NCBI RefSeq assembly: GCF_014651675.1
Contig: NZ_BMXI01000012.1
Coordinates: 124,001-188,000 of the forward strand
Length of the DNA: 64,000 nucleotides
DNA from: Roseibacillus persicicus
Lineage (GTDB): Bacteria > Verrucomicrobiota > Verrucomicrobiia > Verrucomicrobiales > Akkermansiaceae
Direction of reading: 5' to 3'
Part shown: positions 1 to 64,000 of the stretch, in pieces
How the letters are laid out: every line of letters starts with the position of its first letter
Position numbering within the stretch: position 1 is the first letter of the stretch
Program-made: the position numbers and the translations under genes
Notes under the pieces: model-generated
Database searches by the model: none
Told to the model about the DNA's origin: nothing
Seen by the model: the letters and a program-made list of their open reading frames with translations, nothing else

Positions 1-388
1 CAAACAGAAACCCCACCGGGTCCACTGCATCATGGGGGATCGCAACACTCTCAACCGAAACCCCTCCGCACTCGAAGCTCTGCCCAGCAGTAAAGAGCTT
101 CCACTGCTTCACCGAAGTCACCTTGCGAGCGAGCACCTCCTGGGTGAGCGCGGTGGCGTAGACCGGAACTTCGAACTTGCGAGAAAAGACCTCCAGACCT
201 TTGACGTGGTCACCGTGTTCATGAGTCACAAGGATTCCGGTCAAGTCCCCGGGCTCGACGCCGAGTTCGCGCATTCGGAGGACCAGTTGCTTGGCGCTCA
301 ATCCGGCATCTACGAGGAGACAGCCTTGCCCACTATCGAGCAAAGTCGCATTTCCCCCGCTTCCACTGCCCAACACTGCCAACCTCAT
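1..388 (-). CDS. MBL-fold metallo-hydrolase (YycJ/WalJ-like), partial
   Basis: The reverse strand from the ATG at 388 reads without a stop to the window edge, giving the first 129 residues of a protein that continues outside. The N-terminus (MRLAVLGSGSGGN) and the zinc motif THEHGDH near residue 57 are typical of the metallo-beta-lactamase fold. The pattern 'SGSGGN...LVDAG' fits the YycJ/WalJ group of small cytosolic hydrolases, often annotated as linked to cell-wall signalling or DNA exonuclease activity. The family is usually about 260 residues, so roughly half is seen. It is divergent from the gene at 492. The fold call is firm; the subfamily is less certain. Confidence 0.8.
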   Translation of the reverse strand, partial: MRLAVLGSGSGGNATLLDSGQGCLLVDAGLSAKQLVLRMRELGVEPGDLTGILVTHEHGDHVKGLEVFSRKFEVPVYATALTQEVLARKVTSVKQWKLFTAGQSFECGGVSVESVAIPHDAVDPVGFLF

Positions 389-491
389 GAGCCATTAGAG
401 TAGAACGCGACCGCAATCCGCCTCAACCCTTGAGACCGTAATTCTTTCGATTTCCAGTTGGAAAAGACCAGCTCCAGTTTAAAGTCCATCC

Positions 492-995
492 ATGGACACC
501 TTTTGGGATTTTGTGAAGAGCCCGTTTGCATGGGGACTCGCTATTGGATTGGCTATTTGGTTTTTCACTTGGAAAGCCAGCATCGCGGCCAAACGCAATT
601 TGAAAAAAGAGAATAAGCGACTCCAAGCCGAGATGCGGGATTTGGAGATGCACCTCAATACTCAGCTGAAAATCAATGCCTCGGGTAATAACTCGATCCA
701 GGAAAAAGTAGACAACCTGAAAGAGCAAAACGAGACCTTGCGGGTCAACCTGGCTGCTTTGCAGAACAAGCCCGGCCGGAGCGAACTGCGCGCCCTTCAC
801 ACGATGGAAACTGCGGTGCGTCTGATGCGCGAACAAGCCCCCGGTTTTGCCTCCGCATGGGAGGTTGCCCTTCGTCAGGCGGAGAACGAGTATGACGAAG
901 CCGCTGGAGGTCTCCGAAAGCTTGTCCGCAAGGTCATCGCTCTCCCCGGGCCCGGTGAGTCGAACGAAAAGGACGACAAGCACTCCGACGACTAG
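492..995 (+). CDS. Hypothetical membrane-anchored coiled-coil protein
   Basis: 167 residues. One transmembrane segment lies at about residues 12-29. It is followed by a charged heptad-like stretch (about 30-95) that looks like a coiled coil, and a hydrophilic acidic C-terminus. There is no enzyme motif. The arrangement suggests an inner-membrane anchored protein with a cytosolic helical domain, but I do not recognise a family. It has its own hairpin terminator at 1034-1070. The reverse frame over the same bases (423-983) is an antisense shadow, because only the forward frame has a sensible TM-plus-coil composition. Confidence 0.7.
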   Translation: MDTFWDFVKSPFAWGLAIGLAIWFFTWKASIAAKRNLKKENKRLQAEMRDLEMHLNTQLKINASGNNSIQEKVDNLKEQNETLRVNLAALQNKPGRSELRALHTMETAVRLMREQAPGFASAWEVALRQAENEYDEAAGGLRKLVRKVIALPGPGESNEKDDKHSDD

Positions 996-1033
996 AAGAC
1001 CTCTTCCAGAGCCTGCCTGCAGGTTAACGAGAG

Positions 1034-1070
1034 AACCATCGGTGCGAATCGCGCTGATGGTTTTTATTTT
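1034..1070 (+). terminator. Rho-independent terminator after the coiled-coil gene
   Basis: The arms AACCATC and GATGGTT enclose an inner GTGC/GCGC pairing around an AATC-type loop, and the hairpin is followed directly by TTTATTTTT. It lies about 40 bases after the stop at 995. Confidence 0.75.
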
Positions 1071-1345
1071 TCAAGTTTCTCCCTTCTTCAAAAGATGACC
1101 GGTCGCCATTGGAAGAAAGCACTAGCTCAAACAAATCGCCCAATCACCAACAGGTCCACAGCAACAGGGGCTAGAACAGCTCCCTTGAACCTGCTTGATA
1201 AGCACGAAAAGACCTCAAACCTCATGAGGTTGAGAGAGAATACTATCCTGCGCTCTCAGCCGCCCTTCTATTCCATTTCTTTCTAGTCGAAGCCATCTCA
1301 GCTTCTTGCCCCCTGTTTGAGCCCCTACCGCCCCCCCAAAAAAAA
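1071..1345. other. Intergenic stretch with a 14-bp palindrome
   Basis: No credible gene is seen; a 63-codon open frame at 1095-1286 has no family resemblance and no clear ribosome binding site. The stretch holds a perfect palindrome, AACCTCATGAGGTT, at 1218-1231. It extends by TGAG/CTCA with one unpaired A, so it could be an operator or a small hairpin. No function can be assigned. Confidence 0.4.
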
Positions 1346-1373
1346 GACGACCCCGTTCAGGGTCGTCCTTTTG
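1338..1373 (-). terminator. Terminator of the cytochrome c gene (bidirectional shape)
   Basis: The arms GACGACCC (1346-1353) and GGGTCGTC (1360-1367) form a tight hairpin. Read on the minus strand it is followed by a run of eight T, so it best serves the minus-strand gene whose stop is at 1429. The plus strand has a shorter T-run. Confidence 0.8.
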
Positions 1374-1428
1374 AAAAACGATGAGTTGATTTTTGCCTCA
1401 TGAGCGCTCGGCCCATGGATTCAGACTG

Positions 1429-3939
1429 CTAGTTAGCAGGTTTGGCGGCTTCGCGAAGCTTTTCGATAGCCTCTTTGGCGCGCTCCTCAGGAGTTTTTTC
1501 TGCGGCTGGCTTCTCAGAAGCCGCTGGCTCTTTCGCATCCGCGGGAGCTTGCGCAGGTTCAGCTCTGGCGGGAGCAGGAGCTTCCTTCTTCTCCTCCACT
1601 GGCTTGGGTGCCGGAGCCGGAGCCGGAGCCGGAGTCGGTTTTGCTTCTTTAGGAGCCGCTTTGGCTTCTTCCTTGGCAGGAACCTCGGCCGGCTTCACTT
1701 CTTGCTTTTTAGCTGGAGCGGGTGTCTCGGGCTTTGGTGCTGGAGTAGGCTGAGGCTCCGCTTTTTTAGGCTCTTCCTTCTTCGGCGCTGGCACAGGTTC
1801 TGCCGTTTTAGGGGCGGGAGTTGGCGCTGCCTTGGGAGCCTCAGGCTTGGGAGCAGGGGCTGGCTTTTCGACTTTAGGAGCGGGAGCGGGTTTGGCTGGC
1901 GCTGGCTTTGCTTCAGATTTTGGAGCCTCCGCCTTGGGCTTCGCCTCTTCCACCTTTGGTGCAGGCTTTTCTTCCTTGGGCGCAGGCGCTGGCTTCGGTG
2001 CCTCTACTTTCGGAGCCGGCTTGGGAGCTTCAGCCTTTTTCGCCTCAGGCTTCTCCCCTGCTGGCTTCTCAGCTGGAGCCGCTTTCTTTTCTTCTGGTTG
2101 AGCAGGCGCAGGCTTAGGCTCTTCCTTTTTGGGCTCTGGAGCCGGCTTAGGGGCCTCTTTCTTCGGCTCTTCTTTCTTCGGCGCTGGCGCAGGTTTCGGC
2201 GCGGGTGGAGGCATGAACTCAATCTTCGCCTCGGGCAAATTCTTGCGCAACTCGTCGACCCCAGCTTGGGTCGCTTTGGTACCGCTCAAGTAAACATTCT
2301 TCAAACTCGAGGTTTTCGCGAGGGCCTTGACTCCCTCATCCGTGATGTTGGTGCCGAAAAGAGAAAGACTTTCCAAGTTCGGAAGCACCGCAATGGCCTT
2401 CACGCCAGCATCGCTGATCGGAGTCTCGTTGAGCATGAGCTTTCTCAGGTTCAACATCGTCGCCACCGACTTCATCCCTTCGTCAGACACGCTGGTCTTT
2501 TTCAGATCCAGATCAACGATAGATTCGGCTACCGGCTTGAGGGTCGCCAAGCGGGCATCGTCGAACTTTTTGCCCTGACTCACAGCGGTAAAGAAGAGTT
2601 CTTCCGAATCTTTCGACGAGAAGGTGAGAGCTCCTGGCAAGGTCTCATCGATAGGAGCTTTCGCTTCCTGAATGAGGTCCCGAGCGCTTTTCTTTGGCTT
2701 CTCATCAGTCTTAGCTTTCGCTTCGGCAGCCTCTTCTTTTTCTACATCGATTGCAGGGGCTGCTTCACGAACAGATTTGAAGGCCTCAACGTCGGCGAGA
2801 ATGGTTTCAAATCCTTCGGCCTCGGCGAGAGGCTTGTCACCGGCTTCGTCGATCGGGCCAGTGTTGATCCACCACTCCAAGATTCGCTTCTCACCATCGG
2901 TGAGCTGCATCTCAGGTTCGTCCTCTTTGCCAGTAGGCATGAATTCGTCATCATCCACATCGAGGTGAACGCGGACCATCATCTCACTCGCTTCAGCATC
3001 GCCAGGAACCAGAACCGGGAAATCGTCTCCGCCCTTGCCGCCCTTCAGCAAGTCGGCAACCGAGGTCATCACGAGACCACCCTTGATCTTCTTCTTTCCG
3101 AGTGGGTTGAGGTCGGCATCAGCGTGGCACTCCCAGCACTTGCCTTGCAAGATGGGCTGCACCACTTGGGCATAGACGAGACGCTCCTCTGCGGGAATCT
3201 CCTCCACGCTCGGAATGGTAGCAATGTCTTCCGCGGCAACCGCGAGGGGCTCCCCTTTGAAGATCTTCATGCCATCACCGACCAAGTCCTTGTCGGTATG
3301 CACCATCTCCCCACCCATGTGGGCCCCGATAGTCATGGAGGCCGCAGCCAGAATCATGAAGAACGGGTAGAAAGGAGACCACTTCTCATAGTGCTGGGCC
3401 CGGAGCTTGGAGATGTAAGACAGAATGACGAAAAACGCAAAGAACGTTGAAAGCCACATATGCATTCCCATGCGATTATTTTCCCAATCGAAATTCAGCG
3501 GAGCCGAACCTCGGTCACCCTGGAGGAAGAGGAAGTAACCAAAAACAACTGCCACGATGGCAGAAAGAGAAGTCAGCAAAAGCGCGCCAGCGAGCTTGGG
3601 CTTGAACTTGCGGAAGGAAAGCAAACTGAAGCTTTCCATCGCCAGAACATAGGTAAAAATTCCGATAGGAATGTGGAGGACCAAGACGTGCATATCGCCC
3701 AGCCAAGTCAGCAAATCATTGAGAACACTAGGGTCTGGCTTGATCTCTTTTTTATCAGCCAGGCCCCAGACAAAGGGTAGGACAAAGAGACTCACCGCAG
3801 CCAAGAGCATGAGCACGGTTAGAAACTTGAGACCTCCAGAGGGCTTTTGATCGGCTGCCGGTGCAGGGTTAGAATCTTCAACTCCGGCCTCGGGGGCGGT
3901 AGCAAAGTCGTCGTTTTGGGAATCTTGTTCGTCAGACAT
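1429..3939 (-). CDS. Membrane cytochrome c with LRR and Pro/Ala/Lys-rich tail
   Basis: 836 residues. After an acidic N-terminus come about five membrane segments (about 38-60, 84-103, 116-139, 159-178, 189-205) with conserved-looking His residues, like the DUF2231/predicted membrane part of verrucomicrobial and planctomycete proteins. Next is a cytochrome c domain with one haem motif CWECH (C268, C271, H272) and a candidate distal Met in FMPTG near 334. Leucine-rich repeats (about 470-570) follow. From about 577 to the end runs a tail of PAPK/KKEEP repeats, low complexity and likely extended in the periplasm. An electron-transfer role at the membrane is inferred. The LRR and tail suggest partner binding or wall attachment. 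It has its own terminator downstream. Confidence 0.85.
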   Translation of the reverse strand: MSDEQDSQNDDFATAPEAGVEDSNPAPAADQKPSGGLKFLTVLMLLAAVSLFVLPFVWGLADKKEIKPDPSVLNDLLTWLGDMHVLVLHIPIGIFTYVLAMESFSLLSFRKFKPKLAGALLLTSLSAIVAVVFGYFLFLQGDRGSAPLNFDWENNRMGMHMWLSTFFAFFVILSYISKLRAQHYEKWSPFYPFFMILAAASMTIGAHMGGEMVHTDKDLVGDGMKIFKGEPLAVAAEDIATIPSVEEIPAEERLVYAQVVQPILQGKCWECHADADLNPLGKKKIKGGLVMTSVADLLKGGKGGDDFPVLVPGDAEASEMMVRVHLDVDDDEFMPTGKEDEPEMQLTDGEKRILEWWINTGPIDEAGDKPLAEAEGFETILADVEAFKSVREAAPAIDVEKEEAAEAKAKTDEKPKKSARDLIQEAKAPIDETLPGALTFSSKDSEELFFTAVSQGKKFDDARLATLKPVAESIVDLDLKKTSVSDEGMKSVATMLNLRKLMLNETPISDAGVKAIAVLPNLESLSLFGTNITDEGVKALAKTSSLKNVYLSGTKATQAGVDELRKNLPEAKIEFMPPPAPKPAPAPKKEEPKKEAPKPAPEPKKEEPKPAPAQPEEKKAAPAEKPAGEKPEAKKAEAPKPAPKVEAPKPAPAPKEEKPAPKVEEAKPKAEAPKSEAKPAPAKPAPAPKVEKPAPAPKPEAPKAAPTPAPKTAEPVPAPKKEEPKKAEPQPTPAPKPETPAPAKKQEVKPAEVPAKEEAKAAPKEAKPTPAPAPAPAPKPVEEKKEAPAPARAEPAQAPADAKEPAASEKPAAEKTPEERAKEAIEKLREAAKPAN

Positions 3940-4016
3940 AAGTTAAGGATGAGTGAGTCGTAGGGTTGGTGCTCGTTACGAGGGATACTTCCCCAACCTT
4001 ACGGAATCGGACAAGC

Positions 4017-4247
4017 TTAATTGATGTCTATTGGTTTTTCTGAAGACTTCTTTTTTCCGCCCTTCATCCCTACGAATCGACGTAAGTCTAAACCAAGTGC
4101 TGCCAAAGAGTTTATCAGAATAAGAAAAACTACCCCTTCGTCGATAAAGGGCAGTGGATCGAGAGGAGTCGGAGCAGGAACGAGACCGATCGTAAGAAGA
4201 TAGAGGCCCGAAGCGATAGCGAAGAACGCGGCAATCAGTTTTTTCAT
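4017..4247 (-). CDS. Small two-TM membrane protein, hypothetical
   Basis: 76 residues. The N-terminus MKKLIAAFFAIASGLYLL looks like a membrane segment or signal anchor. A second hydrophobic helix (about 38-54) follows a DPLPFIDEG turn, and the C-terminus is basic (GGKKKSSEKP). The turn-helix pattern is reminiscent of short DUF1232-type membrane proteins, but the match is not strong enough to name. It lies upstream of and in the same direction as the cytochrome gene, with a 77-base gap. The forward frame at 4021-4203 is discarded as a shadow. Confidence 0.55.
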   Translation of the reverse strand: MKKLIAAFFAIASGLYLLTIGLVPAPTPLDPLPFIDEGVVFLILINSLAALGLDLRRFVGMKGGKKKSSEKPIDIN

Positions 4248-4430
4248 AGGACTACAAGGTGTCTTGTTTCGTCCCTTTAGACAAACAGAAGTCCTGCCAA
4301 CCGGTTACAAAATGAGGGTATTTTTGCAGAGAATGACCCTCTTGTGCCTTCTGGCGGTGTTTTTTCATTTCTCTTTTGCCAATTTTACCTCAGTTTCCGC
4401 GCCCCGCCGGTGGAAGCCCGGCCCGTCTTT

Positions 4431-5777
4431 ATGAATATCTCGGTTCAAAAACAGCCCCAGTGCCAAGCGACTCTCGAAGTGGAAATCCCGACTGATGTCG
4501 TTTCCACCGAACGTCAGCAGCTTTTGCAGTCCTTCGTCAAGCAAGCCAACATCCCCGGCTTCCGCCCTGGCAAGGCTCCTCTCAAAATCATTGAGAAGCG
4601 TTTCGGCAGCTCGATTTCGGAAGAATTGGACGGCCGTCTCATGGACAAGGCGTTCCAAGCTGCTTTGAAAGAGGACGATTCTCTCAAGGTCATCGACGTG
4701 AAGTGGCCCGACAGCCTGCAGCACAACGCGGATGGCACCGCGACCTTGAAGGCGAATTTGATTTTGGCTCCCGAGTTCACCCTCCCCACCTACACCGGTC
4801 TCACGGTTGAAGTGCCCAAGCAGGAAGTCACTCCCGAGTTGGTTGACAAGGAAGTCGACACTCTGCGTGAGCGTCACTCCGACTTCAGCGACATCGAAGA
4901 CCGCGGAGTGGAAGACGAGGACATCGTGGTCATCGATTATTCCTCCACCTGCGACGGCAAGGCGGTCTCCGAGGTTGCCGAGCGTCCCGTGGACCAAGTG
5001 GAAAAGGGCGAAGACTTCTGGTTGAAGGTGGACGAAGAGTCCTTCCTCCCCGGCTTTGCCACCCAGCTGATCGGCATGAAGATCGGCGAGTCCCGCGAGG
5101 TGGTGGTTTCCATCCAAGAGGACTTCCCTCTCGAGACTTTGCGCGAAAAGGACTTGGTCTTCCAAGTCACCCTGAAAGCCATTAAGGAGCAGAAACTGCC
5201 CAGCGATGAGGAACTTGCCGAAGCGCTCATGCCCGGCGGCTCCATGGATGACATCCGCGAGACCATCGAATCCCAAATGCGCTTCCAGTTGAATCGTCAG
5301 CTGGAAGAGTTCAAGGAAAGCAAACTCCTCGAGCAAATCGCCACCGCCGTCGAATTCGACCTCCCTGAGGAGTACGTCGCTTCCGAGACCCAAGGCCAGG
5401 CAGACCGCTTGGTTGAGGATGCCATGAGGCAAGGCATGACCCAGGATCAGCTCCAAGCCGAGCAAGAGCAAATCTTTGCCACAGCCGGTGAGCGCGCGCG
5501 CAACAATCTGAAGACCCAGTTCCTCTTGGGTGAAATCGCCCAGGTCGAGAAAATCACTGTTCCCGACAACGAGGTTCTCAGCGCCATCACCAGCATGGCC
5601 AAACGCGAAGGCAAGCCCTTGAAAGCTTACATCAAGCAAATGCAGCGTGAGCGTCGCATCGATTCTTTGAAAAATCAGATGCTGATCGGCAAGACCGTTG
5701 ACTTCTTGCTAGAGAGCGCGAACTTCGTGGAAGTAGAACCTACTGAAAATGACAGTGAACCCGAATCCGATGCTTAA
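4431..5777 (+). CDS. tig: Trigger factor (ribosome-associated chaperone)
   Basis: A peptidyl-prolyl isomerase and chaperone that docks at the ribosome exit tunnel and meets nascent chains. 448 residues from the ATG at 4431. The frame is open back to 4344, but those 29 extra residues are unlike any trigger factor, and MNISVQKQ is a typical start. The ribosome-binding signature GFRPGKAP is at residues 43-50. An FKBP-like domain follows (about 155-240, starting [14 protein letters not shown]), then the helical C-terminal domain with an acidic end. It overlaps the downstream clpP start, the usual tig-clpP operon order. No clpX follows; a terminator closes the operon after clpP. Confidence 0.95.
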
Positions 5778-6414
5778 TTCTTCTTCCTCCGTGCCCAGCA
5801 ACAATTACTACGTCCCAACTGTCATCGAGCAGGATGGCCGTGGCGAGCGTGGCTACGACATTTACTCGCGCCTGCTTAAAGATCGCATCATCTTTATCGG
5901 CACCGGTATTGATGACTTCGTTGCCAACTCGGTCATCGCCCAGTTGCTCTTTTTGCAGATGCAGGATCCAAAGAAGGACATCCACATCTACATCAACTCC
6001 CCCGGTGGTTCGGTGACCGCCGGCTTGGCAATCTATGACACCATGCAGTTCATCACGTGCGACGTGAACACCTACTGCATCGGAATCGCAGCCTCCATGG
6101 GTGCGGTGCTCTTGACTGCGGGAACCAAAGGCAAGCGCTTCTGCCTGCCCAACTCCCACGTGATGATTCACCAGGTCTCTGGTGGCGCACAGGGAACCGC
6201 TTCAGATGTGGAGCGCACCATCGGCTTCATGTTCAACCTGAAGCAGCGTCTCAACAAGATTTTGTCTGAACACACGGGCAAAACCATTGAGGAAGTCGAG
6301 CGCGACGCGGACCGCGACAACTACATGTCTGGCGAGGAATCGGCAGCTTATGGCTTGGTCGACAAGGTCCTCGAGAACCGGAACGAACACCCCGTGATTG
6401 CTCCTGCGGAGTAG
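5749..6414 (+). CDS. clpP: ATP-dependent Clp protease proteolytic subunit
   Basis: Serine peptidase that forms the barrel of ClpXP/ClpAP and degrades unfolded or tagged proteins in the cytosol. From the ATG at 5749 it has 221 residues with the triad S116 (AASMGA), H141 (MIHQ) and D190 (DRDNYMS), plus the SPGGSV oxyanion region. A second possible start, ATG at 5770, overlaps the tig stop by only 8 bases and would give 214 residues. The extra seven residues contain no conserved feature, so either start is possible. Translational coupling with tig is likely from the overlap. Full length for the family. Confidence 0.95.
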
Positions 6415-6458
6415 ATTGCGAGGGAGCGCTTCCCGTTAATAACCATTTCCAACAAAAA

Positions 6459-6491
6459 GACCCGCGCTGAACGAAGCGCGGGTCTTTTTTT
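6459..6491 (+). terminator. Rho-independent terminator of tig-clpP
   Basis: A perfect 10-bp stem, GACCCGCGCT with AGCGCGGGTC, loop GAACGA, then seven T. It starts 45 bases after the clpP stop. Confidence 0.9.
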
Positions 6492-6568
6492 GGTTAAAGG
6501 GAAAGCCGACTAACTGCGGTTAAAGGGGAATCCACAGCCCGAGGGCGAATTGGATCAATCGCGACGAA

Positions 6569-6907
6569 CTACCACTTGAGCTCGATGAACTCGCCTTGGT
6601 TGATTCCGTCAGAGACCTTGGGTTGAACATTGTCGGGAACTTCAAAGCGAGGAATTTCGTCAATGGTAGCGACCTTGGTTGGATCTGGAGTTAAAGGACT
6701 GATTTCGCTTTCAGTTTTGTCCGTAGTGGTCGTCGAACTTGGCTTCGGCTTGGAGCTACTCGAAGAGCGAGTGCTACGCGTGGGCTTGGAGGTAACGGTC
6801 GGAGCTTTCTCAACCACAGGGGGTAAGGTGGTTGGGGTGGGCTGTAACTGCTGACAGCTCGTTGTTACGAGAACAAGGAGGGGGGCTACTGTAATGAGTT
6901 TTTTCAT
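6569..6907 (-). CDS. Small Ser/Thr/Pro-rich lipoprotein, hypothetical
   Basis: 112 residues. The N-terminus MKKLITVAPLLVLVTTSC is a lipoprotein signal with the lipidated Cys at about 18. The mature part is dominated by Pro, Thr, Ser and Lys (about 22-75), an extended linker, and ends in a short conserved-looking segment (IPRFEVPDNVQPKV...GEFIELKW). No enzymatic motif is seen. It is probably anchored to a membrane facing the periplasm. It is convergent with clpP and divergent from glnB. The function is unknown. Confidence 0.65.
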   Translation of the reverse strand: MKKLITVAPLLVLVTTSCQQLQPTPTTLPPVVEKAPTVTSKPTRSTRSSSSSKPKPSSTTTTDKTESEISPLTPDPTKVATIDEIPRFEVPDNVQPKVSDGINQGEFIELKW

Positions 6908-6942
6908 AGCTGCGGTCGATTTGACGTGCCCCGCCTTAATGA

Positions 6943-7446
<504 letters not shown>

Positions 7447-7471
7447 ACGGATCCTATCAACTATTTTTACG

Positions 7472-7503
7472 AAGACCAACCCGCTGCGGTTGGTCTTTTT
7501 TTG
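7472..7503 (+). terminator. Rho-independent terminator of glnB
   Basis: A perfect 10-bp stem, AAGACCAACC with GGTTGGTCTT, six-base loop CGCTGC, followed by a T-run. It starts 26 bases after the glnB stop. Confidence 0.9.
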
Positions 7504-7660
7504 TGTCGAGTTCGCAGCATCCTGCAAAAGAAGATCCTCCCGACACCGCTATCAATCGACACCCCGCTGGTCACTTTCTGACCAACAGCTGGTCAAAGGT
7601 AGTTCACCGCTGCTCCAAATTCCCTTTGGAGTTGGCGACGGATTCAACTAAGTTCGCCCC

Positions 7661-8086
7661 GTGCTGAATACCGAGCCTCTCAATATCCATTTCACGATTC
7701 CGGCTAAAGACCATCTCGGGCGCGAGGAAGTGCAGGGTCAGTTGCGCTTCCACGCCGAGCACATCGACCTGCATTGGCGCATGACCGGCAATGTGTTCAC
7801 CAAAGGCCCCAGCGAAATGAAGCTCGTCGCCATCCCCTACCCGGCGGTCGCCGAAGTGAGCCTGAAGAAGCGCTGGCTCCGCCCGACCGAACTCATCCTT
7901 CGGCTGGAAAACCCCGAACTGGTCTCGGAAATTCCGGGCATCGAGGTCGGGAGAATGGTCCTGATCATTGATGCGCAATCCAAGAAGGCGATCGAGAAGG
8001 TGAATGACCTCATCGACTTTCAGCGCTCGGTCTTTCTCTTGGACGAAACAAACAAGCGGCTGGATGCAATGAGAGCCGAATCATGA
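7661..8086 (+). CDS. Hypothetical cytosolic protein coupled to the HExxH lipoprotein
   Basis: 141 residues from a GTG start. There is no signal peptide or membrane segment. The sequence is a mix of beta-rich segments (about 20-90) and a helical end (about 110-141). The layout resembles small PH-like domains that act on 'VPYPSVAEVSLKR'-type strands, but I cannot name a family with confidence. Its stop overlaps the next gene's ATG by four bases (ATGA), which indicates translational coupling with the lipoprotein at 8083. The function is unknown. Confidence 0.6.
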   Translation: MLNTEPLNIHFTIPAKDHLGREEVQGQLRFHAEHIDLHWRMTGNVFTKGPSEMKLVAIPYPAVAEVSLKKRWLRPTELILRLENPELVSEIPGIEVGRMVLIIDAQSKKAIEKVNDLIDFQRSVFLLDETNKRLDAMRAES

Positions 8087-9144
8087 AGCTCTACCCACTT
8101 TCTTTTCTTCCCAGCAAAGATTTCTTGGAGAAGCGCCTTGCCCGATTGCTACTTGCAGCCTGCATGACCAGCGCACTGGCGAGCTGTCAGGCGCTGTCTT
8201 TCTATACCCAAGCCATCCGGGGTCAGGCGGAGATCACTTTCACCAAAGTCCCCGTCTTCAAGGTTCTGCAAAGCCCTGCCACGACACCGGAACTGGCGGC
8301 AAAACTACAACTCGCACAAGAGCTGGTGGACTTTGCCGAGAGCGAGCTGGCCCTGGAGGCCTCCGGCTCCTATCGCCATTACGCCGACCTTCAACGCGAC
8401 CATGTGACCTACATCGTCTACGCCGCGCCCGAGTTTTCGCTGGAGCCCAAGACCTGGTGGTATCCCATCGTCGGGGAGCAGGACTATCGGGGATACTTTC
8501 AGAAAGAAGATGCCAAAGACCTCGTGGCCCAGTTGGAGGAGGAGGGCTTCGACACCTATCTCGGCGGAGTGAGCGCTTACTCCACGCTGGGATTCTTCAA
8601 CGACCCCTTGCTCAATACCTTTATCGAATACCCGGAGGTGGATCTGGCGGAGCTCATCTTTCACGAGTTGACCCACCAGCGGTATTTCGAGAAAAAAGAA
8701 ACCTCGTTCAACGAAGCGCTCGCCGAAGTGGTTGCCAGGGAAGGAACTCGGCGTTGGCTTCGAAAAAAAGGAGATCGCCAAGCCTTGGCCACCTACGAGC
8801 TCCGGCTCAAGCGGCGTTCCGCCATTCGAAGCGAGATCGAGAGCTCAATCGCCCGTCTGAAAAAACTCTACGCCACCCCCCTCCCCGCAGAAGAAATGCG
8901 ACGACGCAAGACCGCCGAGCTCCAGAGTCTACACGATGAGGTGAAGAAACTTTATGCCGGGTGGCAGCAAAAGCCCTCCCACTTTCTCTCTACCCCGCTT
9001 AACAACGCGCGATTGGTCTCCTTCACCACCTACGAAGCCCTCGTTCCCGAACTCCAACAACGCCTGGAGAGCCACGACCGAGACTTGGAGGCGTTCTTTC
9101 AAGACATCGAAAAAAACGGCAGCCTCCTCCCGCCCTCTCCCTAA
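8083..9144 (+). CDS. Putative zinc aminopeptidase lipoprotein (PF10023-like)
   Basis: 353 residues. A lipoprotein-type signal ends at ALASC near residue 35, so the protein should be membrane anchored outside the cytoplasm. The zinc-peptidase motif HELTH starts at H194, with a third-ligand candidate E211 in FNEALAEVVA. These features, with the early sequence YLTQAIRGQ-like SFYTQAIRGQAEI, match the 'putative aminopeptidase' family (Pfam PF10023). The C-terminal half is helical and charged. Substrate unknown. It is coupled by ATGA overlap to the gene before it. A 381-base gap with the TPP riboswitch follows. Confidence 0.8.
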   Translation: MKLYPLSFLPSKDFLEKRLARLLLAACMTSALASCQALSFYTQAIRGQAEITFTKVPVFKVLQSPATTPELAAKLQLAQELVDFAESELALEASGSYRHYADLQRDHVTYIVYAAPEFSLEPKTWWYPIVGEQDYRGYFQKEDAKDLVAQLEEEGFDTYLGGVSAYSTLGFFNDPLLNTFIEYPEVDLAELIFHELTHQRYFEKKETSFNEALAEVVAREGTRRWLRKKGDRQALATYELRLKRRSAIRSEIESSIARLKKLYATPLPAEEMRRRKTAELQSLHDEVKKLYAGWQQKPSHFLSTPLNNARLVSFTTYEALVPELQQRLESHDRDLEAFFQDIEKNGSLLPPSP

Positions 9145-9327
9145 CCCGTTCTTCTCACCGGTCTTGCTGGATTCCAAGAAGCACGCAACCCAGCCACTCC
9201 TTCGCTGCACCAAAGTTCACAATTCGGTAAATTCAGAGAATTCTGTCAAAAACTCCCCAAGTCGCTGACCAGACCGCTCCAAAATTATCCTTTCACTCTG
9301 TCAGACCTGATCTAGACTTTCGCCGAA

Positions 9328-9420
9328 AGACAGGGGAGCCGACGAGGCTGAGAATGGGCACCGCCGCCCGTGACCCTTCGAACCTGATACGGACAAAACC
9401 GGCGTAGGGAGTCACAGTCA
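9328..9420 (+). ncRNA. TPP riboswitch (THI element) controlling thiC
   Basis: The aptamer landmarks are all present: GGGGAGCC opening, CTGAGA at 9348-9353, GACCCTT at about 9371-9377, GAACCTGAT, and GCGTAGGGA near 9401-9409. It lies 106 bases upstream of the thiC ATG, and an intrinsic terminator lies between, so it should shut off transcription when thiamine pyrophosphate is high. Bases 9145-9327 upstream of it hold no gene. Confidence 0.95.
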
Positions 9421-9461
9421 GACAGAGGGTTTTCCCCTTTTCTTGCGAAGCTCTCTTCCAC

Positions 9462-9494
9462 GGTCGTCCGCCTCAGCTGACGACCTATTTTTTT
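9462..9494 (+). terminator. Riboswitch-controlled terminator in the thiC leader
   Basis: The arms GGTCGTC (9462-9468) and GACGACC (9479-9485) are followed by TATTTTTTT. Its loop contains CTCAGC (9472-9477), complementary to GCTGAG (9347-9352) inside the aptamer core, a possible antiterminator pairing. Confidence 0.75.
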
Positions 9495-9513
9495 GCTCCT
9501 AACGAAACACTAA

Positions 9514-11643
<2,130 letters not shown>

Positions 11644-11679
11644 CATCTCGTGAAACTCGCCTAATTATCAATCACTTGC

Positions 11680-11708
11680 AAAGCGTGGCCTATCGGTCAC
11701 GCTTTTCA
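11680..11708 (+). terminator. Rho-independent terminator of thiC
   Basis: An 11-bp stem, AAAGCGTGGCC with GGTCACGCTTT (one G-U pair), tetraloop TATC, and a short T-run. It lies 37 bases after the thiC stop and just before the exonuclease gene. Confidence 0.85.
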
Positions 11709-11724
11709 CTATCCCCCCCTCACC

Positions 11725-12969
11725 ATGTTCACCTTCCTCCACGCGGCCGACCTTCATCTCGACAGCCCTCTCACGGGCCTTTCCAAGCATGAAGACGCAC
11801 CGGTCGAAGCCATCAAACAAGCCACGCGGGAAGCCCTCAGTCGTTTGGTGGACTTGGCGATTGATAAAGAAGTTGCCCTCGTGATCATCGCGGGCGATCT
11901 TTATGATGGCAGTTGGAAGGACTTCAGCACCGGCCTCTTTTTCGTCAAGGAGATGCGACGCCTCAGGGATGCGGGAATTCTGGTCTATCTGATCTCCGGA
12001 AACCATGATGCCGAATCGCAACTGACCAAGAGTCTCACTCTGCCGGAGAACGTGCATCACTTCAGCAGCCGCAAGGCGAGTTCGATCTCTCACCCAACCC
12101 TCCCCGTCACCCTCCATGGTCAAAGTTTCGCGACTCCGTCCGTGACCGACAATCTCGCGGCCGGCTACCCCGCTCCGGCCAAAGAGCGATTCAATATTGG
12201 TCTCCTCCACACCAACTTGGGTGATGCCGAAGGTCACGGCAACTATGCACCCAGCACCGTCCCCCAACTCGTCGCCCACGGCTATCAGTATTGGGCACTC
12301 GGCCACATTCACCAGCGACAGGTTCACCACGAACACCCTCACATCATCTACCCCGGCAACACCCAGGGCCGCCATGTCAAGGAGACGGGTGCCAAGGGCT
12401 GCTACCTGGTGACCGTTGATGAGCAACTAGAAGTGAGCCACTGTCAGTTTCACGCCCTCGACTGCGTGCGTTGGGAACAGCTGCAAATTGAATGCTCGTC
12501 CCTCACCGACGAAGCCGGACTCACTCTCGCGATTCGGCAGGCCCTCGAGCAAGCCATCGCCTCGTCGGAAGGACGCCTTCTCTGCACTCGCCTCATTCTC
12601 ACCGGCCACACCAGCCTTCACGAAATCCTTCATGCCGATCACGCTCGCTGGCAGGCCGAATGCCAGTCGCTCGCCCTCGACCTGGGTCCCGACTTGGTCT
12701 GGCTGGAGCAGGTCAAAGTGAAAACTTCCACCCGCATCGACCCCACGCAATTGGCCCAGCAGGATGAGCTGACCGCCTTGGTGCTGGATTCCCTAACCCA
12801 CTTCAATCCCGGAGAGCTTCCTACTGCGGTGAGCGACTTGCAGGGAAAGATTCCCGTGCCCGCCCGCAACGAATTGGCCCCGCAGTTTGAGCCCGATGAA
12901 AACACTGCTCAAGACCTCCGCGATGATATCGCCGCGATTGTTCTTCACGCCATCGCCACTGCCGAGTGA
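11725..12969 (+). CDS. DNA repair exonuclease, SbcD/YhaO-like phosphoesterase
   Basis: 414 residues. It has the calcineurin-like metallophosphoesterase motifs in order: ADLHLDSPL (about 8-16), GDLYDG (about 56), SGNHD (about 91), LLHTNLG (about 160) and GHIHQR (about 193), which together bind two metal ions. The DLHLDSPL start and paired AAA partner fit the YhaO group, a relative of SbcD/Mre11. The C-terminal third would contact the partner ATPase. It overlaps the next gene's reading frame by a GTGA, so the two are translated together. A role in double-strand break or hairpin processing is inferred from the family. Confidence 0.88.
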   Translation: MFTFLHAADLHLDSPLTGLSKHEDAPVEAIKQATREALSRLVDLAIDKEVALVIIAGDLYDGSWKDFSTGLFFVKEMRRLRDAGILVYLISGNHDAESQLTKSLTLPENVHHFSSRKASSISHPTLPVTLHGQSFATPSVTDNLAAGYPAPAKERFNIGLLHTNLGDAEGHGNYAPSTVPQLVAHGYQYWALGHIHQRQVHHEHPHIIYPGNTQGRHVKETGAKGCYLVTVDEQLEVSHCQFHALDCVRWEQLQIECSSLTDEAGLTLAIRQALEQAIASSEGRLLCTRLILTGHTSLHEILHADHARWQAECQSLALDLGPDLVWLEQVKVKTSTRIDPTQLAQQDELTALVLDSLTHFNPGELPTAVSDLQGKIPVPARNELAPQFEPDENTAQDLRDDIAAIVLHAIATAE

Positions 12970-12992
12970 AACCACCATCTGTTAGAAACTCC

Positions 12993-15900
12993 ATGCGCTT
13001 CGACTCCGTCCAGATTCCTTCCTTCGGCCCTTTCACCGATTTCCGCCTCGACCTCCCTGCCGGAGAGACGGACATCCATCTCATTCACGGTCCCAATGAG
13101 GCAGGCAAAAGCTCTTTGCTTCGTTCGCTCCATCATTTTCTCTACGGAATCCCCTCGCGCAGCACTGACAACTTTCTGCACCCAAACAACCAGCTCCGCA
13201 TCGGAGCCACCCTGCGCAAGGGTGACGAGGCGCTGACCGTTTTTCGAAAAAAAGGAAACAAAAACACCCTCGTCGATGCAGACTCCCAAGTCGTTTCCGA
13301 AAGCGACTTCACCCGCTTCACTGGAACGGTCAGCGAGTCCTTTTTCCGGCACATGTTCGGTCTCGATACCGGACAGCTGCGCTCGGGGGCGGAGCAGCTC
13401 CTTTCCGGCGAAGGCGAGATCGGCAACTTGCTGTTCTCCGCCAATCTGGGAGGCAATCGCATCGACAAAGCCATCGAGAAACTTCAACTGGAAGCGGATA
13501 GCCTTTCCAAGGGCCGCTCTCACAAAAACGTGCGAATCCCGGAAGCCATCAAACGCTATAATGAATGCGTGAAGACGGAAAAGGATCACACCGTCACCGC
13601 CAAGGCTTGGCGAGATTTGGAGAAGGAACTCGCCGCCGCGCAGGCAGAATACGAAAGCCACGCCACCAAGCTCAAGGAAGCCCACAGCCGGGCGCGCTTT
13701 CTCGATGCCGTCCTCAATGCCCTACCACTCATACGCGAACGCGAGAGCTTGCAGGAGGCGCTCGCGGGCATCTCGCTCCCGTCCCTGCCACCAGATTTTC
13801 CGGAACGCGTGCGAAAGTGGCAGCAGGAACACTCGCGCGCGACCGCCAGTCTTGCTCCCCTGCAGCAAAGCCTCATCGACACCACCAAGGGGCTCGAAAA
13901 CCTGCCTAACAACCACGAATTGTTAGAGGACGCGGCAGAAATTGAAGCGCTCCATGGCGAGCTGAACCACTTTCGAAATCAACAGCAGACGCTCGAGACT
14001 CTCACTCAAGAGTGCGAGCAAGAAGAAAGCCTGTTGAACAACGAAGCACAGCGGCAAGGCCTCGAGTCACTCGACACTGTCGTCAACTTCGGCACCCTTT
14101 CCGACAGTCAACTGGCCGCCTTGGAAGACTCTCGCGAAGCCCTCGAAGCGAGTCGTTCTGAACTCAAGAAAAGCCAAGACGATCTCGCCACCACCGTTCG
14201 CGAACTGAACCAGAAAAAAGGCGAACTGGCGAAGCTGGCTCAATCCGAGTTTTCACCCTCCCTAGCCGCGCTTCTCGCACAGGCGATCAAACATCAAGGT
14301 CGCGAGGAAAAGGCCGAGGATCTACGAGGTGAACTCGAAACTCTCGAACGCCGGGCATCCGCACTCGCCAAGCAACTTTCCATTTCCGACGCGGAGACGA
14401 TCCGCGACCTTCAACCCCCATCCCGCGAACAAGTCACCCGTCTGGTTGACCTTTATCAAAAGCGACTCAGCGAGCGCGAACTCGCTCAAAACAGACATGA
14501 CGAGGTCGCTCGCGAAATCGAGTTCTTGGAACTGGAGGTCAGACAACTGCTGCAAGGCGACGGCGAAGTGGTGACTCCCGAAAGCCTCGCCCAAGCGCGC
14601 GCCGAACGCGACCAAGCATGGTCCCTCCTCAAGGAAAAGTCTCTCTCGGGCGCCGCCCTCCCCCCCGAACAAGCCGATAGCTTTCAACTGCAAATCGAGA
14701 AAGCGGACCACTTGGCTGATCGGCTCATCAAGAATGCGGACGACATGGCTCAGGCCGCCCAGAAGGAGTCGGAGCTTCAGCGCAAGAGACTCCATCTCAC
14801 TCAACATGCGGACAGCTTGAAGAACTGTCAGGACAAGGAAGCCGAATGGCAGAGCGAGTGGGAAGAACTCACCAGCTTCCAGAGCCTTCTGACCTTTCAA
14901 CCCGACGAACTCAATCCCTGGTTGAGCAAGCTGACAGAGTGGAAGGAAAATGACGAACGCCTCGCCCAAGCTCGTAGCGAAGTCGCGCGGATTGAAGAAT
15001 CTGGCCATGCCCTTGGCAAAGAAATCAGCGCCGCCCTCGGCAAGACCGACACCAATCTCGCCACCCTCGCCATCGAGCTACAAGAGCTCAAAACAACCGC
15101 CGAACAATCGCAGGGAGCGGCCAAGACCCTCACTCGCGACCTGGAAAAACTTTCCCAACAGGAAGAAGACCTCACCGAGCGAAATACAGAAGCCGCAACC
15201 GCCAATGAGAGCTCCCGCCAACGCTGGGAAGAACTCATCAGCGCCCACGGAATCGAAACCACCACCAGTCCCCGCGAAGCCATCGCCAGCCTCCGCAGTC
15301 TCGCCAAACTGAAGGCCGATTCCGAAGGCCTCGATGCCAAGAAGAAGCAAATCACACTTTATCGCGAACAAGGGGCCTCTTTCGCCACTCGTCTCAATCA
15401 GTGCTTCACCCGCCATCTTCTAGACCGCGAAGAAACCGACCCCGTCAAGCAAGAGCTGACGCTCTGGAATCTCCTCTCCGAATGCCGCGAACATCAGGCC
15501 CAGCGCAAGACCCTCGAATCCGCTAAACGAACGATTGCGGAAAAGATTTCCGAAATCGAAACTCAAAGCATCTTGGCGGAATCCGAACTCAAGAAACTAT
15601 CCGAACAATCCAAGACACCTAACATCAGCGAACTCGACGACGCCCTCCGTCTTCATTCCGACCGAGCCAGATACCTGAGTAAAATCGAGGAACTGGAAAG
15701 CCAGCTTCTTCGTCTGGGCAGCGGGTCCAGCTTGAACGACTTTGTCGCAAAGTGCTTGGCCGAAAACCCCGATGAGCTGGAGGAAGAACGCACGAATATT
15801 GAGGAGACCCTGCAAGTCCTCCAAACTAATCGCGACCAATCCTTCGAAGCTCTGCGCAAACACGAGCAACGCAAAGCCCAGCTCGAATCCGCCAGCAGCG

Positions 15901-16475
15901 CCGCCGCCGAGGCCCGTCAGGATGCCCAGAATGCCTTAGCCGAAATCGTCACCGACAGTGAGCGCTTCATCCGCCTGCATCACGCCATCGACTTTCTGAA
16001 AGCACAAGTGGAAGCGTTCAAAGAACAGTCACAAGGCCCCCTCGTCAGCCTTACTTCCCGCTATTTCCAAATTCTCACCAACGAGAATTATTCTGGAGTG
16101 GCCGCGCGGCAACAGGACGATGGCTCGGTGCATCTCGTGGCTCTCCGCCCGACCGATAGCCCCACACTTCCCGCTGACGAAATTCCCACCAACGCTCTTT
16201 CCGAAGGAACGCGTGACCAGCTCTTCCTCGCTCTTCGGCTCGCCGCCATCGAGCACCACCTGGAAAAGCACCCCGCCATGCCACTCATCCTCGACGACGT
16301 CCTGATGACCTTCGACGACGATCGCACCGCCGCCCTTCTGCGGGCCATCGAGCCCCTTTCGCGCAAGACCCAGATCCTCATTTTCTCCCATCACGGACAC
16401 TTGCGCGAAGTGGCCACCCGGACACTCCCCGCGATGCATGTTCACGAATTGAGTGGCCTGGTTTCCAAGAACTGA
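12993..16475 (+). CDS. SMC-like ATPase, YhaN/SbcC-type partner
   Basis: 1160 residues from the ATG at 12993. The frame is also open from a GTG at 12966 that overlaps the previous stop, but MRFDSVQIPSFGPF is the typical beginning of this family. Walker A GPNEAGKSS is at about 33-41. Two long coiled-coil arms follow (about 200-1000). The C-terminus carries LSEGTRDQLFLALRLAAIE (ABC signature region) and Walker B LILDDVLMTFDDDR. This is the AAA_27/YhaN architecture. With the upstream nuclease it should form an Mre11-Rad50-like complex acting on DNA ends. Confidence 0.9.
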   Translation: MRFDSVQIPSFGPFTDFRLDLPAGETDIHLIHGPNEAGKSSLLRSLHHFLYGIPSRSTDNFLHPNNQLRIGATLRKGDEALTVFRKKGNKNTLVDADSQVVSESDFTRFTGTVSESFFRHMFGLDTGQLRSGAEQLLSGEGEIGNLLFSANLGGNRIDKAIEKLQLEADSLSKGRSHKNVRIPEAIKRYNECVKTEKDHTVTAKAWRDLEKELAAAQAEYESHATKLKEAHSRARFLDAVLNALPLIRERESLQEALAGISLPSLPPDFPERVRKWQQEHSRATASLAPLQQSLIDTTKGLENLPNNHELLEDAAEIEALHGELNHFRNQQQTLETLTQECEQEESLLNNEAQRQGLESLDTVVNFGTLSDSQLAALEDSREALEASRSELKKSQDDLATTVRELNQKKGELAKLAQSEFSPSLAALLAQAIKHQGREEKAEDLRGELETLERRASALAKQLSISDAETIRDLQPPSREQVTRLVDLYQKRLSERELAQNRHDEVAREIEFLELEVRQLLQGDGEVVTPESLAQARAERDQAWSLLKEKSLSGAALPPEQADSFQLQIEKADHLADRLIKNADDMAQAAQKESELQRKRLHLTQHADSLKNCQDKEAEWQSEWEELTSFQSLLTFQPDELNPWLSKLTEWKENDERLAQARSEVARIEESGHALGKEISAALGKTDTNLATLAIELQELKTTAEQSQGAAKTLTRDLEKLSQQEEDLTERNTEAATANESSRQRWEELISAHGIETTTSPREAIASLRSLAKLKADSEGLDAKKKQITLYREQGASFATRLNQCFTRHLLDREETDPVKQELTLWNLLSECREHQAQRKTLESAKRTIAEKISEIETQSILAESELKKLSEQSKTPNISELDDALRLHSDRARYLSKIEELESQLLRLGSGSSLNDFVAKCLAENPDELEEERTNIEETLQVLQTNRDQSFEALRKHEQRKAQLESASSAAAEARQDAQNALAEIVTDSERFIRLHHAIDFLKAQVEAFKEQSQGPLVSLTSRYFQILTNENYSGVAARQQDDGSVHLVALRPTDSPTLPADEIPTNALSEGTRDQLFLALRLAAIEHHLEKHPAMPLILDDVLMTFDDDRTAALLRAIEPLSRKTQILIFSHHGHLREVATRTLPAMHVHELSGLVSKN

Positions 16476-16556
16476 GCGGGGAAAATTTCCATCAGCGATT
16501 CCAGCACTGGCTCGGAATTATCTTGGTTCGAGGGCCCAGAAGCTTGAGAATCGGGC

Positions 16557-17828
16557 ATGCTTCTCTTCTCACAAGGCTCCCCGACGACCGACCTCACCGA
16601 CGACGATTTGCGCGCTGCTTTGCGGAGTGCCCTCGACCAACTGGGCCCTCGCAAGAACGTCCTCGCCATTCCTCCCGACTTCACCCGCTTCCACTCTCGG
16701 GCCGGCCTTTTGACCAGCGAGATCTATCGCTACTATGGCGAAAACTTGAAGGACGTGCTTCCCGCCCTCGGCACCCACGTCCCCATGCCCGCCCATCAGC
16801 TCGACGAGATGTTTCCGGGGCTTCCCCACGATCTAGTCCGGCCCCACCGCTGGCGCGATGATGTGGTCACCATCGGCGAAGTCCCTGCCGATTACGTCAG
16901 TGAGGTCACCGACGGCATCTGGACCAAGGAGTGGCCCGCCCAACTCAATAAGCTGGTCTGGGAGGGTGGCCACGACTTGATTCTGTCGGTCGGACAGGTC
17001 GTGCCTCACGAGGTCATCGGGATGGCCAACGGCAACAAGAACCTTTTCGTCGGCACCGGCGGAGTGACCGGAATCAACGAGTCCCATTTCATTGGAGCAG
17101 CCTACGGAATGGAGCGCATGATGGGCAAGGCCGACACCCCCCTGCGCCGTATTCTCAATAAAGCCGAGGAACTCTTTTGCGGAAAACTCCCCACCATTTA
17201 TATCCAGACCGTTGTTGGGCCCCGCCCCGATGGCAGCCTGGCGACGCGAGGAATCTTCATCGGAGAAGGCTCGGAGCCTTTCGAAGCCGCTGCCGAACTG
17301 GCGGTGCAGGTCAATTTTACGCAACTGGACGAAGAGCCCGAACGCATCGTCTGCTACCTCGACCCCACCGAATTTCACTCCACCTGGCTCGGGAACAAAT
17401 CCATTTACCGGACCCGCATGGCCATCGCAACCGGCGGCGAACTCACCGTCTTGGCTCCTGCGGTCAAGGAATTCGGCGAAGACCCCGAAATCGACCGCCT
17501 CATCCGAAAGTATGGCTACCGCACCTCACCCGAGGTGATGGAATTTGTGGAAAAAAACGAGGACCTCGCAGCCAACCTTTCGGCTGCGGCTCACCTGATT
17601 CACGGTTCTTCCGAGGGCCGCTTCAAAGTCACCTACTGCCCCGGCCATTTGACCCGAGAAGAGGTGGAAGGCGTCGGCTATGAGTATCGCGACCTCACCG
17701 AAGCTCTCGCCTACTACGACCCCAACAGCCTGAAGGAAGGATGGAACACCGACCGTGATGGCAACCGCTTCTACTACATCCCCAACCCCGCTCTCGGCCT
17801 CTGGGCCGCGAAGTCCCGTCTGGGCTAG
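16557..17828 (+). CDS. DUF2088 protein (LarA-like N-terminal domain)
   Basis: 423 residues. The N-terminal part has the LarA/DUF2088 hallmarks: IPPDFTRFHSRAGL (about 38-52), a THVPM-type histidine stretch, and GHDLILSVGQVVPHEVIGMANGNKN (about 138-163). LarA is a nickel-pincer lactate racemase, and relatives act on other 2-hydroxy acids or sugar acids; some verrucomicrobial copies are annotated D-mannonate epimerase. No larB, larC or larE cofactor gene is nearby. The substrate is therefore open. It ends in CTAG shared with the stop of the convergent PilT-like gene. Confidence 0.75.
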   Translation: MLLFSQGSPTTDLTDDDLRAALRSALDQLGPRKNVLAIPPDFTRFHSRAGLLTSEIYRYYGENLKDVLPALGTHVPMPAHQLDEMFPGLPHDLVRPHRWRDDVVTIGEVPADYVSEVTDGIWTKEWPAQLNKLVWEGGHDLILSVGQVVPHEVIGMANGNKNLFVGTGGVTGINESHFIGAAYGMERMMGKADTPLRRILNKAEELFCGKLPTIYIQTVVGPRPDGSLATRGIFIGEGSEPFEAAAELAVQVNFTQLDEEPERIVCYLDPTEFHSTWLGNKSIYRTRMAIATGGELTVLAPAVKEFGEDPEIDRLIRKYGYRTSPEVMEFVEKNEDLAANLSAAAHLIHGSSEGRFKVTYCPGHLTREEVEGVGYEYRDLTEALAYYDPNSLKEGWNTDRDGNRFYYIPNPALGLWAAKSRLG

Positions 17829-18925
17829 AGCGCCTTGGCTTCAGTCGCGCTCTTTTCCACTGGCTTGAAGATGGCGAGATACTCGGGGTCGTGACAAATC
17901 GCGAGGGCATCGTCATAATGAATGAGGTCTTTCGCGAGGAGGTCGCGCAGAGACTGGTCGAGGGAAAACATTCCTTTCTTGGTGCCCAACTGCATCGCAT
18001 CATTCAGCCTGAAAAGCTTCTTGTCCCGAATGGCGCTGCGAACCGGAGTCGTCATCCGCAAAAGCTCGCTCGCCAATACCCGTTCACCAAAGTGATCCTT
18101 GCGCGGGATTAGATGCTGGCAAAGAACGCCCTGCAGCACGGTGGCGATCTGCAAACGAATTTGTGGTTGCTCGTTACCGGGAAAGAGGTCGATCAGGCGG
18201 TCAATAGTTCCCGGAGCGTCCAGGGTATGAAGCGTCGCAATCACGAGGTGACCAGTTTCCGCCGCAGTCAGCGCTATGGCCGCAGACTCACGATCCCGCA
18301 ACTCGGACACCACGAGCACGTCAGGGTCCTGACGCAGGGCGTGCTTCAACGCGGTAGCATAGCTCTTGGTGCTGGTTCCAATTTCCCGCTGCTTCACCAA
18401 GGCCGCAGCGTGGCCGATGATGTATTCCACCGGGTCCTCAATCGTTACGATAACTCCAGATCGAATTTTTGAAATTGTTCTAACCATGGAAGCGAGCGTG
18501 GTGGTCTTTCCGGCTCCGGCTATTCCTGTTACGAGAATCAACCCCTGACGAACCTGACAAAGATTGACAGCTTCCGGTCGATGTCCCAACGCCTCCATGG
18601 TTGGAATTTCCTGCGGTAAAACCCGCACCGCCAACTCCAGACCATTGCAGGCATAGTGCGCGTTTCCACGAAACCGGCCTTGATCGGAATCGAGTACGAA
18701 ATCCAACTCCCAATCCCGCTCCAGTTTCTCCCGCTGTCGCGCATCGAGCACCGACCAGGCAATCTCCTCAATCTCCTTCGAGCTCAGCAGCCCTTCGGCA
18801 ATGGGGCGCAGTTTTCCGCCGATACGATAGCCCGGTGGTGACTTGGGTGACAGATGGAGGTCGGTGCCGTTTTTCGAAACCACCGCTGACAAATAGTCTT
18901 CCAACGTTTCCAATGATTGATTCAC
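17825..18925 (-). CDS. PilT-like twitching motility / type IV pilus retraction ATPase
   Basis: 366 residues from a GTG start. Walker A GIAGAGKT is at 134-141, the Asp box IEDPVEYI follows near 165, Walker B-like DPDVLVVSELRD near 200, and the His box ATLHTLDAPGTIDR near 230. This is the order of the PilT/PilU family, which disassembles pili from the cytosolic face of the membrane. The usual VGEMRD is VSELRD here, a mild change. No other pilus gene is in the window, so it is a lone paralogue, and the retraction role is by family only. It is divergent from the methionine synthase genes. Confidence 0.88.
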   Translation of the reverse strand: MNQSLETLEDYLSAVVSKNGTDLHLSPKSPPGYRIGGKLRPIAEGLLSSKEIEEIAWSVLDARQREKLERDWELDFVLDSDQGRFRGNAHYACNGLELAVRVLPQEIPTMEALGHRPEAVNLCQVRQGLILVTGIAGAGKTTTLASMVRTISKIRSGVIVTIEDPVEYIIGHAAALVKQREIGTSTKSYATALKHALRQDPDVLVVSELRDRESAAIALTAAETGHLVIATLHTLDAPGTIDRLIDLFPGNEQPQIRLQIATVLQGVLCQHLIPRKDHFGERVLASELLRMTTPVRSAIRDKKLFRLNDAMQLGTKKGMFSLDQSLRDLLAKDLIHYDDALAICHDPEYLAIFKPVEKSATEAKAL

Positions 18926-19035
18926 AATCCTAGTCCTAGCCTAGCGTTCACCCGGCGAAAAGAAGCAAAGCCAACGCCTGATAGATTTGTGATTTCAACG
19001 AAATTTGCGAGCAGCCTCAATCAAACTACCAACAA

Positions 19036-19051
19036 ATCATGATATGTTGAT
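19036..19051. promoter_or_regulatory. Candidate operator dyad upstream of metH
   Basis: ATCA-TG-ATAT-GT-TGAT is a 16-base dyad with symmetric positions ATCA, ATAT and TGAT, 51 bases before the metH ATG. From memory it resembles the ATCAAGATATCTTGAT-type site of the ArsR-family regulator SahR, which controls the SAM cycle in proteobacteria. The assignment is inference. Confidence 0.4.
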
Positions 19052-19101
19052 GCGTAGTCTTGACGCTGGAATTGGGGGGTCTAAAGTTCTGGCCAAGCCT
19101 C

Positions 19102-20202
19102 ATGCAGCCCGACCCTACTCCAGAACTCGAAAAAGCCCTGTCCGAACGCATTCTCGTCCTCGATGGCGCCATGGGAACGACCATTCGAGGCTACGGCCTG
19201 ACGGAAGAACAGGCACGCGGCTCTCGCTTTGCCGATAACGAGAAAGATCTCCTCAACAACGGGGATATTCTCACCCTGACCCAACCCGACGTTATTGGCG
19301 ACATCCACAAGCGTTTTTACACCGCTGGCAGCGACATCGTAGAGACCAATACTTTCTCCGCGACAACCATTTCGCAGTCCGAGTTTTTCGTAGAGGACCC
19401 TCGCGAAAAAGGCACGGGCCGGAAGGACCCCGAGTTTTTTCACGACAAGGTCCTCAACGACCCTTTCCTCCGCCAACTGGCCACCGACCTCAATGTGGAA
19501 GGCGCGATTCTGGCCCGCAAGGAAGCCGATCGGATTGGCGAAGAAACCGGAATCAAGCGATACGTCGCAGGAGCCATTGGACCTCTAACAGTCTCTCTCT
19601 CCAACAGTCCCGATGCCGACGACTCGGGTTTCCGTACCGTGACTTTTGATCAGGTCAAAGACGATTACGCGCATCAAATCCGCGCCTTGATTGAAGGTGG
19701 CGTCGACATCCTGATGGTCGAAACGATTTTCGACTCGCTCAACGCCAAAGCCGCGCTCGTTGCTTGCCAAGAGGTTCTCGATGAAGTCGGCCAAAAGCTT
19801 CCCATCATCATCTCCGCAGCGGTGGGACGAGGAGGCGAAACCATGATTTCCGCGCAAAAGGGAGAGGCCCTTTGGAACGCGGTGGCCCACGTCAAACCAC
19901 TGGCAGTGGGACTCAACTGCTCGCTCGGTCCCGACCTCATGAAGCCCTTTTTACAAGACCTCGACAAATGCGTCACCTCTCATCTGAGCTGCTATCCCAA
20001 CGCAGGCCTTCCGAATCCCCTCGCCCCCACCGGCTTTGACCTGGAGCCTCCTCACATGGCCGAGTTCATGACTGAATTTGCCGAAGCGGGATTGCTCAAC
20101 CTCGCGGGAGGATGCTGCGGAAACACCCCCGAGCACATCGCCGCCATCGCCCAAGCGGTCAAAGGGCACGCGCCTCGGGCTATTCCGGCTTTAGAACGCT
20201 AA
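19102..20202 (+). CDS. metH: Methionine synthase, homocysteine-binding part (split MetH N-part)
   Basis: 366 residues from the ATG at 19102 (a TTG at 19060 adds 14 unlikely residues). It contains the complete S-methyl-transferase domain that holds homocysteine: LDGAMGTTIRGYGL near the start, ETNTFSATTISQ, GLNCSLGPD with the first zinc cysteine, and the paired zinc ligands GGCCGNTPEHI near 345. MetH is normally one chain of about 1,230 residues; here the chain stops after the linker AIPALER, exactly where the folate domain would begin. The remaining domains are encoded at 20704, beyond an inserted GxxExxY gene. Together the parts supply all MetH domains, so the pair may work as a two-subunit enzyme. 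Confidence 0.92.
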   Translation: MQPDPTPELEKALSERILVLDGAMGTTIRGYGLTEEQARGSRFADNEKDLLNNGDILTLTQPDVIGDIHKRFYTAGSDIVETNTFSATTISQSEFFVEDPREKGTGRKDPEFFHDKVLNDPFLRQLATDLNVEGAILARKEADRIGEETGIKRYVAGAIGPLTVSLSNSPDADDSGFRTVTFDQVKDDYAHQIRALIEGGVDILMVETIFDSLNAKAALVACQEVLDEVGQKLPIIISAAVGRGGETMISAQKGEALWNAVAHVKPLAVGLNCSLGPDLMKPFLQDLDKCVTSHLSCYPNAGLPNPLAPTGFDLEPPHMAEFMTEFAEAGLLNLAGGCCGNTPEHIAAIAQAVKGHAPRAIPALER

Positions 20203-20212
20203 CTCGTTTTTC

Positions 20213-20250
20213 GACGCAGAGCCGCAGAGGTCGCAAAGTAGACGCAGAGA
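20213..20250 (+). repeat. Left inverted repeat flanking the GxxExxY gene
   Basis: 38 bases made of CGCAGAG-type units. Bases 20213-20234 are perfectly complementary, inverted, to 20664-20685. The whole 38 bases match the right repeat with five mismatches. Confidence 0.9.
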
Positions 20251-20256
20251 ATCAGT

Positions 20257-20643
20257 ATGGAACTCAATGAATTGTCACACGCTGTCATTGGAGCGGCGAT
20301 GGAAGTTCACAAGATTTTAGGACCAGGCCTGCTCGAGGCAAGTTACCAAAAGGCTTTGCTCCATGAACTTCATCTGCGCTCCATCCCTTGTCGCTGCGAG
20401 GTTTTGCTTCCGATTACATATAAAGGACTGGCCATCGAGAACGCCTATCGCATCGACATTTTAGTGGCTGACACCTTAATCATAGAGCTCAAAGCCATTG
20501 AGAAGACTTTGCCCATTCACAAAGCCCAGCTTCTCACCTATCTCACTCTCACAGGCAAACCTCTTGGACTACTGATTAACTTCAATACCTCTCTGCTCAA
20601 AGATGGAGTCACTCGAGTCATCAACTCAAAACACACTAGCTAA
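20257..20643 (+). CDS. GxxExxY family protein (PF13366, PD-(D/E)XK-like)
   Basis: 128 residues. The defining motif appears as GPGLLEASYQKAL (G-L-L-E-A-S-Y) at about 22-34. Downstream, YRIDILVADTLIIELKA places the Asp and the E-x-K that would form a PD-(D/E)XK nuclease-like site. The biochemical role of the family is not established. The gene sits alone between the two halves of methionine synthase, in the same direction, and the interval containing it is bounded by a 38-base inverted repeat. This makes it look like the cargo of a small mobile cassette rather than part of methionine metabolism. Full length, no frameshift. Confidence 0.88.
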   Translation: MELNELSHAVIGAAMEVHKILGPGLLEASYQKALLHELHLRSIPCRCEVLLPITYKGLAIENAYRIDILVADTLIIELKAIEKTLPIHKAQLLTYLTLTGKPLGLLINFNTSLLKDGVTRVINSKHTS

Positions 20644-20647
20644 AAAA

Positions 20648-20685
20648 TCTCTGCGCTCACTCCGCGACCTCTGCGGCTCTGCGTC
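20648..20685 (-). repeat. Right inverted repeat flanking the GxxExxY gene
   Basis: Reverse complement of the left repeat at 20213-20250: 22 bases perfect (20664-20685), 33 of 38 overall. It ends 19 bases before the second metH ATG. Confidence 0.9.
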
Positions 20686-20703
20686 AAAATACCGAATTTC
20701 CTT

Positions 20704-23700
20704 ATGACCCTCCCTCGCCTCCTCCGCCTCTCCGGTTCCGACACCTACAACCACACCCCCGACAAAAACTTCCTCATGATCGGGGAGCGCACGAACGTCG
20801 CGGGTTCTCCCCGCTTCCGGAAGCTCGTTCAAAACAACGATCTCGAAGCCGCCCTTGAGGTCGCCCGGCAGCAGGTAGAGAACGGCGCCAACGTGATCGA
20901 CATTTGTTTCGATGACGGTCTCATTGATGGCGTGGCGATGATGGCTCGCTTTCTCGACCTGCTGCAATCCGAACCCGATATCGCAAAGGCTCCCATCATG
21001 GTCGATTCCTCCAAATGGGAAATCATCGAGGAAGGCCTCAAGCATTTGCAGGGCAAGGGCATCGTGAATTCGATTTCGCTGAAGGAAGGCGAAGAGGTTT
21101 TCAAGAAGCATGCCCGCCACATCATGCGCTACGGCGCCGCTACCGTGGTGATGGCTTTCGACGAGAACGGGCAGGCCGCCACCTACGAGGAGAAAATCCG
21201 CATCTGCAAGCGAGCTTACGATATTCTCGTCGACGAAGTGGGCTTTCCACCCGAAGACATCATCTTCGACCCCAACATTCTAACAGTCGCCACCGGCATC
21301 GAGGAGCACAACAACTACGCCCTCGATTTCATCAACGCCACCAAGTGGATTAAGGAAAACCTGCCCTACGCCAAGGTCTCCGGCGGGGTCTCTAACATCT
21401 CTTTCTCCTTTCGGGGCAACAACCCCGTGCGGGAGGCCATGCACTCCGCGTTTCTCTATCATGCCACCCAAGCTGGAATGGATATGGGCATCGTGAACGC
21501 GGGAATGTTAGAGGTCTACGACGAGATCCCACCCCACCTCTTGAAAGCGGTCGAGGACGTCCTACTCAACCGTGACCCCGATGCCACCGAACGCCTGTTA
21601 GACCTGGCGGAAGAGTTCAAAGGCAAGGGAGGCAAGAAGATGGAAGAGGACCTTTCCTGGCGGGAGGACACCGTCGAGAAGCGTCTCGAGTATGCTCTCC
21701 TAAAAGGCATCGACAAGTTTGTCACTGAGGACACCGAGGAAGCTCTCGCGAAATACCAAAAGCCTCTCACCGTCATCGAAGGCCCCCTCATGGACGGAAT
21801 GTCCATCGTGGGTGATCTCTTTGGCGCGGGTAAAATGTTCCTTCCCCAAGTGGTCAAGTCGGCCCGGGTAATGAAGAAATCGGTGGCTTATCTCGAGCCC
21901 TTCATGGAGGCCGAAAAAGAAGCCGGCCTCATTGAGCAAGTCCGCTTGATTCAGGAAGAAAAGCCCGAACTGACCCACGAGGAGGCCCTGCGCCTCGCCG
22001 AGAAACGCAACTCTGCGGGCAAGGTCATCATGGCCACGGTAAAAGGCGATGTCCACGACATCGGAAAGAACATTGTTGGGGTGGTACTCGCCTGCAACGG
22101 CTTCGAAGTTGTCGATATGGGCGTGATGGTGCCCTGCGCAAAAATCCTCGACACCTTTGAAGAGCAGCAAGCCGATATCATCGGACTCTCCGGACTCATC
22201 ACCCCTTCCCTCGACGAAATGATCACCGTCGCCAAGGAGGCCGAGAAGCGTGGCTTTGGCGAGAGAGGCGTTCCCATTCTCATCGGAGGCGCCACCACCT
22301 CCGCAGCCCACACCGCGATCAAGATCGCCCAGCACTACAGTGGTCCGCTCGTTCACGTACTGGATGCTTCCCGCTCGGTGCCGGTCACCACCTCGCTCCT
22401 TTCCAAGGAACATCGCGATCAGTTCATCGCGGAGAACAATGCCAAGCATGAAAAGGCCCGGGCTGCTTTCATCAGCGGACCCAAGAAAGAAATGGTCTCC
22501 TTGGAAGAAGCGCAGCGGAACAAATTTGTCCCAAAATCCGGTTGGGAAAGCTACACCCCGCCCGTGCCGGAGTTTACCGGCTCGCGCACGATCAAGGAGC
22601 AATCCTTGCGCGAACTTTCGACCTACATCGACTGGACCCCCTTTTTCCATGCTTGGGAACTTCGTGGGGTATGGGACAGCGAGACCCAGACTCTCAAGAC
22701 CCGCAAGGAAGGCGCCCCCGAGGAGGCGACCAAACTCTACAACGAAGCACAGGAACTGTTAGAGGAGATTATCGCCAACAAGAGCTTCACTGCAAAAGGC
22801 ATCTACGGCTTTTTCCCGGCCCATGCCAGCGGCGACGACATCGTCCTCCCCGACCACGACACCACCTTCCACACCCTCCGCCAACAAACCAAGAAGTCGG
22901 ATAACAAACCAAACCTGGCCCTCGCGGATTATGTGAAACCTAAGGCGAAGCCGTTCGTGGGGTGGACGTCTCGTCCACCCGAACCGCGAGACCAGTCCCA
23001 ACGCGACAAGCTTCTTTCTACGGGCACCGCTTCAAACTCCCCGGACATCGTCAAAACAAAGTCAAATAGTCTTCCTCACTGGACTCAGGAAGGAGCGACC
23101 TACGCAGTCACCTTCCGACTTCACGATGCCATCCCCCAGTCCATTCTGAGAGAGTATGAAGCCGAGAAAAAACGTCTGTTGGAACTGAAGGAAAACCGGG
23201 ACTCCGACATCAGCCTTCGCGCTGAAAAGGATTTGCAGGAACTCTACGAAACTAAGATTGAGAAGACCGCCGATGAAGCCCTTGGTGAATGCTATCTGAG
23301 TAATCCCGAAATCGGAAAGATCGTCAGCGACGCCATTCTTCATTTCAACGAGGACCGCTATGACCTTGCGGCATGGTGCGTGATGCCCAACCACGTCCAC
23401 CTTCTCCTAAAACCCAAAGAGGGACACGAGCTTTCGAAGATTGTGCAAAGCCTCAAGAGCTTCACCGCGAAAGAAGCGAACAAGGTTTTGCAACGCGAAG
23501 GCACCTTTTGGTTGAGTGAGTATTACGACCACCTGATTCGCGATGCGGATGATTTCTTTAATCACCACCGTTATATCCTAAACAATCCAACCAAAGCAGG
23601 ACTGGAAGCTTGGCCTTGGATTGGAGACGGTCTCGACAGCGACCAAAGCGAAACTGGTGGACGAGACGTCCACCACACGGGCGACTATCTGGGAGGCTTT

Positions 23701-24186
23701 GTGGTTGGCATTCATGGCGCCCACGAATTGGCGGATGAGTATGAGAAGAACAACGATCCTTACCGCTCCATCATGGTGAAAGCGATTGCCGACCGACTGG
23801 CGGAGGCCTTTGCGGAGCTCCTCCACCACCGGGCTCGAATCGCGTGGGGAATCGAGCGCCCGGGTCAGCTCAATCACAACGAGCTCATCAAGGAACTCTA
23901 CCAAGGAATCCGCCCCGCTCCCGGCTATCCGGCCCAGCCCGACCACACCGAAAAGCCCATCCTCTTCAAGCTACTCAACGCCGAAGCAGAAACCGGGGTC
24001 GAGTTAACCGAGTCCAATGCCATGCACCCCGGCGCAGCCGTCTGCGGTCTCCTCTTCAGCCATCCGGAATCCCACTACTTCGTCATTTCCGAACTCCAGA
24101 AAGACCAAATCGAAGACTACGCCACACGGAAAGAGATGAGCGTGGAAGACGTCGAACGCTGGTTAGGTCCATGGCTTGGTTATTAA
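20704..24186 (+). CDS. metH: Methionine synthase C-part with in-frame RAYT transposase domain
   Basis: 1160 residues. The MetH domains are in order: folate-binding pterin domain (about 20-290, [12 protein letters not shown]), cobalamin cap and B12 domain (about 330-600, ligand His451 in DVHDIGK), and the SAM-binding activation domain (about 640-1160, [17 protein letters not shown]). The activation domain is interrupted in frame at about residues 750-992 by a REP-associated tyrosine transposase domain: [14 protein letters not shown] motif PNHVHLLL (H897, H899), candidate Tyr940/941 in [10 protein letters not shown], and [11 protein letters not shown]. Before it comes [12 protein letters not shown] and after it [10 protein letters not shown], which abut in E. 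coli MetH. Without the insert the part would be about 917 residues. No start codon precedes the RAYT core in frame, so it can only be made as a fusion. Confidence 0.93.
22960..22980 (+). repeat. REP hairpin, left of RAYT
   Basis: Nine-base arms GGGTGGACG and CGTCCACCC around a TCT loop, preceded by GTG. It is translated as part of the fusion protein (GWTSRPP). Confidence 0.88.
23655..23675 (-). repeat. REP hairpin, right of RAYT
   Basis: Nine-base arms TGGTGGACG and CGTCCACCA around an AGA loop, that is, the same REP as the left copy in opposite orientation. It is translated as GGRDVHH. Confidence 0.88.
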
Positions 24187-24190
24187 GATC

Positions 24191-24886
24191 ATGCTAGCTC
24201 TCTACATCGCAATGGAAGCAGAGGCGCAGGGCATCCTCGATGCTCTCGACGCTCAGCTGTTGCCCCAGCAACCCATCATCGGGACCTACTATCAGGCCGG
24301 GGATATTCTCATTGCAACCTCTGGCAAAGACCTCGCGACCGGAGTCGATTGCGTCGGAACCGAGCCTGCGGGGATCGTGGCCAATGACCTCATTGTCCAT
24401 CACGGAGTCACCCAACTTTTCAATGCCGGAACCTGTGGCGCGCACTCCTCATTGGAAGCTCAAATCGCGGAGGCTTTCCTAGTCTCGCCCACCATCTTTT
24501 CCCACGACCACCGCATCCCGCTCCCGCGCTTTGAAGAATTCGGGATGGGTGCCCATCCGATGCCTGAAGTGGTTCCCCCCTTGGCCAAAAAGCTTGGTCT
24601 GCGGACCGCGATTCTTTCCTCGGGCAATTCCCTCGATCACACCGAACGCGATCTGGAAATCTTCCTCGCGAACGGGGCCCGAATCAAGGACATGGAAGGC
24701 TCCGCCCTCGCCTGGGTCTGCCGCCAACATGACATTCCCCTCACCTGCCTCAAGGTCGTCACCGACATCTTCGACCTCCCTCATCCCGCCGCCGAGCAGT
24801 TCAACGCCAATCTCGCGCAGGCTGCAGAGAGCGTGACTGCTGTGACCTTGAGAACCCTGCAGGAATGGGGACTTTTCGACAACTAA
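24191..24886 (+). CDS. 5'-methylthioadenosine/S-adenosylhomocysteine nucleosidase-like protein
   Basis: 231 residues from the ATG at 24191, five bases after the metH stop. The start MLALYIAMEAEAQGIL and the motifs LFNAGTCGAHS (about 80-90), DMEGSALAWVC (about 167-177) and VVTDIFDLP (about 188-196) are those of the PNP/UDP phosphorylase fold as used by MTA/SAH nucleosidases; the DMEGSA motif normally binds the ribose and the later Asp acts in catalysis. It would cleave SAH or MTA to adenine and a thioribose, recycling the product of SAM-dependent methylation, which fits its place behind methionine synthase. The substrate preference cannot be told from sequence. Confidence 0.85.
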   Translation: MLALYIAMEAEAQGILDALDAQLLPQQPIIGTYYQAGDILIATSGKDLATGVDCVGTEPAGIVANDLIVHHGVTQLFNAGTCGAHSSLEAQIAEAFLVSPTIFSHDHRIPLPRFEEFGMGAHPMPEVVPPLAKKLGLRTAILSSGNSLDHTERDLEIFLANGARIKDMEGSALAWVCRQHDIPLTCLKVVTDIFDLPHPAAEQFNANLAQAAESVTAVTLRTLQEWGLFDN

Positions 24887-24900
24887 CTAGTCGTCGTTCC

Positions 24901-25248
24901 CTATTTGCTCGAGGCCTCAGCCATCTTTCGCCGCGTCGCCTGCGCCAACTCCTTGGTAGTCACCGACCAAGGGGAAAACTCAGGTAAACGGCCCGCCTCG
25001 GCCTCATTCTCCAGCGCCTCAAATTGCTCACCCAAGGCCACGAATCCACACATCTTGGCAGCTCCCTTCAAGCGGTGGGCTTCCTCCCGAACCGCGCCTG
25101 AATCCCCCGACGCAAAGTGGGGTGACATTCCTTCAAGGGTTTCATCCAAGGAATCGAGGTAGTCATCGAGAATCTCCTTCACTTCGGCACACGCGAGTCC
25201 ACCCAGCATTTCGATTTGCTGGAAATCAACTGTTAACTTCTCTTCCAT
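24901..25248 (-). CDS. HPt phosphotransfer protein
   Basis: 115 residues, a single Hpt domain. The phosphorylatable histidine is H58 in EEAHRLKGAAKMCGF, with the typical helical bundle around it. Hpt proteins pass a phosphoryl group between the receiver domain of a hybrid kinase and a separate response regulator in the cytosol. The gene is divergent from the sigma-54 regulator at 25305 and close to the hybrid kinase at 27212, so all pieces of a four-step phosphorelay are together. The partner assignment is inferred from position. Confidence 0.85.
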   Translation of the reverse strand: MEEKLTVDFQQIEMLGGLACAEVKEILDDYLDSLDETLEGMSPHFASGDSGAVREEAHRLKGAAKMCGFVALGEQFEALENEAEAGRLPEFSPWSVTTKELAQATRRKMAEASSK

Positions 25249-25304
25249 TTTCGTTTAATCTGGAGTTAATTGGTTTTTACAGATAATCAAGCATTGTTTA
25301 AAAC

Positions 25305-26666
25305 GTGTCCGCTGACCTCATAATCGTAGAAGACGAAGATATCACCCGCCGCCTCTTGGAGCTGAAGGCGAAGGATTTTGGTTTTCGCCCCGTCTCCTTT
25401 GAATCCGCAGAAGAAGCGCTCGGCTTCATTAACGATGAGATCAAAGTCATCCTTCTCGATCTTCGCCTTCCGGGGATGTCAGGATTTGGTCTCTTGGAAA
25501 CCTTGGGAAAGGAACATCCCGGCCTCCCTTCCGTTGTTCTAACTGCCGCCAACAAGGCCGAAGACGCGGTCAAGGCGATGAAACTCGGAGCCTTCGATTA
25601 CCTCACCAAGCCCTTCGATCCAGGCGAACTCTTTGAATGCCTGAGAATGGCAACCCGGCTGCGCGAGGTTCACCGCGAGAACGACGCTCTCCGGGAGTCA
25701 ATCGCCACGCCGGTCACGAATGATGGCTTCGTGGCGGAAGCTGAAGTCAGCAAGGCGATGCTGGGGCGGGCAGAGCGCGTGGCGGTCTTGGACTCGACCA
25801 TTCTACTCACTGGGGAAAGCGGCTCGGGAAAAGGAGCACTCGCACGACACATCCATGGCCTGAGCAAGCGCTCAGAAAAACCCTTCGTGACCGTGAGCTG
25901 TCCAGCCCTCCCGCGCGAATTGTTAGAGAGTGAGCTCTTTGGGCATGAGAAGGGAGCTTTCACAGGTGCTCTCAAACGCCGAATTGGTAAAATCGAGTCG
26001 GCCCGAGGTGGGACGCTCTTTCTGGATGAGATTGGCGACCTGCCCCTCGACCTCCAGCCGAAGCTCCTCAATGTACTGCAAGACCGCCGCTATCAACGAG
26101 TCGGCAGCGAAGAATGGTTGGACTCGGACTTTCGCCTCATCGCCGCTACCAACATCGACTTTGAGGAAAAAATCGAAAGCGGTGAGTTCCGGGAAGATCT
26201 CTACTACCGTCTCAGTGTCATCCCCCTCGAGCTGCCTCCCCTGCGAGAACGCCCCGCAGATATTCCCCCTTTGGTAGAGCGCAGTCTTTCACGCATCTCC
26301 AAGCAACGTGGGGGCGCTGCCTTGAAAGTGGAATCCGCCGCGATGAAAGCGCTCACCAACTTTCGCTGGCCCGGCAATGTGCGGCAACTGGAAAACATTC
26401 TGGAACGTTCGAGCGCCTTTTGCGAGGGCCAGACGATTCGGCTGACAGACCTTCCTCCGTCCTTTCGAAAGCAGAACGAGGAGAAGAAGCAAAGCAATCT
26501 CCCCAAAGGGCTGGCGGGCTTGACCCTGTCACAAATCGAAGCAGAAGCAATTCGCCAGACCTTGGAAGCATGTCAGGGAAACAAGTCTGAAGCAGCCCGC
26601 CGACTTGGCATTGCGGAGAAGACTATCTATAACAAGATGAGTCGGCACAATATCGACATTAGCTAA
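25305..26666 (+). CDS. NtrC-family sigma-54 response regulator
   Basis: 453 residues from a GTG. The receiver domain has D10/E11, phosphoacceptor D52 (LLDLRLPGMSG) and K102 (YLTKPFDPG). The AAA+ domain has Walker A GESGSGKG (170-177) and the sigma-54 contact loop GAFTGA (217-222), Walker B LFLDEIGDL near 240, and the arginine region FREDLYYRLSV. The C-terminus has a Fis-type helix-turn-helix (LEACQGNKSEAARRLGIAEKTIYNKM). It activates RpoN promoters when phosphorylated. It is followed by H-NOX after nine bases, so it is the first gene of that operon. Confidence 0.95.
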   Translation: MSADLIIVEDEDITRRLLELKAKDFGFRPVSFESAEEALGFINDEIKVILLDLRLPGMSGFGLLETLGKEHPGLPSVVLTAANKAEDAVKAMKLGAFDYLTKPFDPGELFECLRMATRLREVHRENDALRESIATPVTNDGFVAEAEVSKAMLGRAERVAVLDSTILLTGESGSGKGALARHIHGLSKRSEKPFVTVSCPALPRELLESELFGHEKGAFTGALKRRIGKIESARGGTLFLDEIGDLPLDLQPKLLNVLQDRRYQRVGSEEWLDSDFRLIAATNIDFEEKIESGEFREDLYYRLSVIPLELPPLRERPADIPPLVERSLSRISKQRGGAALKVESAAMKALTNFRWPGNVRQLENILERSSAFCEGQTIRLTDLPPSFRKQNEEKKQSNLPKGLAGLTLSQIEAEAIRQTLEACQGNKSEAARRLGIAEKTIYNKMSRHNIDIS

Positions 26667-26675
26667 ACAGAACTT

Positions 26676-27209
26676 ATGAAAGGCATCATTTTTACCGAGT
26701 TTCTCTCCTTGGTCGAAGACCAGTGGGATGAAGATATGGTGGACGACATCATCGACGCATGCGAGCTCCCTTCCGGCGGGGCTTACACCAGCGTTGGCAC
26801 CTACAACCACACCGAGATTGTTAACCTCGTCATCGCGCTTTCCGAGAAATCAGGCGTCCCGGTTCCTCAACTACTCAATATCTACGGCAAGCATCTATTC
26901 GGGCGCCTCGCCCACCACTACCCTCACTTCATTGACCAGTCCCTGTCTTTGCTCGAATTTTTGGAAGGAGTTGAGCGCTACATCCATGTGGAAGTGAAGA
27001 AACTCTATCCCGATGCCGAGCTCCCCAGCTTCGAAACCAAACGCTTGGGCCCGAACAAGCTGGAGATGATCTATCGCTCGAGCCGCCACCTCGACGACGT
27101 CTGCCACGGCTTGATGGAAGGGAGTATGGAATACTTCAAGGCCAAGGGAACCATCACCCGCGAACCGCTTGAGGACGGCACCAAGTTCATCATCGACCTC
27201 ACTGAATAA
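26676..27209 (+). CDS. H-NOX (haem nitric oxide/oxygen binding) sensor
   Basis: 177 residues, the usual size. The start MKGIIFTEFLSLVED is typical. The proximal haem ligand is H104 (RYIHVEVKKLYPDAELP) and the porphyrin-propionate motif YxSxR is Y133-S135-R137 (IYRSSR). No distal-pocket Tyr can be assigned with confidence, so binding of NO in preference to O2 is likely but not shown. In other bacteria the NO-bound form inhibits a partner histidine kinase encoded next door; here the hybrid kinase begins two bases after its stop. Confidence 0.93.
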   Translation: MKGIIFTEFLSLVEDQWDEDMVDDIIDACELPSGGAYTSVGTYNHTEIVNLVIALSEKSGVPVPQLLNIYGKHLFGRLAHHYPHFIDQSLSLLEFLEGVERYIHVEVKKLYPDAELPSFETKRLGPNKLEMIYRSSRHLDDVCHGLMEGSMEYFKAKGTITREPLEDGTKFIIDLTE

Positions 27210-27211
27210 CC

Positions 27212-29701
27212 ATGAGCAGCCAAGCCGAGCGGTTGGTGAAACGGCAGCTTCGAGAGAAGACCGCCCGTCTGGAAGCGGAACGGCTTCTTGAGGAAAAGAG
27301 CCTCGAACTCTTTGAAGCCAATCAGGCTCTGGAGGAAACACTGCGCATCCAACGCAAGGCTTTGGACACCTATCAAACGGTAATGACCGCACTGGCCGAC
27401 GTCGTCCTCGGTCTCCGCGGCAATCATCAATCCAACATCCACAGCCTGCTGGAGACTGCGGGTCAACTCACCGGAGCCCACTGCGGATGTTATGCGCTCA
27501 CCGACGAGGACCGGTTGGTGACGGAAAAGATTTTCTGGATGCCCGAAGGGACCCCCGATTCCATTGATGAGAATTGCTTGGCTCAGGTCCTTCTTCAAAT
27601 TCCTTCCACCGAGGGCTTTTCCTTTCTCCGATTTGACGGCCACTCCTTTATGGCGGCCCCCATTCTCGATGGAGAGCTCCAGATCGGTTTCATCATCTTT
27701 TCCTTTCCCGGTGAATCAGAGGCAAATGAGCTCTGCCGGGCGATTCTGGAACTCATCGCCCACGCGATTGGTGTCGAAGAGCTCAAAAACCGAACAGGGA
27801 AAGAACGGGAAGCCAGCGAACAGAAATACCGTGAGCTTTTCCACGCTTCGGTCGACGGCATTGTTATCCACGACATGCGGGGTCGGGTAACGGAAGCCAG
27901 CGACAGCGCGGTTGCCATGCTGGGTTATACTAGGGAGGCCCTGCGAAAGCTGAAGATCCCCCGCCTCTTCACCCTCGATTCCAAGGACATTACCAGCGTC
28001 GCCTTTCGTCAGGTGAAAACAAGCGGTCGCTGTCGCTACGAGGCACACCTCATGCGCTCCGACGGGTCTACCTTCCCCGCTGAAATCGTCGGCAGCCTAT
28101 TCCACATCAACGGCAAGCCGCACGTCCACGGAATCATCCGTGACGTCTCCAGCCGACGGGAAGCCCAAGTGGCGGCGATCGAAAGAGAGCGCAAGTTCAG
28201 GGCTGTCTTCGAGTCATCTCTCGACGGCATCATCCTGCACGACATGAGCGGCCAGATCCTCGACGTGAATTCCACTCTCGCAAGATTGGTCGACCGCGAA
28301 CGGGAAGAGTTTTTAAAGATGGAGCTCTGCCAGCTCTACCCGCCCGACGCCCTCCCCGTCTTTCGCACCGCGATCAAAACAGTCCGCAACCAAGGCAAGC
28401 ATCGCTTCGAAATTCCCTTCCTCCGGGCAAATGGCTCCAAATTTCTTGCCGAAGTCTCCTGCAGTAGCTTCGAGCTGGGCAACCAAACTCTGGTGCAAGG
28501 TATCGTGAGGGACATCACCGAGAAGCGGAGGAAGGAAGAGGAGATCCGCATGGCCAAGGAGGAAGCCGAGCGAGCAAACAAATCGAAATCTCTCTTCCTC
28601 GCCACCATGAGTCACGAGATCCGCACTCCTCTCAATGGCATCATCGGCTTTGCGGAACTTCTCGCGGCGGAAGACCTTCCGCCCAATGCTTCGGATTCGG
28701 TGGCCATGATTCAGCGCAGCGGCGACCTACTGTTAGGCTTGATCACCGATCTCTTGGATCTCTCCAAGATTGAAAGCGATGGCTTGGTCCTGAGTGACAG
28801 CGACTACAATCTCCGGCAAACCATCAACGACATCCTCTCCGCACAAGGCAAAGTAGCCAAAGAGAAAGGGATTGAGCTGAAAGCCAATCTTCCTAACAAC
28901 TTGCCCGACCTGGTCACCGGCGACGCCCTTCGCGTTCGCCAGGTCATCTCCAACCTGGTCGGCAACGCGGTAAAGTTTACTGAAGTGGGTTCAGTGGAAC
29001 TCATTCTGACCATCCGTCACACGAAACTTCACTTTGAAATCGTCGATACCGGTCCTGGTTTCCCCAACGAAGTCGCGGAGCTGCTTTTCGAAAATTTCTT
29101 TCAGGTGGACCAGGCCACCACCAAGAACCACGGTGGAGCGGGCCTTGGTCTGGCTATTTGCCGAAAGCTGGTCAATCAGATGGGTGGCAGCATCAAGGCC
29201 AGTTCCACTCCGGGGGTTGGCTCCCGCTTCAGCTTCAATCTCCCGCTCCGGGTTCCTGCCGAGGAGTCTCAAAATCTTCAAAGCGGCAATCCTCTCGAGG
29301 CCTTTCGCCCTGTCCAAGGCGTGCGCCTTCTGGTGGCCGAAGACCAAAAGATCAACGCGCGCTTGCTGGGCCTCATGTTAGACAAAGCCCGGATCAAATA
29401 CGACCTCGTGAACGATGGACAGGAAGCACTGGAGCAATTGGCGACCGAACGCCGGTATGACGCCGTCCTGATGGATGTGCGAATGCCCCGGATGGACGGA
29501 CTGGAGGCCACCCGTAGGATTCGCAAAGGCGAAGCTGGCGATACGACCTCCGAAATCCCCATCGTCGCGGTTACCGCCAACGCGATGGACGAGGATCACG
29601 AAAACTGTGTGGCAGCAGGAATGACTCACTTCCTTTCCAAGCCGATTCGTACCGAGCTCCTCGTCGATTGTCTCGTGGATATGGGATTGGGCCACTATTA
29701 A
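27212..29701 (+). CDS. H-NOX-associated hybrid sensor histidine kinase
   Basis: 829 residues, no membrane segment. A coiled-coil start (about 5-55) leads to a GAF-like region (about 60-185), then two PAS domains (about 200-320 and 325-445), a HisKA domain with H468 ([12 protein letters not shown]), an HATPase domain ([26 protein letters not shown]), and a C-terminal receiver with D755 ([12 protein letters not shown]). The soluble nature and the adjacent H-NOX gene indicate control by H-NOX in the cytosol. As a hybrid kinase it needs an HPt to pass the phosphoryl group on; one is encoded at 24901. It is convergent with the efflux gene. Confidence 0.93.
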
Positions 29702-29727
29702 AGGCTCGATTCCTCAATCCGCCGCCA

Positions 29728-31149
29728 TCAATCCGCCATCTGCCCGCCCCCAATTGACTTGAAAAGAGCTGCCGCAAACGCCGACCGCCGTCCTTGGGCC
29801 GCGGCTTCTTCATCACGGGTGTCGTGGTAATCGATCAAGGCATTGAGAAGTCGCCGAAGATCGACAAAGCCGGCCAAGTAAGACTCGCGAATCATCTTCA
29901 CACTTTCCCGGTGCGCATTGACAGCTTCCAACTGGCGATTGGCATATTCGCTCTCAGTCTCCAGCCGGGTCATCGCGATTTCAATCTCGCTGACCGCGTC
30001 GAGAACCTGTTGTTGGTAGGCCGCGAGGCGAAGATTCATCTGCGCGGTCTCTTCGTCGACCCGATGCTGAATCTTGCACGCTTCGAAAATACGCCACTTC
30101 AATTTTGGGCCAAAGCCAAAGAGACGGTTCACCTGACTGAAAAGATCCGAGGCGGACTCGCTCTCCCAACTCAATGCCCCGGAAACTGAAAGAATGGGAT
30201 AGAGCTCCGCCTCCGCCAGTCCAATGCGCGCGGTCTGCGCAGCCAGCTTGCGCTCTTCCCTGCGCACATCCGGGCGATTGCGCAGCATATTGGCGGGGGC
30301 ACTTAGGAGAATTTTGTGCGGAGGCTTGGGGATGCCGGGGTTCTTTTCCATCAGATCGCCCAGTGCTACCGGATAAATGCCGCAGCTATTGGCGAGGCGA
30401 ATCTTCGAGACCTCCAGTTCTTGCCGGAGCTTTGGCAGCCGGGCTTCGCGCGTTTGCAGTTGGGCTTGGGACTCGATCACATCGCTGCGAGGGGCCACGC
30501 CAGCCTCTTCCCTTTCCACCAGGATACGGTGAATCTCGCGAAATTCGGCCGCGGCCTCAGTCGCTCTGGACAGGCGCTCTTCCAAGGTCCTCGAGGCAAT
30601 GTAGTTCATCGCCACATCGGCAGTCAGCACCACCATGGAATCCCGCTGCCACTCGATCGCCGACTCCCATTCTGCCGTGGCCGCCTCCACTCCCCGACTG
30701 GTTTTGCCGGCCAAGTCCGCTTCCCAGCCGGCCTCGAAGGCCGCCAGGTAATTGGCTGAAGAGCTCTCCCCGAACTGGGCTTCATCATTGGTGCCAAACC
30801 AAGGAAACCATGCCGCCGCCAGCACGTTCTGCTGGGCCCGGGCTTCCCGGATGCGAGCTTGTGCCGCATAGGCTGTCGGATGGTGCTTCCTCGTATGCCT
30901 GATGAGGAGGCTCAAGGTCTTGTCATCAAATTTCTCCCACCATAGCTCAGCACCTGTGCGCTTGGCTGACTGATCCGCGGTAATCGCAGCGGTCCAATAA
31001 TCGTCTTGCACCACCCCCTCGCGGGAGGAACGCCAGAAGCCGGGAACACGCAATTTGGGATCCTGATAGTCGGGACCAGCTTGAAAGCATCCCGGCAAAG
31101 TCAGAAGAACGGCAAGCGCTCCGACAAATCTTCTCCTACTCCTGCGCAT
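29728..31149 (-). CDS. TolC/NodT-family outer membrane efflux lipoprotein
   Basis: 473 residues. The signal ends at LTLPGC near residue 21, giving a lipidated Cys as in NodT-type outer membrane channels. The following GPDYQDPKLRVP is the conserved beginning of that family. Two repeats of the OEP domain, rich in helices, fill the rest (about 70-270 and 290-460), with LANRPDV-like NMLRNRPDVRREERKL near 285. It would form the outer membrane duct of a tripartite pump. No RND or ABC pump is beside it; a membrane-fusion protein is at 32729 and another at 63091, so the partner is unknown. Confidence 0.88.
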   Translation of the reverse strand: MRRSRRRFVGALAVLLTLPGCFQAGPDYQDPKLRVPGFWRSSREGVVQDDYWTAAITADQSAKRTGAELWWEKFDDKTLSLLIRHTRKHHPTAYAAQARIREARAQQNVLAAAWFPWFGTNDEAQFGESSSANYLAAFEAGWEADLAGKTSRGVEAATAEWESAIEWQRDSMVVLTADVAMNYIASRTLEERLSRATEAAAEFREIHRILVEREEAGVAPRSDVIESQAQLQTREARLPKLRQELEVSKIRLANSCGIYPVALGDLMEKNPGIPKPPHKILLSAPANMLRNRPDVRREERKLAAQTARIGLAEAELYPILSVSGALSWESESASDLFSQVNRLFGFGPKLKWRIFEACKIQHRVDEETAQMNLRLAAYQQQVLDAVSEIEIAMTRLETESEYANRQLEAVNAHRESVKMIRESYLAGFVDLRRLLNALIDYHDTRDEEAAAQGRRSAFAAALFKSIGGGQMAD

Positions 31150-31390
31150 TCCGTAATTAGCCCTTCATCGAGAACCAACTATTCCTTAGGATAGCTTAAA
31201 TAACAAGGCTGTAATAGTTTCTGAAAAGTTTACCGGACCCTGTAATTTCTACCGGATTCCATTCCCTCCTGAAAAACTGGCACAAAACAGCAAAACTCTC
31301 AACAAGCTTATTTTAAACACTTTATAAAACAACCAACCCTGACTGGCACGCCGAATGGTAATAGTGAGATGAACCACATCTTTCTGTTTT

Positions 31391-32392
31391 ATGAAGCTGC
31401 CTATCCAGACAATCAATTCCGTTTCCTTCGTCATCCCAGCCATGAACGAGGAACAAACCCTCGAGACTCTCTTCAACGGCATCTCCAGCCAAATGGAAGA
31501 ACTTCGCCTCGATTTCGAAGTTCTTTTCATCGACGACGGCAGCACCGACCGCACTTGGACCGAGATGTCTCGCTTGGCATCCCTCAATCCCGGCACGGTG
31601 CGCGCCTTCCGCTTCCGCCGCAATATGGGCAAGGCTGACGCGCTCGCTTTGGGCTATGAAGAAGCTACTGGCGACGTGGTGTTCACCATGGATGCCGACC
31701 TGCAGGATGACCCGAATGAAATCCCCCGCTTCATCGAAAAAATCCGCGAAGGCTACGGCATCGTAACAGGCTATAAGAAGAAGCGCTACGACCCTTGGCA
31801 CAAGGTGCTCCCCAGCCGGGTCTTCAATGCCGTCCTTAGCAAATTGGTAGGAGTCAAACTCCACGACCACAACTGCGGGTTCAAAGCCTACCGCCGCGAA
31901 GTGACCCAAGCCCTTCCCATGTATGGAGAAATGCACCGCATGGTTCCCTCCCTCGCCTCCTTCGAGGGGTTCGAGACTGCCGAACTGGTCGTTCAGCACC
32001 ATCCCCGCCAATTCGGCGAAAGCAAATATGGGGTCAAGCGAATCCTCTGCGGCATCTTCGATATGACCACGGTCAGTTTCTTGAAGACTTATCGCAACCG
32101 CCCGATGCACTTCTTCGGACGCATTGCCCTGGTCTCCGTTCTATTCGCCACACTGCTCCTTGCCTCAGGACTGGGGGCTTCACTCCTCGGGCTCGCTGTC
32201 GGCAGTTTCCTCGGAATGACAGGGATGATGGGTGTAATGCTGGCCGTTCTGTCAATTGGGATGGGTCTCCAGCTCGAGCACCGCGTTTATGAGTCGATGA
32301 AAATTCAGCACGACCTCCCCGTGTCCGATCGAAAGGAATTGAGCCCCAATTCCAGCCGCCACCACCGCAACAACATCAGCCTCGCCGCCTAA
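31391..32392 (+). CDS. GT2 glycosyltransferase, dolichol-phosphate-mannose synthase type
   Basis: 333 residues. It has the GT-A fold motifs FVIPAMNEEQTL (about 12-24), FIDDGSTDRTW (about 45-55), RNMGKADAL (about 75-84) and the metal-binding MDADLQDDP (about 98-106). Two hydrophobic segments (about 242-265 and 270-292) anchor it to the membrane. Enzymes of this type load a sugar on undecaprenyl phosphate. That product is the donor used by GT39-like enzymes, and one is encoded at 35499, so a lipid-linked sugar pathway is likely. The gene is separated from that operon by a 336-base structured gap. Confidence 0.9.
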   Translation: MKLPIQTINSVSFVIPAMNEEQTLETLFNGISSQMEELRLDFEVLFIDDGSTDRTWTEMSRLASLNPGTVRAFRFRRNMGKADALALGYEEATGDVVFTMDADLQDDPNEIPRFIEKIREGYGIVTGYKKKRYDPWHKVLPSRVFNAVLSKLVGVKLHDHNCGFKAYRREVTQALPMYGEMHRMVPSLASFEGFETAELVVQHHPRQFGESKYGVKRILCGIFDMTTVSFLKTYRNRPMHFFGRIALVSVLFATLLLASGLGASLLGLAVGSFLGMTGMMGVMLAVLSIGMGLQLEHRVYESMKIQHDLPVSDRKELSPNSSRHHRNNISLAA

Positions 32393-32728
32393 CTTTTGGT
32401 CCCCATCGGCCTTTCCCCACCCGAAACAAATTGGGGGCCCCCACCTCCTCTCCCCCTTTCATTGGAATAAATTGGTTCATAATTGATGCTCTGGACAAGC
32501 ATCCGATTGCTACAGGATCCGCCGGGATCTCCTATCTTTGAAGAACCCCTTTTTGAACGGGGGAGGTTCGACAAAGTGGAGATTCCGGCGGACTGCTTTC
32601 GAGCCTCCCCTCTTACTCTCCAGAGAAAGGCCACGCATTTCCAAACTGCCGGGTCGGCTCGTGCGCTCTTTTGCAAGCCACTGACCGCTCTCGACACAAC
32701 TATCAAGATTAGTTAAGTAATCAGTCGC
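32393..32728. other. Structured 336-base gap before the adaptor operon
   Basis: No credible gene; a 77-codon open frame at 32483-32716 has no family features. It contains a 12-base palindrome TGGGGGCCCCCA (32432-32443), an AT-rich stretch around 32462-32488 that could hold a promoter, and the long hairpin at 32518-32592. Confidence 0.55.
32518..32592 (+). ncRNA. Candidate structured RNA upstream of the adaptor operon
   Basis: The outer arms 32518-32532 and 32578-32592 pair over 15 bases with one G-U. Inside, CTTTG (32536) pairs with CAAAG (32572) and GAACC (32543) with GGTTC (32565). This nested pairing could be a cis-regulatory leader element or an sRNA; no known class is recognised and the strand is uncertain. 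Confidence 0.45.
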
Positions 32729-34150
32729 ATGCGCAAAGTCATTTCATTTCTGTTCAGTTCTCTTGGAGGCTTGCTCCGGGCGAGCCGAGGAGTTTTGATC
32801 GCCCTCGTCTGCCTCGGCTTCGCCACCATTCTGCTGGCAGTCTTTGTTCTGAAACCCGCCTATCAAAACCCGGGCGCGAAGATGTATGACTCCGGATTGG
32901 GCTATGCCTCCCTGATGCGCAAGCTCGGCAAACCATTCCCCGTGGTAACGGCGGAAGTTCGCACCCGCACCTTTACCCGCGCCATGTTGGCGGAGGGAGT
33001 CTGCACCGCCGAACCCTTTTTAGTGCCCATCGTCCCGATGGCAAAAGTCACTGCCGTCCACGTCAAAGAGGGAGATTTCGTTACCGCAGGGACCCCACTG
33101 CTGGAGCTCGACAACACCAAGGCTCAAATCAAATTGGAGAGCGCGAGGCTCGCCCTCAAAACCTCCCAAGCCGAATTGGAACGGGTCCGCGTCGGCTCCG
33201 CCTATGTTCTGGCCCAAGAGCGTCCCGATCGGGAAAAGATCAATGTAGAGGCGACCAGACAACGGGCTGAGCAAGCCACCGAGAAAGTAGAACATTACCG
33301 AAACGCGGCAAAGAAGGGACTCATTGCGCGGACTACTCTGCTAGAAGCCGAGCGTGAGTTCACCGACGCCATCCAAGAGCGGGAACTCTCTCTCCTCTTT
33401 CTAAAAATGTCGGAAAAAGGCGTCAAACAAAGCCAATCCATCGCCGAGAACGCGGTGAAAGACGCTGAGGAAGCGGTCAAGCACCGTGAGGCTGAGATGA
33501 ATGATTACGTCACCATCGCGCCCGTCGACGGCATCATCGAGCGCGTTCTCATGCGGCCCGGAGAATACAATCAGGACGCCGGCAAACCTGGCTTCGTGAT
33601 CGCCTCCGGCCTCTGGTTCGAAGGCTACTTCGACCAGTCGGATTTCGCTTGGGTGAAGCAGAAGTTGACTGGAAAGGCCTTTCTTGAAAGTTACCCCGGA
33701 CGAGAGCTGCCCGTTTCGGTCAGTCGGATTGTTCCCGTTATTTCCTTCAACGAAGGAGGCCCGGAAATCAATCGCCCCCTGCGTCCCCGGGGCACCGGAG
33801 CACCGGAGTGGGCGGCAACCTTCGCGGCACAACTTTCCTTTGATGAGCTGCAGGACGACATCGCGCTGGCACCAGGCATGACCGGGTTCGCCCGCATCGA
33901 ATCGTCGCGGGAGTCGCTTGCGGTTCCCCGGCAAGCACTCCTCTCCATCTCCGCGGGCCGGGCCATTGTCCAGTTGATCGACGAGGAAGGTCAGCGAGTG
34001 CCGCGCGAGGTCGGAGTGGGTTTGATTGATGATGTCGCAGCGGAGATTCTCAGCGGTTTGGAGTCCGGAGACCGTGTGATCTCCGAAGGTCACTGGGGGT
34101 TGAAAACTGAAGACGAGATCGAGATTGTCTCGGAAGACGGCTGGGAATGA
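32729..34150 (+). CDS. HlyD-like membrane fusion / secretion adaptor protein
   Basis: 473 residues. A membrane anchor lies at about 22-43. The biotinyl-lipoyl-like part begins with VPIVPMAKVTAVHVKEGDFVTAGTPLLELD (about 92-121). A coiled-coil hairpin (about 125-250) and a beta-barrel region (APVDGIIERVLMRPGEYNQ, about 263-281) follow. This is the HlyD/AcrA layout, which bridges an inner-membrane protein to an outer channel. Its operon encodes no transporter, but a membrane TPR protein and a GT39-like enzyme, overlapping by ATGA. A role in moving or decorating a surface polysaccharide is inferred, as with adaptor-like proteins in alginate systems. Confidence 0.85.
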   Translation: MRKVISFLFSSLGGLLRASRGVLIALVCLGFATILLAVFVLKPAYQNPGAKMYDSGLGYASLMRKLGKPFPVVTAEVRTRTFTRAMLAEGVCTAEPFLVPIVPMAKVTAVHVKEGDFVTAGTPLLELDNTKAQIKLESARLALKTSQAELERVRVGSAYVLAQERPDREKINVEATRQRAEQATEKVEHYRNAAKKGLIARTTLLEAEREFTDAIQERELSLLFLKMSEKGVKQSQSIAENAVKDAEEAVKHREAEMNDYVTIAPVDGIIERVLMRPGEYNQDAGKPGFVIASGLWFEGYFDQSDFAWVKQKLTGKAFLESYPGRELPVSVSRIVPVISFNEGGPEINRPLRPRGTGAPEWAATFAAQLSFDELQDDIALAPGMTGFARIESSRESLAVPRQALLSISAGRAIVQLIDEEGQRVPREVGVGLIDDVAAEILSGLESGDRVISEGHWGLKTEDEIEIVSEDGWE

Positions 34151-35502
34151 ATCTCGAACGACTGCTCCAACTATGGCCCAAATGGCAGTGGTCCCTCACC
34201 AAGATTGCCGCCTTGGGGGCTCTCGCCTTAGGCATCCTTCTTCTTTTGGGTGCCATCGCCTTGCCTTGGATGAAAGTCCCCCTCGGGCCGGAGGAAACAG
34301 TGGATGCCCCCGCCACCTCTCTCTGGAAAACTCTCTTCACCCTGGGCCTCGCAACCGCGTTGGGCCTGCGCCTCTTTGGCCGTCCCTTTCTTTCCATGAG
34401 GGTCGTCTGCTTGATGCCCGTGCTCCTCATCGCCTATCCCCAGGCAGTCATCGTTTTCGATGACGAGACCAGTGGTCACCTCTCCTGGCTCCAGCAACAG
34501 CATGACACCATCACGTGGTTGGGCGGCGACGTTTTCCTCGCCCATGGCACCCGCTACCAGGGCCAGGCTCCAGCCGTCGACATGGAGGATCCCCCCATGC
34601 GACTCGCCGCCTTCCGACCTCCCCTCGTCGCTCCCTGGTCTCTCGGGATCGCAGAGGTGCCCGATCTCATCTGGTGGTTGGGCTACAATCCGGTCTTTTG
34701 CCAATTCGTCTCCAAGGGCTGGGTCTTTGGCCAACTTGGCTTGCTCTTCCTTCTCTGTGGCTGGCTTGGCTGGCGGCGCAAAGACGAGGAACATGGCTCC
34801 CGGGCCAACGAGTTCAGGCTCTGCGCAACGACCTTCGGCGTGGCCTTTCTAGTCTGGTTCGGTTTGGCCTGCATCCCGATTACCACCGCATCCTATTCAC
34901 TGAAAAAAGCCCGCGTGGCAGCCCTCAACGACGATGCGGAGGCGGGGCTCGACCACCTGAACTCTGCCTGCAAGGCCATGCCTGCCTTGAGCTTCGATAG
35001 CGGAGTTCTCGCCCAGAAAGGATCCTTCCTGCTCGCTCAGGGAGAAAGCCATGTCCCCGAAGCGCGCTATCAGAATCTGCTCAACCTCGAAAGAGACGGC
35101 TACCAACACCGCGCCGCCGAACTGTTGGAAAATCTGATTGCGGACGGCCCCCACAATCCCGCCCTCGATCGCGAGTTGACCCGCTCTCTCCTGCGAGTGG
35201 CTATCGATGATTTCAACGCCGGGAATAGCGCGGAGGCCCGGCGGCGCATTCGACAGGTCTGTGTGCGCGAGCCGACCGCCATTCAAGCCCTCTTTCACCT
35301 CCAACTCCTCGCGCTGCAAGGCAATCATCTGGAGGAAAACCGTTACTGTCGCGAGACCATTGCCTCGCTCTACGGAAACTTTCAACGCCGGGAAAAGAAA
35401 GCCGTCATCTCCGCCGGTTGGTTGATGGTGGCGCAAGGCGAACTTGAAGCCGGCCACACCCTTGCCGCTGCCGAAGCCCGCGAGAAATCCCGCAAGCCAT
35501 GA
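34147..35502 (+). CDS. Multi-TM protein with C-terminal TPR-like helices, hypothetical
   Basis: 451 residues. Membrane segments are seen at about 21-41, 60-78, 84-101, 195-210 and 235-253; between 100 and 195 is a probable extracytoplasmic stretch. After about 255 the protein is helical and repeat-like (ALNDDAEAGLDHLNSACKA; LLRVAIDDFNAGNSAEARRR), resembling tetratricopeptide repeats. There is no catalytic motif. It overlaps both neighbours by ATGA, so all three genes are one translation unit. It may be a scaffold linking the adaptor protein and the glycosyltransferase, which is inference. Confidence 0.65.
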   Translation: MNLERLLQLWPKWQWSLTKIAALGALALGILLLLGAIALPWMKVPLGPEETVDAPATSLWKTLFTLGLATALGLRLFGRPFLSMRVVCLMPVLLIAYPQAVIVFDDETSGHLSWLQQQHDTITWLGGDVFLAHGTRYQGQAPAVDMEDPPMRLAAFRPPLVAPWSLGIAEVPDLIWWLGYNPVFCQFVSKGWVFGQLGLLFLLCGWLGWRRKDEEHGSRANEFRLCATTFGVAFLVWFGLACIPITTASYSLKKARVAALNDDAEAGLDHLNSACKAMPALSFDSGVLAQKGSFLLAQGESHVPEARYQNLLNLERDGYQHRAAELLENLIADGPHNPALDRELTRSLLRVAIDDFNAGNSAEARRRIRQVCVREPTAIQALFHLQLLALQGNHLEENRYCRETIASLYGNFQRREKKAVISAGWLMVAQGELEAGHTLAAAEAREKSRKP

Positions 35503-38500
35503 CCCTGCCACGCCGATTGTTACTCGCGATTGCGACCGCCCTCTTCGGCCTTCTCTTGGCCGAGGTATGGCGCCCATCCGGCACAGTGGCCTATCGCATC
35601 GAGCTGCCACCCGACGCCAGTTGGATCACGACCCGGGATAAAAGCCAGCTGGCCGGCTGCTACCGCAAGGACTTTGCCATTTCCCATGAAATCAAATCCG
35701 CTTGGGTCGCAATCGCCTGCGAAGGAGGCTTCGAGCTGATTAGCAATGGCAACACCGTCGGGGGCTTTTCACTCTGGCGGCCCACCAGACCATTTCAGAA
35801 CGGACTGAGCGAGGCCGGTCAACGAGCCTACAATGGAGACTCGGCCATGGCCCTGAACTTTCCCCGGGAGTATCAATGGACCCTTCACGCCAATCATTCC
35901 CTTCCCGTTTGGTTCGACCTTCGCCCTTCACTTCGCGGAGGGAACAACACCCTCGCGCTCGATGTGGAAGCCCGCAAACCCGGGGCCCGGGTCCTCGTCT
36001 TTGGCGAAATCACACTCGTGGACGGCTCCGTCATCCCCTTGCGGTCGGACGAATCCTGGCTTGCCGAGCCCGTCCCGAAAGGAGTCACCCAGTTTGAATG
36101 GACCCGCCCCGAGGTGAAACCCCGCGACTGGCACCGGGCCGAACAAACCGATGCCCCCAATCTGGCTCCCCTGCGTGTGATTCCGGATGGAGCCTTTCGT
36201 GAAGAATTTGCCAGCAAGCTGTTTTCGGTCCCCACCGAAGACTTGGGGAAAAAGGATTTGGTCTTCCAATTCGATCGCCAGTCCGGAGAGACTGAAGCCT
36301 TTCTCCGAATCCTTTCCAACGTCCCCTATCGCGCCTGGTTGAACGGGCGCCCCATTCAACCCAACTCCAAGGCAGCTCTCGGCTTGGCCAGCGGGGATTG
36401 GTTGGTCAGCTGGGAGGGACGCCGTCCCCTGGCGGTGATGCCGACGCTTCTGGACAGCGAAGACACCGTCGACGCCTGGGGAGGTGAACGCTTTCTCGAT
36501 CCCAAGCATGGCGACCCCACTGACAACAACTTCCAGCGATTCCGCAATGAGATGAATCGCACCGGAGAGCGCCCGAGCGCGAATCGTCAGGGCGAACTAC
36601 TCTTTGACCAATATGGCGAAAAGGAAGAGAAAGGCCGCATCACGGATCCCAAGGGATATTTGGAAGAGCCCATCAAACGTCTTCCTCTCGCCCTTTCCCA
36701 AGAACGCTCGGTGGAAGAATTCTCGGCCTTTGGCATCGGACGATTACTGAAGAAGGGGTCGAACGAACTTCGCATTCGCCTGGCCTCGCGCGGCTCGGGA
36801 AACTACCGCAAAAATCAAGCCGCCCGCATCGCCATCGACGGTTGGGCCGATGATGGAAAGTGGCAGGAATTCACCAACGCCTCCGACTGGTTGAAGACCG
36901 ACCTCAATGCGACAGAAGGCTTCCCCGTGGTTGCCTCGATCCAACCGGATCTCTCCACGGCCCCCCGGCTGAAGTATCTGGGCGACTCGGGACGACCATC
37001 AAAGCGCCGCCTGGTGGCTCCCGCGTTGGCAGTCCTGGTGTTTTTCGGCTCCTTGTTGTGGAAAAGGAAAAAGGTCCCCTCGTTTCTCTTCCCTCCCCTG
37101 GTAGCGGCTACGCTAACGGCCGCATCATTCTACGGTATCAAATCAAGCTTCTTGGAACGCTCGGAAATTCTCTTTTTCATGCGTCCCCACTGGCCTCTCG
37201 TCGCGCTGGGCTGTGCACTCTTGGCCGCGGCAATCACCTACTACATCTCTAGTAGAAAGCGCCTTCCCAGTCCGCCTCCCCTCTCGCAACTGGTGCTTCC
37301 CGCCCTGTTGCTTCTCGTGTTTTTCCTGAGAATTTGGAAGGTCGACTTTCAACCCATCGACGACGATGAATTCGCCTCCATTCAGGCCAGTGTTGCCATT
37401 GCGGAAAAAGGCGTCCCCGAGATTGGCGAAGGCATTTGGTATTCACGCAGCCCGCTCTATCACTACCTCGCCGGGGCCGCGGCCTGGATCTTCGGCCCCC
37501 ACCTCTGGGCCCTCCGGGGACTGTCGGTTCTGGCCGGAGTCGCCACGGGTTGGATCATTTGGAAAATCGCGATCATGATTTTCCACAGCCGGACGCTTGC
37601 GGCACTGGCACTGTTTCTCTACGCCCTTCACCCTTTCCTCATTTTTTCCTCCCACATCGCGCGGTTCTATCAACAGCAGCAGCTCTTTCTCATCTTTGGG
37701 ATTTGGACCTTCATCCGGGGATTTGTCATGGAGGATCCAAAGGGCAATTGGCGCATTGGGTCTTTGGCAGCCTTTACCGCAGCGATTCTGAGCCAGGAAA
37801 TCTCGATTACAATGGGTCCGGTCATCGGTATTGTCTTCATCCTCTTTGCGCGCCGCACCAGCTTTGCCTCCGACTTCCGGCTCGCAATTGCCTGTATCCT
37901 GGCGGGGGCTCTCATTTTCGTCGACATCCTGCTCTTTCAGCTCAAATGCATGACCCGGTCCGTCGGAGTCTCTCCCAACGTGGAGGCGACAATCTCGCCG
38001 GTCTTCTGGGAGCCGGGTAACTTTCTCGCCATGGCGATAGGCTACTCCCGCCTCCACCTCATCCTCTCCGCTTTCGTGCTGGTCTCCCTCTTTTCCGCCT
38101 TGAAGAACCGTTCACGAGAAGCCCTCTCTCTCCACTTCTTCACCTTTGGAGGTATCACCGCTTGCAACCTTCTGATTACCTCAGTCTCTTTTCGATATCA
38201 GTATACTCTCATCGCACTCTGGATTCTTCTTGCGGCCCACGGCATGCATGTCACCGCCATCAAGCTGGCCGAAAAATTTGGCGAGAAGGAACAGCGGCTT
38301 CGCTTTGCCAGCACCTTCACGTTGCTACTGGCCACCGCCACCACGATCTCTTGGAGCCCTTGGCGCACTCCTCCTTCCTACTCCGAAAAGCTCCTCGGCG
38401 ATCCCATCTCGCCACTGCGCCATGTGGCAGCGCAAAAGACCCCGGGGGACAAGGTGATGATCACCGAACCCCACCCCCATGCCGCAAAGATGGAAGTCGG

Positions 38501-38849
38501 AAAGGCCGACTACGATCTTGTGGTACCACTTCTACACGACTTCACCTATCGCTCGGCCAATGGAGTTCTGCGAGATCGAAACGCGGACGCCGAAGTCGTC
38601 AACAACCTCGCCAAGCTCCAGAACGTCTTCTCCAGCGGCAATCGAGTTTGGATTCTGCTCAATCGGGAAAAATTCCGTTCGCGAGGGAAAAATCTACGTT
38701 GGGAATATCCCGGCGCCCGAGAGGAACTTTTCATTCGTAAGAACTGCCAACTGGTCTACCGCTCACACCTCTGGCACCTCTACCTCTGGGACCCTGCGGT
38801 CGGGCGCTACCACCCCTTCCGCTCGGAATCGAACGCGTGGGTCGACTGA
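35499..38849 (+). CDS. GT39/ArnT-like membrane glycosyltransferase with N-terminal sugar-binding-like region
   Basis: 1116 residues. After an N-terminal hydrophobic segment, about 20-500 is a soluble, beta-rich region with Trp-rich patches (RPSLRGGNNTLALDVEARKPG), like the jelly-roll ligand-binding modules of glycosidases. A TM segment at about 508-525 starts the membrane part with about ten helices. FQPIDDDEFASIQASVAIAEKGVPEI (about 617-640) carries the acidic pair of PMT_2/ArnT glycosyltransferases, which move a sugar from a polyprenyl phosphate donor to an acceptor outside the membrane. The size is about twice the usual 500 residues because of the N-terminal region. It is the last gene of the 32729-38849 operon. 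Confidence 0.8.
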   Translation: MTLPRRLLLAIATALFGLLLAEVWRPSGTVAYRIELPPDASWITTRDKSQLAGCYRKDFAISHEIKSAWVAIACEGGFELISNGNTVGGFSLWRPTRPFQNGLSEAGQRAYNGDSAMALNFPREYQWTLHANHSLPVWFDLRPSLRGGNNTLALDVEARKPGARVLVFGEITLVDGSVIPLRSDESWLAEPVPKGVTQFEWTRPEVKPRDWHRAEQTDAPNLAPLRVIPDGAFREEFASKLFSVPTEDLGKKDLVFQFDRQSGETEAFLRILSNVPYRAWLNGRPIQPNSKAALGLASGDWLVSWEGRRPLAVMPTLLDSEDTVDAWGGERFLDPKHGDPTDNNFQRFRNEMNRTGERPSANRQGELLFDQYGEKEEKGRITDPKGYLEEPIKRLPLALSQERSVEEFSAFGIGRLLKKGSNELRIRLASRGSGNYRKNQAARIAIDGWADDGKWQEFTNASDWLKTDLNATEGFPVVASIQPDLSTAPRLKYLGDSGRPSKRRLVAPALAVLVFFGSLLWKRKKVPSFLFPPLVAATLTAASFYGIKSSFLERSEILFFMRPHWPLVALGCALLAAAITYYISSRKRLPSPPPLSQLVLPALLLLVFFLRIWKVDFQPIDDDEFASIQASVAIAEKGVPEIGEGIWYSRSPLYHYLAGAAAWIFGPHLWALRGLSVLAGVATGWIIWKIAIMIFHSRTLAALALFLYALHPFLIFSSHIARFYQQQQLFLIFGIWTFIRGFVMEDPKGNWRIGSLAAFTAAILSQEISITMGPVIGIVFILFARRTSFASDFRLAIACILAGALIFVDILLFQLKCMTRSVGVSPNVEATISPVFWEPGNFLAMAIGYSRLHLILSAFVLVSLFSALKNRSREALSLHFFTFGGITACNLLITSVSFRYQYTLIALWILLAAHGMHVTAIKLAEKFGEKEQRLRFASTFTLLLATATTISWSPWRTPPSYSEKLLGDPISPLRHVAAQKTPGDKVMITEPHPHAAKMEVGKADYDLVVPLLHDFTYRSANGVLRDRNADAEVVNNLAKLQNVFSSGNRVWILLNREKFRSRGKNLRWEYPGAREELFIRKNCQLVYRSHLWHLYLWDPAVGRYHPFRSESNAWVD

Positions 38850-38852
38850 GTT

Positions 38853-38886
38853 CAAAAATGCCCATCCAGCCGGTGGCAGGATGGGC
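38853..38886 (-). terminator. Terminator of the fasciclin gene
   Basis: GCCCATCC (38860-38867) pairs with GGATGGGC (38879-38886). On the minus strand the stem is followed by ATTTTTG. It lies between the convergent GT39 and fasciclin genes. Confidence 0.75.
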
Positions 38887-38914
38887 GTTCTAGGTTTTCC
38901 GAAATGAGAGGAGC

Positions 38915-39448
38915 TTACTCTGCAGGGAGAATTACGGTGTCGATGACGTGAATCACGCCATTGCCGGTCACGATGTCTGTCGCGACCACGTTGGCCTTGT
39001 CGATGGTGACCTTACCGTCTTCCACCTTCACGTCAGCTTCAGTTCCCTGCACGGTTTTCACCTTCATGGTCTTCACGTCAGCTGCCATGACCTTGCCCGC
39101 CACCACGTGGTAGGTCAGGATGGACACCAGCTTGTCCTTGTTCTCCGGCTTCAGAAGGGTCTCAACAGTTCCCTCGGGCAACTTTTCAAAAGCGGCATTG
39201 GTTGGAGCGAATACCGTGAATGGGCCTTCGCTAGAGAGGGTGTCTACCAGGCCTGCGGCCTTCACAGCTGCCACGAGGGTAGAGAAATCTTCATTTCCAG
39301 CGGCGGCTTCCACCACTGTCTTGGGCTGGGCCTTGGCCTCGGCGGCCGGCTTTTCTTCCTTCGCTTCCTTGTGATGTTCGGCAAGCGCGGTTCCGGTGAA
39401 GGCGAGTCCAATTGAGACGGTCAAGGTAGGGATTAGTTTCATTTTCAT
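38915..39448 (-). CDS. Secreted fasciclin (FAS1) domain protein
   Basis: 177 residues from the ATG at 39448; the frame runs on to 39502 but [23 protein letters not shown] is a clear signal peptide. A short Ala/Lys/Glu spacer leads to one FAS1 domain (about 45-177): [37 protein letters not shown] (the H1 motif) and [13 protein letters not shown] (the H2 motif). FAS1 proteins mediate cell adhesion, and stand-alone bacterial ones are exported. It is monocistronic with a terminator at 38853. No anchor motif is seen, so it is probably periplasmic or released. Confidence 0.92.
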
Positions 39449-39707
39449 AGTTGTTTGTTGGTTCAATCCTCCGTTGGGGAAGACGTTTGCAACAAACACC
39501 ACAATTGAATCCTGTCTCGGAAAAAGTTCATTTTTTTTCGAAAGAACTGTAATTACCGTTTTTCTAGTATTTTCCCGACGATTTCGTGGCGTAAGTTTCG
39601 ACGGGAGAGTTCGATTTCAACTGATTTCTGAGACTTCAACCAATCAAGCCCCACGAGTTTGGCTCAAGAATCATTGGACAAAGTCGGGAGCGACCGAACT
39701 CTGCATC

Positions 39708-39968
39708 ATGAACGACTCTGAGCGCGACCGGATCATTCGAATGGCTTGGGAAGACCGAACCACGTTCGAGGAGATCGAGCGCGCTACTGGCTATACGGAA
39801 GCAGAGGTCATCAAAGTGATGCGTAACAATCTCCGCGCCAGAAGCTTTCGTCTCTGGCGGAAGCGCGTTTCGGGAAGAGTGACCAAACACCGCAGGTTGA
39901 TGAAAGCGCGGGGTGTCGGAGTTTCTCGCCGGGCCCGGGATTCAAGCGACGAATTCGTGACAGACTAG
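39708..39968 (+). CDS. DUF2805 / TIGR03643 family protein
   Basis: 86 residues from the ATG at 39708 (the open frame extends far upstream without coding character). The segment TTFEEIERATGYTEAEVIKVMRNNLRARSFRLWRKRVSGR-TKHRR is the signature of this small family: a helix-turn-helix-like first half and a basic second half. The role is unknown; a nucleic-acid binding function is suggested by charge. It lies between the fasciclin gene and rpsB. Confidence 0.85.
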   Translation: MNDSERDRIIRMAWEDRTTFEEIERATGYTEAEVIKVMRNNLRARSFRLWRKRVSGRVTKHRRLMKARGVGVSRRARDSSDEFVTD

Positions 39969-39991
39969 CCCGTCTTTTCCCAATCCCTTCA

Positions 39992-40020
39992 TTGACAAAC
40001 GGCTCGTTCCCGCCTAAATC
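39992..40020 (+). promoter_or_regulatory. Candidate sigma-70 promoter of rpsB-tsf
   Basis: TTGACA at 39992-39997 is a perfect -35 element; TAAATC at 40015-40020 after a 17-base spacer is a weak -10. A transcript would have a leader of about 105 bases. Confidence 0.45.
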
Positions 40021-40056
40021 CGCCGCCCCTTCGGCTAGTGCCGCTTTATCAACATT

Positions 40057-40093
40057 GGATGAGATTCCGGAGGGCAAAGGCGGCAGTTCATCC
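40057..40093 (+). promoter_or_regulatory. Candidate structured leader of rpsB
   Basis: GGATGA (40057-40062) can pair with TCATCC (40088-40093), enclosing GGAGGGCAAAGGCGG. Ribosomal protein S2 regulates its own operon through the leader in some bacteria; this hairpin is a candidate site only. Confidence 0.3.
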
Positions 40094-40131
40094 GCAAGCG
40101 CCCGCTGTGCTTTAACACGGGACCCGAAAAC

Positions 40132-40815
40132 ATGGTAAACGACCTATTAAAAGAGATGGTAGAGGCTGGAGTTCACTACGGACACCAGACCCGCAAATGG
40201 AATCCAAAGATGAAGCCTTTCCTCATGAAAGACAAAGGCGGAATCTTCATCATCAACCTCGAGGAGACCGTTCGTCAGCTCGACAAAGCTTCTGAGTTCC
40301 TCGCCGACCTCTCTTCCAAGGGAAAGAAAGTTCTCTTCGTCGGATGTAAGCACCAGGCGCAAAAGGCAGTCCAAGAGGCAGCTGAAGCCACTGAACAATT
40401 CTACGTCAATCACCGCTGGCTCGGTGGTATGATGACCAACCTGACTACCATTCGTCAGTCGGTTGAGCGTCTTCGCTACCTCGAAAACATCGAGAAGCAG
40501 CCCGAGTTCAAGAACATGTCCAAGAAGGAATTGGCAGCCTTGAACCGTGAGAAGGAAAAGCTCCAGCGCAACCTGCACGGTATCCGCGGCATGGAGAAGA
40601 AGCCTGATGCCGTCGTCATCGTCGACACCGCCCGCGAGTCCATCGCCGTGGCTGAAGCACGCCGCCTCAAGGTGCCCATCATCGGCATCGTCGACACCAA
40701 CGGAGACCCTTCCGTCGTGGACTACCCGATCCCTGCCAACGATGACTCGATGCGCTCGATCCGCCTCGTTCTCCAAAACCTCGTCGACTCCTTCCTCGCC
40801 GCAGGCAAGAAGTAG
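40132..40815 (+). CDS. rpsB: 30S ribosomal protein S2
   Basis: Structural protein of the small ribosomal subunit, needed for binding of S1 and mRNA. 227 residues. The start AGVHYGHQTRKWNPKMKPF, the segment RWLGGMMTNLTTIRQSV, and the end VVIVDTARESIAVAEARRLKVPIIGIVDTNGDP are diagnostic. Slightly shorter than E. coli S2 (241), as in many phyla. It is followed by tsf after 38 bases, the universal rpsB-tsf operon. Confidence 0.97.
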   Translation: MVNDLLKEMVEAGVHYGHQTRKWNPKMKPFLMKDKGGIFIINLEETVRQLDKASEFLADLSSKGKKVLFVGCKHQAQKAVQEAAEATEQFYVNHRWLGGMMTNLTTIRQSVERLRYLENIEKQPEFKNMSKKELAALNREKEKLQRNLHGIRGMEKKPDAVVIVDTARESIAVAEARRLKVPIIGIVDTNGDPSVVDYPIPANDDSMRSIRLVLQNLVDSFLAAGKK

Positions 40816-40853
40816 TCCCCTCCTAGAACTTACTTAAAAAAATACTCAAAGAC

Positions 40854-41723
40854 ATGGCTATCACTGCATCCCAAGTCAAAGAACTCCGTGAGCGCACCAA
40901 CGTGGCAATGATGGAGTGCAAGAAGGCTCTTACTGAAACCGACGGCGACATGGACGCGGCCATCAAGATTCTCCGCGAGCGGAGCGGACTGAAGGCTGCC
41001 AAGAAAGCGGAACGCGCCGCCAAGGAAGGTCTCGTCTCTGCCCAGCTCTCCGCTGACGGCAAGTCCGGCATCCTCCTCGAGCTGAACTGCGAGACCGATT
41101 TCGTGGCCAAGAACGACAACTTCATGGCATTCCTCAATTCCATCGCAGAATCGCTTGCGAGCTCCGATGCCAAGAACCTTGAGGAAGCCCAGAACGTGTC
41201 CATGGGCGAAATGACTGTGGCCGAGGCGGTCAAAGCCAAGGTCATTGAGCTCGGTGAGAACCTCCAGTTCTCCCGCTTCGAGCGCTTCGACGTCGAAGGC
41301 GCCGGCGCCATCGCTTCCTACATCCACATGGGCGGCAAAGTTGGTGTTCTCCTCGAAGTCAGCTGCGAGAAGGAAGAGACTCCTTCTCAGGAAGCTTTCA
41401 AGGACCTCGTCAAGGACGTCACCCTGCACATCGCAGCGGCTGCCCCTGCTGGTCTCAACCGCTCCGACATTCCCGCCGATTTGGTGGAAGCGGAGAAGGA
41501 AGTCTTCCGCAAGCAAATGGAAAACAGCGGCAAGCCCGAGAACATCATCGACAAAATCATCGAAGGTAAGCTTGGCAAATTCTACAGCGAGCAGTGCCTC
41601 GTTGACCAAGCGTTCGTCAAGGACCCCGACCTCAGCATCTCCGCCCTCGTGGAAGCGAAAGGCAAGGAGCTTGGTGACACCCTCACCATCAACCGCTTCA
41701 GCCGCTTCGCGGTAGGCAACTAA
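40854..41723 (+). CDS. tsf: Elongation factor Ts
   Basis: Guanine nucleotide exchange factor for EF-Tu. 289 residues. The N-terminal UBA-like domain (VKELRERTNVAMMECKKAL) is followed by the TDFVAKN motif (about 81-88) that contacts EF-Tu, and two core repeats with IAAAAPAGLNRSDIP (about 193-208). Full length with intact stop. The last 97 codons plus stop (41433-41723) are duplicated at 46133-46423. A strong terminator follows, with the TPR and AAA genes convergent beyond it. Confidence 0.97.
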   Translation: MAITASQVKELRERTNVAMMECKKALTETDGDMDAAIKILRERSGLKAAKKAERAAKEGLVSAQLSADGKSGILLELNCETDFVAKNDNFMAFLNSIAESLASSDAKNLEEAQNVSMGEMTVAEAVKAKVIELGENLQFSRFERFDVEGAGAIASYIHMGGKVGVLLEVSCEKEETPSQEAFKDLVKDVTLHIAAAAPAGLNRSDIPADLVEAEKEVFRKQMENSGKPENIIDKIIEGKLGKFYSEQCLVDQAFVKDPDLSISALVEAKGKELGDTLTINRFSRFAVGN

Positions 41724-41752
41724 GGGTTCAATCCTTACGCCTGATATCTTTC

Positions 41753-41783
41753 AAAAGCCCGCCTGAATTGGCGGGCTTTTTTG
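41753..41783 (+). terminator. Rho-independent terminator of rpsB-tsf
   Basis: A perfect 11-bp stem, AAAAGCCCGCC with GGCGGGCTTTT, loop TGAATT, then more T. It starts 29 bases after the tsf stop. Confidence 0.92.
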
Positions 41784-41838
41784 TTTGGAAAGGAACCGAA
41801 AACAACCAGCTCATTCGGCGCGCTCCAGCCCTTCAACA

Positions 41839-43095
41839 CTACTCTCCCTTCTGCCCACGCAAGCCAGGAATCATTGCCAACCAAGTCGAACCAAAAGAGG
41901 CCAGAAGCGCGGTCGATATGAAACTACGACCCGTATCGCCAATGCTGCCGGTCAGCAAAATGCTCAGGAAAAGACCCAGCCCACAGCCGTAGACAAGAGT
42001 CATCAAGCCTCCAAAGACCCATCGGCCAGCCTTGGAATCATTGTCCCAAAACATCCCTCCAGGAATACAGGCCAAAACTAGGGCTGCTCCGGGAAAAACA
42101 AGAGGCCTGAAGACAAAAAACGACAATCCGATGAGGGCCAGCCCGAGAAAGAATCCACCGCCGACAAACAGCCCCTCCTGCTTTTCCTTCCGGTTCAACG
42201 TCAAGCGGGCAGCCTTATCCCTCAGCAGGAGGAAGCCACCAATCCCGCTGGCAAGATAGGTCCCGAAAGCGAAGAAGAGATAGAGAACCATCAACGCAAT
42301 CGCTAATCGGGTATCGATACTGGCGAGAAGCCCCCGGCCAAGTCGATAGGCTAGGAAGATACCCAGAACGATCAGCAGCTGCTGCTTGTCAGAGTATTTT
42401 TGAAGAAAAAAGATCCACTTCAAATAGCCGCGATAGAGCACGGAACGCGCCTTGAAAGTCTCGCGCAATCCCATCCGCGCATATTCCATTGATGGGTCCA
42501 GTCGGAGAGCCTCTTGAAAGTGGACTTCGGCTTGCTTCAGATCTCCAGACTGAAAAGAAGCCCAACCCGCATTGGCGTGCGCCAGCGGATCCTCGGCATC
42601 ACGCTCCAACCTTGCGGCCACCTCGGCACTGGAGCCATCCACCTTTCCCTGCATGCGCAGAAAGATGGCCAATTGATTCAACGCGAACTCGTAGTCAGCG
42701 TCCAACCTCAGCGCCTCTCGGCAAGCCTCCTCGGCCTGACTCCATTTCTTCATCGAGCCCAAGGCTGCCCCCTTCGCGGCCCAACCAAAGGCCATCTCCG
42801 CATCTAGCGCGATTGCTCTTTCGGCCGCAGCGAGCGAGTCACCGTCCTTTCCCAGCTTGTTATAGATCAACGATTGAATCGCGAAGAAGTCGGCAATATC
42901 CGGCTCCAGCCCGATCGCTCTCTGGATCGACTCCAGCGCATCCTTCCCCCGCCCCTCCATCTGGTAGCGGGTCAGCGCCAATTCGACGTGTCCCGTGACA
43001 TCTTCGGGAGAACCGGCCAGATGCTGCAAGAGCATCGCCTCAGCCTCTTCCGGCCGGTGCATGTCGCGGAGTTGAACCGCTCTTTCCAAACTCAT
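41839..43095 (-). CDS. TPR protein with C-terminal membrane domain
   Basis: 418 residues. The N-terminal half (about 1-225) is a series of tetratricopeptide repeats (AAERAIALDAEMAFGWAAKG; QAEVHFQEALRLDPSMEYARMGL). The C-terminal half has about six membrane segments (about 243-258, 266-290, 318-336, 340-356, 372-392, 397-413). TPR arms usually hold partner proteins, here at the cytosolic face of the membrane. It follows the AAA ATPase gene by 18 bases and should be co-transcribed with it. A decayed relative of its C-terminal part is found at 54062-54420, fused to the start of an AAA gene copy, so the pair travels together. Function unknown. Confidence 0.75.
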   Translation of the reverse strand: MSLERAVQLRDMHRPEEAEAMLLQHLAGSPEDVTGHVELALTRYQMEGRGKDALESIQRAIGLEPDIADFFAIQSLIYNKLGKDGDSLAAAERAIALDAEMAFGWAAKGAALGSMKKWSQAEEACREALRLDADYEFALNQLAIFLRMQGKVDGSSAEVAARLERDAEDPLAHANAGWASFQSGDLKQAEVHFQEALRLDPSMEYARMGLRETFKARSVLYRGYLKWIFFLQKYSDKQQLLIVLGIFLAYRLGRGLLASIDTRLAIALMVLYLFFAFGTYLASGIGGFLLLRDKAARLTLNRKEKQEGLFVGGGFFLGLALIGLSFFVFRPLVFPGAALVLACIPGGMFWDNDSKAGRWVFGGLMTLVYGCGLGLFLSILLTGSIGDTGRSFISTALLASFGSTWLAMIPGLRGQKGE

Positions 43096-43113
43096 AGTAA
43101 CGTAATGGGGTCT

Positions 43114-44592
43114 CTACTTCTTGATTCCCATAAACTCGAGCACTTCATCATAGAAGCCGCTTTGATTTGCATACAGCGCATAGTTCTTCGCGCTCTCGAA
43201 CCACTTGCGGGTGCTGGGCTTCACTTGCTTGGCAGTCTTGGCGAGCATCTTGCCGGTGACGGGAATCACCTTTCCCTTCTTCATGGCCTCCTCCATCGTC
43301 GACTCCACCGCTTGGTCGAAAACCGCCCGCAGGTCCGCGCCACTGAAGCCGTCCGTTTTCTTGGCCAAGACGTCTTCCTCCAAATTGACGACCGGCTTTT
43401 CACGGGCATGAATCCGGACCACTTCCTTCCGTGCTTCGAGGTCAGGCGGAGGAACAAAGAGGAGACGATCAAAACGTCCTGGACGCAGAAAGGCCGAGTC
43501 CAGATGCCAGGGAGCATTCGTCGCCCCGAGTATCAGAACCCCTTCATTCTCTCCATTGGCGCCATCCATCTCCGCCAGCAATTGATTGATCAAACCCCGG
43601 CCTGCGGATTGCCTCATGTCGCGACGATCGGCTGCCAGGGCATCGACCTCGTCAAAAAACAAAACCGTGGGAGCATACTTGCGCGCGAGTTCGAAGATCT
43701 GATGCAGCTTCTGCTCGCTCTGCCCGATATACATATCTAGCACCTGATGGAGCCCGACGGAGAGAAAGTTCGACTCAATTTCTCCGGCGGTGGCTTTCGC
43801 CAAAAGAGTTTTTCCACATCCCGGAGGGCCATACATCAGCACCCCTCCGCCCGCCTTCTTTCCATAGGCTTTGAAGAGCTCAGGCTTCTCGATGGGATAG
43901 ATGATTTTCATCCGGATATTCTCCTTCACGGCTTCCATTCCTCCCACGTCCTCAAACTTCACTTCCCCCTTCTTGGAAAACTCCAAACCGAGCTCCCGAG
44001 CCATCACCGCATCCATGCCCTCGGTCTCACCGTCATCCTCCTCCGGGTCATCTTCTTCAAACTTTTCGACATACTGACCGTCGCCAGTCATCACCAAGCG
44101 CTTCTTGCGCTCGTTGCCCGAGGCTTTGCTTCCCCCGGCCCGAACGATACGCTCCAGCAAATCTTCGTCACGCAGGCCAGCGTCCAAACCCATCGCCCGC
44201 TCATAAAATTCCCGCGCATCCCCCGCATCACCTTCCTTCAGCGCAAGACGCGCCCGCAAAATCCAAGCCTCTCCAATCGCGGGATTCTGCGCACACAAGA
44301 CCTCAACCCGCAGAATCGCCTCGGAGGTTTTTCCATCAAAGTCCAGCAACCGCGCCATTCCCATCTGCGCCTCCGCATTGTGAGGCTCCAAGCTCAACAC
44401 CCGTTCCCAGAACTCCTTGGCATCCTCCAGCTCAAACTCGTCCTCACACGCCTTGGCGACCATAACCAACAAAGGCACGTTCTCCGGAGAAGCGGCCAAG
44501 GCCATTTTCAACGCTGCTAAATCCATACCCGAAAACTGCTCATCGCAGAGATAAAGGCAATCGAAATTGTCCGGACCAAAGGCCAAAACCAA
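43114..44592 (-). CDS. AAA ATPase with N-terminal TPR-like region
   Basis: 492 residues from 44592, or 470 from the in-frame ATG at 44526 (MDLAALKMALAASPEN), which may be the true start. Helical repeats (about 25-165) precede an acidic linker and one AAA domain (about 215-460): Walker A GPPGCGKT, Walker B VLFFDEVDAL, and the second region of homology GATNAPWHLDSAFLRPGRFDR. The domain resembles the CDC48/FtsH-like and SpoVK class of unfoldases or remodelling ATPases, but no protease domain is present. It is in an operon with the TPR membrane protein. The target is unknown. Confidence 0.82.
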   Translation of the reverse strand: MVLAFGPDNFDCLYLCDEQFSGMDLAALKMALAASPENVPLLVMVAKACEDEFELEDAKEFWERVLSLEPHNAEAQMGMARLLDFDGKTSEAILRVEVLCAQNPAIGEAWILRARLALKEGDAGDAREFYERAMGLDAGLRDEDLLERIVRAGGSKASGNERKKRLVMTGDGQYVEKFEEDDPEEDDGETEGMDAVMARELGLEFSKKGEVKFEDVGGMEAVKENIRMKIIYPIEKPELFKAYGKKAGGGVLMYGPPGCGKTLLAKATAGEIESNFLSVGLHQVLDMYIGQSEQKLHQIFELARKYAPTVLFFDEVDALAADRRDMRQSAGRGLINQLLAEMDGANGENEGVLILGATNAPWHLDSAFLRPGRFDRLLFVPPPDLEARKEVVRIHAREKPVVNLEEDVLAKKTDGFSGADLRAVFDQAVESTMEEAMKKGKVIPVTGKMLAKTAKQVKPSTRKWFESAKNYALYANQSGFYDEVLEFMGIKK

Positions 44593-44654
44593 TCAAAACA
44601 CAGTCCGCTCTTCCCCCCTTCTCAAATTCCCCTCAATCTTCGTAAACCATCTTC

Positions 44655-45005
44655 ATGAAAAAGCTGACCGCCAACGCCGACTACGAGGAGCTCGACCGGA
44701 ATCCCTTGAACCTGCAGCTTGGCCAAAAGGTAACAGTCGGTGAGGAAGACACGACTTGGCCCGAGTGGATCTGGTGTCAAACCGACAACGGACTCAGCGG
44801 CTATGTTCCAAAGAACTATTTGGATCTCGAGAACTCACCCCAGGCCACCGTCACCAACGAATTCGACGGCACAATCCTGAAGGTGAGCAAAGGCGAAGTC
44901 ATCGAAAGCGAGTTCGAGCTCGGAGGATGGCACTGGTGCCACGATGACGAAGGAAAAAAGGGCTGGCTGCCCAACTACCTGTTTCGCCACGCGTTGGCCG
45001 AATAG
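44655..45005 (+). CDS. Small tandem SH3-like domain protein
   Basis: 116 residues, no signal peptide. Two SH3-like units can be seen: the first ends WIWCQTDNGLSGYVPKNYLDL (about 38-58), the second WHWCHDDEGKKGWLPNYLF (about 91-109). The repeated W-x-W-C-x-(D/E)-x-G-x-x-G-(Y/W)-(V/L)-P pattern is that of bacterial SH3 relatives in the cytosol, which bind peptides or act as adaptors. It lies between the AAA ATPase (divergent) and the truncated kinase gene, in the latter's direction. No other function can be assigned. Confidence 0.7.
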   Translation: MKKLTANADYEELDRNPLNLQLGQKVTVGEEDTTWPEWIWCQTDNGLSGYVPKNYLDLENSPQATVTNEFDGTILKVSKGEVIESEFELGGWHWCHDDEGKKGWLPNYLFRHALAE

Positions 45006-45151
45006 AGTGTCCTCGACAAACAACTCATCCCCAAGGAGAGGCTCGACTCCGGCTCGATATGAAACCTGCGCCAGAGTCCCAACTTGGTCTGTTCTCCAAA
45101 TCACATGAATTTCGCTTTTTGCCGCTTCCCCGATAGCTCAAAGTCGCATCA

Positions 45152-46264
45152 GTGAAACTCAAAGACATTCTCGATGAATTTGACTCTGCCACAGAGTCAA
45201 CCCAGAGAGATCCTGTCCAAAAAATCGATACCCTGGGACCGTTCACCCTAGAGGAAAAGATCGGAGAAGGAACCTTTGGAACAGTCTGGCGCGCCCACCA
45301 ATCCGTTCCGGTTCAGCGCGAAGTGGCTCTGAAAATCCTGAAGATCGGAATGGATACCGGGGAGGTTCTGGCTCGCTTTGAGCAAGAAAGACAGACCTTG
45401 GCCCTCATGGACCACCCCAACATTGCCCGAGTGTTCGACGCGGGGGCCAGCGAAGCGGGGCGGCCCTACTTCGTGATGGAGCTCGTCCATGCCAGGGAGT
45501 CCCTCACCCGCTATTGCCAGGAGCGCAGTCTGCCCTTGGAAAGACGGATCCAACTCTTTCGCGAAGCCTGTCTGGCAATTCAACACGCGCATCAGAAAGG
45601 GATCATCCATCGCGACATCAAGCCCTCCAACATCTTGGTCTCATCCGAGGATCCCCCTCGGGTAAAGGTGATCGATTTCGGTATCGCCAAGGTGATTACC
45701 AGCGATGGCTCTCCGGACCAAACCTTCAGAACGCGAGCCGACCGTTTCATGGGCACCCCTGCCTATATGAGCCCCGAACAACTCGCCGACGCGCGCGATG
45801 TCGATACCCGAAGTGACGTCTATAGCCTCGGAGTGATTCTCTACGAACTTCTAACAGACACCCTCCCCTTTGATGCCGAGACCGCGCACGCCAGAGAGAG
45901 AAGCACAGTCACCAAGAAGCCCTCGCAGCAATCAACCAGAGAGACAAAGTCTGAGCTCCGCGGCGACCTCGACTGCATCACCCTCAAGTGCCTCGAAGTC
46001 GACCGGCAACGTCGCTACCAGTCCCCCTCCGATCTGGTAGCCGACCTCGATCGCTATCTCACGCACCAGCCTATCCTCGCTCGTCCACCGGAGGGACTTT
46101 ATCTGGCCTCGCAATTTTACAAGCGGCACAAAGCAGCGGCTGCCCCTGCTGGACTCAACCGCTCCGACATCCCCGCTGAACTGGTGGAAGCCGAGAAGGA
46201 AGTCTTCCGCAAGCAAATGGAAAACAGCGGCAAGCCCGACAACATCATCGACAAGATCATCTAA
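45152..46264 (+). CDS. Ser/Thr protein kinase truncated and fused to an EF-Ts fragment
   Basis: 370 codons from a GTG. Residues 1-327 are a Hanks-type kinase: glycine loop IGEGTFGTVWRA (about 38), Lys61 (VALKIL), HRDIKPSN (H153, D155), DFG (D175) and the PEQL/DVYSLGVILYELLT end. Bacterial kinases of this type normally continue into a membrane segment and sensor region. Here the chain runs directly into 43 residues of elongation factor Ts (from residue 328, AAAAPAGLNRSDIP, the EF-Ts frame preserved) and stops at a TAA that replaces a Glu codon. The catalytic part looks intact, so a soluble kinase could be made, but the gene is a rearrangement product and may be a pseudogene. Confidence 0.8.
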   Translation: MKLKDILDEFDSATESTQRDPVQKIDTLGPFTLEEKIGEGTFGTVWRAHQSVPVQREVALKILKIGMDTGEVLARFEQERQTLALMDHPNIARVFDAGASEAGRPYFVMELVHARESLTRYCQERSLPLERRIQLFREACLAIQHAHQKGIIHRDIKPSNILVSSEDPPRVKVIDFGIAKVITSDGSPDQTFRTRADRFMGTPAYMSPEQLADARDVDTRSDVYSLGVILYELLTDTLPFDAETAHARERSTVTKKPSQQSTRETKSELRGDLDCITLKCLEVDRQRRYQSPSDLVADLDRYLTHQPILARPPEGLYLASQFYKRHKAAAAPAGLNRSDIPAELVEAEKEVFRKQMENSGKPDNIIDKII

Positions 46265-46423
46265 GGAAAATTCGGTAAGTTCTACAGCGAGCAGTGCCTT
46301 GTAAACCAAGCCTTCGTCAAAGACCCCGACCTCAGAATCTCCGCTCTCGTTGAAGCCAAAGGCAAGGAGCTTGGCGACACCCTCACCATCAACCGCTTCA
46401 GCCGCTTCGCGGTGGGAAGCTAA
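46133..46423 (+). pseudogene. tsf: Duplicated 3' end of tsf (EF-Ts fragment)
   Basis: 291 bases co-linear with 41433-41723 at a constant offset of 4,700, with no gap and about 28 substitutions by hand count (about 90% identity). One substitution turns a Glu codon into a stop at 46262; the frame is otherwise open to the native tsf stop at 46421-46423. Many changes are synonymous, which suggests divergence under selection before the fragment was stranded. Confidence 0.92.
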
Positions 46424-46442
46424 GCGGATAAGAAACCATTTT

Positions 46443-46486
46443 ACCTCATTCAAAGAGCGTCCCTCCGGACGCTCTTTGAATGAGGT
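46443..46486. repeat. Perfect 20-bp inverted repeat (hairpin)
   Basis: Arms 46443-46462 and 46467-46486 are perfectly complementary around a CTCC loop. There is no T-run on either side, so it is not a clean intrinsic terminator. It sits 19 bases after the tsf fragment. The remaining gap to 46679 holds no gene. Confidence 0.85.
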
Positions 46487-46679
46487 TCTATCGCGGTGAA
46501 ATTGCCGATCGTTGGAGTTGCTTTGTATAACCTGCAAATCATCTAAACCAAAGAAAAGAGCTCATCTCTGCATGATATCTTTTTAACATTGACTCTACCA
46601 GCCAGCAAAGCACCCTCACCATTGCACGAAAAATGCTATCGTTCGACTCCGCCTACCCATCTACTTCGAATTCAATCAC

Positions 46680-48116
46680 ATGAAATCTACTCTCTTCCGG
46701 CTTTTGTTGGCTGGTTTCTTTTCCTCTGGAGCCGTATTCGGTCAGTCCATCCTACCAGAAATTCCCGCGGTCTCCCCGACGGAAGTTTCCATCACCTTCG
46801 CAGCTCCGGCCAACACCTCGGCTAGCAGTTTCACCTTGGAGAGCAGCGACTCCCTTCTGACGGAAGAATGGGATATCGAATCCAACGCTACTTTTGTGGA
46901 ACTGGGAGGTCCTTCCTATCGCGTCACTGTTCCGCGTCCAGCGGAGCCAAATACAGGTCGCCGCTTCTATCGCATCTTATTGGGCGACCAAATTTTGGTT
47001 TCTTTCGAAGGCACGGAGTTTTTGGAAGGAACCAACGGAGGATTCCCCATCTCCTTCTCCAGCCCTTTCTCCGGCAACCTCCCTTACAGTATTCTGGCAA
47101 GCGACGGCACGACGACGGAAGGCTCTCTGAACCTGAGCAATGCTTCAACTGCGGTCATTCCCTTTCAAGTAGCGGAGGATGGAGCCATTGAGGGAAGTCG
47201 CTTTGTTACCCTCAGTCTGGACCCTGCTGTAGGAGAAAGCGTCACCCAGTCCTATGAAATCAAGGACAACGATGCCATTTGGGATGGAGTCTTCACCGAC
47301 GAGGACGGAGCCGAACTCAGTTTTTGTATCGAAGAACTCAGATCCGGCAGCATCAAGTTACTGAGCCTTGTCAATACAGACGACAGCAACTTTTTTCCGG
47401 CGGGCAAAGGCGGCTTGTTCATCACCAGCACCTTTGACGAAAATGACATTGAGGTCACTCTGGTCAGCAATACCCGCCTCGGCGACGAGAGCCCATTCGG
47501 TTTCCCTTCTTATTACAGTTTGACTCTCGACGGAGTCGTGCGCCCGGAGAGCGGAGGCCTTCTCTACGAAGGGGCCAATCTCGGTGATGCAACAATCACC
47601 CACCTAGTCGGGCGGGTGAATCCGGTGGTCGGCCCTCCAGCCGATGCGTATGACCGCGACGGCCAGAACAATGACTCCTTGGGTGCGGCCGTTCCCCTGG
47701 GTTCGCTTCCCGGGGTGCTCAACCAGAACGGACTTTCCATCGCAGGAGATCCCGACTTCTTCAGTTTCGATGCGCCAAGCGGACTCGATGTCACGGTCCG
47801 CATCGAGTTTTTCCACAGCGATGGCGATCTCGATATGAAAACATACAATGGGAGCGACACCCTCTTGAACACGTCTCAAGGCACTATAAACTTTGAAGAA
47901 TACACCTTTCAGTCCACCGGAGGAACACACAAGGTCGAGATCTATGGTTTCGAAAATGCGGAGAACCCCTACCGTCTCACTATCTCGACAGAAACCCTTC
48001 CTCCTCCAACTACCGGAGAACATCTCACCACTACAATCGAAGGCCGCTTCGCGATCATCAAACGTCCCCTGCCGCCACAAGACGGCAAAGCCTCCCTTCT
48101 TCCTGCTTCCAACTAA
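46680..48116 (+). CDS. Secreted protein with PPC-like C-terminal domain
   Basis: 478 residues. A signal peptide (about 1-21, ending VFGQ) leads to a Ser/Thr-rich beta region. Residues about 20-100 look like a fibronectin- or anchor-type module ending RRFYRILLGD, common in verrucomicrobial secreted proteins. About 105-200 resembles a Calx-beta-like strand set (SFEGTEFLEGTNGGFPISFS, EGSRFVTLSLDP). About 320-440 looks like a bacterial pre-peptidase C-terminal (PPC) domain (AGDPDFFSFDAPSGLDVTVRIEF...GGTHKVEIYG). It is followed after 17 bases by the gene for the 1974-residue secreted protein, so they form an operon. No catalytic motif. Confidence 0.7.
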   Translation: MKSTLFRLLLAGFFSSGAVFGQSILPEIPAVSPTEVSITFAAPANTSASSFTLESSDSLLTEEWDIESNATFVELGGPSYRVTVPRPAEPNTGRRFYRILLGDQILVSFEGTEFLEGTNGGFPISFSSPFSGNLPYSILASDGTTTEGSLNLSNASTAVIPFQVAEDGAIEGSRFVTLSLDPAVGESVTQSYEIKDNDAIWDGVFTDEDGAELSFCIEELRSGSIKLLSLVNTDDSNFFPAGKGGLFITSTFDENDIEVTLVSNTRLGDESPFGFPSYYSLTLDGVVRPESGGLLYEGANLGDATITHLVGRVNPVVGPPADAYDRDGQNNDSLGAAVPLGSLPGVLNQNGLSIAGDPDFFSFDAPSGLDVTVRIEFFHSDGDLDMKTYNGSDTLLNTSQGTINFEEYTFQSTGGTHKVEIYGFENAENPYRLTISTETLPPPTTGEHLTTTIEGRFAIIKRPLPPQDGKASLLPASN

Positions 48117-48133
48117 CCAACCTTTCTTTTCCT

Positions 48134-51100
48134 GTGAAAATCGCTCGTTCTTTTCTCCTCGCTCTCCTCGCCTTCTCTTCGCCCGTAGCTCGAGCTGGCG
48201 ATGGTCCCGGTGGGGTCGGTACAGGTGGCTCCGACTTACAACTCTGGATGGACAGCCGCTTTGGATATGACCTCGTCACCGGGACTTCCCGCCGCATCCG
48301 CAACCATGCCAACAACAGCACGCTCTTTCCCCCTCAAAACCAGGGAATCCCAACGGAGGTTACTCTCGATAATACCGTGCCTCGCGATTCGCGCGCACTG
48401 ACCAATAGCAATTGCGTGCTGGCTCTGAAGTTGAACGAGTCTTCCGCCAATGGTCTCGCCAATGACCGCTTCGACTCCACGCGCAGTGGCACCTATTTTG
48501 GAAACCCTCAGCCCGGGGTGAAATTTTACGGGAGTTCCGGAGTCGAGTTCGATGGCACCAGCGGTATCACCCTGCCGGCAAACGCAGCCTTGGAGGCCCT
48601 CACCGGTAACTACGAAGTCAGCGTCTGGGTCAAGCCCTCTTCCCTGGTCGGGCGACAGCCCATCCTGACTGCGGAACCCTCTGCCAGCGGAGGCTTCGCC
48701 CTCGCTCTTGATGACGGTGAGCTCTTGGTCAACGATTGGGCTGCTGCCGCTTATCGCTTTACCAATCTCAAGCTCAAGGCCAACGAATGGAGTCACATCC
48801 ATCTCATCGTGAGACTTGGAACCAATAAATCCGTCAAGGTCCGTGTGAATGGTGGAGAGGTTTTTGGAACCTCGGCCAATACGAGCACTCTCTTTATCGG
48901 CAATACCAATACACCGCCGTCCAACACCCGATACTATGTGGCTAAAGTCCCGAATGCGAGTGACGCCTTTCAAGGTGCCATCGCCGACCTCTATGTCTAT
49001 CGCAACGCAACGACAGCCTTTCCTGCCATCGAAGATGCCGAGTTGGTGGATATCATCGAGACTGCGAAGGAGGCTCCGCTGAACAACCGCTCGGCCGTCA
49101 TCTTCCGGTCAAGCGGCCGGGATACCATGCAGGCCGAGTCCCTCAATATCGCTGGACAAATGTCGATTTTCGCCGTCACTCGCTACGATGCGCCCGAGTA
49201 TACGGACTCGAGCGGGGACTTGCAAAGCGTTCTCTTTAGAAGCTCCAACGGGAATTTCTTCGCCCAGATCCCTGACCCGAGCGGTCAAGTCACCTTTCAC
49301 TGGGGAAGCGGGACCAGCACGGGTTCCCCAACGGCACCCGATACCGCACGCGGCCCTTATCTGAGCTCGGGACGCGATGCCAAAGACCAGTTCCGCATCT
49401 GGAGCATGCGGTCGGGAAGTGGCTCCTCACCCAATGAAATCCGGGAAAACGGCCGACTCATCGCGTCGATAGCTGCCACCAGCAGTTCCGGTTTCGACAC
49501 CTTTTCCATCGGTAACGATAGCTTCTCTAGCGGTAGCAATCCCGCCCATGAAATCGGCGAGGTGATTCTCTACAATCGCCGGCTCAAAGACGTGGAATCA
49601 GAACTTCTGAATAATTACCTCGCGGCCAAGTTCGGGAACAACCGCCCGGTGCCCGACCTCTTTGCTGGCGATGCCGCAGACCAGGGTGACTACGACTACG
49701 ACCTTATCGGGATTCTCAACAACGGAACCGACTCCCACCCTTCTTCAACTGGTGGGGGGTTGACGCTGACAGATGTCGACTTTTTACAAACAAGCGGAGG
49801 TAGCAGCGGGGTCCCTCGCAATTCCTTCCTCGCTGCCCACAATCAGAGTGCAGTGAAGGGCCGCTTCCTGCCCTCCACTGTCGCCTATGCCGTCCCCCGG
49901 GAGTGGTTTTTCGACATTCGCAGTGAGTTTACCGGTGGCGAAGTGAGCCTTTCTTTCGACTACAATGTCCATGGGAGTTCATCTGACGGATTCACTATCC
50001 CTCCACATCAAGTTCACCATCTTCTCTATCGTCCTGACCGCAGTAGCAGCTATCAAATTGTCGCCACCGTTGACCGCACCGACTCCCTGGTGGACTTTGG
50101 GAATTTGGCAACGGGGCCGAGCGAAATCCTAAAAACAGGCTACTATGCCATTGCGTATTCCCGCGAAGCCCTGTCTCTCCAACCGACCACCGGACAAACC
50201 TTTGAAGTGCGCTACGACAAAAACGTATCGTCAACGCAACGGTCGGGCAACGTCTGGCGGGTCCCCTTCGAAGAGAACTTTTCCTTTTCCGCTGAAAACG
50301 CCATCGAGGAAGCAATCCTGGCCATTAACGCCGAGGCCAACGACGGCACCGTCTGTCACCTTGACCTGACCGGCCTGAAGCTACCCGACACCGCCACGGC
50401 ATCCACCAGCAACACCTTCCGCATTGTCAATGCGAGCTTCTTTCCCTTCTTGCGAAATACGCTCGTCTCCGGTCCTGCCGACATCCCTGCGGGGCGTCTC
50501 GTTTTCACCAATTCTTCTGGCTTTCTAGTCGACAATGGGGCCTCCGTTCAGATTCAAAACGTCTTTTTTGATGATTGTGATACCAGCAATGGACGGGCTC
50601 GCGCCCTTCAAGTCCACTCCGGAGATGTCTTCCTCCGCAACTGTGTGTTCCAGAATTGCGACACCGGGGGACAAAATGGGAGTTTTCCCACCTTTGAGGT
50701 GAACAAGAGCTACAATGCCCGAGCCCAGTCGGTCGACCTCAGCTTTACCGGAAGACTCTTCTTCGGACAAACCCCCGGTCGAGGGGACGATGATAGTGAT
50801 TCCGTGTTCACCTATCCCCCGCTCTATCAGCGAAAAAGCGGAGGCGATGGTGCTTTCGGAGTCGGCGGTGCCGCCGGTGGGCGCTTCAACGACAATGGCA
50901 CCATCACCGGAAATCTTGGTGGTGCGGGTGGTTTCGGGGCTTGTGATGGTGCGGCCGGATTTGAGAACCCGAAAGTCGGCGGAGGATCCGCCGCCTTGGG
51001 AGGTGCAATCTTCTTCTATCGCGGGAATCTACGCATCGAGGCCTGCGCTTTTCAGAATAACAGCGCTCTCGGCGGAACCGGCGGTTCCCGGATTCGAACC

Positions 51101-54058
51101 AACCCGGATGGGTCAACTACCATCACCTCGCAGGCCGCAGGTTTCGGCGGAGCGATCTTTGCTTGGGAGGAGGGTCGCATCGAATCCTTCCGAGATAGCA
51201 TCCTGTCGGGGAACACCTCAGACAATACCGGAGATAACCCCTTCGACGCCCCCATCGCAGGTGTCAACAACGGCCCTTTCTACGGCGTTGGATTCCCTTC
51301 TGCCGAGATTCTCAATGAGACCGCAGTCGCTCTCGACCTCCTCACCTTCATCAACCCCATCACCGGGATCGTAAACAACAATGCGATCACATCCTACCAG
51401 TATCAGCTCTATCGCAAGGAAGGGTCTCTGGTGAAGCCGCGTTACGATCTCTTCGATTCTGAGATTGCGACCGATAGCAAAATAGCCTCCTTCGAAGCCG
51501 CTCTCCCTCCCCTCAAGCTTCGGGCCGCGAACGACCCTGATTCCGTCTTCACCCAGCGCCTCCTTCTCGACAGCCTCAACCACCTAGCCGCAATCTATGG
51601 CATCAAGGGTGATTCCAAATACCAAACCTGTCTCTCCGCCCCGCTCACCAATCCCACCACCAACCTGACGAGTGAGATTGCGGAGCTGACCGAAGCCCTC
51701 GAATTCTACGAGAAAGGAATCATGGGTTACATCGATTGCCTCAAGCAGCCCGTCGTCTTCAACGCCTTTCGGGAGCTCGTCCCCAGCATCCCTTATCAGA
51801 CCTACTTTTACGACGACAATGACAGCTACGAAGCCGTGCCTGCAGCGACCAGCGCAGGCCTCTCCGGCCTCGTTTCCTGGGAATCAACCCGCTACCGGGA
51901 CCTGGCCCTGCTCTTCGAGCTTCTCGACGACTACGGTCGTAGTAGTAATCTTCTCGTTGAGACCCTCATCCGCCGGGCTTTGGATGAAAGAATCGATCCT
52001 GTCTCCGGAGATCCCCTGCCCGCCGATCAGGCTGTCGCACTCGAGGTCACAAACCGGAATCTCGTCAAGCTGCAGGGCTGGGGCGACGCCCTTCTGTCCA
52101 TCTTTGGCGACGACCTCGTTCTTTCCAACGACAACACGCCTGGCCTCGAACGCTCGATCGCCAACTGGCGCCAGGCACTCACGGAGCTCGGCACCACCCA
52201 GTCCTTTCTGCGGGGTGAGACCAACCCGCTGGGTTTCACCGATGATTTCCTGATGCTGTTGCCCAATTCGGACATCGCCACGGCGACCAACAATCTCAAG
52301 TTTCACTCCTTTGATGGTTACATCGAATTGCTCGCCCCGGACCGCCCGGGCAGCCTGCTAAAAAATGCCAAGGACGCCTACAACGATGCTGTCAATTCCA
52401 ATGGCCAGTTCGAAGAATCACAGGAAAAGCTCACGACCGAAGCCAGCGCCCTCATCGCGTCCTCCCGTGCTCGCCTTCGTGAAATCACCGGCAAGTTCCC
52501 CGAGGAAGCCGGCTTCGACACCCCTTGGTTCAACGTCGGAAGTGCCGTTTGGGAACAATTCCAGAACATAGAGCGCGCAAAGGCCGAAATCACCCGAAAT
52601 CGCATCCGCATCAATAATCTCAACCAGGAAATCCGCATCGAGATCAAACGCGTCGAGGACCAAAAGGGAATCAATATCAAGCGGGACGAACTCATCATCG
52701 AATACGGAGACAAGGTATCGAAGATCGACGATCAAATCGCAGCGATTGAGATCAGCCAAGACGCCTTGGGTGGAATCACCGACGCCCTCGATCCAGAACT
52801 CATCACGGGCGGACCTCTCGGACTAGCGGTGCTCGGAGCCAAACTCTTCAACGTCGCAGCCCAAGCGGGAGCAGAGGTCGGGAAGATGGAGTTGGAAAGC
52901 CAGAAAGATGAACTCGCTACCCAGCAGATGAAAGATGAGACGGCCCTTGATAACGATTCGCTCGACATTGATAGCAAGGCCTTCATTGCCACCCGGCTCC
53001 TCGACATGAAGGAGCTGGATCTCGACTCCCAGATTGCAGCCTCGAACCTCCGTCAGGAAGCAGGTCGCCTGGCAGCCCTTCTCGACGAAATCCAGCGCCT
53101 TCTCAACGAGATCAAAGTGGCGGAAAACACCATCGAAGACCGCGTCTATGCCGATGCCAACCAGCGTCTCCAAGTGCATCAGGAGTATCAGGACTTTCTT
53201 TTCGATTTCACCCTCGCCCAGCAGTGGTTGTTCTTCGCTACCCGCGCCTTGGAATACAAGAAGAACGCACCGTTCAACGACGGTCAGCGCAGCCTGAAGA
53301 CCCTCTTCCAAATTCGCAGCTATCCCGAACTGGAAGATTACTACGAAGCACTCATCTCTTTCGATGATGCCACCAGCACGTCCGACACCCTTCAGAATGA
53401 CTGGTTCTCTCTTCGGGAAGATAGCTTTGGCATCGAAGGATCCAGCACACTCGAAGATGCCGAGTTTCAAGAGAATTTCGTCCTTGTTGAGACCGGCCCC
53501 CGTGCCCCCTACTACCGGGTCGTCTTCTCAACTCTACGCACTCCCCAAGGGGGTGCCTTTTTCAGCGAGAATGAATTCCTCGATAAGATTGGCTCCTTCA
53601 AGATGCTCATGACCTTCGCCAACACCCCAGCCCAAAACCGAATCACGGCCAGAATCCGCTATGGCGACGTCAGCTACTTCCGCGACCGAACCGTCGGCAC
53701 TCTCAATCCCGCTAGTCCGGACGAGCTTCAGAATGAATTCGTGACCTACATCAATCGGGACTGGGCGATTGGGAATTGGAATAACGGCGACTCCGCCCTA
53801 CTCCCCAACCGCTACGTCCAAGTCCGCTTCAACCCCATCTCAATTCCCGTTCGCCAGCGAGTGGAAGATGGAAGCACCGTGAGTGACGACGCCGCCATCG
53901 CCCCCGAGAACAGCTTCACCGCCTTCCGGGAACGGAGCGTGGCTGCCACCCGCTGGGAGCTGGAAATCCCCGTCGTTAATCTTTCGCAAGAAGATCTATC
54001 GGACGTGAAGGACATCCGGATCAAGTTCGAGCACTTCTCCTCTCCCCGGACAAATTAA
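48134..54058 (+). CDS. Giant secreted multi-domain protein (LamG, beta-helix, coiled coil)
   Basis: 1974 residues from a GTG, with a signal peptide (about 1-22). A LamG/concanavalin-like domain is at about 95-290 (NYEVSVWVKPSS...). A second lectin-like domain (about 320-505) ends in IGEVILYNRRLKDVESELLNNYLAAKFG. A Gly-rich right-handed beta-helix-like region is at about 690-1060 (LRNCVFQNCDTGG, LGGAIFFYRGNLRIEACAFQNNSALGG). A helical region (about 1110-1400) leads to a long coiled coil (about 1430-1700). The final 200 residues are beta-rich. The helical-stalk-plus-beta-end layout is loosely like large surface or toxin-like proteins, but I do not recognise a family. Its stop is three bases from the convergent pseudogene stop. 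Confidence 0.75.
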   Translation: MKIARSFLLALLAFSSPVARAGDGPGGVGTGGSDLQLWMDSRFGYDLVTGTSRRIRNHANNSTLFPPQNQGIPTEVTLDNTVPRDSRALTNSNCVLALKLNESSANGLANDRFDSTRSGTYFGNPQPGVKFYGSSGVEFDGTSGITLPANAALEALTGNYEVSVWVKPSSLVGRQPILTAEPSASGGFALALDDGELLVNDWAAAAYRFTNLKLKANEWSHIHLIVRLGTNKSVKVRVNGGEVFGTSANTSTLFIGNTNTPPSNTRYYVAKVPNASDAFQGAIADLYVYRNATTAFPAIEDAELVDIIETAKEAPLNNRSAVIFRSSGRDTMQAESLNIAGQMSIFAVTRYDAPEYTDSSGDLQSVLFRSSNGNFFAQIPDPSGQVTFHWGSGTSTGSPTAPDTARGPYLSSGRDAKDQFRIWSMRSGSGSSPNEIRENGRLIASIAATSSSGFDTFSIGNDSFSSGSNPAHEIGEVILYNRRLKDVESELLNNYLAAKFGNNRPVPDLFAGDAADQGDYDYDLIGILNNGTDSHPSSTGGGLTLTDVDFLQTSGGSSGVPRNSFLAAHNQSAVKGRFLPSTVAYAVPREWFFDIRSEFTGGEVSLSFDYNVHGSSSDGFTIPPHQVHHLLYRPDRSSSYQIVATVDRTDSLVDFGNLATGPSEILKTGYYAIAYSREALSLQPTTGQTFEVRYDKNVSSTQRSGNVWRVPFEENFSFSAENAIEEAILAINAEANDGTVCHLDLTGLKLPDTATASTSNTFRIVNASFFPFLRNTLVSGPADIPAGRLVFTNSSGFLVDNGASVQIQNVFFDDCDTSNGRARALQVHSGDVFLRNCVFQNCDTGGQNGSFPTFEVNKSYNARAQSVDLSFTGRLFFGQTPGRGDDDSDSVFTYPPLYQRKSGGDGAFGVGGAAGGRFNDNGTITGNLGGAGGFGACDGAAGFENPKVGGGSAALGGAIFFYRGNLRIEACAFQNNSALGGTGGSRIRTNPDGSTTITSQAAGFGGAIFAWEEGRIESFRDSILSGNTSDNTGDNPFDAPIAGVNNGPFYGVGFPSAEILNETAVALDLLTFINPITGIVNNNAITSYQYQLYRKEGSLVKPRYDLFDSEIATDSKIASFEAALPPLKLRAANDPDSVFTQRLLLDSLNHLAAIYGIKGDSKYQTCLSAPLTNPTTNLTSEIAELTEALEFYEKGIMGYIDCLKQPVVFNAFRELVPSIPYQTYFYDDNDSYEAVPAATSAGLSGLVSWESTRYRDLALLFELLDDYGRSSNLLVETLIRRALDERIDPVSGDPLPADQAVALEVTNRNLVKLQGWGDALLSIFGDDLVLSNDNTPGLERSIANWRQALTELGTTQSFLRGETNPLGFTDDFLMLLPNSDIATATNNLKFHSFDGYIELLAPDRPGSLLKNAKDAYNDAVNSNGQFEESQEKLTTEASALIASSRARLREITGKFPEEAGFDTPWFNVGSAVWEQFQNIERAKAEITRNRIRINNLNQEIRIEIKRVEDQKGINIKRDELIIEYGDKVSKIDDQIAAIEISQDALGGITDALDPELITGGPLGLAVLGAKLFNVAAQAGAEVGKMELESQKDELATQQMKDETALDNDSLDIDSKAFIATRLLDMKELDLDSQIAASNLRQEAGRLAALLDEIQRLLNEIKVAENTIEDRVYADANQRLQVHQEYQDFLFDFTLAQQWLFFATRALEYKKNAPFNDGQRSLKTLFQIRSYPELEDYYEALISFDDATSTSDTLQNDWFSLREDSFGIEGSSTLEDAEFQENFVLVETGPRAPYYRVVFSTLRTPQGGAFFSENEFLDKIGSFKMLMTFANTPAQNRITARIRYGDVSYFRDRTVGTLNPASPDELQNEFVTYINRDWAIGNWNNGDSALLPNRYVQVRFNPISIPVRQRVEDGSTVSDDAAIAPENSFTAFRERSVAATRWELEIPVVNLSQEDLSDVKDIRIKFEHFSSPRTN

Positions 54059-54061
54059 GAA

Positions 54062-54564
54062 TTACCCATTGGCCCGTCCGCGCCGCAAGGCCGACACCAT
54101 CGCCAGCCACGTCGAACCAAAGGCTGCCAAAAGAGCCACCGTGATCATCGAGCCAACGGTCTCACCCAATTTTCCAGTGGTAGCAGCTATCCCGAACAAG
54201 CCGAAGCCTCAGAAATAGACGAGACCCATCAGACCTCCGAAAACCAATCGTCCCAGCTTCGCCTCATTGTCCCAAAACATCCCACCGGGAATGGCAGCCA
54301 GAATGAGCCCCGCTCCAAGAAAAACCAAAGGACGGAAGACCAAGAAGGAGAGAACAACCTGCAACACGCCCAATACGACCCCACCCCCGACAAAGAAACC
54401 TTCCAGCTTTCCTTACGATTCAAAGTAAGCCGGGCGACCATCACCAATAAGAGAACGTTCTCGGGAGAAGCTGCCAGAGCCATTTTCAACGCGGCTAAAT
54501 CAATACCCAAAAACTGGTCACCGTAGAGAGCAAGGCTATCGAATTCATTGCGACGCGCGGCCAA
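54062..54564 (-). pseudogene. Decayed fusion of AAA gene start and TPR gene end
   Basis: Reading back from 54564, about 40 codons match the beginning of the AAA gene at 44592 (DLAALKMALAASPENV..LLVMV). They then jump, at a shared GCC, into the TPR membrane gene (ARLTLNRKE), with the intervening region deleted. The frame is then shifted, and the rest (GFFVGGG, VFRPLVFLGAGL, IPGGMFWDNE, GGLMGLVY, then an in-frame TGA, AAFGSTWLAM) matches the end of the gene at 41839, down to its stop at 54062. At least one frameshift and one stop show it is dead. Confidence 0.85.
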
Positions 54565-54615
54565 AGGACAGAGAACTCACTCGAGGTAACCGGAATCCCA
54601 TTTGAACTCCTATTA

Positions 54616-54643
54616 CTGCCCGCCATGATGGTGGGCTTTTTTG
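54616..54643 (+). terminator. Hairpin terminator before the ABC-F gene
   Basis: GCCCGCC pairs with GGTGGGC (one G-U) around an ATGAT loop and is followed by TTTTTTGTTTT. It resembles the tsf terminator in stem and tail. Confidence 0.65.
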
Positions 54644-54678
54644 TTTTCTCGACCAGCCAGCCGATCTAAGCCCTCCCC

Positions 54679-56682
54679 GTGCTTTCCATCAAAAACCTCC
54701 GCGTCGAGTTCGGGCCTCGGGTCGTGTTCTCTGATTTGTCCTTCTCCATCAACGATGGGGAGCGCATTGCCTTTGCGGGTCACAATGGGGCGGGCAAGTC
54801 GACGTTGATGAAGTGCATCGGCGGGGCTTTGCAGCCGAATGGGGGCGAAATCAACAAGCCCAAGCACTATCGCATCGGGTACCTCCCGCAGGAAGGAATT
54901 CACGTGAAGGGAAAGACGGTCTACGAGGAGACCGAATCGGCCTTTGGGGAAGCGCAGGAATTGCAGCGGGAATTGGACGAATTGGAGAAGGAGCTCGATG
55001 TTCTCGATCCCCGGTCCGATCCCTACTCGAAAGTCCTCGAGCGCATGGGCGACCTCGATATTGCCTTGGAGCATTTTGACCCCTCGCGGATTCGACCCAA
55101 AATCGAATCCGTGCTGGCGGGCTTGGGCTTTAAGAAAGAAGACCTCGAGCGCGACTGCGGTGAGTTCTCGGGGGGGTGGCAGATGCGGATTGCGATGGCG
55201 AAGCTCTTTCTGGCCGAGCCGGAAATCCTGCTGCTGGATGAGCCCACCAACCACCTCGACATCAATGCCCAGGCCTTCATGGAAAGCTATCTGTTCGCCT
55301 ACCGAGGCGCGATTGCGCTCATTTCCCACGACCGTTCGCTGATGGATAGTCTGGTGACGCGCACCATCGCCTTCCACCACGGCCGTGCGGAAGAATTCAA
55401 GGGCAACTACTCGTCCTACGAGACCCAGCTGGCGGAGCGCCAGGAGATTCGGCTGAAGCAAAAGAAAGCGCAAGACCGCGAGATCGAGCAGATGGAGCGC
55501 TTCATCAACCGCTTCCGCGCCTCGGCCAACAAGGCCTCCCTCGTCCAGTCACGGATCAAGCAACTGGCCAAGATCGAACGCATCGAGATCGATTCGGCCG
55601 AGTCCCAGGTGTCTTTCCGCTTCCCCGACCCACCGCCCACCACCCAGTCGGTGGCGAAGTTGGAAAATGCGGGCAAGCACTATGGCAGTCTCAAGATTTT
55701 CGAAGGCTTTGATTTTGAGATCGAGCGCAAGGAGAAGATCGCCATCGTGGGGCCAAATGGAGCGGGCAAGTCGACCTTCTGCCGCCTGATTACTGGCGAA
55801 GAAGAGCCCACTAGTGGATCGCACGAACTGGGGGCAAAGACTTTACCGAGCTTCTTCAACCAGAACCACGCCGACGAGCTGGACCCCAACCTTACCGTCC
55901 TGGAGACCGTGGAGCAAGTCGCCACCCGGGGCCGCACCCTGTCCGCACGGGATGTGCTGGGTTGCTTCCTCTTCAAGGGTGATGATGTCTTCAAGAAAAT
56001 CGGAGTCCTCTCCGGCGGAGAGCGTTCGCGCGTGGCTTTGGTGCGCATGCTTGTTAGGCCTGCCAACTTCCTGATTCTGGATGAGCCTACCAACCACCTC
56101 GATATGCGCTCGCAGGATATTTTGCAGCAGGCGCTGATGGAATACGAAGGCACTTTGCTGATCGTATCCCACAACCGGGCCTTTCTCGATCCCATCATCT
56201 CGAAGACCATCGAGTTTCGTCAGGGTCACGACCCACGTCTCTTCCATGGCAACCTGAGCTACTATCTCGACAAAGTGGAAGCGGAGGAAAAGGCGGAAAA
56301 AGCCAACCCAGCCCCCACTCCGGCCAAGAAGCCGACCCCGGCGCCCCAGCCAACCGCTGCACCTAAAGCGGAGCCCGCTCCGGCCAAGCCCCAGCCCACC
56401 GGCAACCGGAAGGAACAGCGCAAGGCGGAAGCGGCTGCCCGTCAGGCCCTGGCTCCCTTGAAGAGTGACCTCGAAAAGCTCGAAGCCCAGATCGCCGAAA
56501 TCGAGGCCTCCCAGACCAAGCTCTCCGAACATCTCTCCAGCCCGGAGGTGGCCGGTGATACCGAAAAGTTCCAAGAAACCACCCACGCCCTCTCGGCTCT
56601 CACCGACAAGCTCAACCACGCCTACTCGCGCTGGGACACCCTGACGGCCGAAATCGAATCTCTGGAAGCCAAGTTGTCCTAG
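54679..56682 (+). CDS. ABC-F family ATPase (ribosome-associated type)
   Basis: 667 residues from a GTG. Two ABC domains without membrane segments: Walker A GHNGAGKST (about 34-42) and GPNGAGKST (about 357-365), signatures EFSGGW and VLSGGERSR, Walker B LLLDEPTNHLD and LILDEPTNHLD. The linker between the domains holds the charged helical pair typical of ABC-F proteins (about 250-300). After the second domain is a Pro/Ala/Lys spacer (about 540-575) and a C-terminal coiled coil (about 580-667), as in Uup and YheS types. Such proteins act at the ribosome E-site on translation or antibiotic resistance. The subgroup is not settled. Confidence 0.92.
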   Translation: MLSIKNLRVEFGPRVVFSDLSFSINDGERIAFAGHNGAGKSTLMKCIGGALQPNGGEINKPKHYRIGYLPQEGIHVKGKTVYEETESAFGEAQELQRELDELEKELDVLDPRSDPYSKVLERMGDLDIALEHFDPSRIRPKIESVLAGLGFKKEDLERDCGEFSGGWQMRIAMAKLFLAEPEILLLDEPTNHLDINAQAFMESYLFAYRGAIALISHDRSLMDSLVTRTIAFHHGRAEEFKGNYSSYETQLAERQEIRLKQKKAQDREIEQMERFINRFRASANKASLVQSRIKQLAKIERIEIDSAESQVSFRFPDPPPTTQSVAKLENAGKHYGSLKIFEGFDFEIERKEKIAIVGPNGAGKSTFCRLITGEEEPTSGSHELGAKTLPSFFNQNHADELDPNLTVLETVEQVATRGRTLSARDVLGCFLFKGDDVFKKIGVLSGGERSRVALVRMLVRPANFLILDEPTNHLDMRSQDILQQALMEYEGTLLIVSHNRAFLDPIISKTIEFRQGHDPRLFHGNLSYYLDKVEAEEKAEKANPAPTPAKKPTPAPQPTAAPKAEPAPAKPQPTGNRKEQRKAEAAARQALAPLKSDLEKLEAQIAEIEASQTKLSEHLSSPEVAGDTEKFQETTHALSALTDKLNHAYSRWDTLTAEIESLEAKLS

Positions 56683-56743
56683 AGACCGCCTGAAAATTGG
56701 CGAGCGAGCGTTCTTACTATTCGTTTTTCGAAGGGTTGGTGAA

Positions 56744-56760
56744 GTGAACGTCCCGTCCAC
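56744..56760 (+). repeat. Degenerate REP copy
   Basis: GTGAACG and CGTCCAC around a TCC loop, one mismatch in the arms. Same orientation as the left REP of the metH element. Confidence 0.7.
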
Positions 56761-56774
56761 TCATTTGGATGGGT

Positions 56775-56795
56775 GGGTGGACGAGACGTCCACCC
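56775..56795 (-). repeat. Intact REP copy
   Basis: Arms GGGTGGACG and CGTCCACCC around an AGA loop, the reverse of the left metH REP. With the degenerate copy 14 bases away it forms a REP pair without transposase, 70 bases before the next gene. Confidence 0.85.
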
Positions 56796-56864
56796 CACTC
56801 ACGCGCGGATCTCACAATTACGCTTTGCGAGATCGGATGAGAACCCTATCTTTCAAAGAGTTCG

Positions 56865-58229
56865 ATGCGTTCCACCAAGAAAGTCTCAATCCTCTTGCTT
56901 TTCCTTTTGATTGCAGGATTAGCCCGAATGCCTTTGGAGAGGCCTTTGGGGCGGGAGATGCGGCAGACCGGGATCTTGGCCGAACCACTCGACCAAAAGA
57001 CCTCTGACGCCATCGGCCAGACCTCGGCCGCCATCGCCTTGGGAGGCCTACGCTCGCTGGTCGCTTCGGTGCTGAATTTCTCCAAGGTCGTTCCGGCTTG
57101 GCAGGAGCAGGATTGGGTGGGAATTTTTACGATTTTCGAGCAAATCCACACCCTGCAACCTCAGGTCAGCTATTACTATCAGGCTGCGGCAGGCTATGCG
57201 GCTGACGATGCCTATTCCGATTACCGGGATCGACCGGGGATGGAGGAATGGCAGCGCGAACTCCGCCGCAATGAGTTTTTCAACAAAGGAATCACCTACC
57301 TCGACGAGGGTATCGAGAACCTCCCCGAGGACCTCAAGCTACGGGAGATGAAGGCACGCATGCTGTCCGACACCTACAAACCCGAGTATGTGGACTACGC
57401 CGCCGCGACCGAGGTCCTGGACGAAGCCGTCACCCTCAAGAAAGCCACTGACGTGGTCAAGCGCCAGCGCCTCTACCTCATGTCGCGGGTCCCGGAACGC
57501 CGCCGCGAAGCCCTCACGCTGACTCGCGAGATCTACGCCGATCCCCGCTCACGCTTTCCCTCCATCAAGAGCCAGCTCTTCTCACTGCAGAATGAGTTTC
57601 CGGATGAAAAGGGCATTCCCTTAAACGAGATCTACGACTCCAAGGGCGAGATCGTGCGTGGGCTTTTCAATCATTATCAGCGACGCAATGAAGGTCTTCC
57701 CATGGCTGGTGTGCGGGAAGAACTCGAAGCTACTTTGGACGAACTAAAGCTCCCCATGGCGCTGAACCCTCTGCTCAACACCGACATCAAGCGGGTCACC
57801 CTCATGTTCGAGGAAATTTATGAGGCCAGCCCCTTGAAGTTTCCCTCCAATTACAGCGAAGAGTCAGGCAACTGGCCACTGGTCGTCCGGCACTTTGAGG
57901 AATACGGCAGCAGCAGTCTCCCCACGATGCGGGTTCTTTACTATGTCCTGCAAAATCTTGCCGGCTTGCCTCCCGAGGAGCGAGTGCACGAGTCCCGTAT
58001 CTTTCCGGATCGGCTCACCGCCATTCGTGATCTGGCCAATTTTCTTTTCGATGAAAGCCATGACTATCCTCGCAACGGGGTGCGGGAACAACTGGAAGAA
58101 CAATGCGTGAAAGCGCAAGTTCCCGACCACCTTTCCCCTCTCCTTCACCCGGAGCAATTTCCCTTCAACAACGAGTGGATGGACTCGGTTCAGCGATGGC
58201 ATTACGACCAAGTTGGTGAAGCTAAGTGA
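56865..58229 (+). CDS. Hypothetical helical (TPR-like) membrane-anchored protein
   Basis: 454 residues. A hydrophobic N-terminus (about 7-21) serves as anchor or uncleaved signal. The segment DAIGQTSAAIALGGLRSLVASVLNF, followed by paired helices to the end (IFEQIHTLQPQVSYYYQAAAGYAADDAY; GITYLDEGIENLPEDLKLREMKARM), looks like a tetratricopeptide solenoid facing the periplasm. Similar anonymous proteins occur in other verrucomicrobia from what I recall, but I cannot name a family. The REP pair at 56744-56795 lies in its upstream region. No enzymatic motif is visible. Confidence 0.65.
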   Translation: MRSTKKVSILLLFLLIAGLARMPLERPLGREMRQTGILAEPLDQKTSDAIGQTSAAIALGGLRSLVASVLNFSKVVPAWQEQDWVGIFTIFEQIHTLQPQVSYYYQAAAGYAADDAYSDYRDRPGMEEWQRELRRNEFFNKGITYLDEGIENLPEDLKLREMKARMLSDTYKPEYVDYAAATEVLDEAVTLKKATDVVKRQRLYLMSRVPERRREALTLTREIYADPRSRFPSIKSQLFSLQNEFPDEKGIPLNEIYDSKGEIVRGLFNHYQRRNEGLPMAGVREELEATLDELKLPMALNPLLNTDIKRVTLMFEEIYEASPLKFPSNYSEESGNWPLVVRHFEEYGSSSLPTMRVLYYVLQNLAGLPPEERVHESRIFPDRLTAIRDLANFLFDESHDYPRNGVREQLEEQCVKAQVPDHLSPLLHPEQFPFNNEWMDSVQRWHYDQVGEAK

Positions 58230-58323
58230 GAAAGGCAAAATTCTATCCTTTGTGATTGACCGCATTTAGGCTAGGCCACGTCCCCCCCGACCTGCTATCC
58301 TCCCCACTACGACCACTGAGAAC

Positions 58324-59046
58324 ATGCGCATCGCCCTATTCGCCGACATCCACGCCAACTTGGAAGCCCTCGAAGCCGTCCTCGCAGACGCCAAGGAGCA
58401 GGGATGCACCGACTATGTCTGTCTGGGGGATGTCGTTGGTTACAACGCCAATCCCTCCGAGTGCCTCGAAATCATTCGCGACCTCGGTTGTCCGGTGGTG
58501 AAAGGCAATCACGATGAAGATTGTGGCGGCGAGCACTCGCTCGATGCAATGAACCCCGTGGCGGCCGAAGCCCTGCGCTGGACTCGCAAGCAATTGACTG
58601 ACGAGCAGCGTGATTGGTTGCGCAAGCTGCGCATGGTCCGGCAGGTTGAGGATTTCACCATCGTTCACTCCTCCTTGGACCAACCCCAAACCTGGAACTA
58701 CGTCACGAACAAGTTCGATGCCATGTCGAGCTTCTCCTACCAGTTCACCAAGATTTGCTTCCACGGCCACACCCACGTCCCCCGGGTCTTTGCCAAAGAT
58801 ACTAAGATCAACGAATTGCCGGCCGAGCAGGTCGAGTTCGACGAGAACCTGAAATACTTCATCAATGTCGGTTCCGTCGGTCAGCCCCGCAACGGCGACT
58901 GGCGCGCCTGCTACGCAATTTACGATATCCCCGCAAACGTGCTGGTCTATCGGCGTCTCGAATACGACATCGTCACTGCCCAGAAGAAGATTCTCGAAGC
59001 AGGCCTCCCCGATATGTTGGCCGGACGATTGGCCGAGGGACGCTAA
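58324..59046 (+). CDS. Metallophosphoesterase of the YfcE/MJ0936-like type
   Basis: 240 residues. Calcineurin-fold motifs: FADIHANLEAL (about 6-16), GDVVGYNANP (about 39-48), VKGNHDED (about 60-67), FTIVHSSL (about 113-120) and FHGHTHVP (about 143-150), then NVGSVGQPRNGD. The motif set ending in GSVGQPRDGD is found in small cytosolic phosphodiesterases that bind two metal ions. The natural substrate is unknown. Stand-alone gene, 94 bases after the previous one. Confidence 0.88.
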   Translation: MRIALFADIHANLEALEAVLADAKEQGCTDYVCLGDVVGYNANPSECLEIIRDLGCPVVKGNHDEDCGGEHSLDAMNPVAAEALRWTRKQLTDEQRDWLRKLRMVRQVEDFTIVHSSLDQPQTWNYVTNKFDAMSSFSYQFTKICFHGHTHVPRVFAKDTKINELPAEQVEFDENLKYFINVGSVGQPRNGDWRACYAIYDIPANVLVYRRLEYDIVTAQKKILEAGLPDMLAGRLAEGR

Positions 59047-59106
59047 TCTCCCGCTGCGGGGCATGGGAAGTTGTCAAAGACTTGGAGGTGCAGTTAACTT
59101 TGCGCC

Positions 59107-62100
59107 ATGCGACGCTTGTCCGCTCTTTTCCTACTGCTGATTGGGTTGGCCGTCTTCCTCTCTTGGCCCCGCTCACAGTCAGGTTCATCCATTCCGCTCT
59201 CAGAAGCCGGGCGCAAAAGCCCTACGACAAAGACATCCTCAGAGGCCGATCGGCGAGCCTACCGATCCTCTGCCGCCGGTTCAGGCCCATCCGAAGTCTC
59301 TCGCCTGGAACTCCCTGCCCCTGATATCGACGCTTTACTCGCCGAAGCGAAAGAGCGGGATGCCAAAAAGCTACCATTCCGATTCGCCACCCCTATTCCC
59401 ATCAATCGAAGCAGTTCCCAGTTGGCGGAATGGAAATTCGAGAATGGATACGCCACTTGGGAACTGGAAATCTCAGCCCCGCAAGCGGAATCCCTGAACT
59501 TTGCCTTCCAAAAGTATCACATGCCCCCGGGAGGAAAGTTGACCCTGCAGGCGGCAAACTCCGAAGAGTTCATCACCTTCACCTCCCGTGACAACGACGA
59601 GCACGGCGAGCTCTGGACCCCGATTCTGACTAGCGACACTGTCCGAATGGCAGCCCGGGTGCCGCTCGCTCTCCTTTCCGAACTCCGTCTCAGTCTGGGT
59701 GCGGTCAACTATGGCTTTCGCAAGCAAGGCAGTGGCAAAATCGGCGGCGACCTATCAGGCAACTGCAATGTGGATGTTGTTTGCGATGCCAGCGATCTTC
59801 CTTTTGGGGCCATGATTGAAGCCTATCGAGATCAAATTCGCTCTGTGGGAGCCTACACTTTGAATGGTCTCGATACTTGCACCGGAGCCCTTATCAACAA
59901 TGTCGAGGGCGATTGCACCCCCTACTTCCTGACAGCGGCCCACTGCGGAATCACGCAGTTCAACTCCCCATCAGTGGTCGTCTACTGGAATTTCGAAAAC
60001 TCCACCTGTCGGCAACCGGGATCGGTCGCTAGTGGTTCTGCCGGTGATGGCGACCTGACAGTCTTCAACAGCGGCGCGATCTTGCGGGCAAAATCCGGCT
60101 CATCCGACATGTGCCTGATTGAACTGGATGATCCGGTCAACCCCGATTCCGGAGCCTACTTTGCGGGCTGGAATCGGTCTCCGAGTGCTCCTTCCGAAGC
60201 CGTGGGGATTCATCACCCCAGGGTCGCGGAAAAGCGAATCTCCTTCGAATTCGATCCCCTTACTATAACCGACTACTACGAGGACACGACCGACTCTAAC
60301 AGATTCTATCTACGGGTGGCGGCTTGGGACCATGGAACCACCGAGCAAGGCTCCTCCGGGTCTCCGCTCTTCGATGGCAGTGGCCGAATTGTGGGTCAGC
60401 TCTACGGAGGTCTGGCATCCTGCAATACTAGCAATCGCCCGGACTGGTATGGTCACTTCTACCGTTCTTGGACCGGAGGAGGGAGTCCTTCCTCGCAACT
60501 TTCCACTTGGCTGGCACCGGATGGTTCCTCCCCCATGACTTGGGATGGCCGGGACCTTGAGGTGAGCATTCTGGTCGATGAGATTGCGGTTGTCGAAGGT
60601 GACAGCGGCACCACTACTGCGACCCTCGAATTCGAATTATCGCAAGCCAGCAGCGAGCCTGTTAGTTTCACCATCTCCACTGCTGGAGGCTCTGCCACAG
60701 CAGGCTTGGACTATCTCGACCCCGGTTCCCAAAGCATCACCATCACCCCGCCACAGACTTCGGCCACGATGGACATCACCATCAATCCCGATAGTGAACC
60801 GGAAGAAAATGAGCGAATCCTATTCGCCTTTTCCAATATTTCAGGGGCCTGCAATATCACCGAACCATTCAGTCTGGTGATCGCTAACGATGACTTCATC
60901 ACCCCCGAAATCTCGGGGGATTTGAATGCGGGAGGAAATGTTGGCAGCTCCTTCCTCTATCAGACCGAGGCTCTCAACACCCCGACAAGCTATTCCCTCA
61001 CTGGCCAACCAGCGGGAATGTCGGTCGACACCCAAAGTGGAGAAATCTCGTGGCCCAGCCCGATTCTGGGCGAATACACCTTCACTCTCACCGCCGCCAA
61101 TCCCGCGGGAAGCGACAACGAAACCTTCACCGTTATCATTGAGAAAAGCCTCCTCAAATTTGCCTTCGAGGTTCCCCTCTCGGTGGATATGACTGGAGAC
61201 ACCGATCTTTGTCTGGCCCAGACAGAGGAAAGTTTCGATGGTGAAGATGCCATCGCCCTGGCGAACACCGACGACTCCAGCAACACCGCTCTCATCTTCA
61301 CTGTAGATGGTCCTGATGAACTGACCTTCTGGTGGAAAGCCTCCACCGAGCATCTCTTCGACACCTTTTCCTGCTCACTCGACAGCAGTCAAGTCGCCAG
61401 CATCAGTGGCGAGACGGGATGGCATCCGGTTTCACTGGAGATTCCCGCAGGCACCCACACCATCACCTATCGACTTGTTAGAGACGATGGAGCCGATGGG
61501 GGAGAAAATACCGTTTGGCTGGACCGCTTCACCTTGCGCTCGCTCGCCGACCCCGTTTTCACTCAGCCTACCACCATTCCGGTCGAAAGCGGTACGGAGT
61601 CCGCCATCCTTCTGTCCACCCACTTCCCTAACAACACAATAGACCCAGAACCACTGCCGAACGGATGGATCTTCCAGTCAGACAGTCACTTGCGCGGCGC
61701 AGCCACTGCCCCCTTTGACTTCACCGCGACCTCCACCAACTCCGCGGGAGCAAGCTCTCGTCTTTTCACGGTATCCCCTTTCTCTCCCTCGACTTCGCTG
61801 GAGACTGCTCTCGATCTCAGCGGGATGCCAGTGCGAAACGGTTCCCCGGGATTTGCGCCTCAAGCTTCGCTATTCATCACCGGAGGCTCTGCCGCGAGGA
61901 GTGCCGAGATTGGAGACGAACAGCGCGCCGAGATGTCTGCCTTTGTAATGGGGCCTGGCACCCTGCGCTTTCATTGGCTGGTCTCTTCAGAAGGCAGCTA
62001 CGACCTCGCCTACACCTTGGTCAACGGGCGGCAAATTGCCGCCAGGTCCGGAACAAGTTCCTGGACCGAGGTCACCGTCCCATTGGAAGCGGGACGGAAT

Positions 62101-62541
62101 GAGGTCACATGGCTCTACCTGAAAGACGAATCCATTTCCGAAAATGAGGACGCAGTCTTCATCGACAATGTCCGACTGGACGGCTACGCGAAATGGGTCA
62201 TCGATCAGGGACTGTCCCCCTTCTCCCTCCCTCCGGGTTCCGGAATTGATGGTGATGACAACCCGGGCCTAATGGAATACGCAGTGGGACTCAGTCCCAA
62301 TCTGGCCGAGCCAACCCACGCTCCCGAGTGGACAGGATCTCGCGGAGACTTCACGTTGAGCACCCCCCTCAACGACACTGCGGTCGATGTCACCATCCAA
62401 CTGCAAAGGTCCTCCGACTTGACCGAAAATTCCTGGCTGACTCTCGGCGAGGTGAGCGACCCCACCACCTCGATTCTCTCTGTCAGCGACAACTCGGCCG
62501 ATCCGGAATCCTTCTACCGTTTGCGCATCACCACCCCATGA
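59107..62541 (+). CDS. Secreted trypsin-like (lysyl endopeptidase type) protease with Calx-beta domain
   Basis: 1144 residues. An N-terminal signal or anchor (about 5-18). The S1-type catalytic domain (about 215-470) has the triad H279 (FLTAAHC), D334 (SSDMCLIEL) and S417 (GSSGSPLF). The surrounding Cys pairs and GNCNVDVVC start are like lysyl endopeptidase. Then come a Calx-beta domain (about 475-595, EGDSGTTTATLEFEL), an Ig/cadherin-like putative domain (about 605-680), two jelly-roll-like repeats (LTFWWKASTE and LRFHWLVSSEG) at about 695-810 and 905-1025, and a C-terminal module with YAVGLSPN and FYRLRI. Export and a role in protein breakdown outside the cell are inferred. Confidence 0.88.
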   Translation: MRRLSALFLLLIGLAVFLSWPRSQSGSSIPLSEAGRKSPTTKTSSEADRRAYRSSAAGSGPSEVSRLELPAPDIDALLAEAKERDAKKLPFRFATPIPINRSSSQLAEWKFENGYATWELEISAPQAESLNFAFQKYHMPPGGKLTLQAANSEEFITFTSRDNDEHGELWTPILTSDTVRMAARVPLALLSELRLSLGAVNYGFRKQGSGKIGGDLSGNCNVDVVCDASDLPFGAMIEAYRDQIRSVGAYTLNGLDTCTGALINNVEGDCTPYFLTAAHCGITQFNSPSVVVYWNFENSTCRQPGSVASGSAGDGDLTVFNSGAILRAKSGSSDMCLIELDDPVNPDSGAYFAGWNRSPSAPSEAVGIHHPRVAEKRISFEFDPLTITDYYEDTTDSNRFYLRVAAWDHGTTEQGSSGSPLFDGSGRIVGQLYGGLASCNTSNRPDWYGHFYRSWTGGGSPSSQLSTWLAPDGSSPMTWDGRDLEVSILVDEIAVVEGDSGTTTATLEFELSQASSEPVSFTISTAGGSATAGLDYLDPGSQSITITPPQTSATMDITINPDSEPEENERILFAFSNISGACNITEPFSLVIANDDFITPEISGDLNAGGNVGSSFLYQTEALNTPTSYSLTGQPAGMSVDTQSGEISWPSPILGEYTFTLTAANPAGSDNETFTVIIEKSLLKFAFEVPLSVDMTGDTDLCLAQTEESFDGEDAIALANTDDSSNTALIFTVDGPDELTFWWKASTEHLFDTFSCSLDSSQVASISGETGWHPVSLEIPAGTHTITYRLVRDDGADGGENTVWLDRFTLRSLADPVFTQPTTIPVESGTESAILLSTHFPNNTIDPEPLPNGWIFQSDSHLRGAATAPFDFTATSTNSAGASSRLFTVSPFSPSTSLETALDLSGMPVRNGSPGFAPQASLFITGGSAARSAEIGDEQRAEMSAFVMGPGTLRFHWLVSSEGSYDLAYTLVNGRQIAARSGTSSWTEVTVPLEAGRNEVTWLYLKDESISENEDAVFIDNVRLDGYAKWVIDQGLSPFSLPPGSGIDGDDNPGLMEYAVGLSPNLAEPTHAPEWTGSRGDFTLSTPLNDTAVDVTIQLQRSSDLTENSWLTLGEVSDPTTSILSVSDNSADPESFYRLRITTP

Positions 62542-62578
62542 GATTGACTTTTTAGAATTCAGTGAGAAGGTAACTCCA

Positions 62579-62986
62579 GTGTTTCGCAAGTTGTCATCCC
62601 TGACCCTCGTTCTGTTCATGACCTTTCTGGTCGGAGCAAAGGACTTGGCGTTGGGTTTTTGCCTCTGCCACGAATCACTCTTCTTGGGCAAGAATCCCTG
62701 CTCACAATCATCCCCTTCCGATTGTTGTGAACACGATGAGGACGCCGGCGAACAGAAGCCTTGCGACGACTGCATTGTCCCTCTCCAATTGGAGATCGAT
62801 GATTACGTTTGGTCGAGTGATAGCTTCGACTTTCAGATTCCGGCCCCCATCGCAGGCAAGGAACTGGCTCCTCTGGTCCTACCTGCTGGTTGTAGCAGAT
62901 TGGCTTTTCGCTTGAGCTTCCCCTTGGAACCTCCGCCTCCACAGGGCAAAGATATTCTCATTCGGCATAGTCGCCTTCTGATTTGA
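62579..62986 (+). CDS. Small secreted Cys/His-rich protein upstream of efflux adaptor
   Basis: 135 residues from a GTG. A signal-like N-terminus (about 1-25) precedes a cluster of Cys and His (FCLCHESL, PCSQSSPSDCCEHDED, KPCDDC) between about 27 and 65, which could bind a soft metal such as copper. The rest is Pro-rich. The gene sits 104 bases before a membrane-fusion protein, the arrangement of metal-efflux operons, but metal binding is inference and the family is not recognised. Confidence 0.55.
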   Translation: MFRKLSSLTLVLFMTFLVGAKDLALGFCLCHESLFLGKNPCSQSSPSDCCEHDEDAGEQKPCDDCIVPLQLEIDDYVWSSDSFDFQIPAPIAGKELAPLVLPAGCSRLAFRLSFPLEPPPPQGKDILIRHSRLLI

Positions 62987-63090
62987 TTCATCGTGCCACC
63001 CGGTTTCCGGGCACGCACACCGCTGCTTGTTTCCGTCCTCCATTTGTGTGAGGGCAGCAGCACTTTTCCGATGAATTTTAAGAATACTCT

Positions 63091-64000
63091 ATGTCACTTT
63101 CCTCTCTCGTCTCAACAGAGACCCAAACTCAATCCAAACCTGTCCGGGGACTGCCGGGATGGGTCCTCCCCGCCGGACTTGTTCTCGGCTTTCTAATCAT
63201 CTTCGGACTCCTGTTTGGCGAGCGCTTGCTTCCCAAGGTTGAGGTTCGAACCAGCCAAGTCGTCACTTTGCGAGGCAACGCCAGCTCCACCGCGAGCAGT
63301 CCCACATCGCGCCAACTTCTCTTTCAGGCATCCGGATGGCTGGAACCCGATCCATACTCAATTCAAGTACCCGCTTTAGTCAATGGGGTCGTTGAGGAGG
63401 TCCACGTTCTGGAAGGACAATCGGTCAAAAAGGGCGACCTCCTGGCGACCTTGGTCGATGACGAAGCTCGCTTGAACTTGCAGAAGGCAGAGCGAAATCT
63501 TGATACCATTCGCGCCAATATCGCCGCTCACTGCTCTCTCGTGCCGGAGATCAATGCACGCCTCGTCTCGGCGAAAGCCAAAGTCGAAGCCGAGAAGGCC
63601 CGCTTGGCGGAACTCAAGGATACGGCCAATCGCTTGAAGGCTCTTCCCGAAGGGGCTGCCTCTCTCTCTGAGACAAACATTGCCATTATGCAGGCCAACC
63701 GCCAGGAAGCCTTCGTCGCCGAAGCGGAATCGGAAATCCCCCGTCTGGAAGCCGAGCTTGCCACCATCGACTTTCAACGTATCGCAATGGGGAACGGATT
63801 TTCCGAGGCCGAGTCTGCCCGCGATCTTGCCCAGCTCGCCTTTGACCGCCATCGCATCACCGCCCCCACTGCTGGTCGCGTGCTGGAACTCTACGCCCAG
63901 CCGGGCAAGAAGCGTATGCTCGACATGGACGACCCCACCTCGGCCCTGATTGTGGAACTCTATCAGCCCACCCAGATGCAGGCCCGAATCGATGTCCCTC
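63091..64000 (+). CDS. RND-type membrane fusion protein, partial
   Basis: The frame from the ATG at 63091 is open to the window end, giving 303 residues of a longer protein. A membrane segment is at about 25-48. The lipoyl-like part starts PALVNGVVEEVHVLEGQSVKKGDLLATLVDDEARLNL (about 93-130), followed by a coiled-coil hairpin (about 130-245) and the second lipoyl half HRITAPTAGRVLELYAQPGKK (about 255-275). This is the HlyD/AcrA adaptor layout that joins an inner-membrane pump to an outer channel. The pump is presumably encoded past the edge. The preceding Cys-rich gene hints at metal export. Confidence 0.85.
   Translation, partial: MSLSSLVSTETQTQSKPVRGLPGWVLPAGLVLGFLIIFGLLFGERLLPKVEVRTSQVVTLRGNASSTASSPTSRQLLFQASGWLEPDPYSIQVPALVNGVVEEVHVLEGQSVKKGDLLATLVDDEARLNLQKAERNLDTIRANIAAHCSLVPEINARLVSAKAKVEAEKARLAELKDTANRLKALPEGAASLSETNIAIMQANRQEAFVAEAESEIPRLEAELATIDFQRIAMGNGFSEAESARDLAQLAFDRHRITAPTAGRVLELYAQPGKKRMLDMDDPTSALIVELYQPTQMQARIDVP

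Follow-up and report, generated by a model that had tools for sequence, protein, structure and literature searches.

The window, by which we mean the whole 64-kb stretch of Roseibacillus persicicus DNA that was analysed, carries a cassette of about 0.48 kb (positions 20206-20692) between the two parts of a split metH gene. This cassette consists of one gene of the GxxExxY family, a common family name for which we know of no established function, enclosed by two inverted arms. The features of the locus are the following:

19060-20202, plus strand: N-terminal part of MetH (homocysteine-binding domain), upstream host gene (NF007024 / TIGR02082 / PF02574)
20206-20250, plus strand: left arm, four heptamers, CGCAGAG-c-CGCAGAG-gt-CGCAAAG-taga-CGCAGAG; inverted-repeat (IR) score 32
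20257-20643, plus strand: GxxExxY gene, 128 aa, predicted PD-(D/E)XK nuclease (TIGR04256, PF13366, conservation, AlphaFold2)
20648-20692, minus strand: right arm, inverted copy, minus-strand reading CGCAGAG-c-CGCAGAG-gt-CGCGGAG-tgag-CGCAGAG
20704-24186, plus strand: rest of MetH (pterin, B12 and activation domains), downstream host gene (profile matches)

The left arm starts a few nucleotides 3' of the stop codon of the MetH N-terminal part (stop at 20202), and the second MetH ORF (20704) begins 12 nt past the right arm. Each arm measures 45 nt, and the two are 84% complementary. Their perfect core is the 22-mer GACGCAGAGCCGCAGAGGTCGC at 20213-20234, the inverted copy of which lies at 20664-20685. 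Heptamers start at 20215, 20223, 20232 and 20243 in the left arm and at 20649, 20660, 20669 and 20677 in the right arm, with spacers of 1, 2 and 4 nt that are identical in both. The IR score of the arms is 32, whereas 2,000 dinucleotide-preserving shuffles averaged 9.4 and never exceeded 19, and other pairs with equal spacing across the 64 kb score at most 14; shuffles and scan together rule out a chance repeat. A previous sequence-only reading of this DNA had described a GxxExxY gene inside an inverted repeat with 22 perfect nucleotides and about four units per arm, which the coordinates and the IR score bear out.

The gene product matches TIGR04256 over the full model (1-116 of 116) with 140.6 bits (cut-off 35), and PF13366 with 137.5 bits (cut-off 22). 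These were its only profile matches, and no match to HUH/Y1 was obtained. Across 90 homologues, E27, D67, E77 and K79 are at least 90% conserved and Q91 is invariant; Y95 is also conserved and forms with Q91 a QxxxY motif of the RecB type. No cysteine occurs among the invariant or nearly invariant columns of these 90 homologues. The AlphaFold2 model (pLDDT 96.5) has its best solved-fold matches, at moderate TM-scores, in SSO0001 (4ic1, a Cas4 protein), LHK-Exo and lambda exonuclease. A sequence-level homologue was not found in the PDB, and the best PADLOC match was a weak one to Cas4 (E 0.005). The protein is predicted to be a minimal Cas4/lambda-exonuclease-like PD-(D/E)XK nuclease whose catalytic residues are all in place; conservation, model and fold match extend the PD-(D/E)XK-like residues noticed earlier to a full core. 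With the branch comprising Cas4, RecB and lambda exonuclease it shares the fold and the E, D, ExK and QxxxY residues. However, the missing conserved cysteines indicate that it is not Cas4 proper: the GxxExxY protein is minimal, at 128 aa, and lacks the invariant cysteine and hence a Cas4-type iron-sulphur ([4Fe-4S]) cluster, and its gene lies here outside a CRISPR locus.

Inverted arms are found along most of the GxxExxY family. We assembled 113 loci spanning more than 15 phyla, archaea among them; 33 came from 38 related genomes, including that of the window, and 80 from genome contigs picked by similarity to the window protein. Arms were called by a simple alignment score and taken as present at an IR score of at least 18. 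They were detected at 88% of the 113 loci, as against 5% of 202 shifted windows from the same loci and 9% when flanks were swapped. In an unbiased set, comprising every family member in the 38 genomes, arms accompany 77% of the copies with at least 100 bits and 27% of the weaker ones, and copies without recognisable arms are mainly diverged. Arms as a general trait of small genes in these genomes can be dismissed, given the 5% of shifted windows and a value of 21% for RAYT genes. The window's genome has four GxxExxY genes, each with inverted arms and each with a different unit type. Units vary among loci (CGCAGAG, CACGAAG, CAGGATT, CGCAGAT and others), yet both arms of one locus agree. The usual arm is made of ACC and three C-R-C-N-R-A-G heptamers at a pitch of 8-10 nt, and its inverted form ends in GGT. 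Looking for arms beside other GxxExxY genes, as had been proposed, was thus successful in many phyla. The CGCAGAG arms themselves are true of this copy, but other family members show the same architecture with other units, so that the diagnostic trait is a heptamer specific to the locus, rather than CGCAGAG as such; this heptamer is repeated three to four times and differs between protein clades. At eight loci, mostly from Desulfobacterota (L114, L117, L131, L133, L135, L139, L142 and L175), a conserved hairpin type, TTTCCGCTGAGAGGGCGGAAA, follows the arm and adjoins the gene. Two similar copies of another arrangement (L296 and L297, genome G036) have inverted CACGGAG arms around about 610 and 726 bp, between which no GxxExxY match was found.

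The arm types are not scattered over the protein tree (n=113). On this tree, which rests on few columns and has many open forks, CAGRATT arms form one clade across four families of genomes, and CRCAGAT arms and CACGGAA/CGCGAAA arms form further clades. With 37 loci left unclassed by a strict rule, the four arm classes require three changes, which is the minimum, whereas shuffles average 10-12 and 0 of 400 were as low. The unit within the main arm class changes 28 times, compared with shuffle means of 36-38, and again 0 of 400 shuffles came as low; the 0/400 result also holds with shuffling inside phyla. Moreover, at an orthologous nuoK/nuoL site both arms have changed together, being of the CAGGATT type in the window's genome and of the CAGAATT type in G001, a genome of the same genus that has a GxxExxY protein identical to a named Roseibacillus ishigakijimensis locus. 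We consider this strong but not final evidence that arm type follows protein lineage. The association of arms with the protein tree points to joint travel; by itself it is no demonstration of binding.

Several relatives allowed us to compare occupied and empty sites. The gap between the metH halves is occupied in G000, G001, G009 and G015, with differing arms and with proteins from two or more distinct clades. It is empty, with a short spacer, in G002, G003, G021 and others, and metH is fused in further relatives. The nuoD/nuoE gap holds a cassette in G000 and a pseudogene version in G001, whereas G002, G003, G009 and G021 have it empty. Hence, the empty sites that the sequence-only reading had suggested looking for in relatives do exist, at both gaps. 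Doublets, that is, inverted repeat pairs without a gene, were not found in the few empty metH and nuo gaps examined. As a side observation, metH is a single gene in several relatives and split in two in many, the cassettes lying exactly in the gap, and it may have been cassette insertion that split the gene. What may be the remnant of an arm, CTCCGCGTCTCC, is present in the empty metH gap of G004.

In three pairs of loci with unrelated flanks, homology is bounded by the arms: L117/L135 (590 bp, 83%), L127/L148, which joins Verrucomicrobiota and Desulfobulbaceae (438 bp, 71%), and L136/L158. In a further pair, L108/L118, the match spans the left arm and the gene. Insertion at a tRNA end, hinted at by the flank of L127, was rejected because a tRNA was not found there. 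This comparative evidence shows that arm, gene and arm form a unit that passes between sites and genomes, even across phyla, and it supports the earlier idea of a small mobile element. At 45 ends, direct repeats 2-11 nt long were not in excess, as they would be after target-site duplication. The gene is hardly amplified inside genomes: copies within a genome are diverged, with a median identity of 34%, and for 70 of 72 the closest relative is in another genome. Where cassettes are flanked by two co-directional genes, 60 of 67 have the same orientation as these (p=1e-11), which suggests expression from the host operon. At the sensitivity used, the family appeared in 8 of 72,556 plasmid records and in none of 50,697 phage records.

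The repeats also occur without the gene. Gene-less inverted doublets, whose loops measure about 15-110 nt, are present in many loci, at a density of 5.2 per 100 kb around the GxxExxY genes on genome contigs. None were found in metH, TIGR02436 or RAYT loci, and mono-nucleotide-shuffled loci yielded zero. The unit of the gene-less doublet matches the arms of the gene at the same locus in 14 of 18 cases, where 3.5 would be expected. An earlier census of 38 relatives, in which two per-genome counts were estimated, had given p=0.007 and was then enlarged to 194 near-complete genomes of the phylum, searched with the pattern CRCRRAG x3. Triple-unit sites number a median of 12 (mean 34) in the 109 genomes with the gene and a median of 0 (mean 0.7) in the 85 without it (p=9e-24). 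After subtracting up to four hits per cassette, at least 10 sites are left in 38 of the 109 genomes with the gene and in 2 of the 85 without (p=3e-9). The link persists at genome sizes of 2-4 Mb and in 8 of the 11 families with both states. It is an association, and causation could be reversed, with repeat-rich genomes acquiring the gene. Triples occur in 13 of the 85 genomes in which the gene was not detected; two of these, G106 and G177 of family f33, hold 19 and 17 triple-unit sites, possibly as relics, after loss of the gene or through another driver. Extra triples are few in the genome of the window. Thus, the repeat is common without a linked gene at the local level, as solo and doublet copies, which is one of the observations that the sequence-only reading had named as refuting it, whereas genome-wide the repeat is strongly tied to possession of the gene. 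At three further loci of the window's genome (L035, L036 and L042, on contigs C8, C14 and C10), solo CGCAGAG-type arms are fused with repeats such as GGATGGATGGGATGGAT, giving composite dispersed repeats. Contigs C118, C123, C142 and C144 of G001 terminate within such repeats, suggesting that the repeats interrupt assemblies.

We think it probable, though by no means certain, that the window cassette is one copy of a minimal mobile element that resembles a REPtron but has an unrelated enzyme, spreads its cognate repeat and occasionally moves whole. The nuclease would recognise its own repeat unit, probably as a dimer on a hairpin or cruciform of the doublet, and would cut the cognate doublet. 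Through host repair or replication, doublets and, on rare occasions, the entire cassette would then be copied to new sites. Cassettes share the orientation of the host operon that they enter, and the gene would probably be expressed by read-through from this operon. Counting against this explanation are the lack of a detected target-site duplication, the near absence of gene amplification within genomes, the triples without a detected gene, the armless copies and the few triples in the window's genome.

REPINs, the closest parallel, are inverted REP doublets that form hairpins. They are linked to RAYT genes that are distinct and single-copy and have their nearest relatives in different genomes (PMC3116915). 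REPs are the more abundant where TnpAREP is present, and how they disseminate has yet to be resolved (PMC8266576). As in a REPtron, the GxxExxY gene is flanked by cognate repeats, inverted doublets capable of forming hairpins are dispersed, and there is usually one gene per repeat type. The closest relatives of the gene likewise lie in other genomes, and the repeats cluster near the gene, with an abundance tied to its presence. Unlike the REPtron enzyme, a HUH/Y1 tyrosine transposase, the cassette enzyme has a PD-(D/E)XK fold; its arms consist of three to four tandem heptamers with an ACC...GGT terminus, whereas a REP is a palindrome with GTAG; and transfer of whole GxxExxY cassettes is visible across phyla. 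By membership, then, the cassette is no REPtron, yet by analogy it appears to work like one.

Other explanations account for part of these data. The repeats could be an independent dispersed family, and the gene a homing-type passenger that cuts empty doublets and is copied into their loops. The nuclease fold, the resemblance of gene-less doublets to empty sites and the genomes with triples but no detected gene are in line with such a passenger. However, it predicts several near-identical gene copies per genome, while the copies are diverged with their nearest relatives elsewhere, and the empty metH and nuo gaps, few as those examined are, hold no doublet and so were not pre-existing doublets; we regard this explanation as rather unlikely. 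A conventional insertion sequence, with terminal inverted repeats, a PD-(D/E)XK transposase and doublets as MITEs, would fit the inverted ends with their conserved ACC...GGT terminus, the homology bounded by them and the internally deleted look of the doublets. It is unlikely nonetheless: the gene is not amplified within genomes, plasmids with the family are rare and phages with it were not found at the sensitivity used, tandem-heptamer arms would be an unusual transposon end, and a target-site duplication was not found, which is not decisive given that some IS families have none. More generally, the cassette shares with MITEs and IS elements the inverted ends bounding a unit and the small, internally reduced copies, but differs in having no detected target-site duplication, no known transposase and no gene amplification within genomes.

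The arms might instead act at the RNA level, pairing in the mRNA of the host operon so as to loop out or protect the cassette, with the repeat retained for RNA folding. The 23S rRNA intervening sequences, which are cut by RNase III, offer a likeness to such a device. The strong co-orientation with host operons and the tight flanking of the coding sequence by the arms would agree with it, as would the TIGR02436 family: its arms are similar, and a selfish intervening sequence of 23S rRNA is described as encoding an S23p-type member (PMC4990558). Nevertheless, arm mismatches are not biased towards G-U on the transcribed strand (155 are wobble-compatible and 150 are not, p=0.82), and the unit-matched gene-less doublets, the arm-delimited transfer and the genome-level link to the gene are left unexplained, which makes an RNA device quite improbable. 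A defence or toxin-like nuclease gene, merely often carried between common repeats, finds an echo in the weak PADLOC matches to Cas4; since the cassette has no partner gene, its arms follow the protein lineage and repeats are more numerous in genomes with the gene, we give this idea very little credence.

The REPtron-like element that we favour may also stand for a wider group. The cassette type is widespread in bacteria and archaea and apparently undescribed; for GxxExxY, PF13366 and the repeat sequences, nothing relevant was found in the open papers. GxxExxY cassettes could form a distinct, undescribed class of mobile element whose sole enzyme is a Cas4-like nuclease of about 130 aa, which would read a co-evolving tandem-heptamer 'code', spread gene-less hairpin doublets genome-wide and cross phyla and domains as a moving unit of about 0.4-0.6 kb. 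Such insertions might even have contributed to the splitting of genes like metH. We regard this broader proposal as somewhat less likely than not. If it is true, these cassettes are among the smallest autonomous elements known. From these data the GxxExxY family gains a testable role, that of a nuclease with a cognate, lineage-specific repeat whose spread it aids. Such a role would mean that an unrelated enzyme superfamily has given rise to the REPtron life style, in which a nuclease goes with many hairpin repeats. It would also explain many unnamed interspersed repeats of environmental genomes, where triple-unit sites can reach the hundreds in a single genome, and would supply natural nuclease-repeat pairs for deriving a recognition code.

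Two other families deserve mention here. The 23S rRNA intervening sequences (S23p/TIGR02436, PMC4990558) are, like the cassette, small single-gene selfish elements, and TIGR02436 genes of the related genomes also have inverted arms of tandem units. The intervening sequences differ in that their protein is a four-helix bundle and their units belong to another family; moreover, the cassette lies in the metH gap and not at an rRNA site. At 22 TIGR02436 loci of the related genomes (L182-L211), inverted arms of tandem units were present in 82% (score at least 18), with units such as GTTTCAA, GTAGCGA and GTTCAGG, so TIGR02436 may be a second, unrelated protein family with its own repeat system. Finally, the window holds a REP-associated tyrosine transposase (NF047646) at 22959-23678, in frame within the MetH activation domain (ORF 20704-24186). 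With the REP-like palindromes GGGTGGACGTCTCGTCCACCC and GGTGGACGAGACGTCCACC at its boundaries, it amounts to a REPtron placed in frame inside a core enzyme. In G002, G013, G022 and G031, too, the metH contig has RAYT matches within long open frames.
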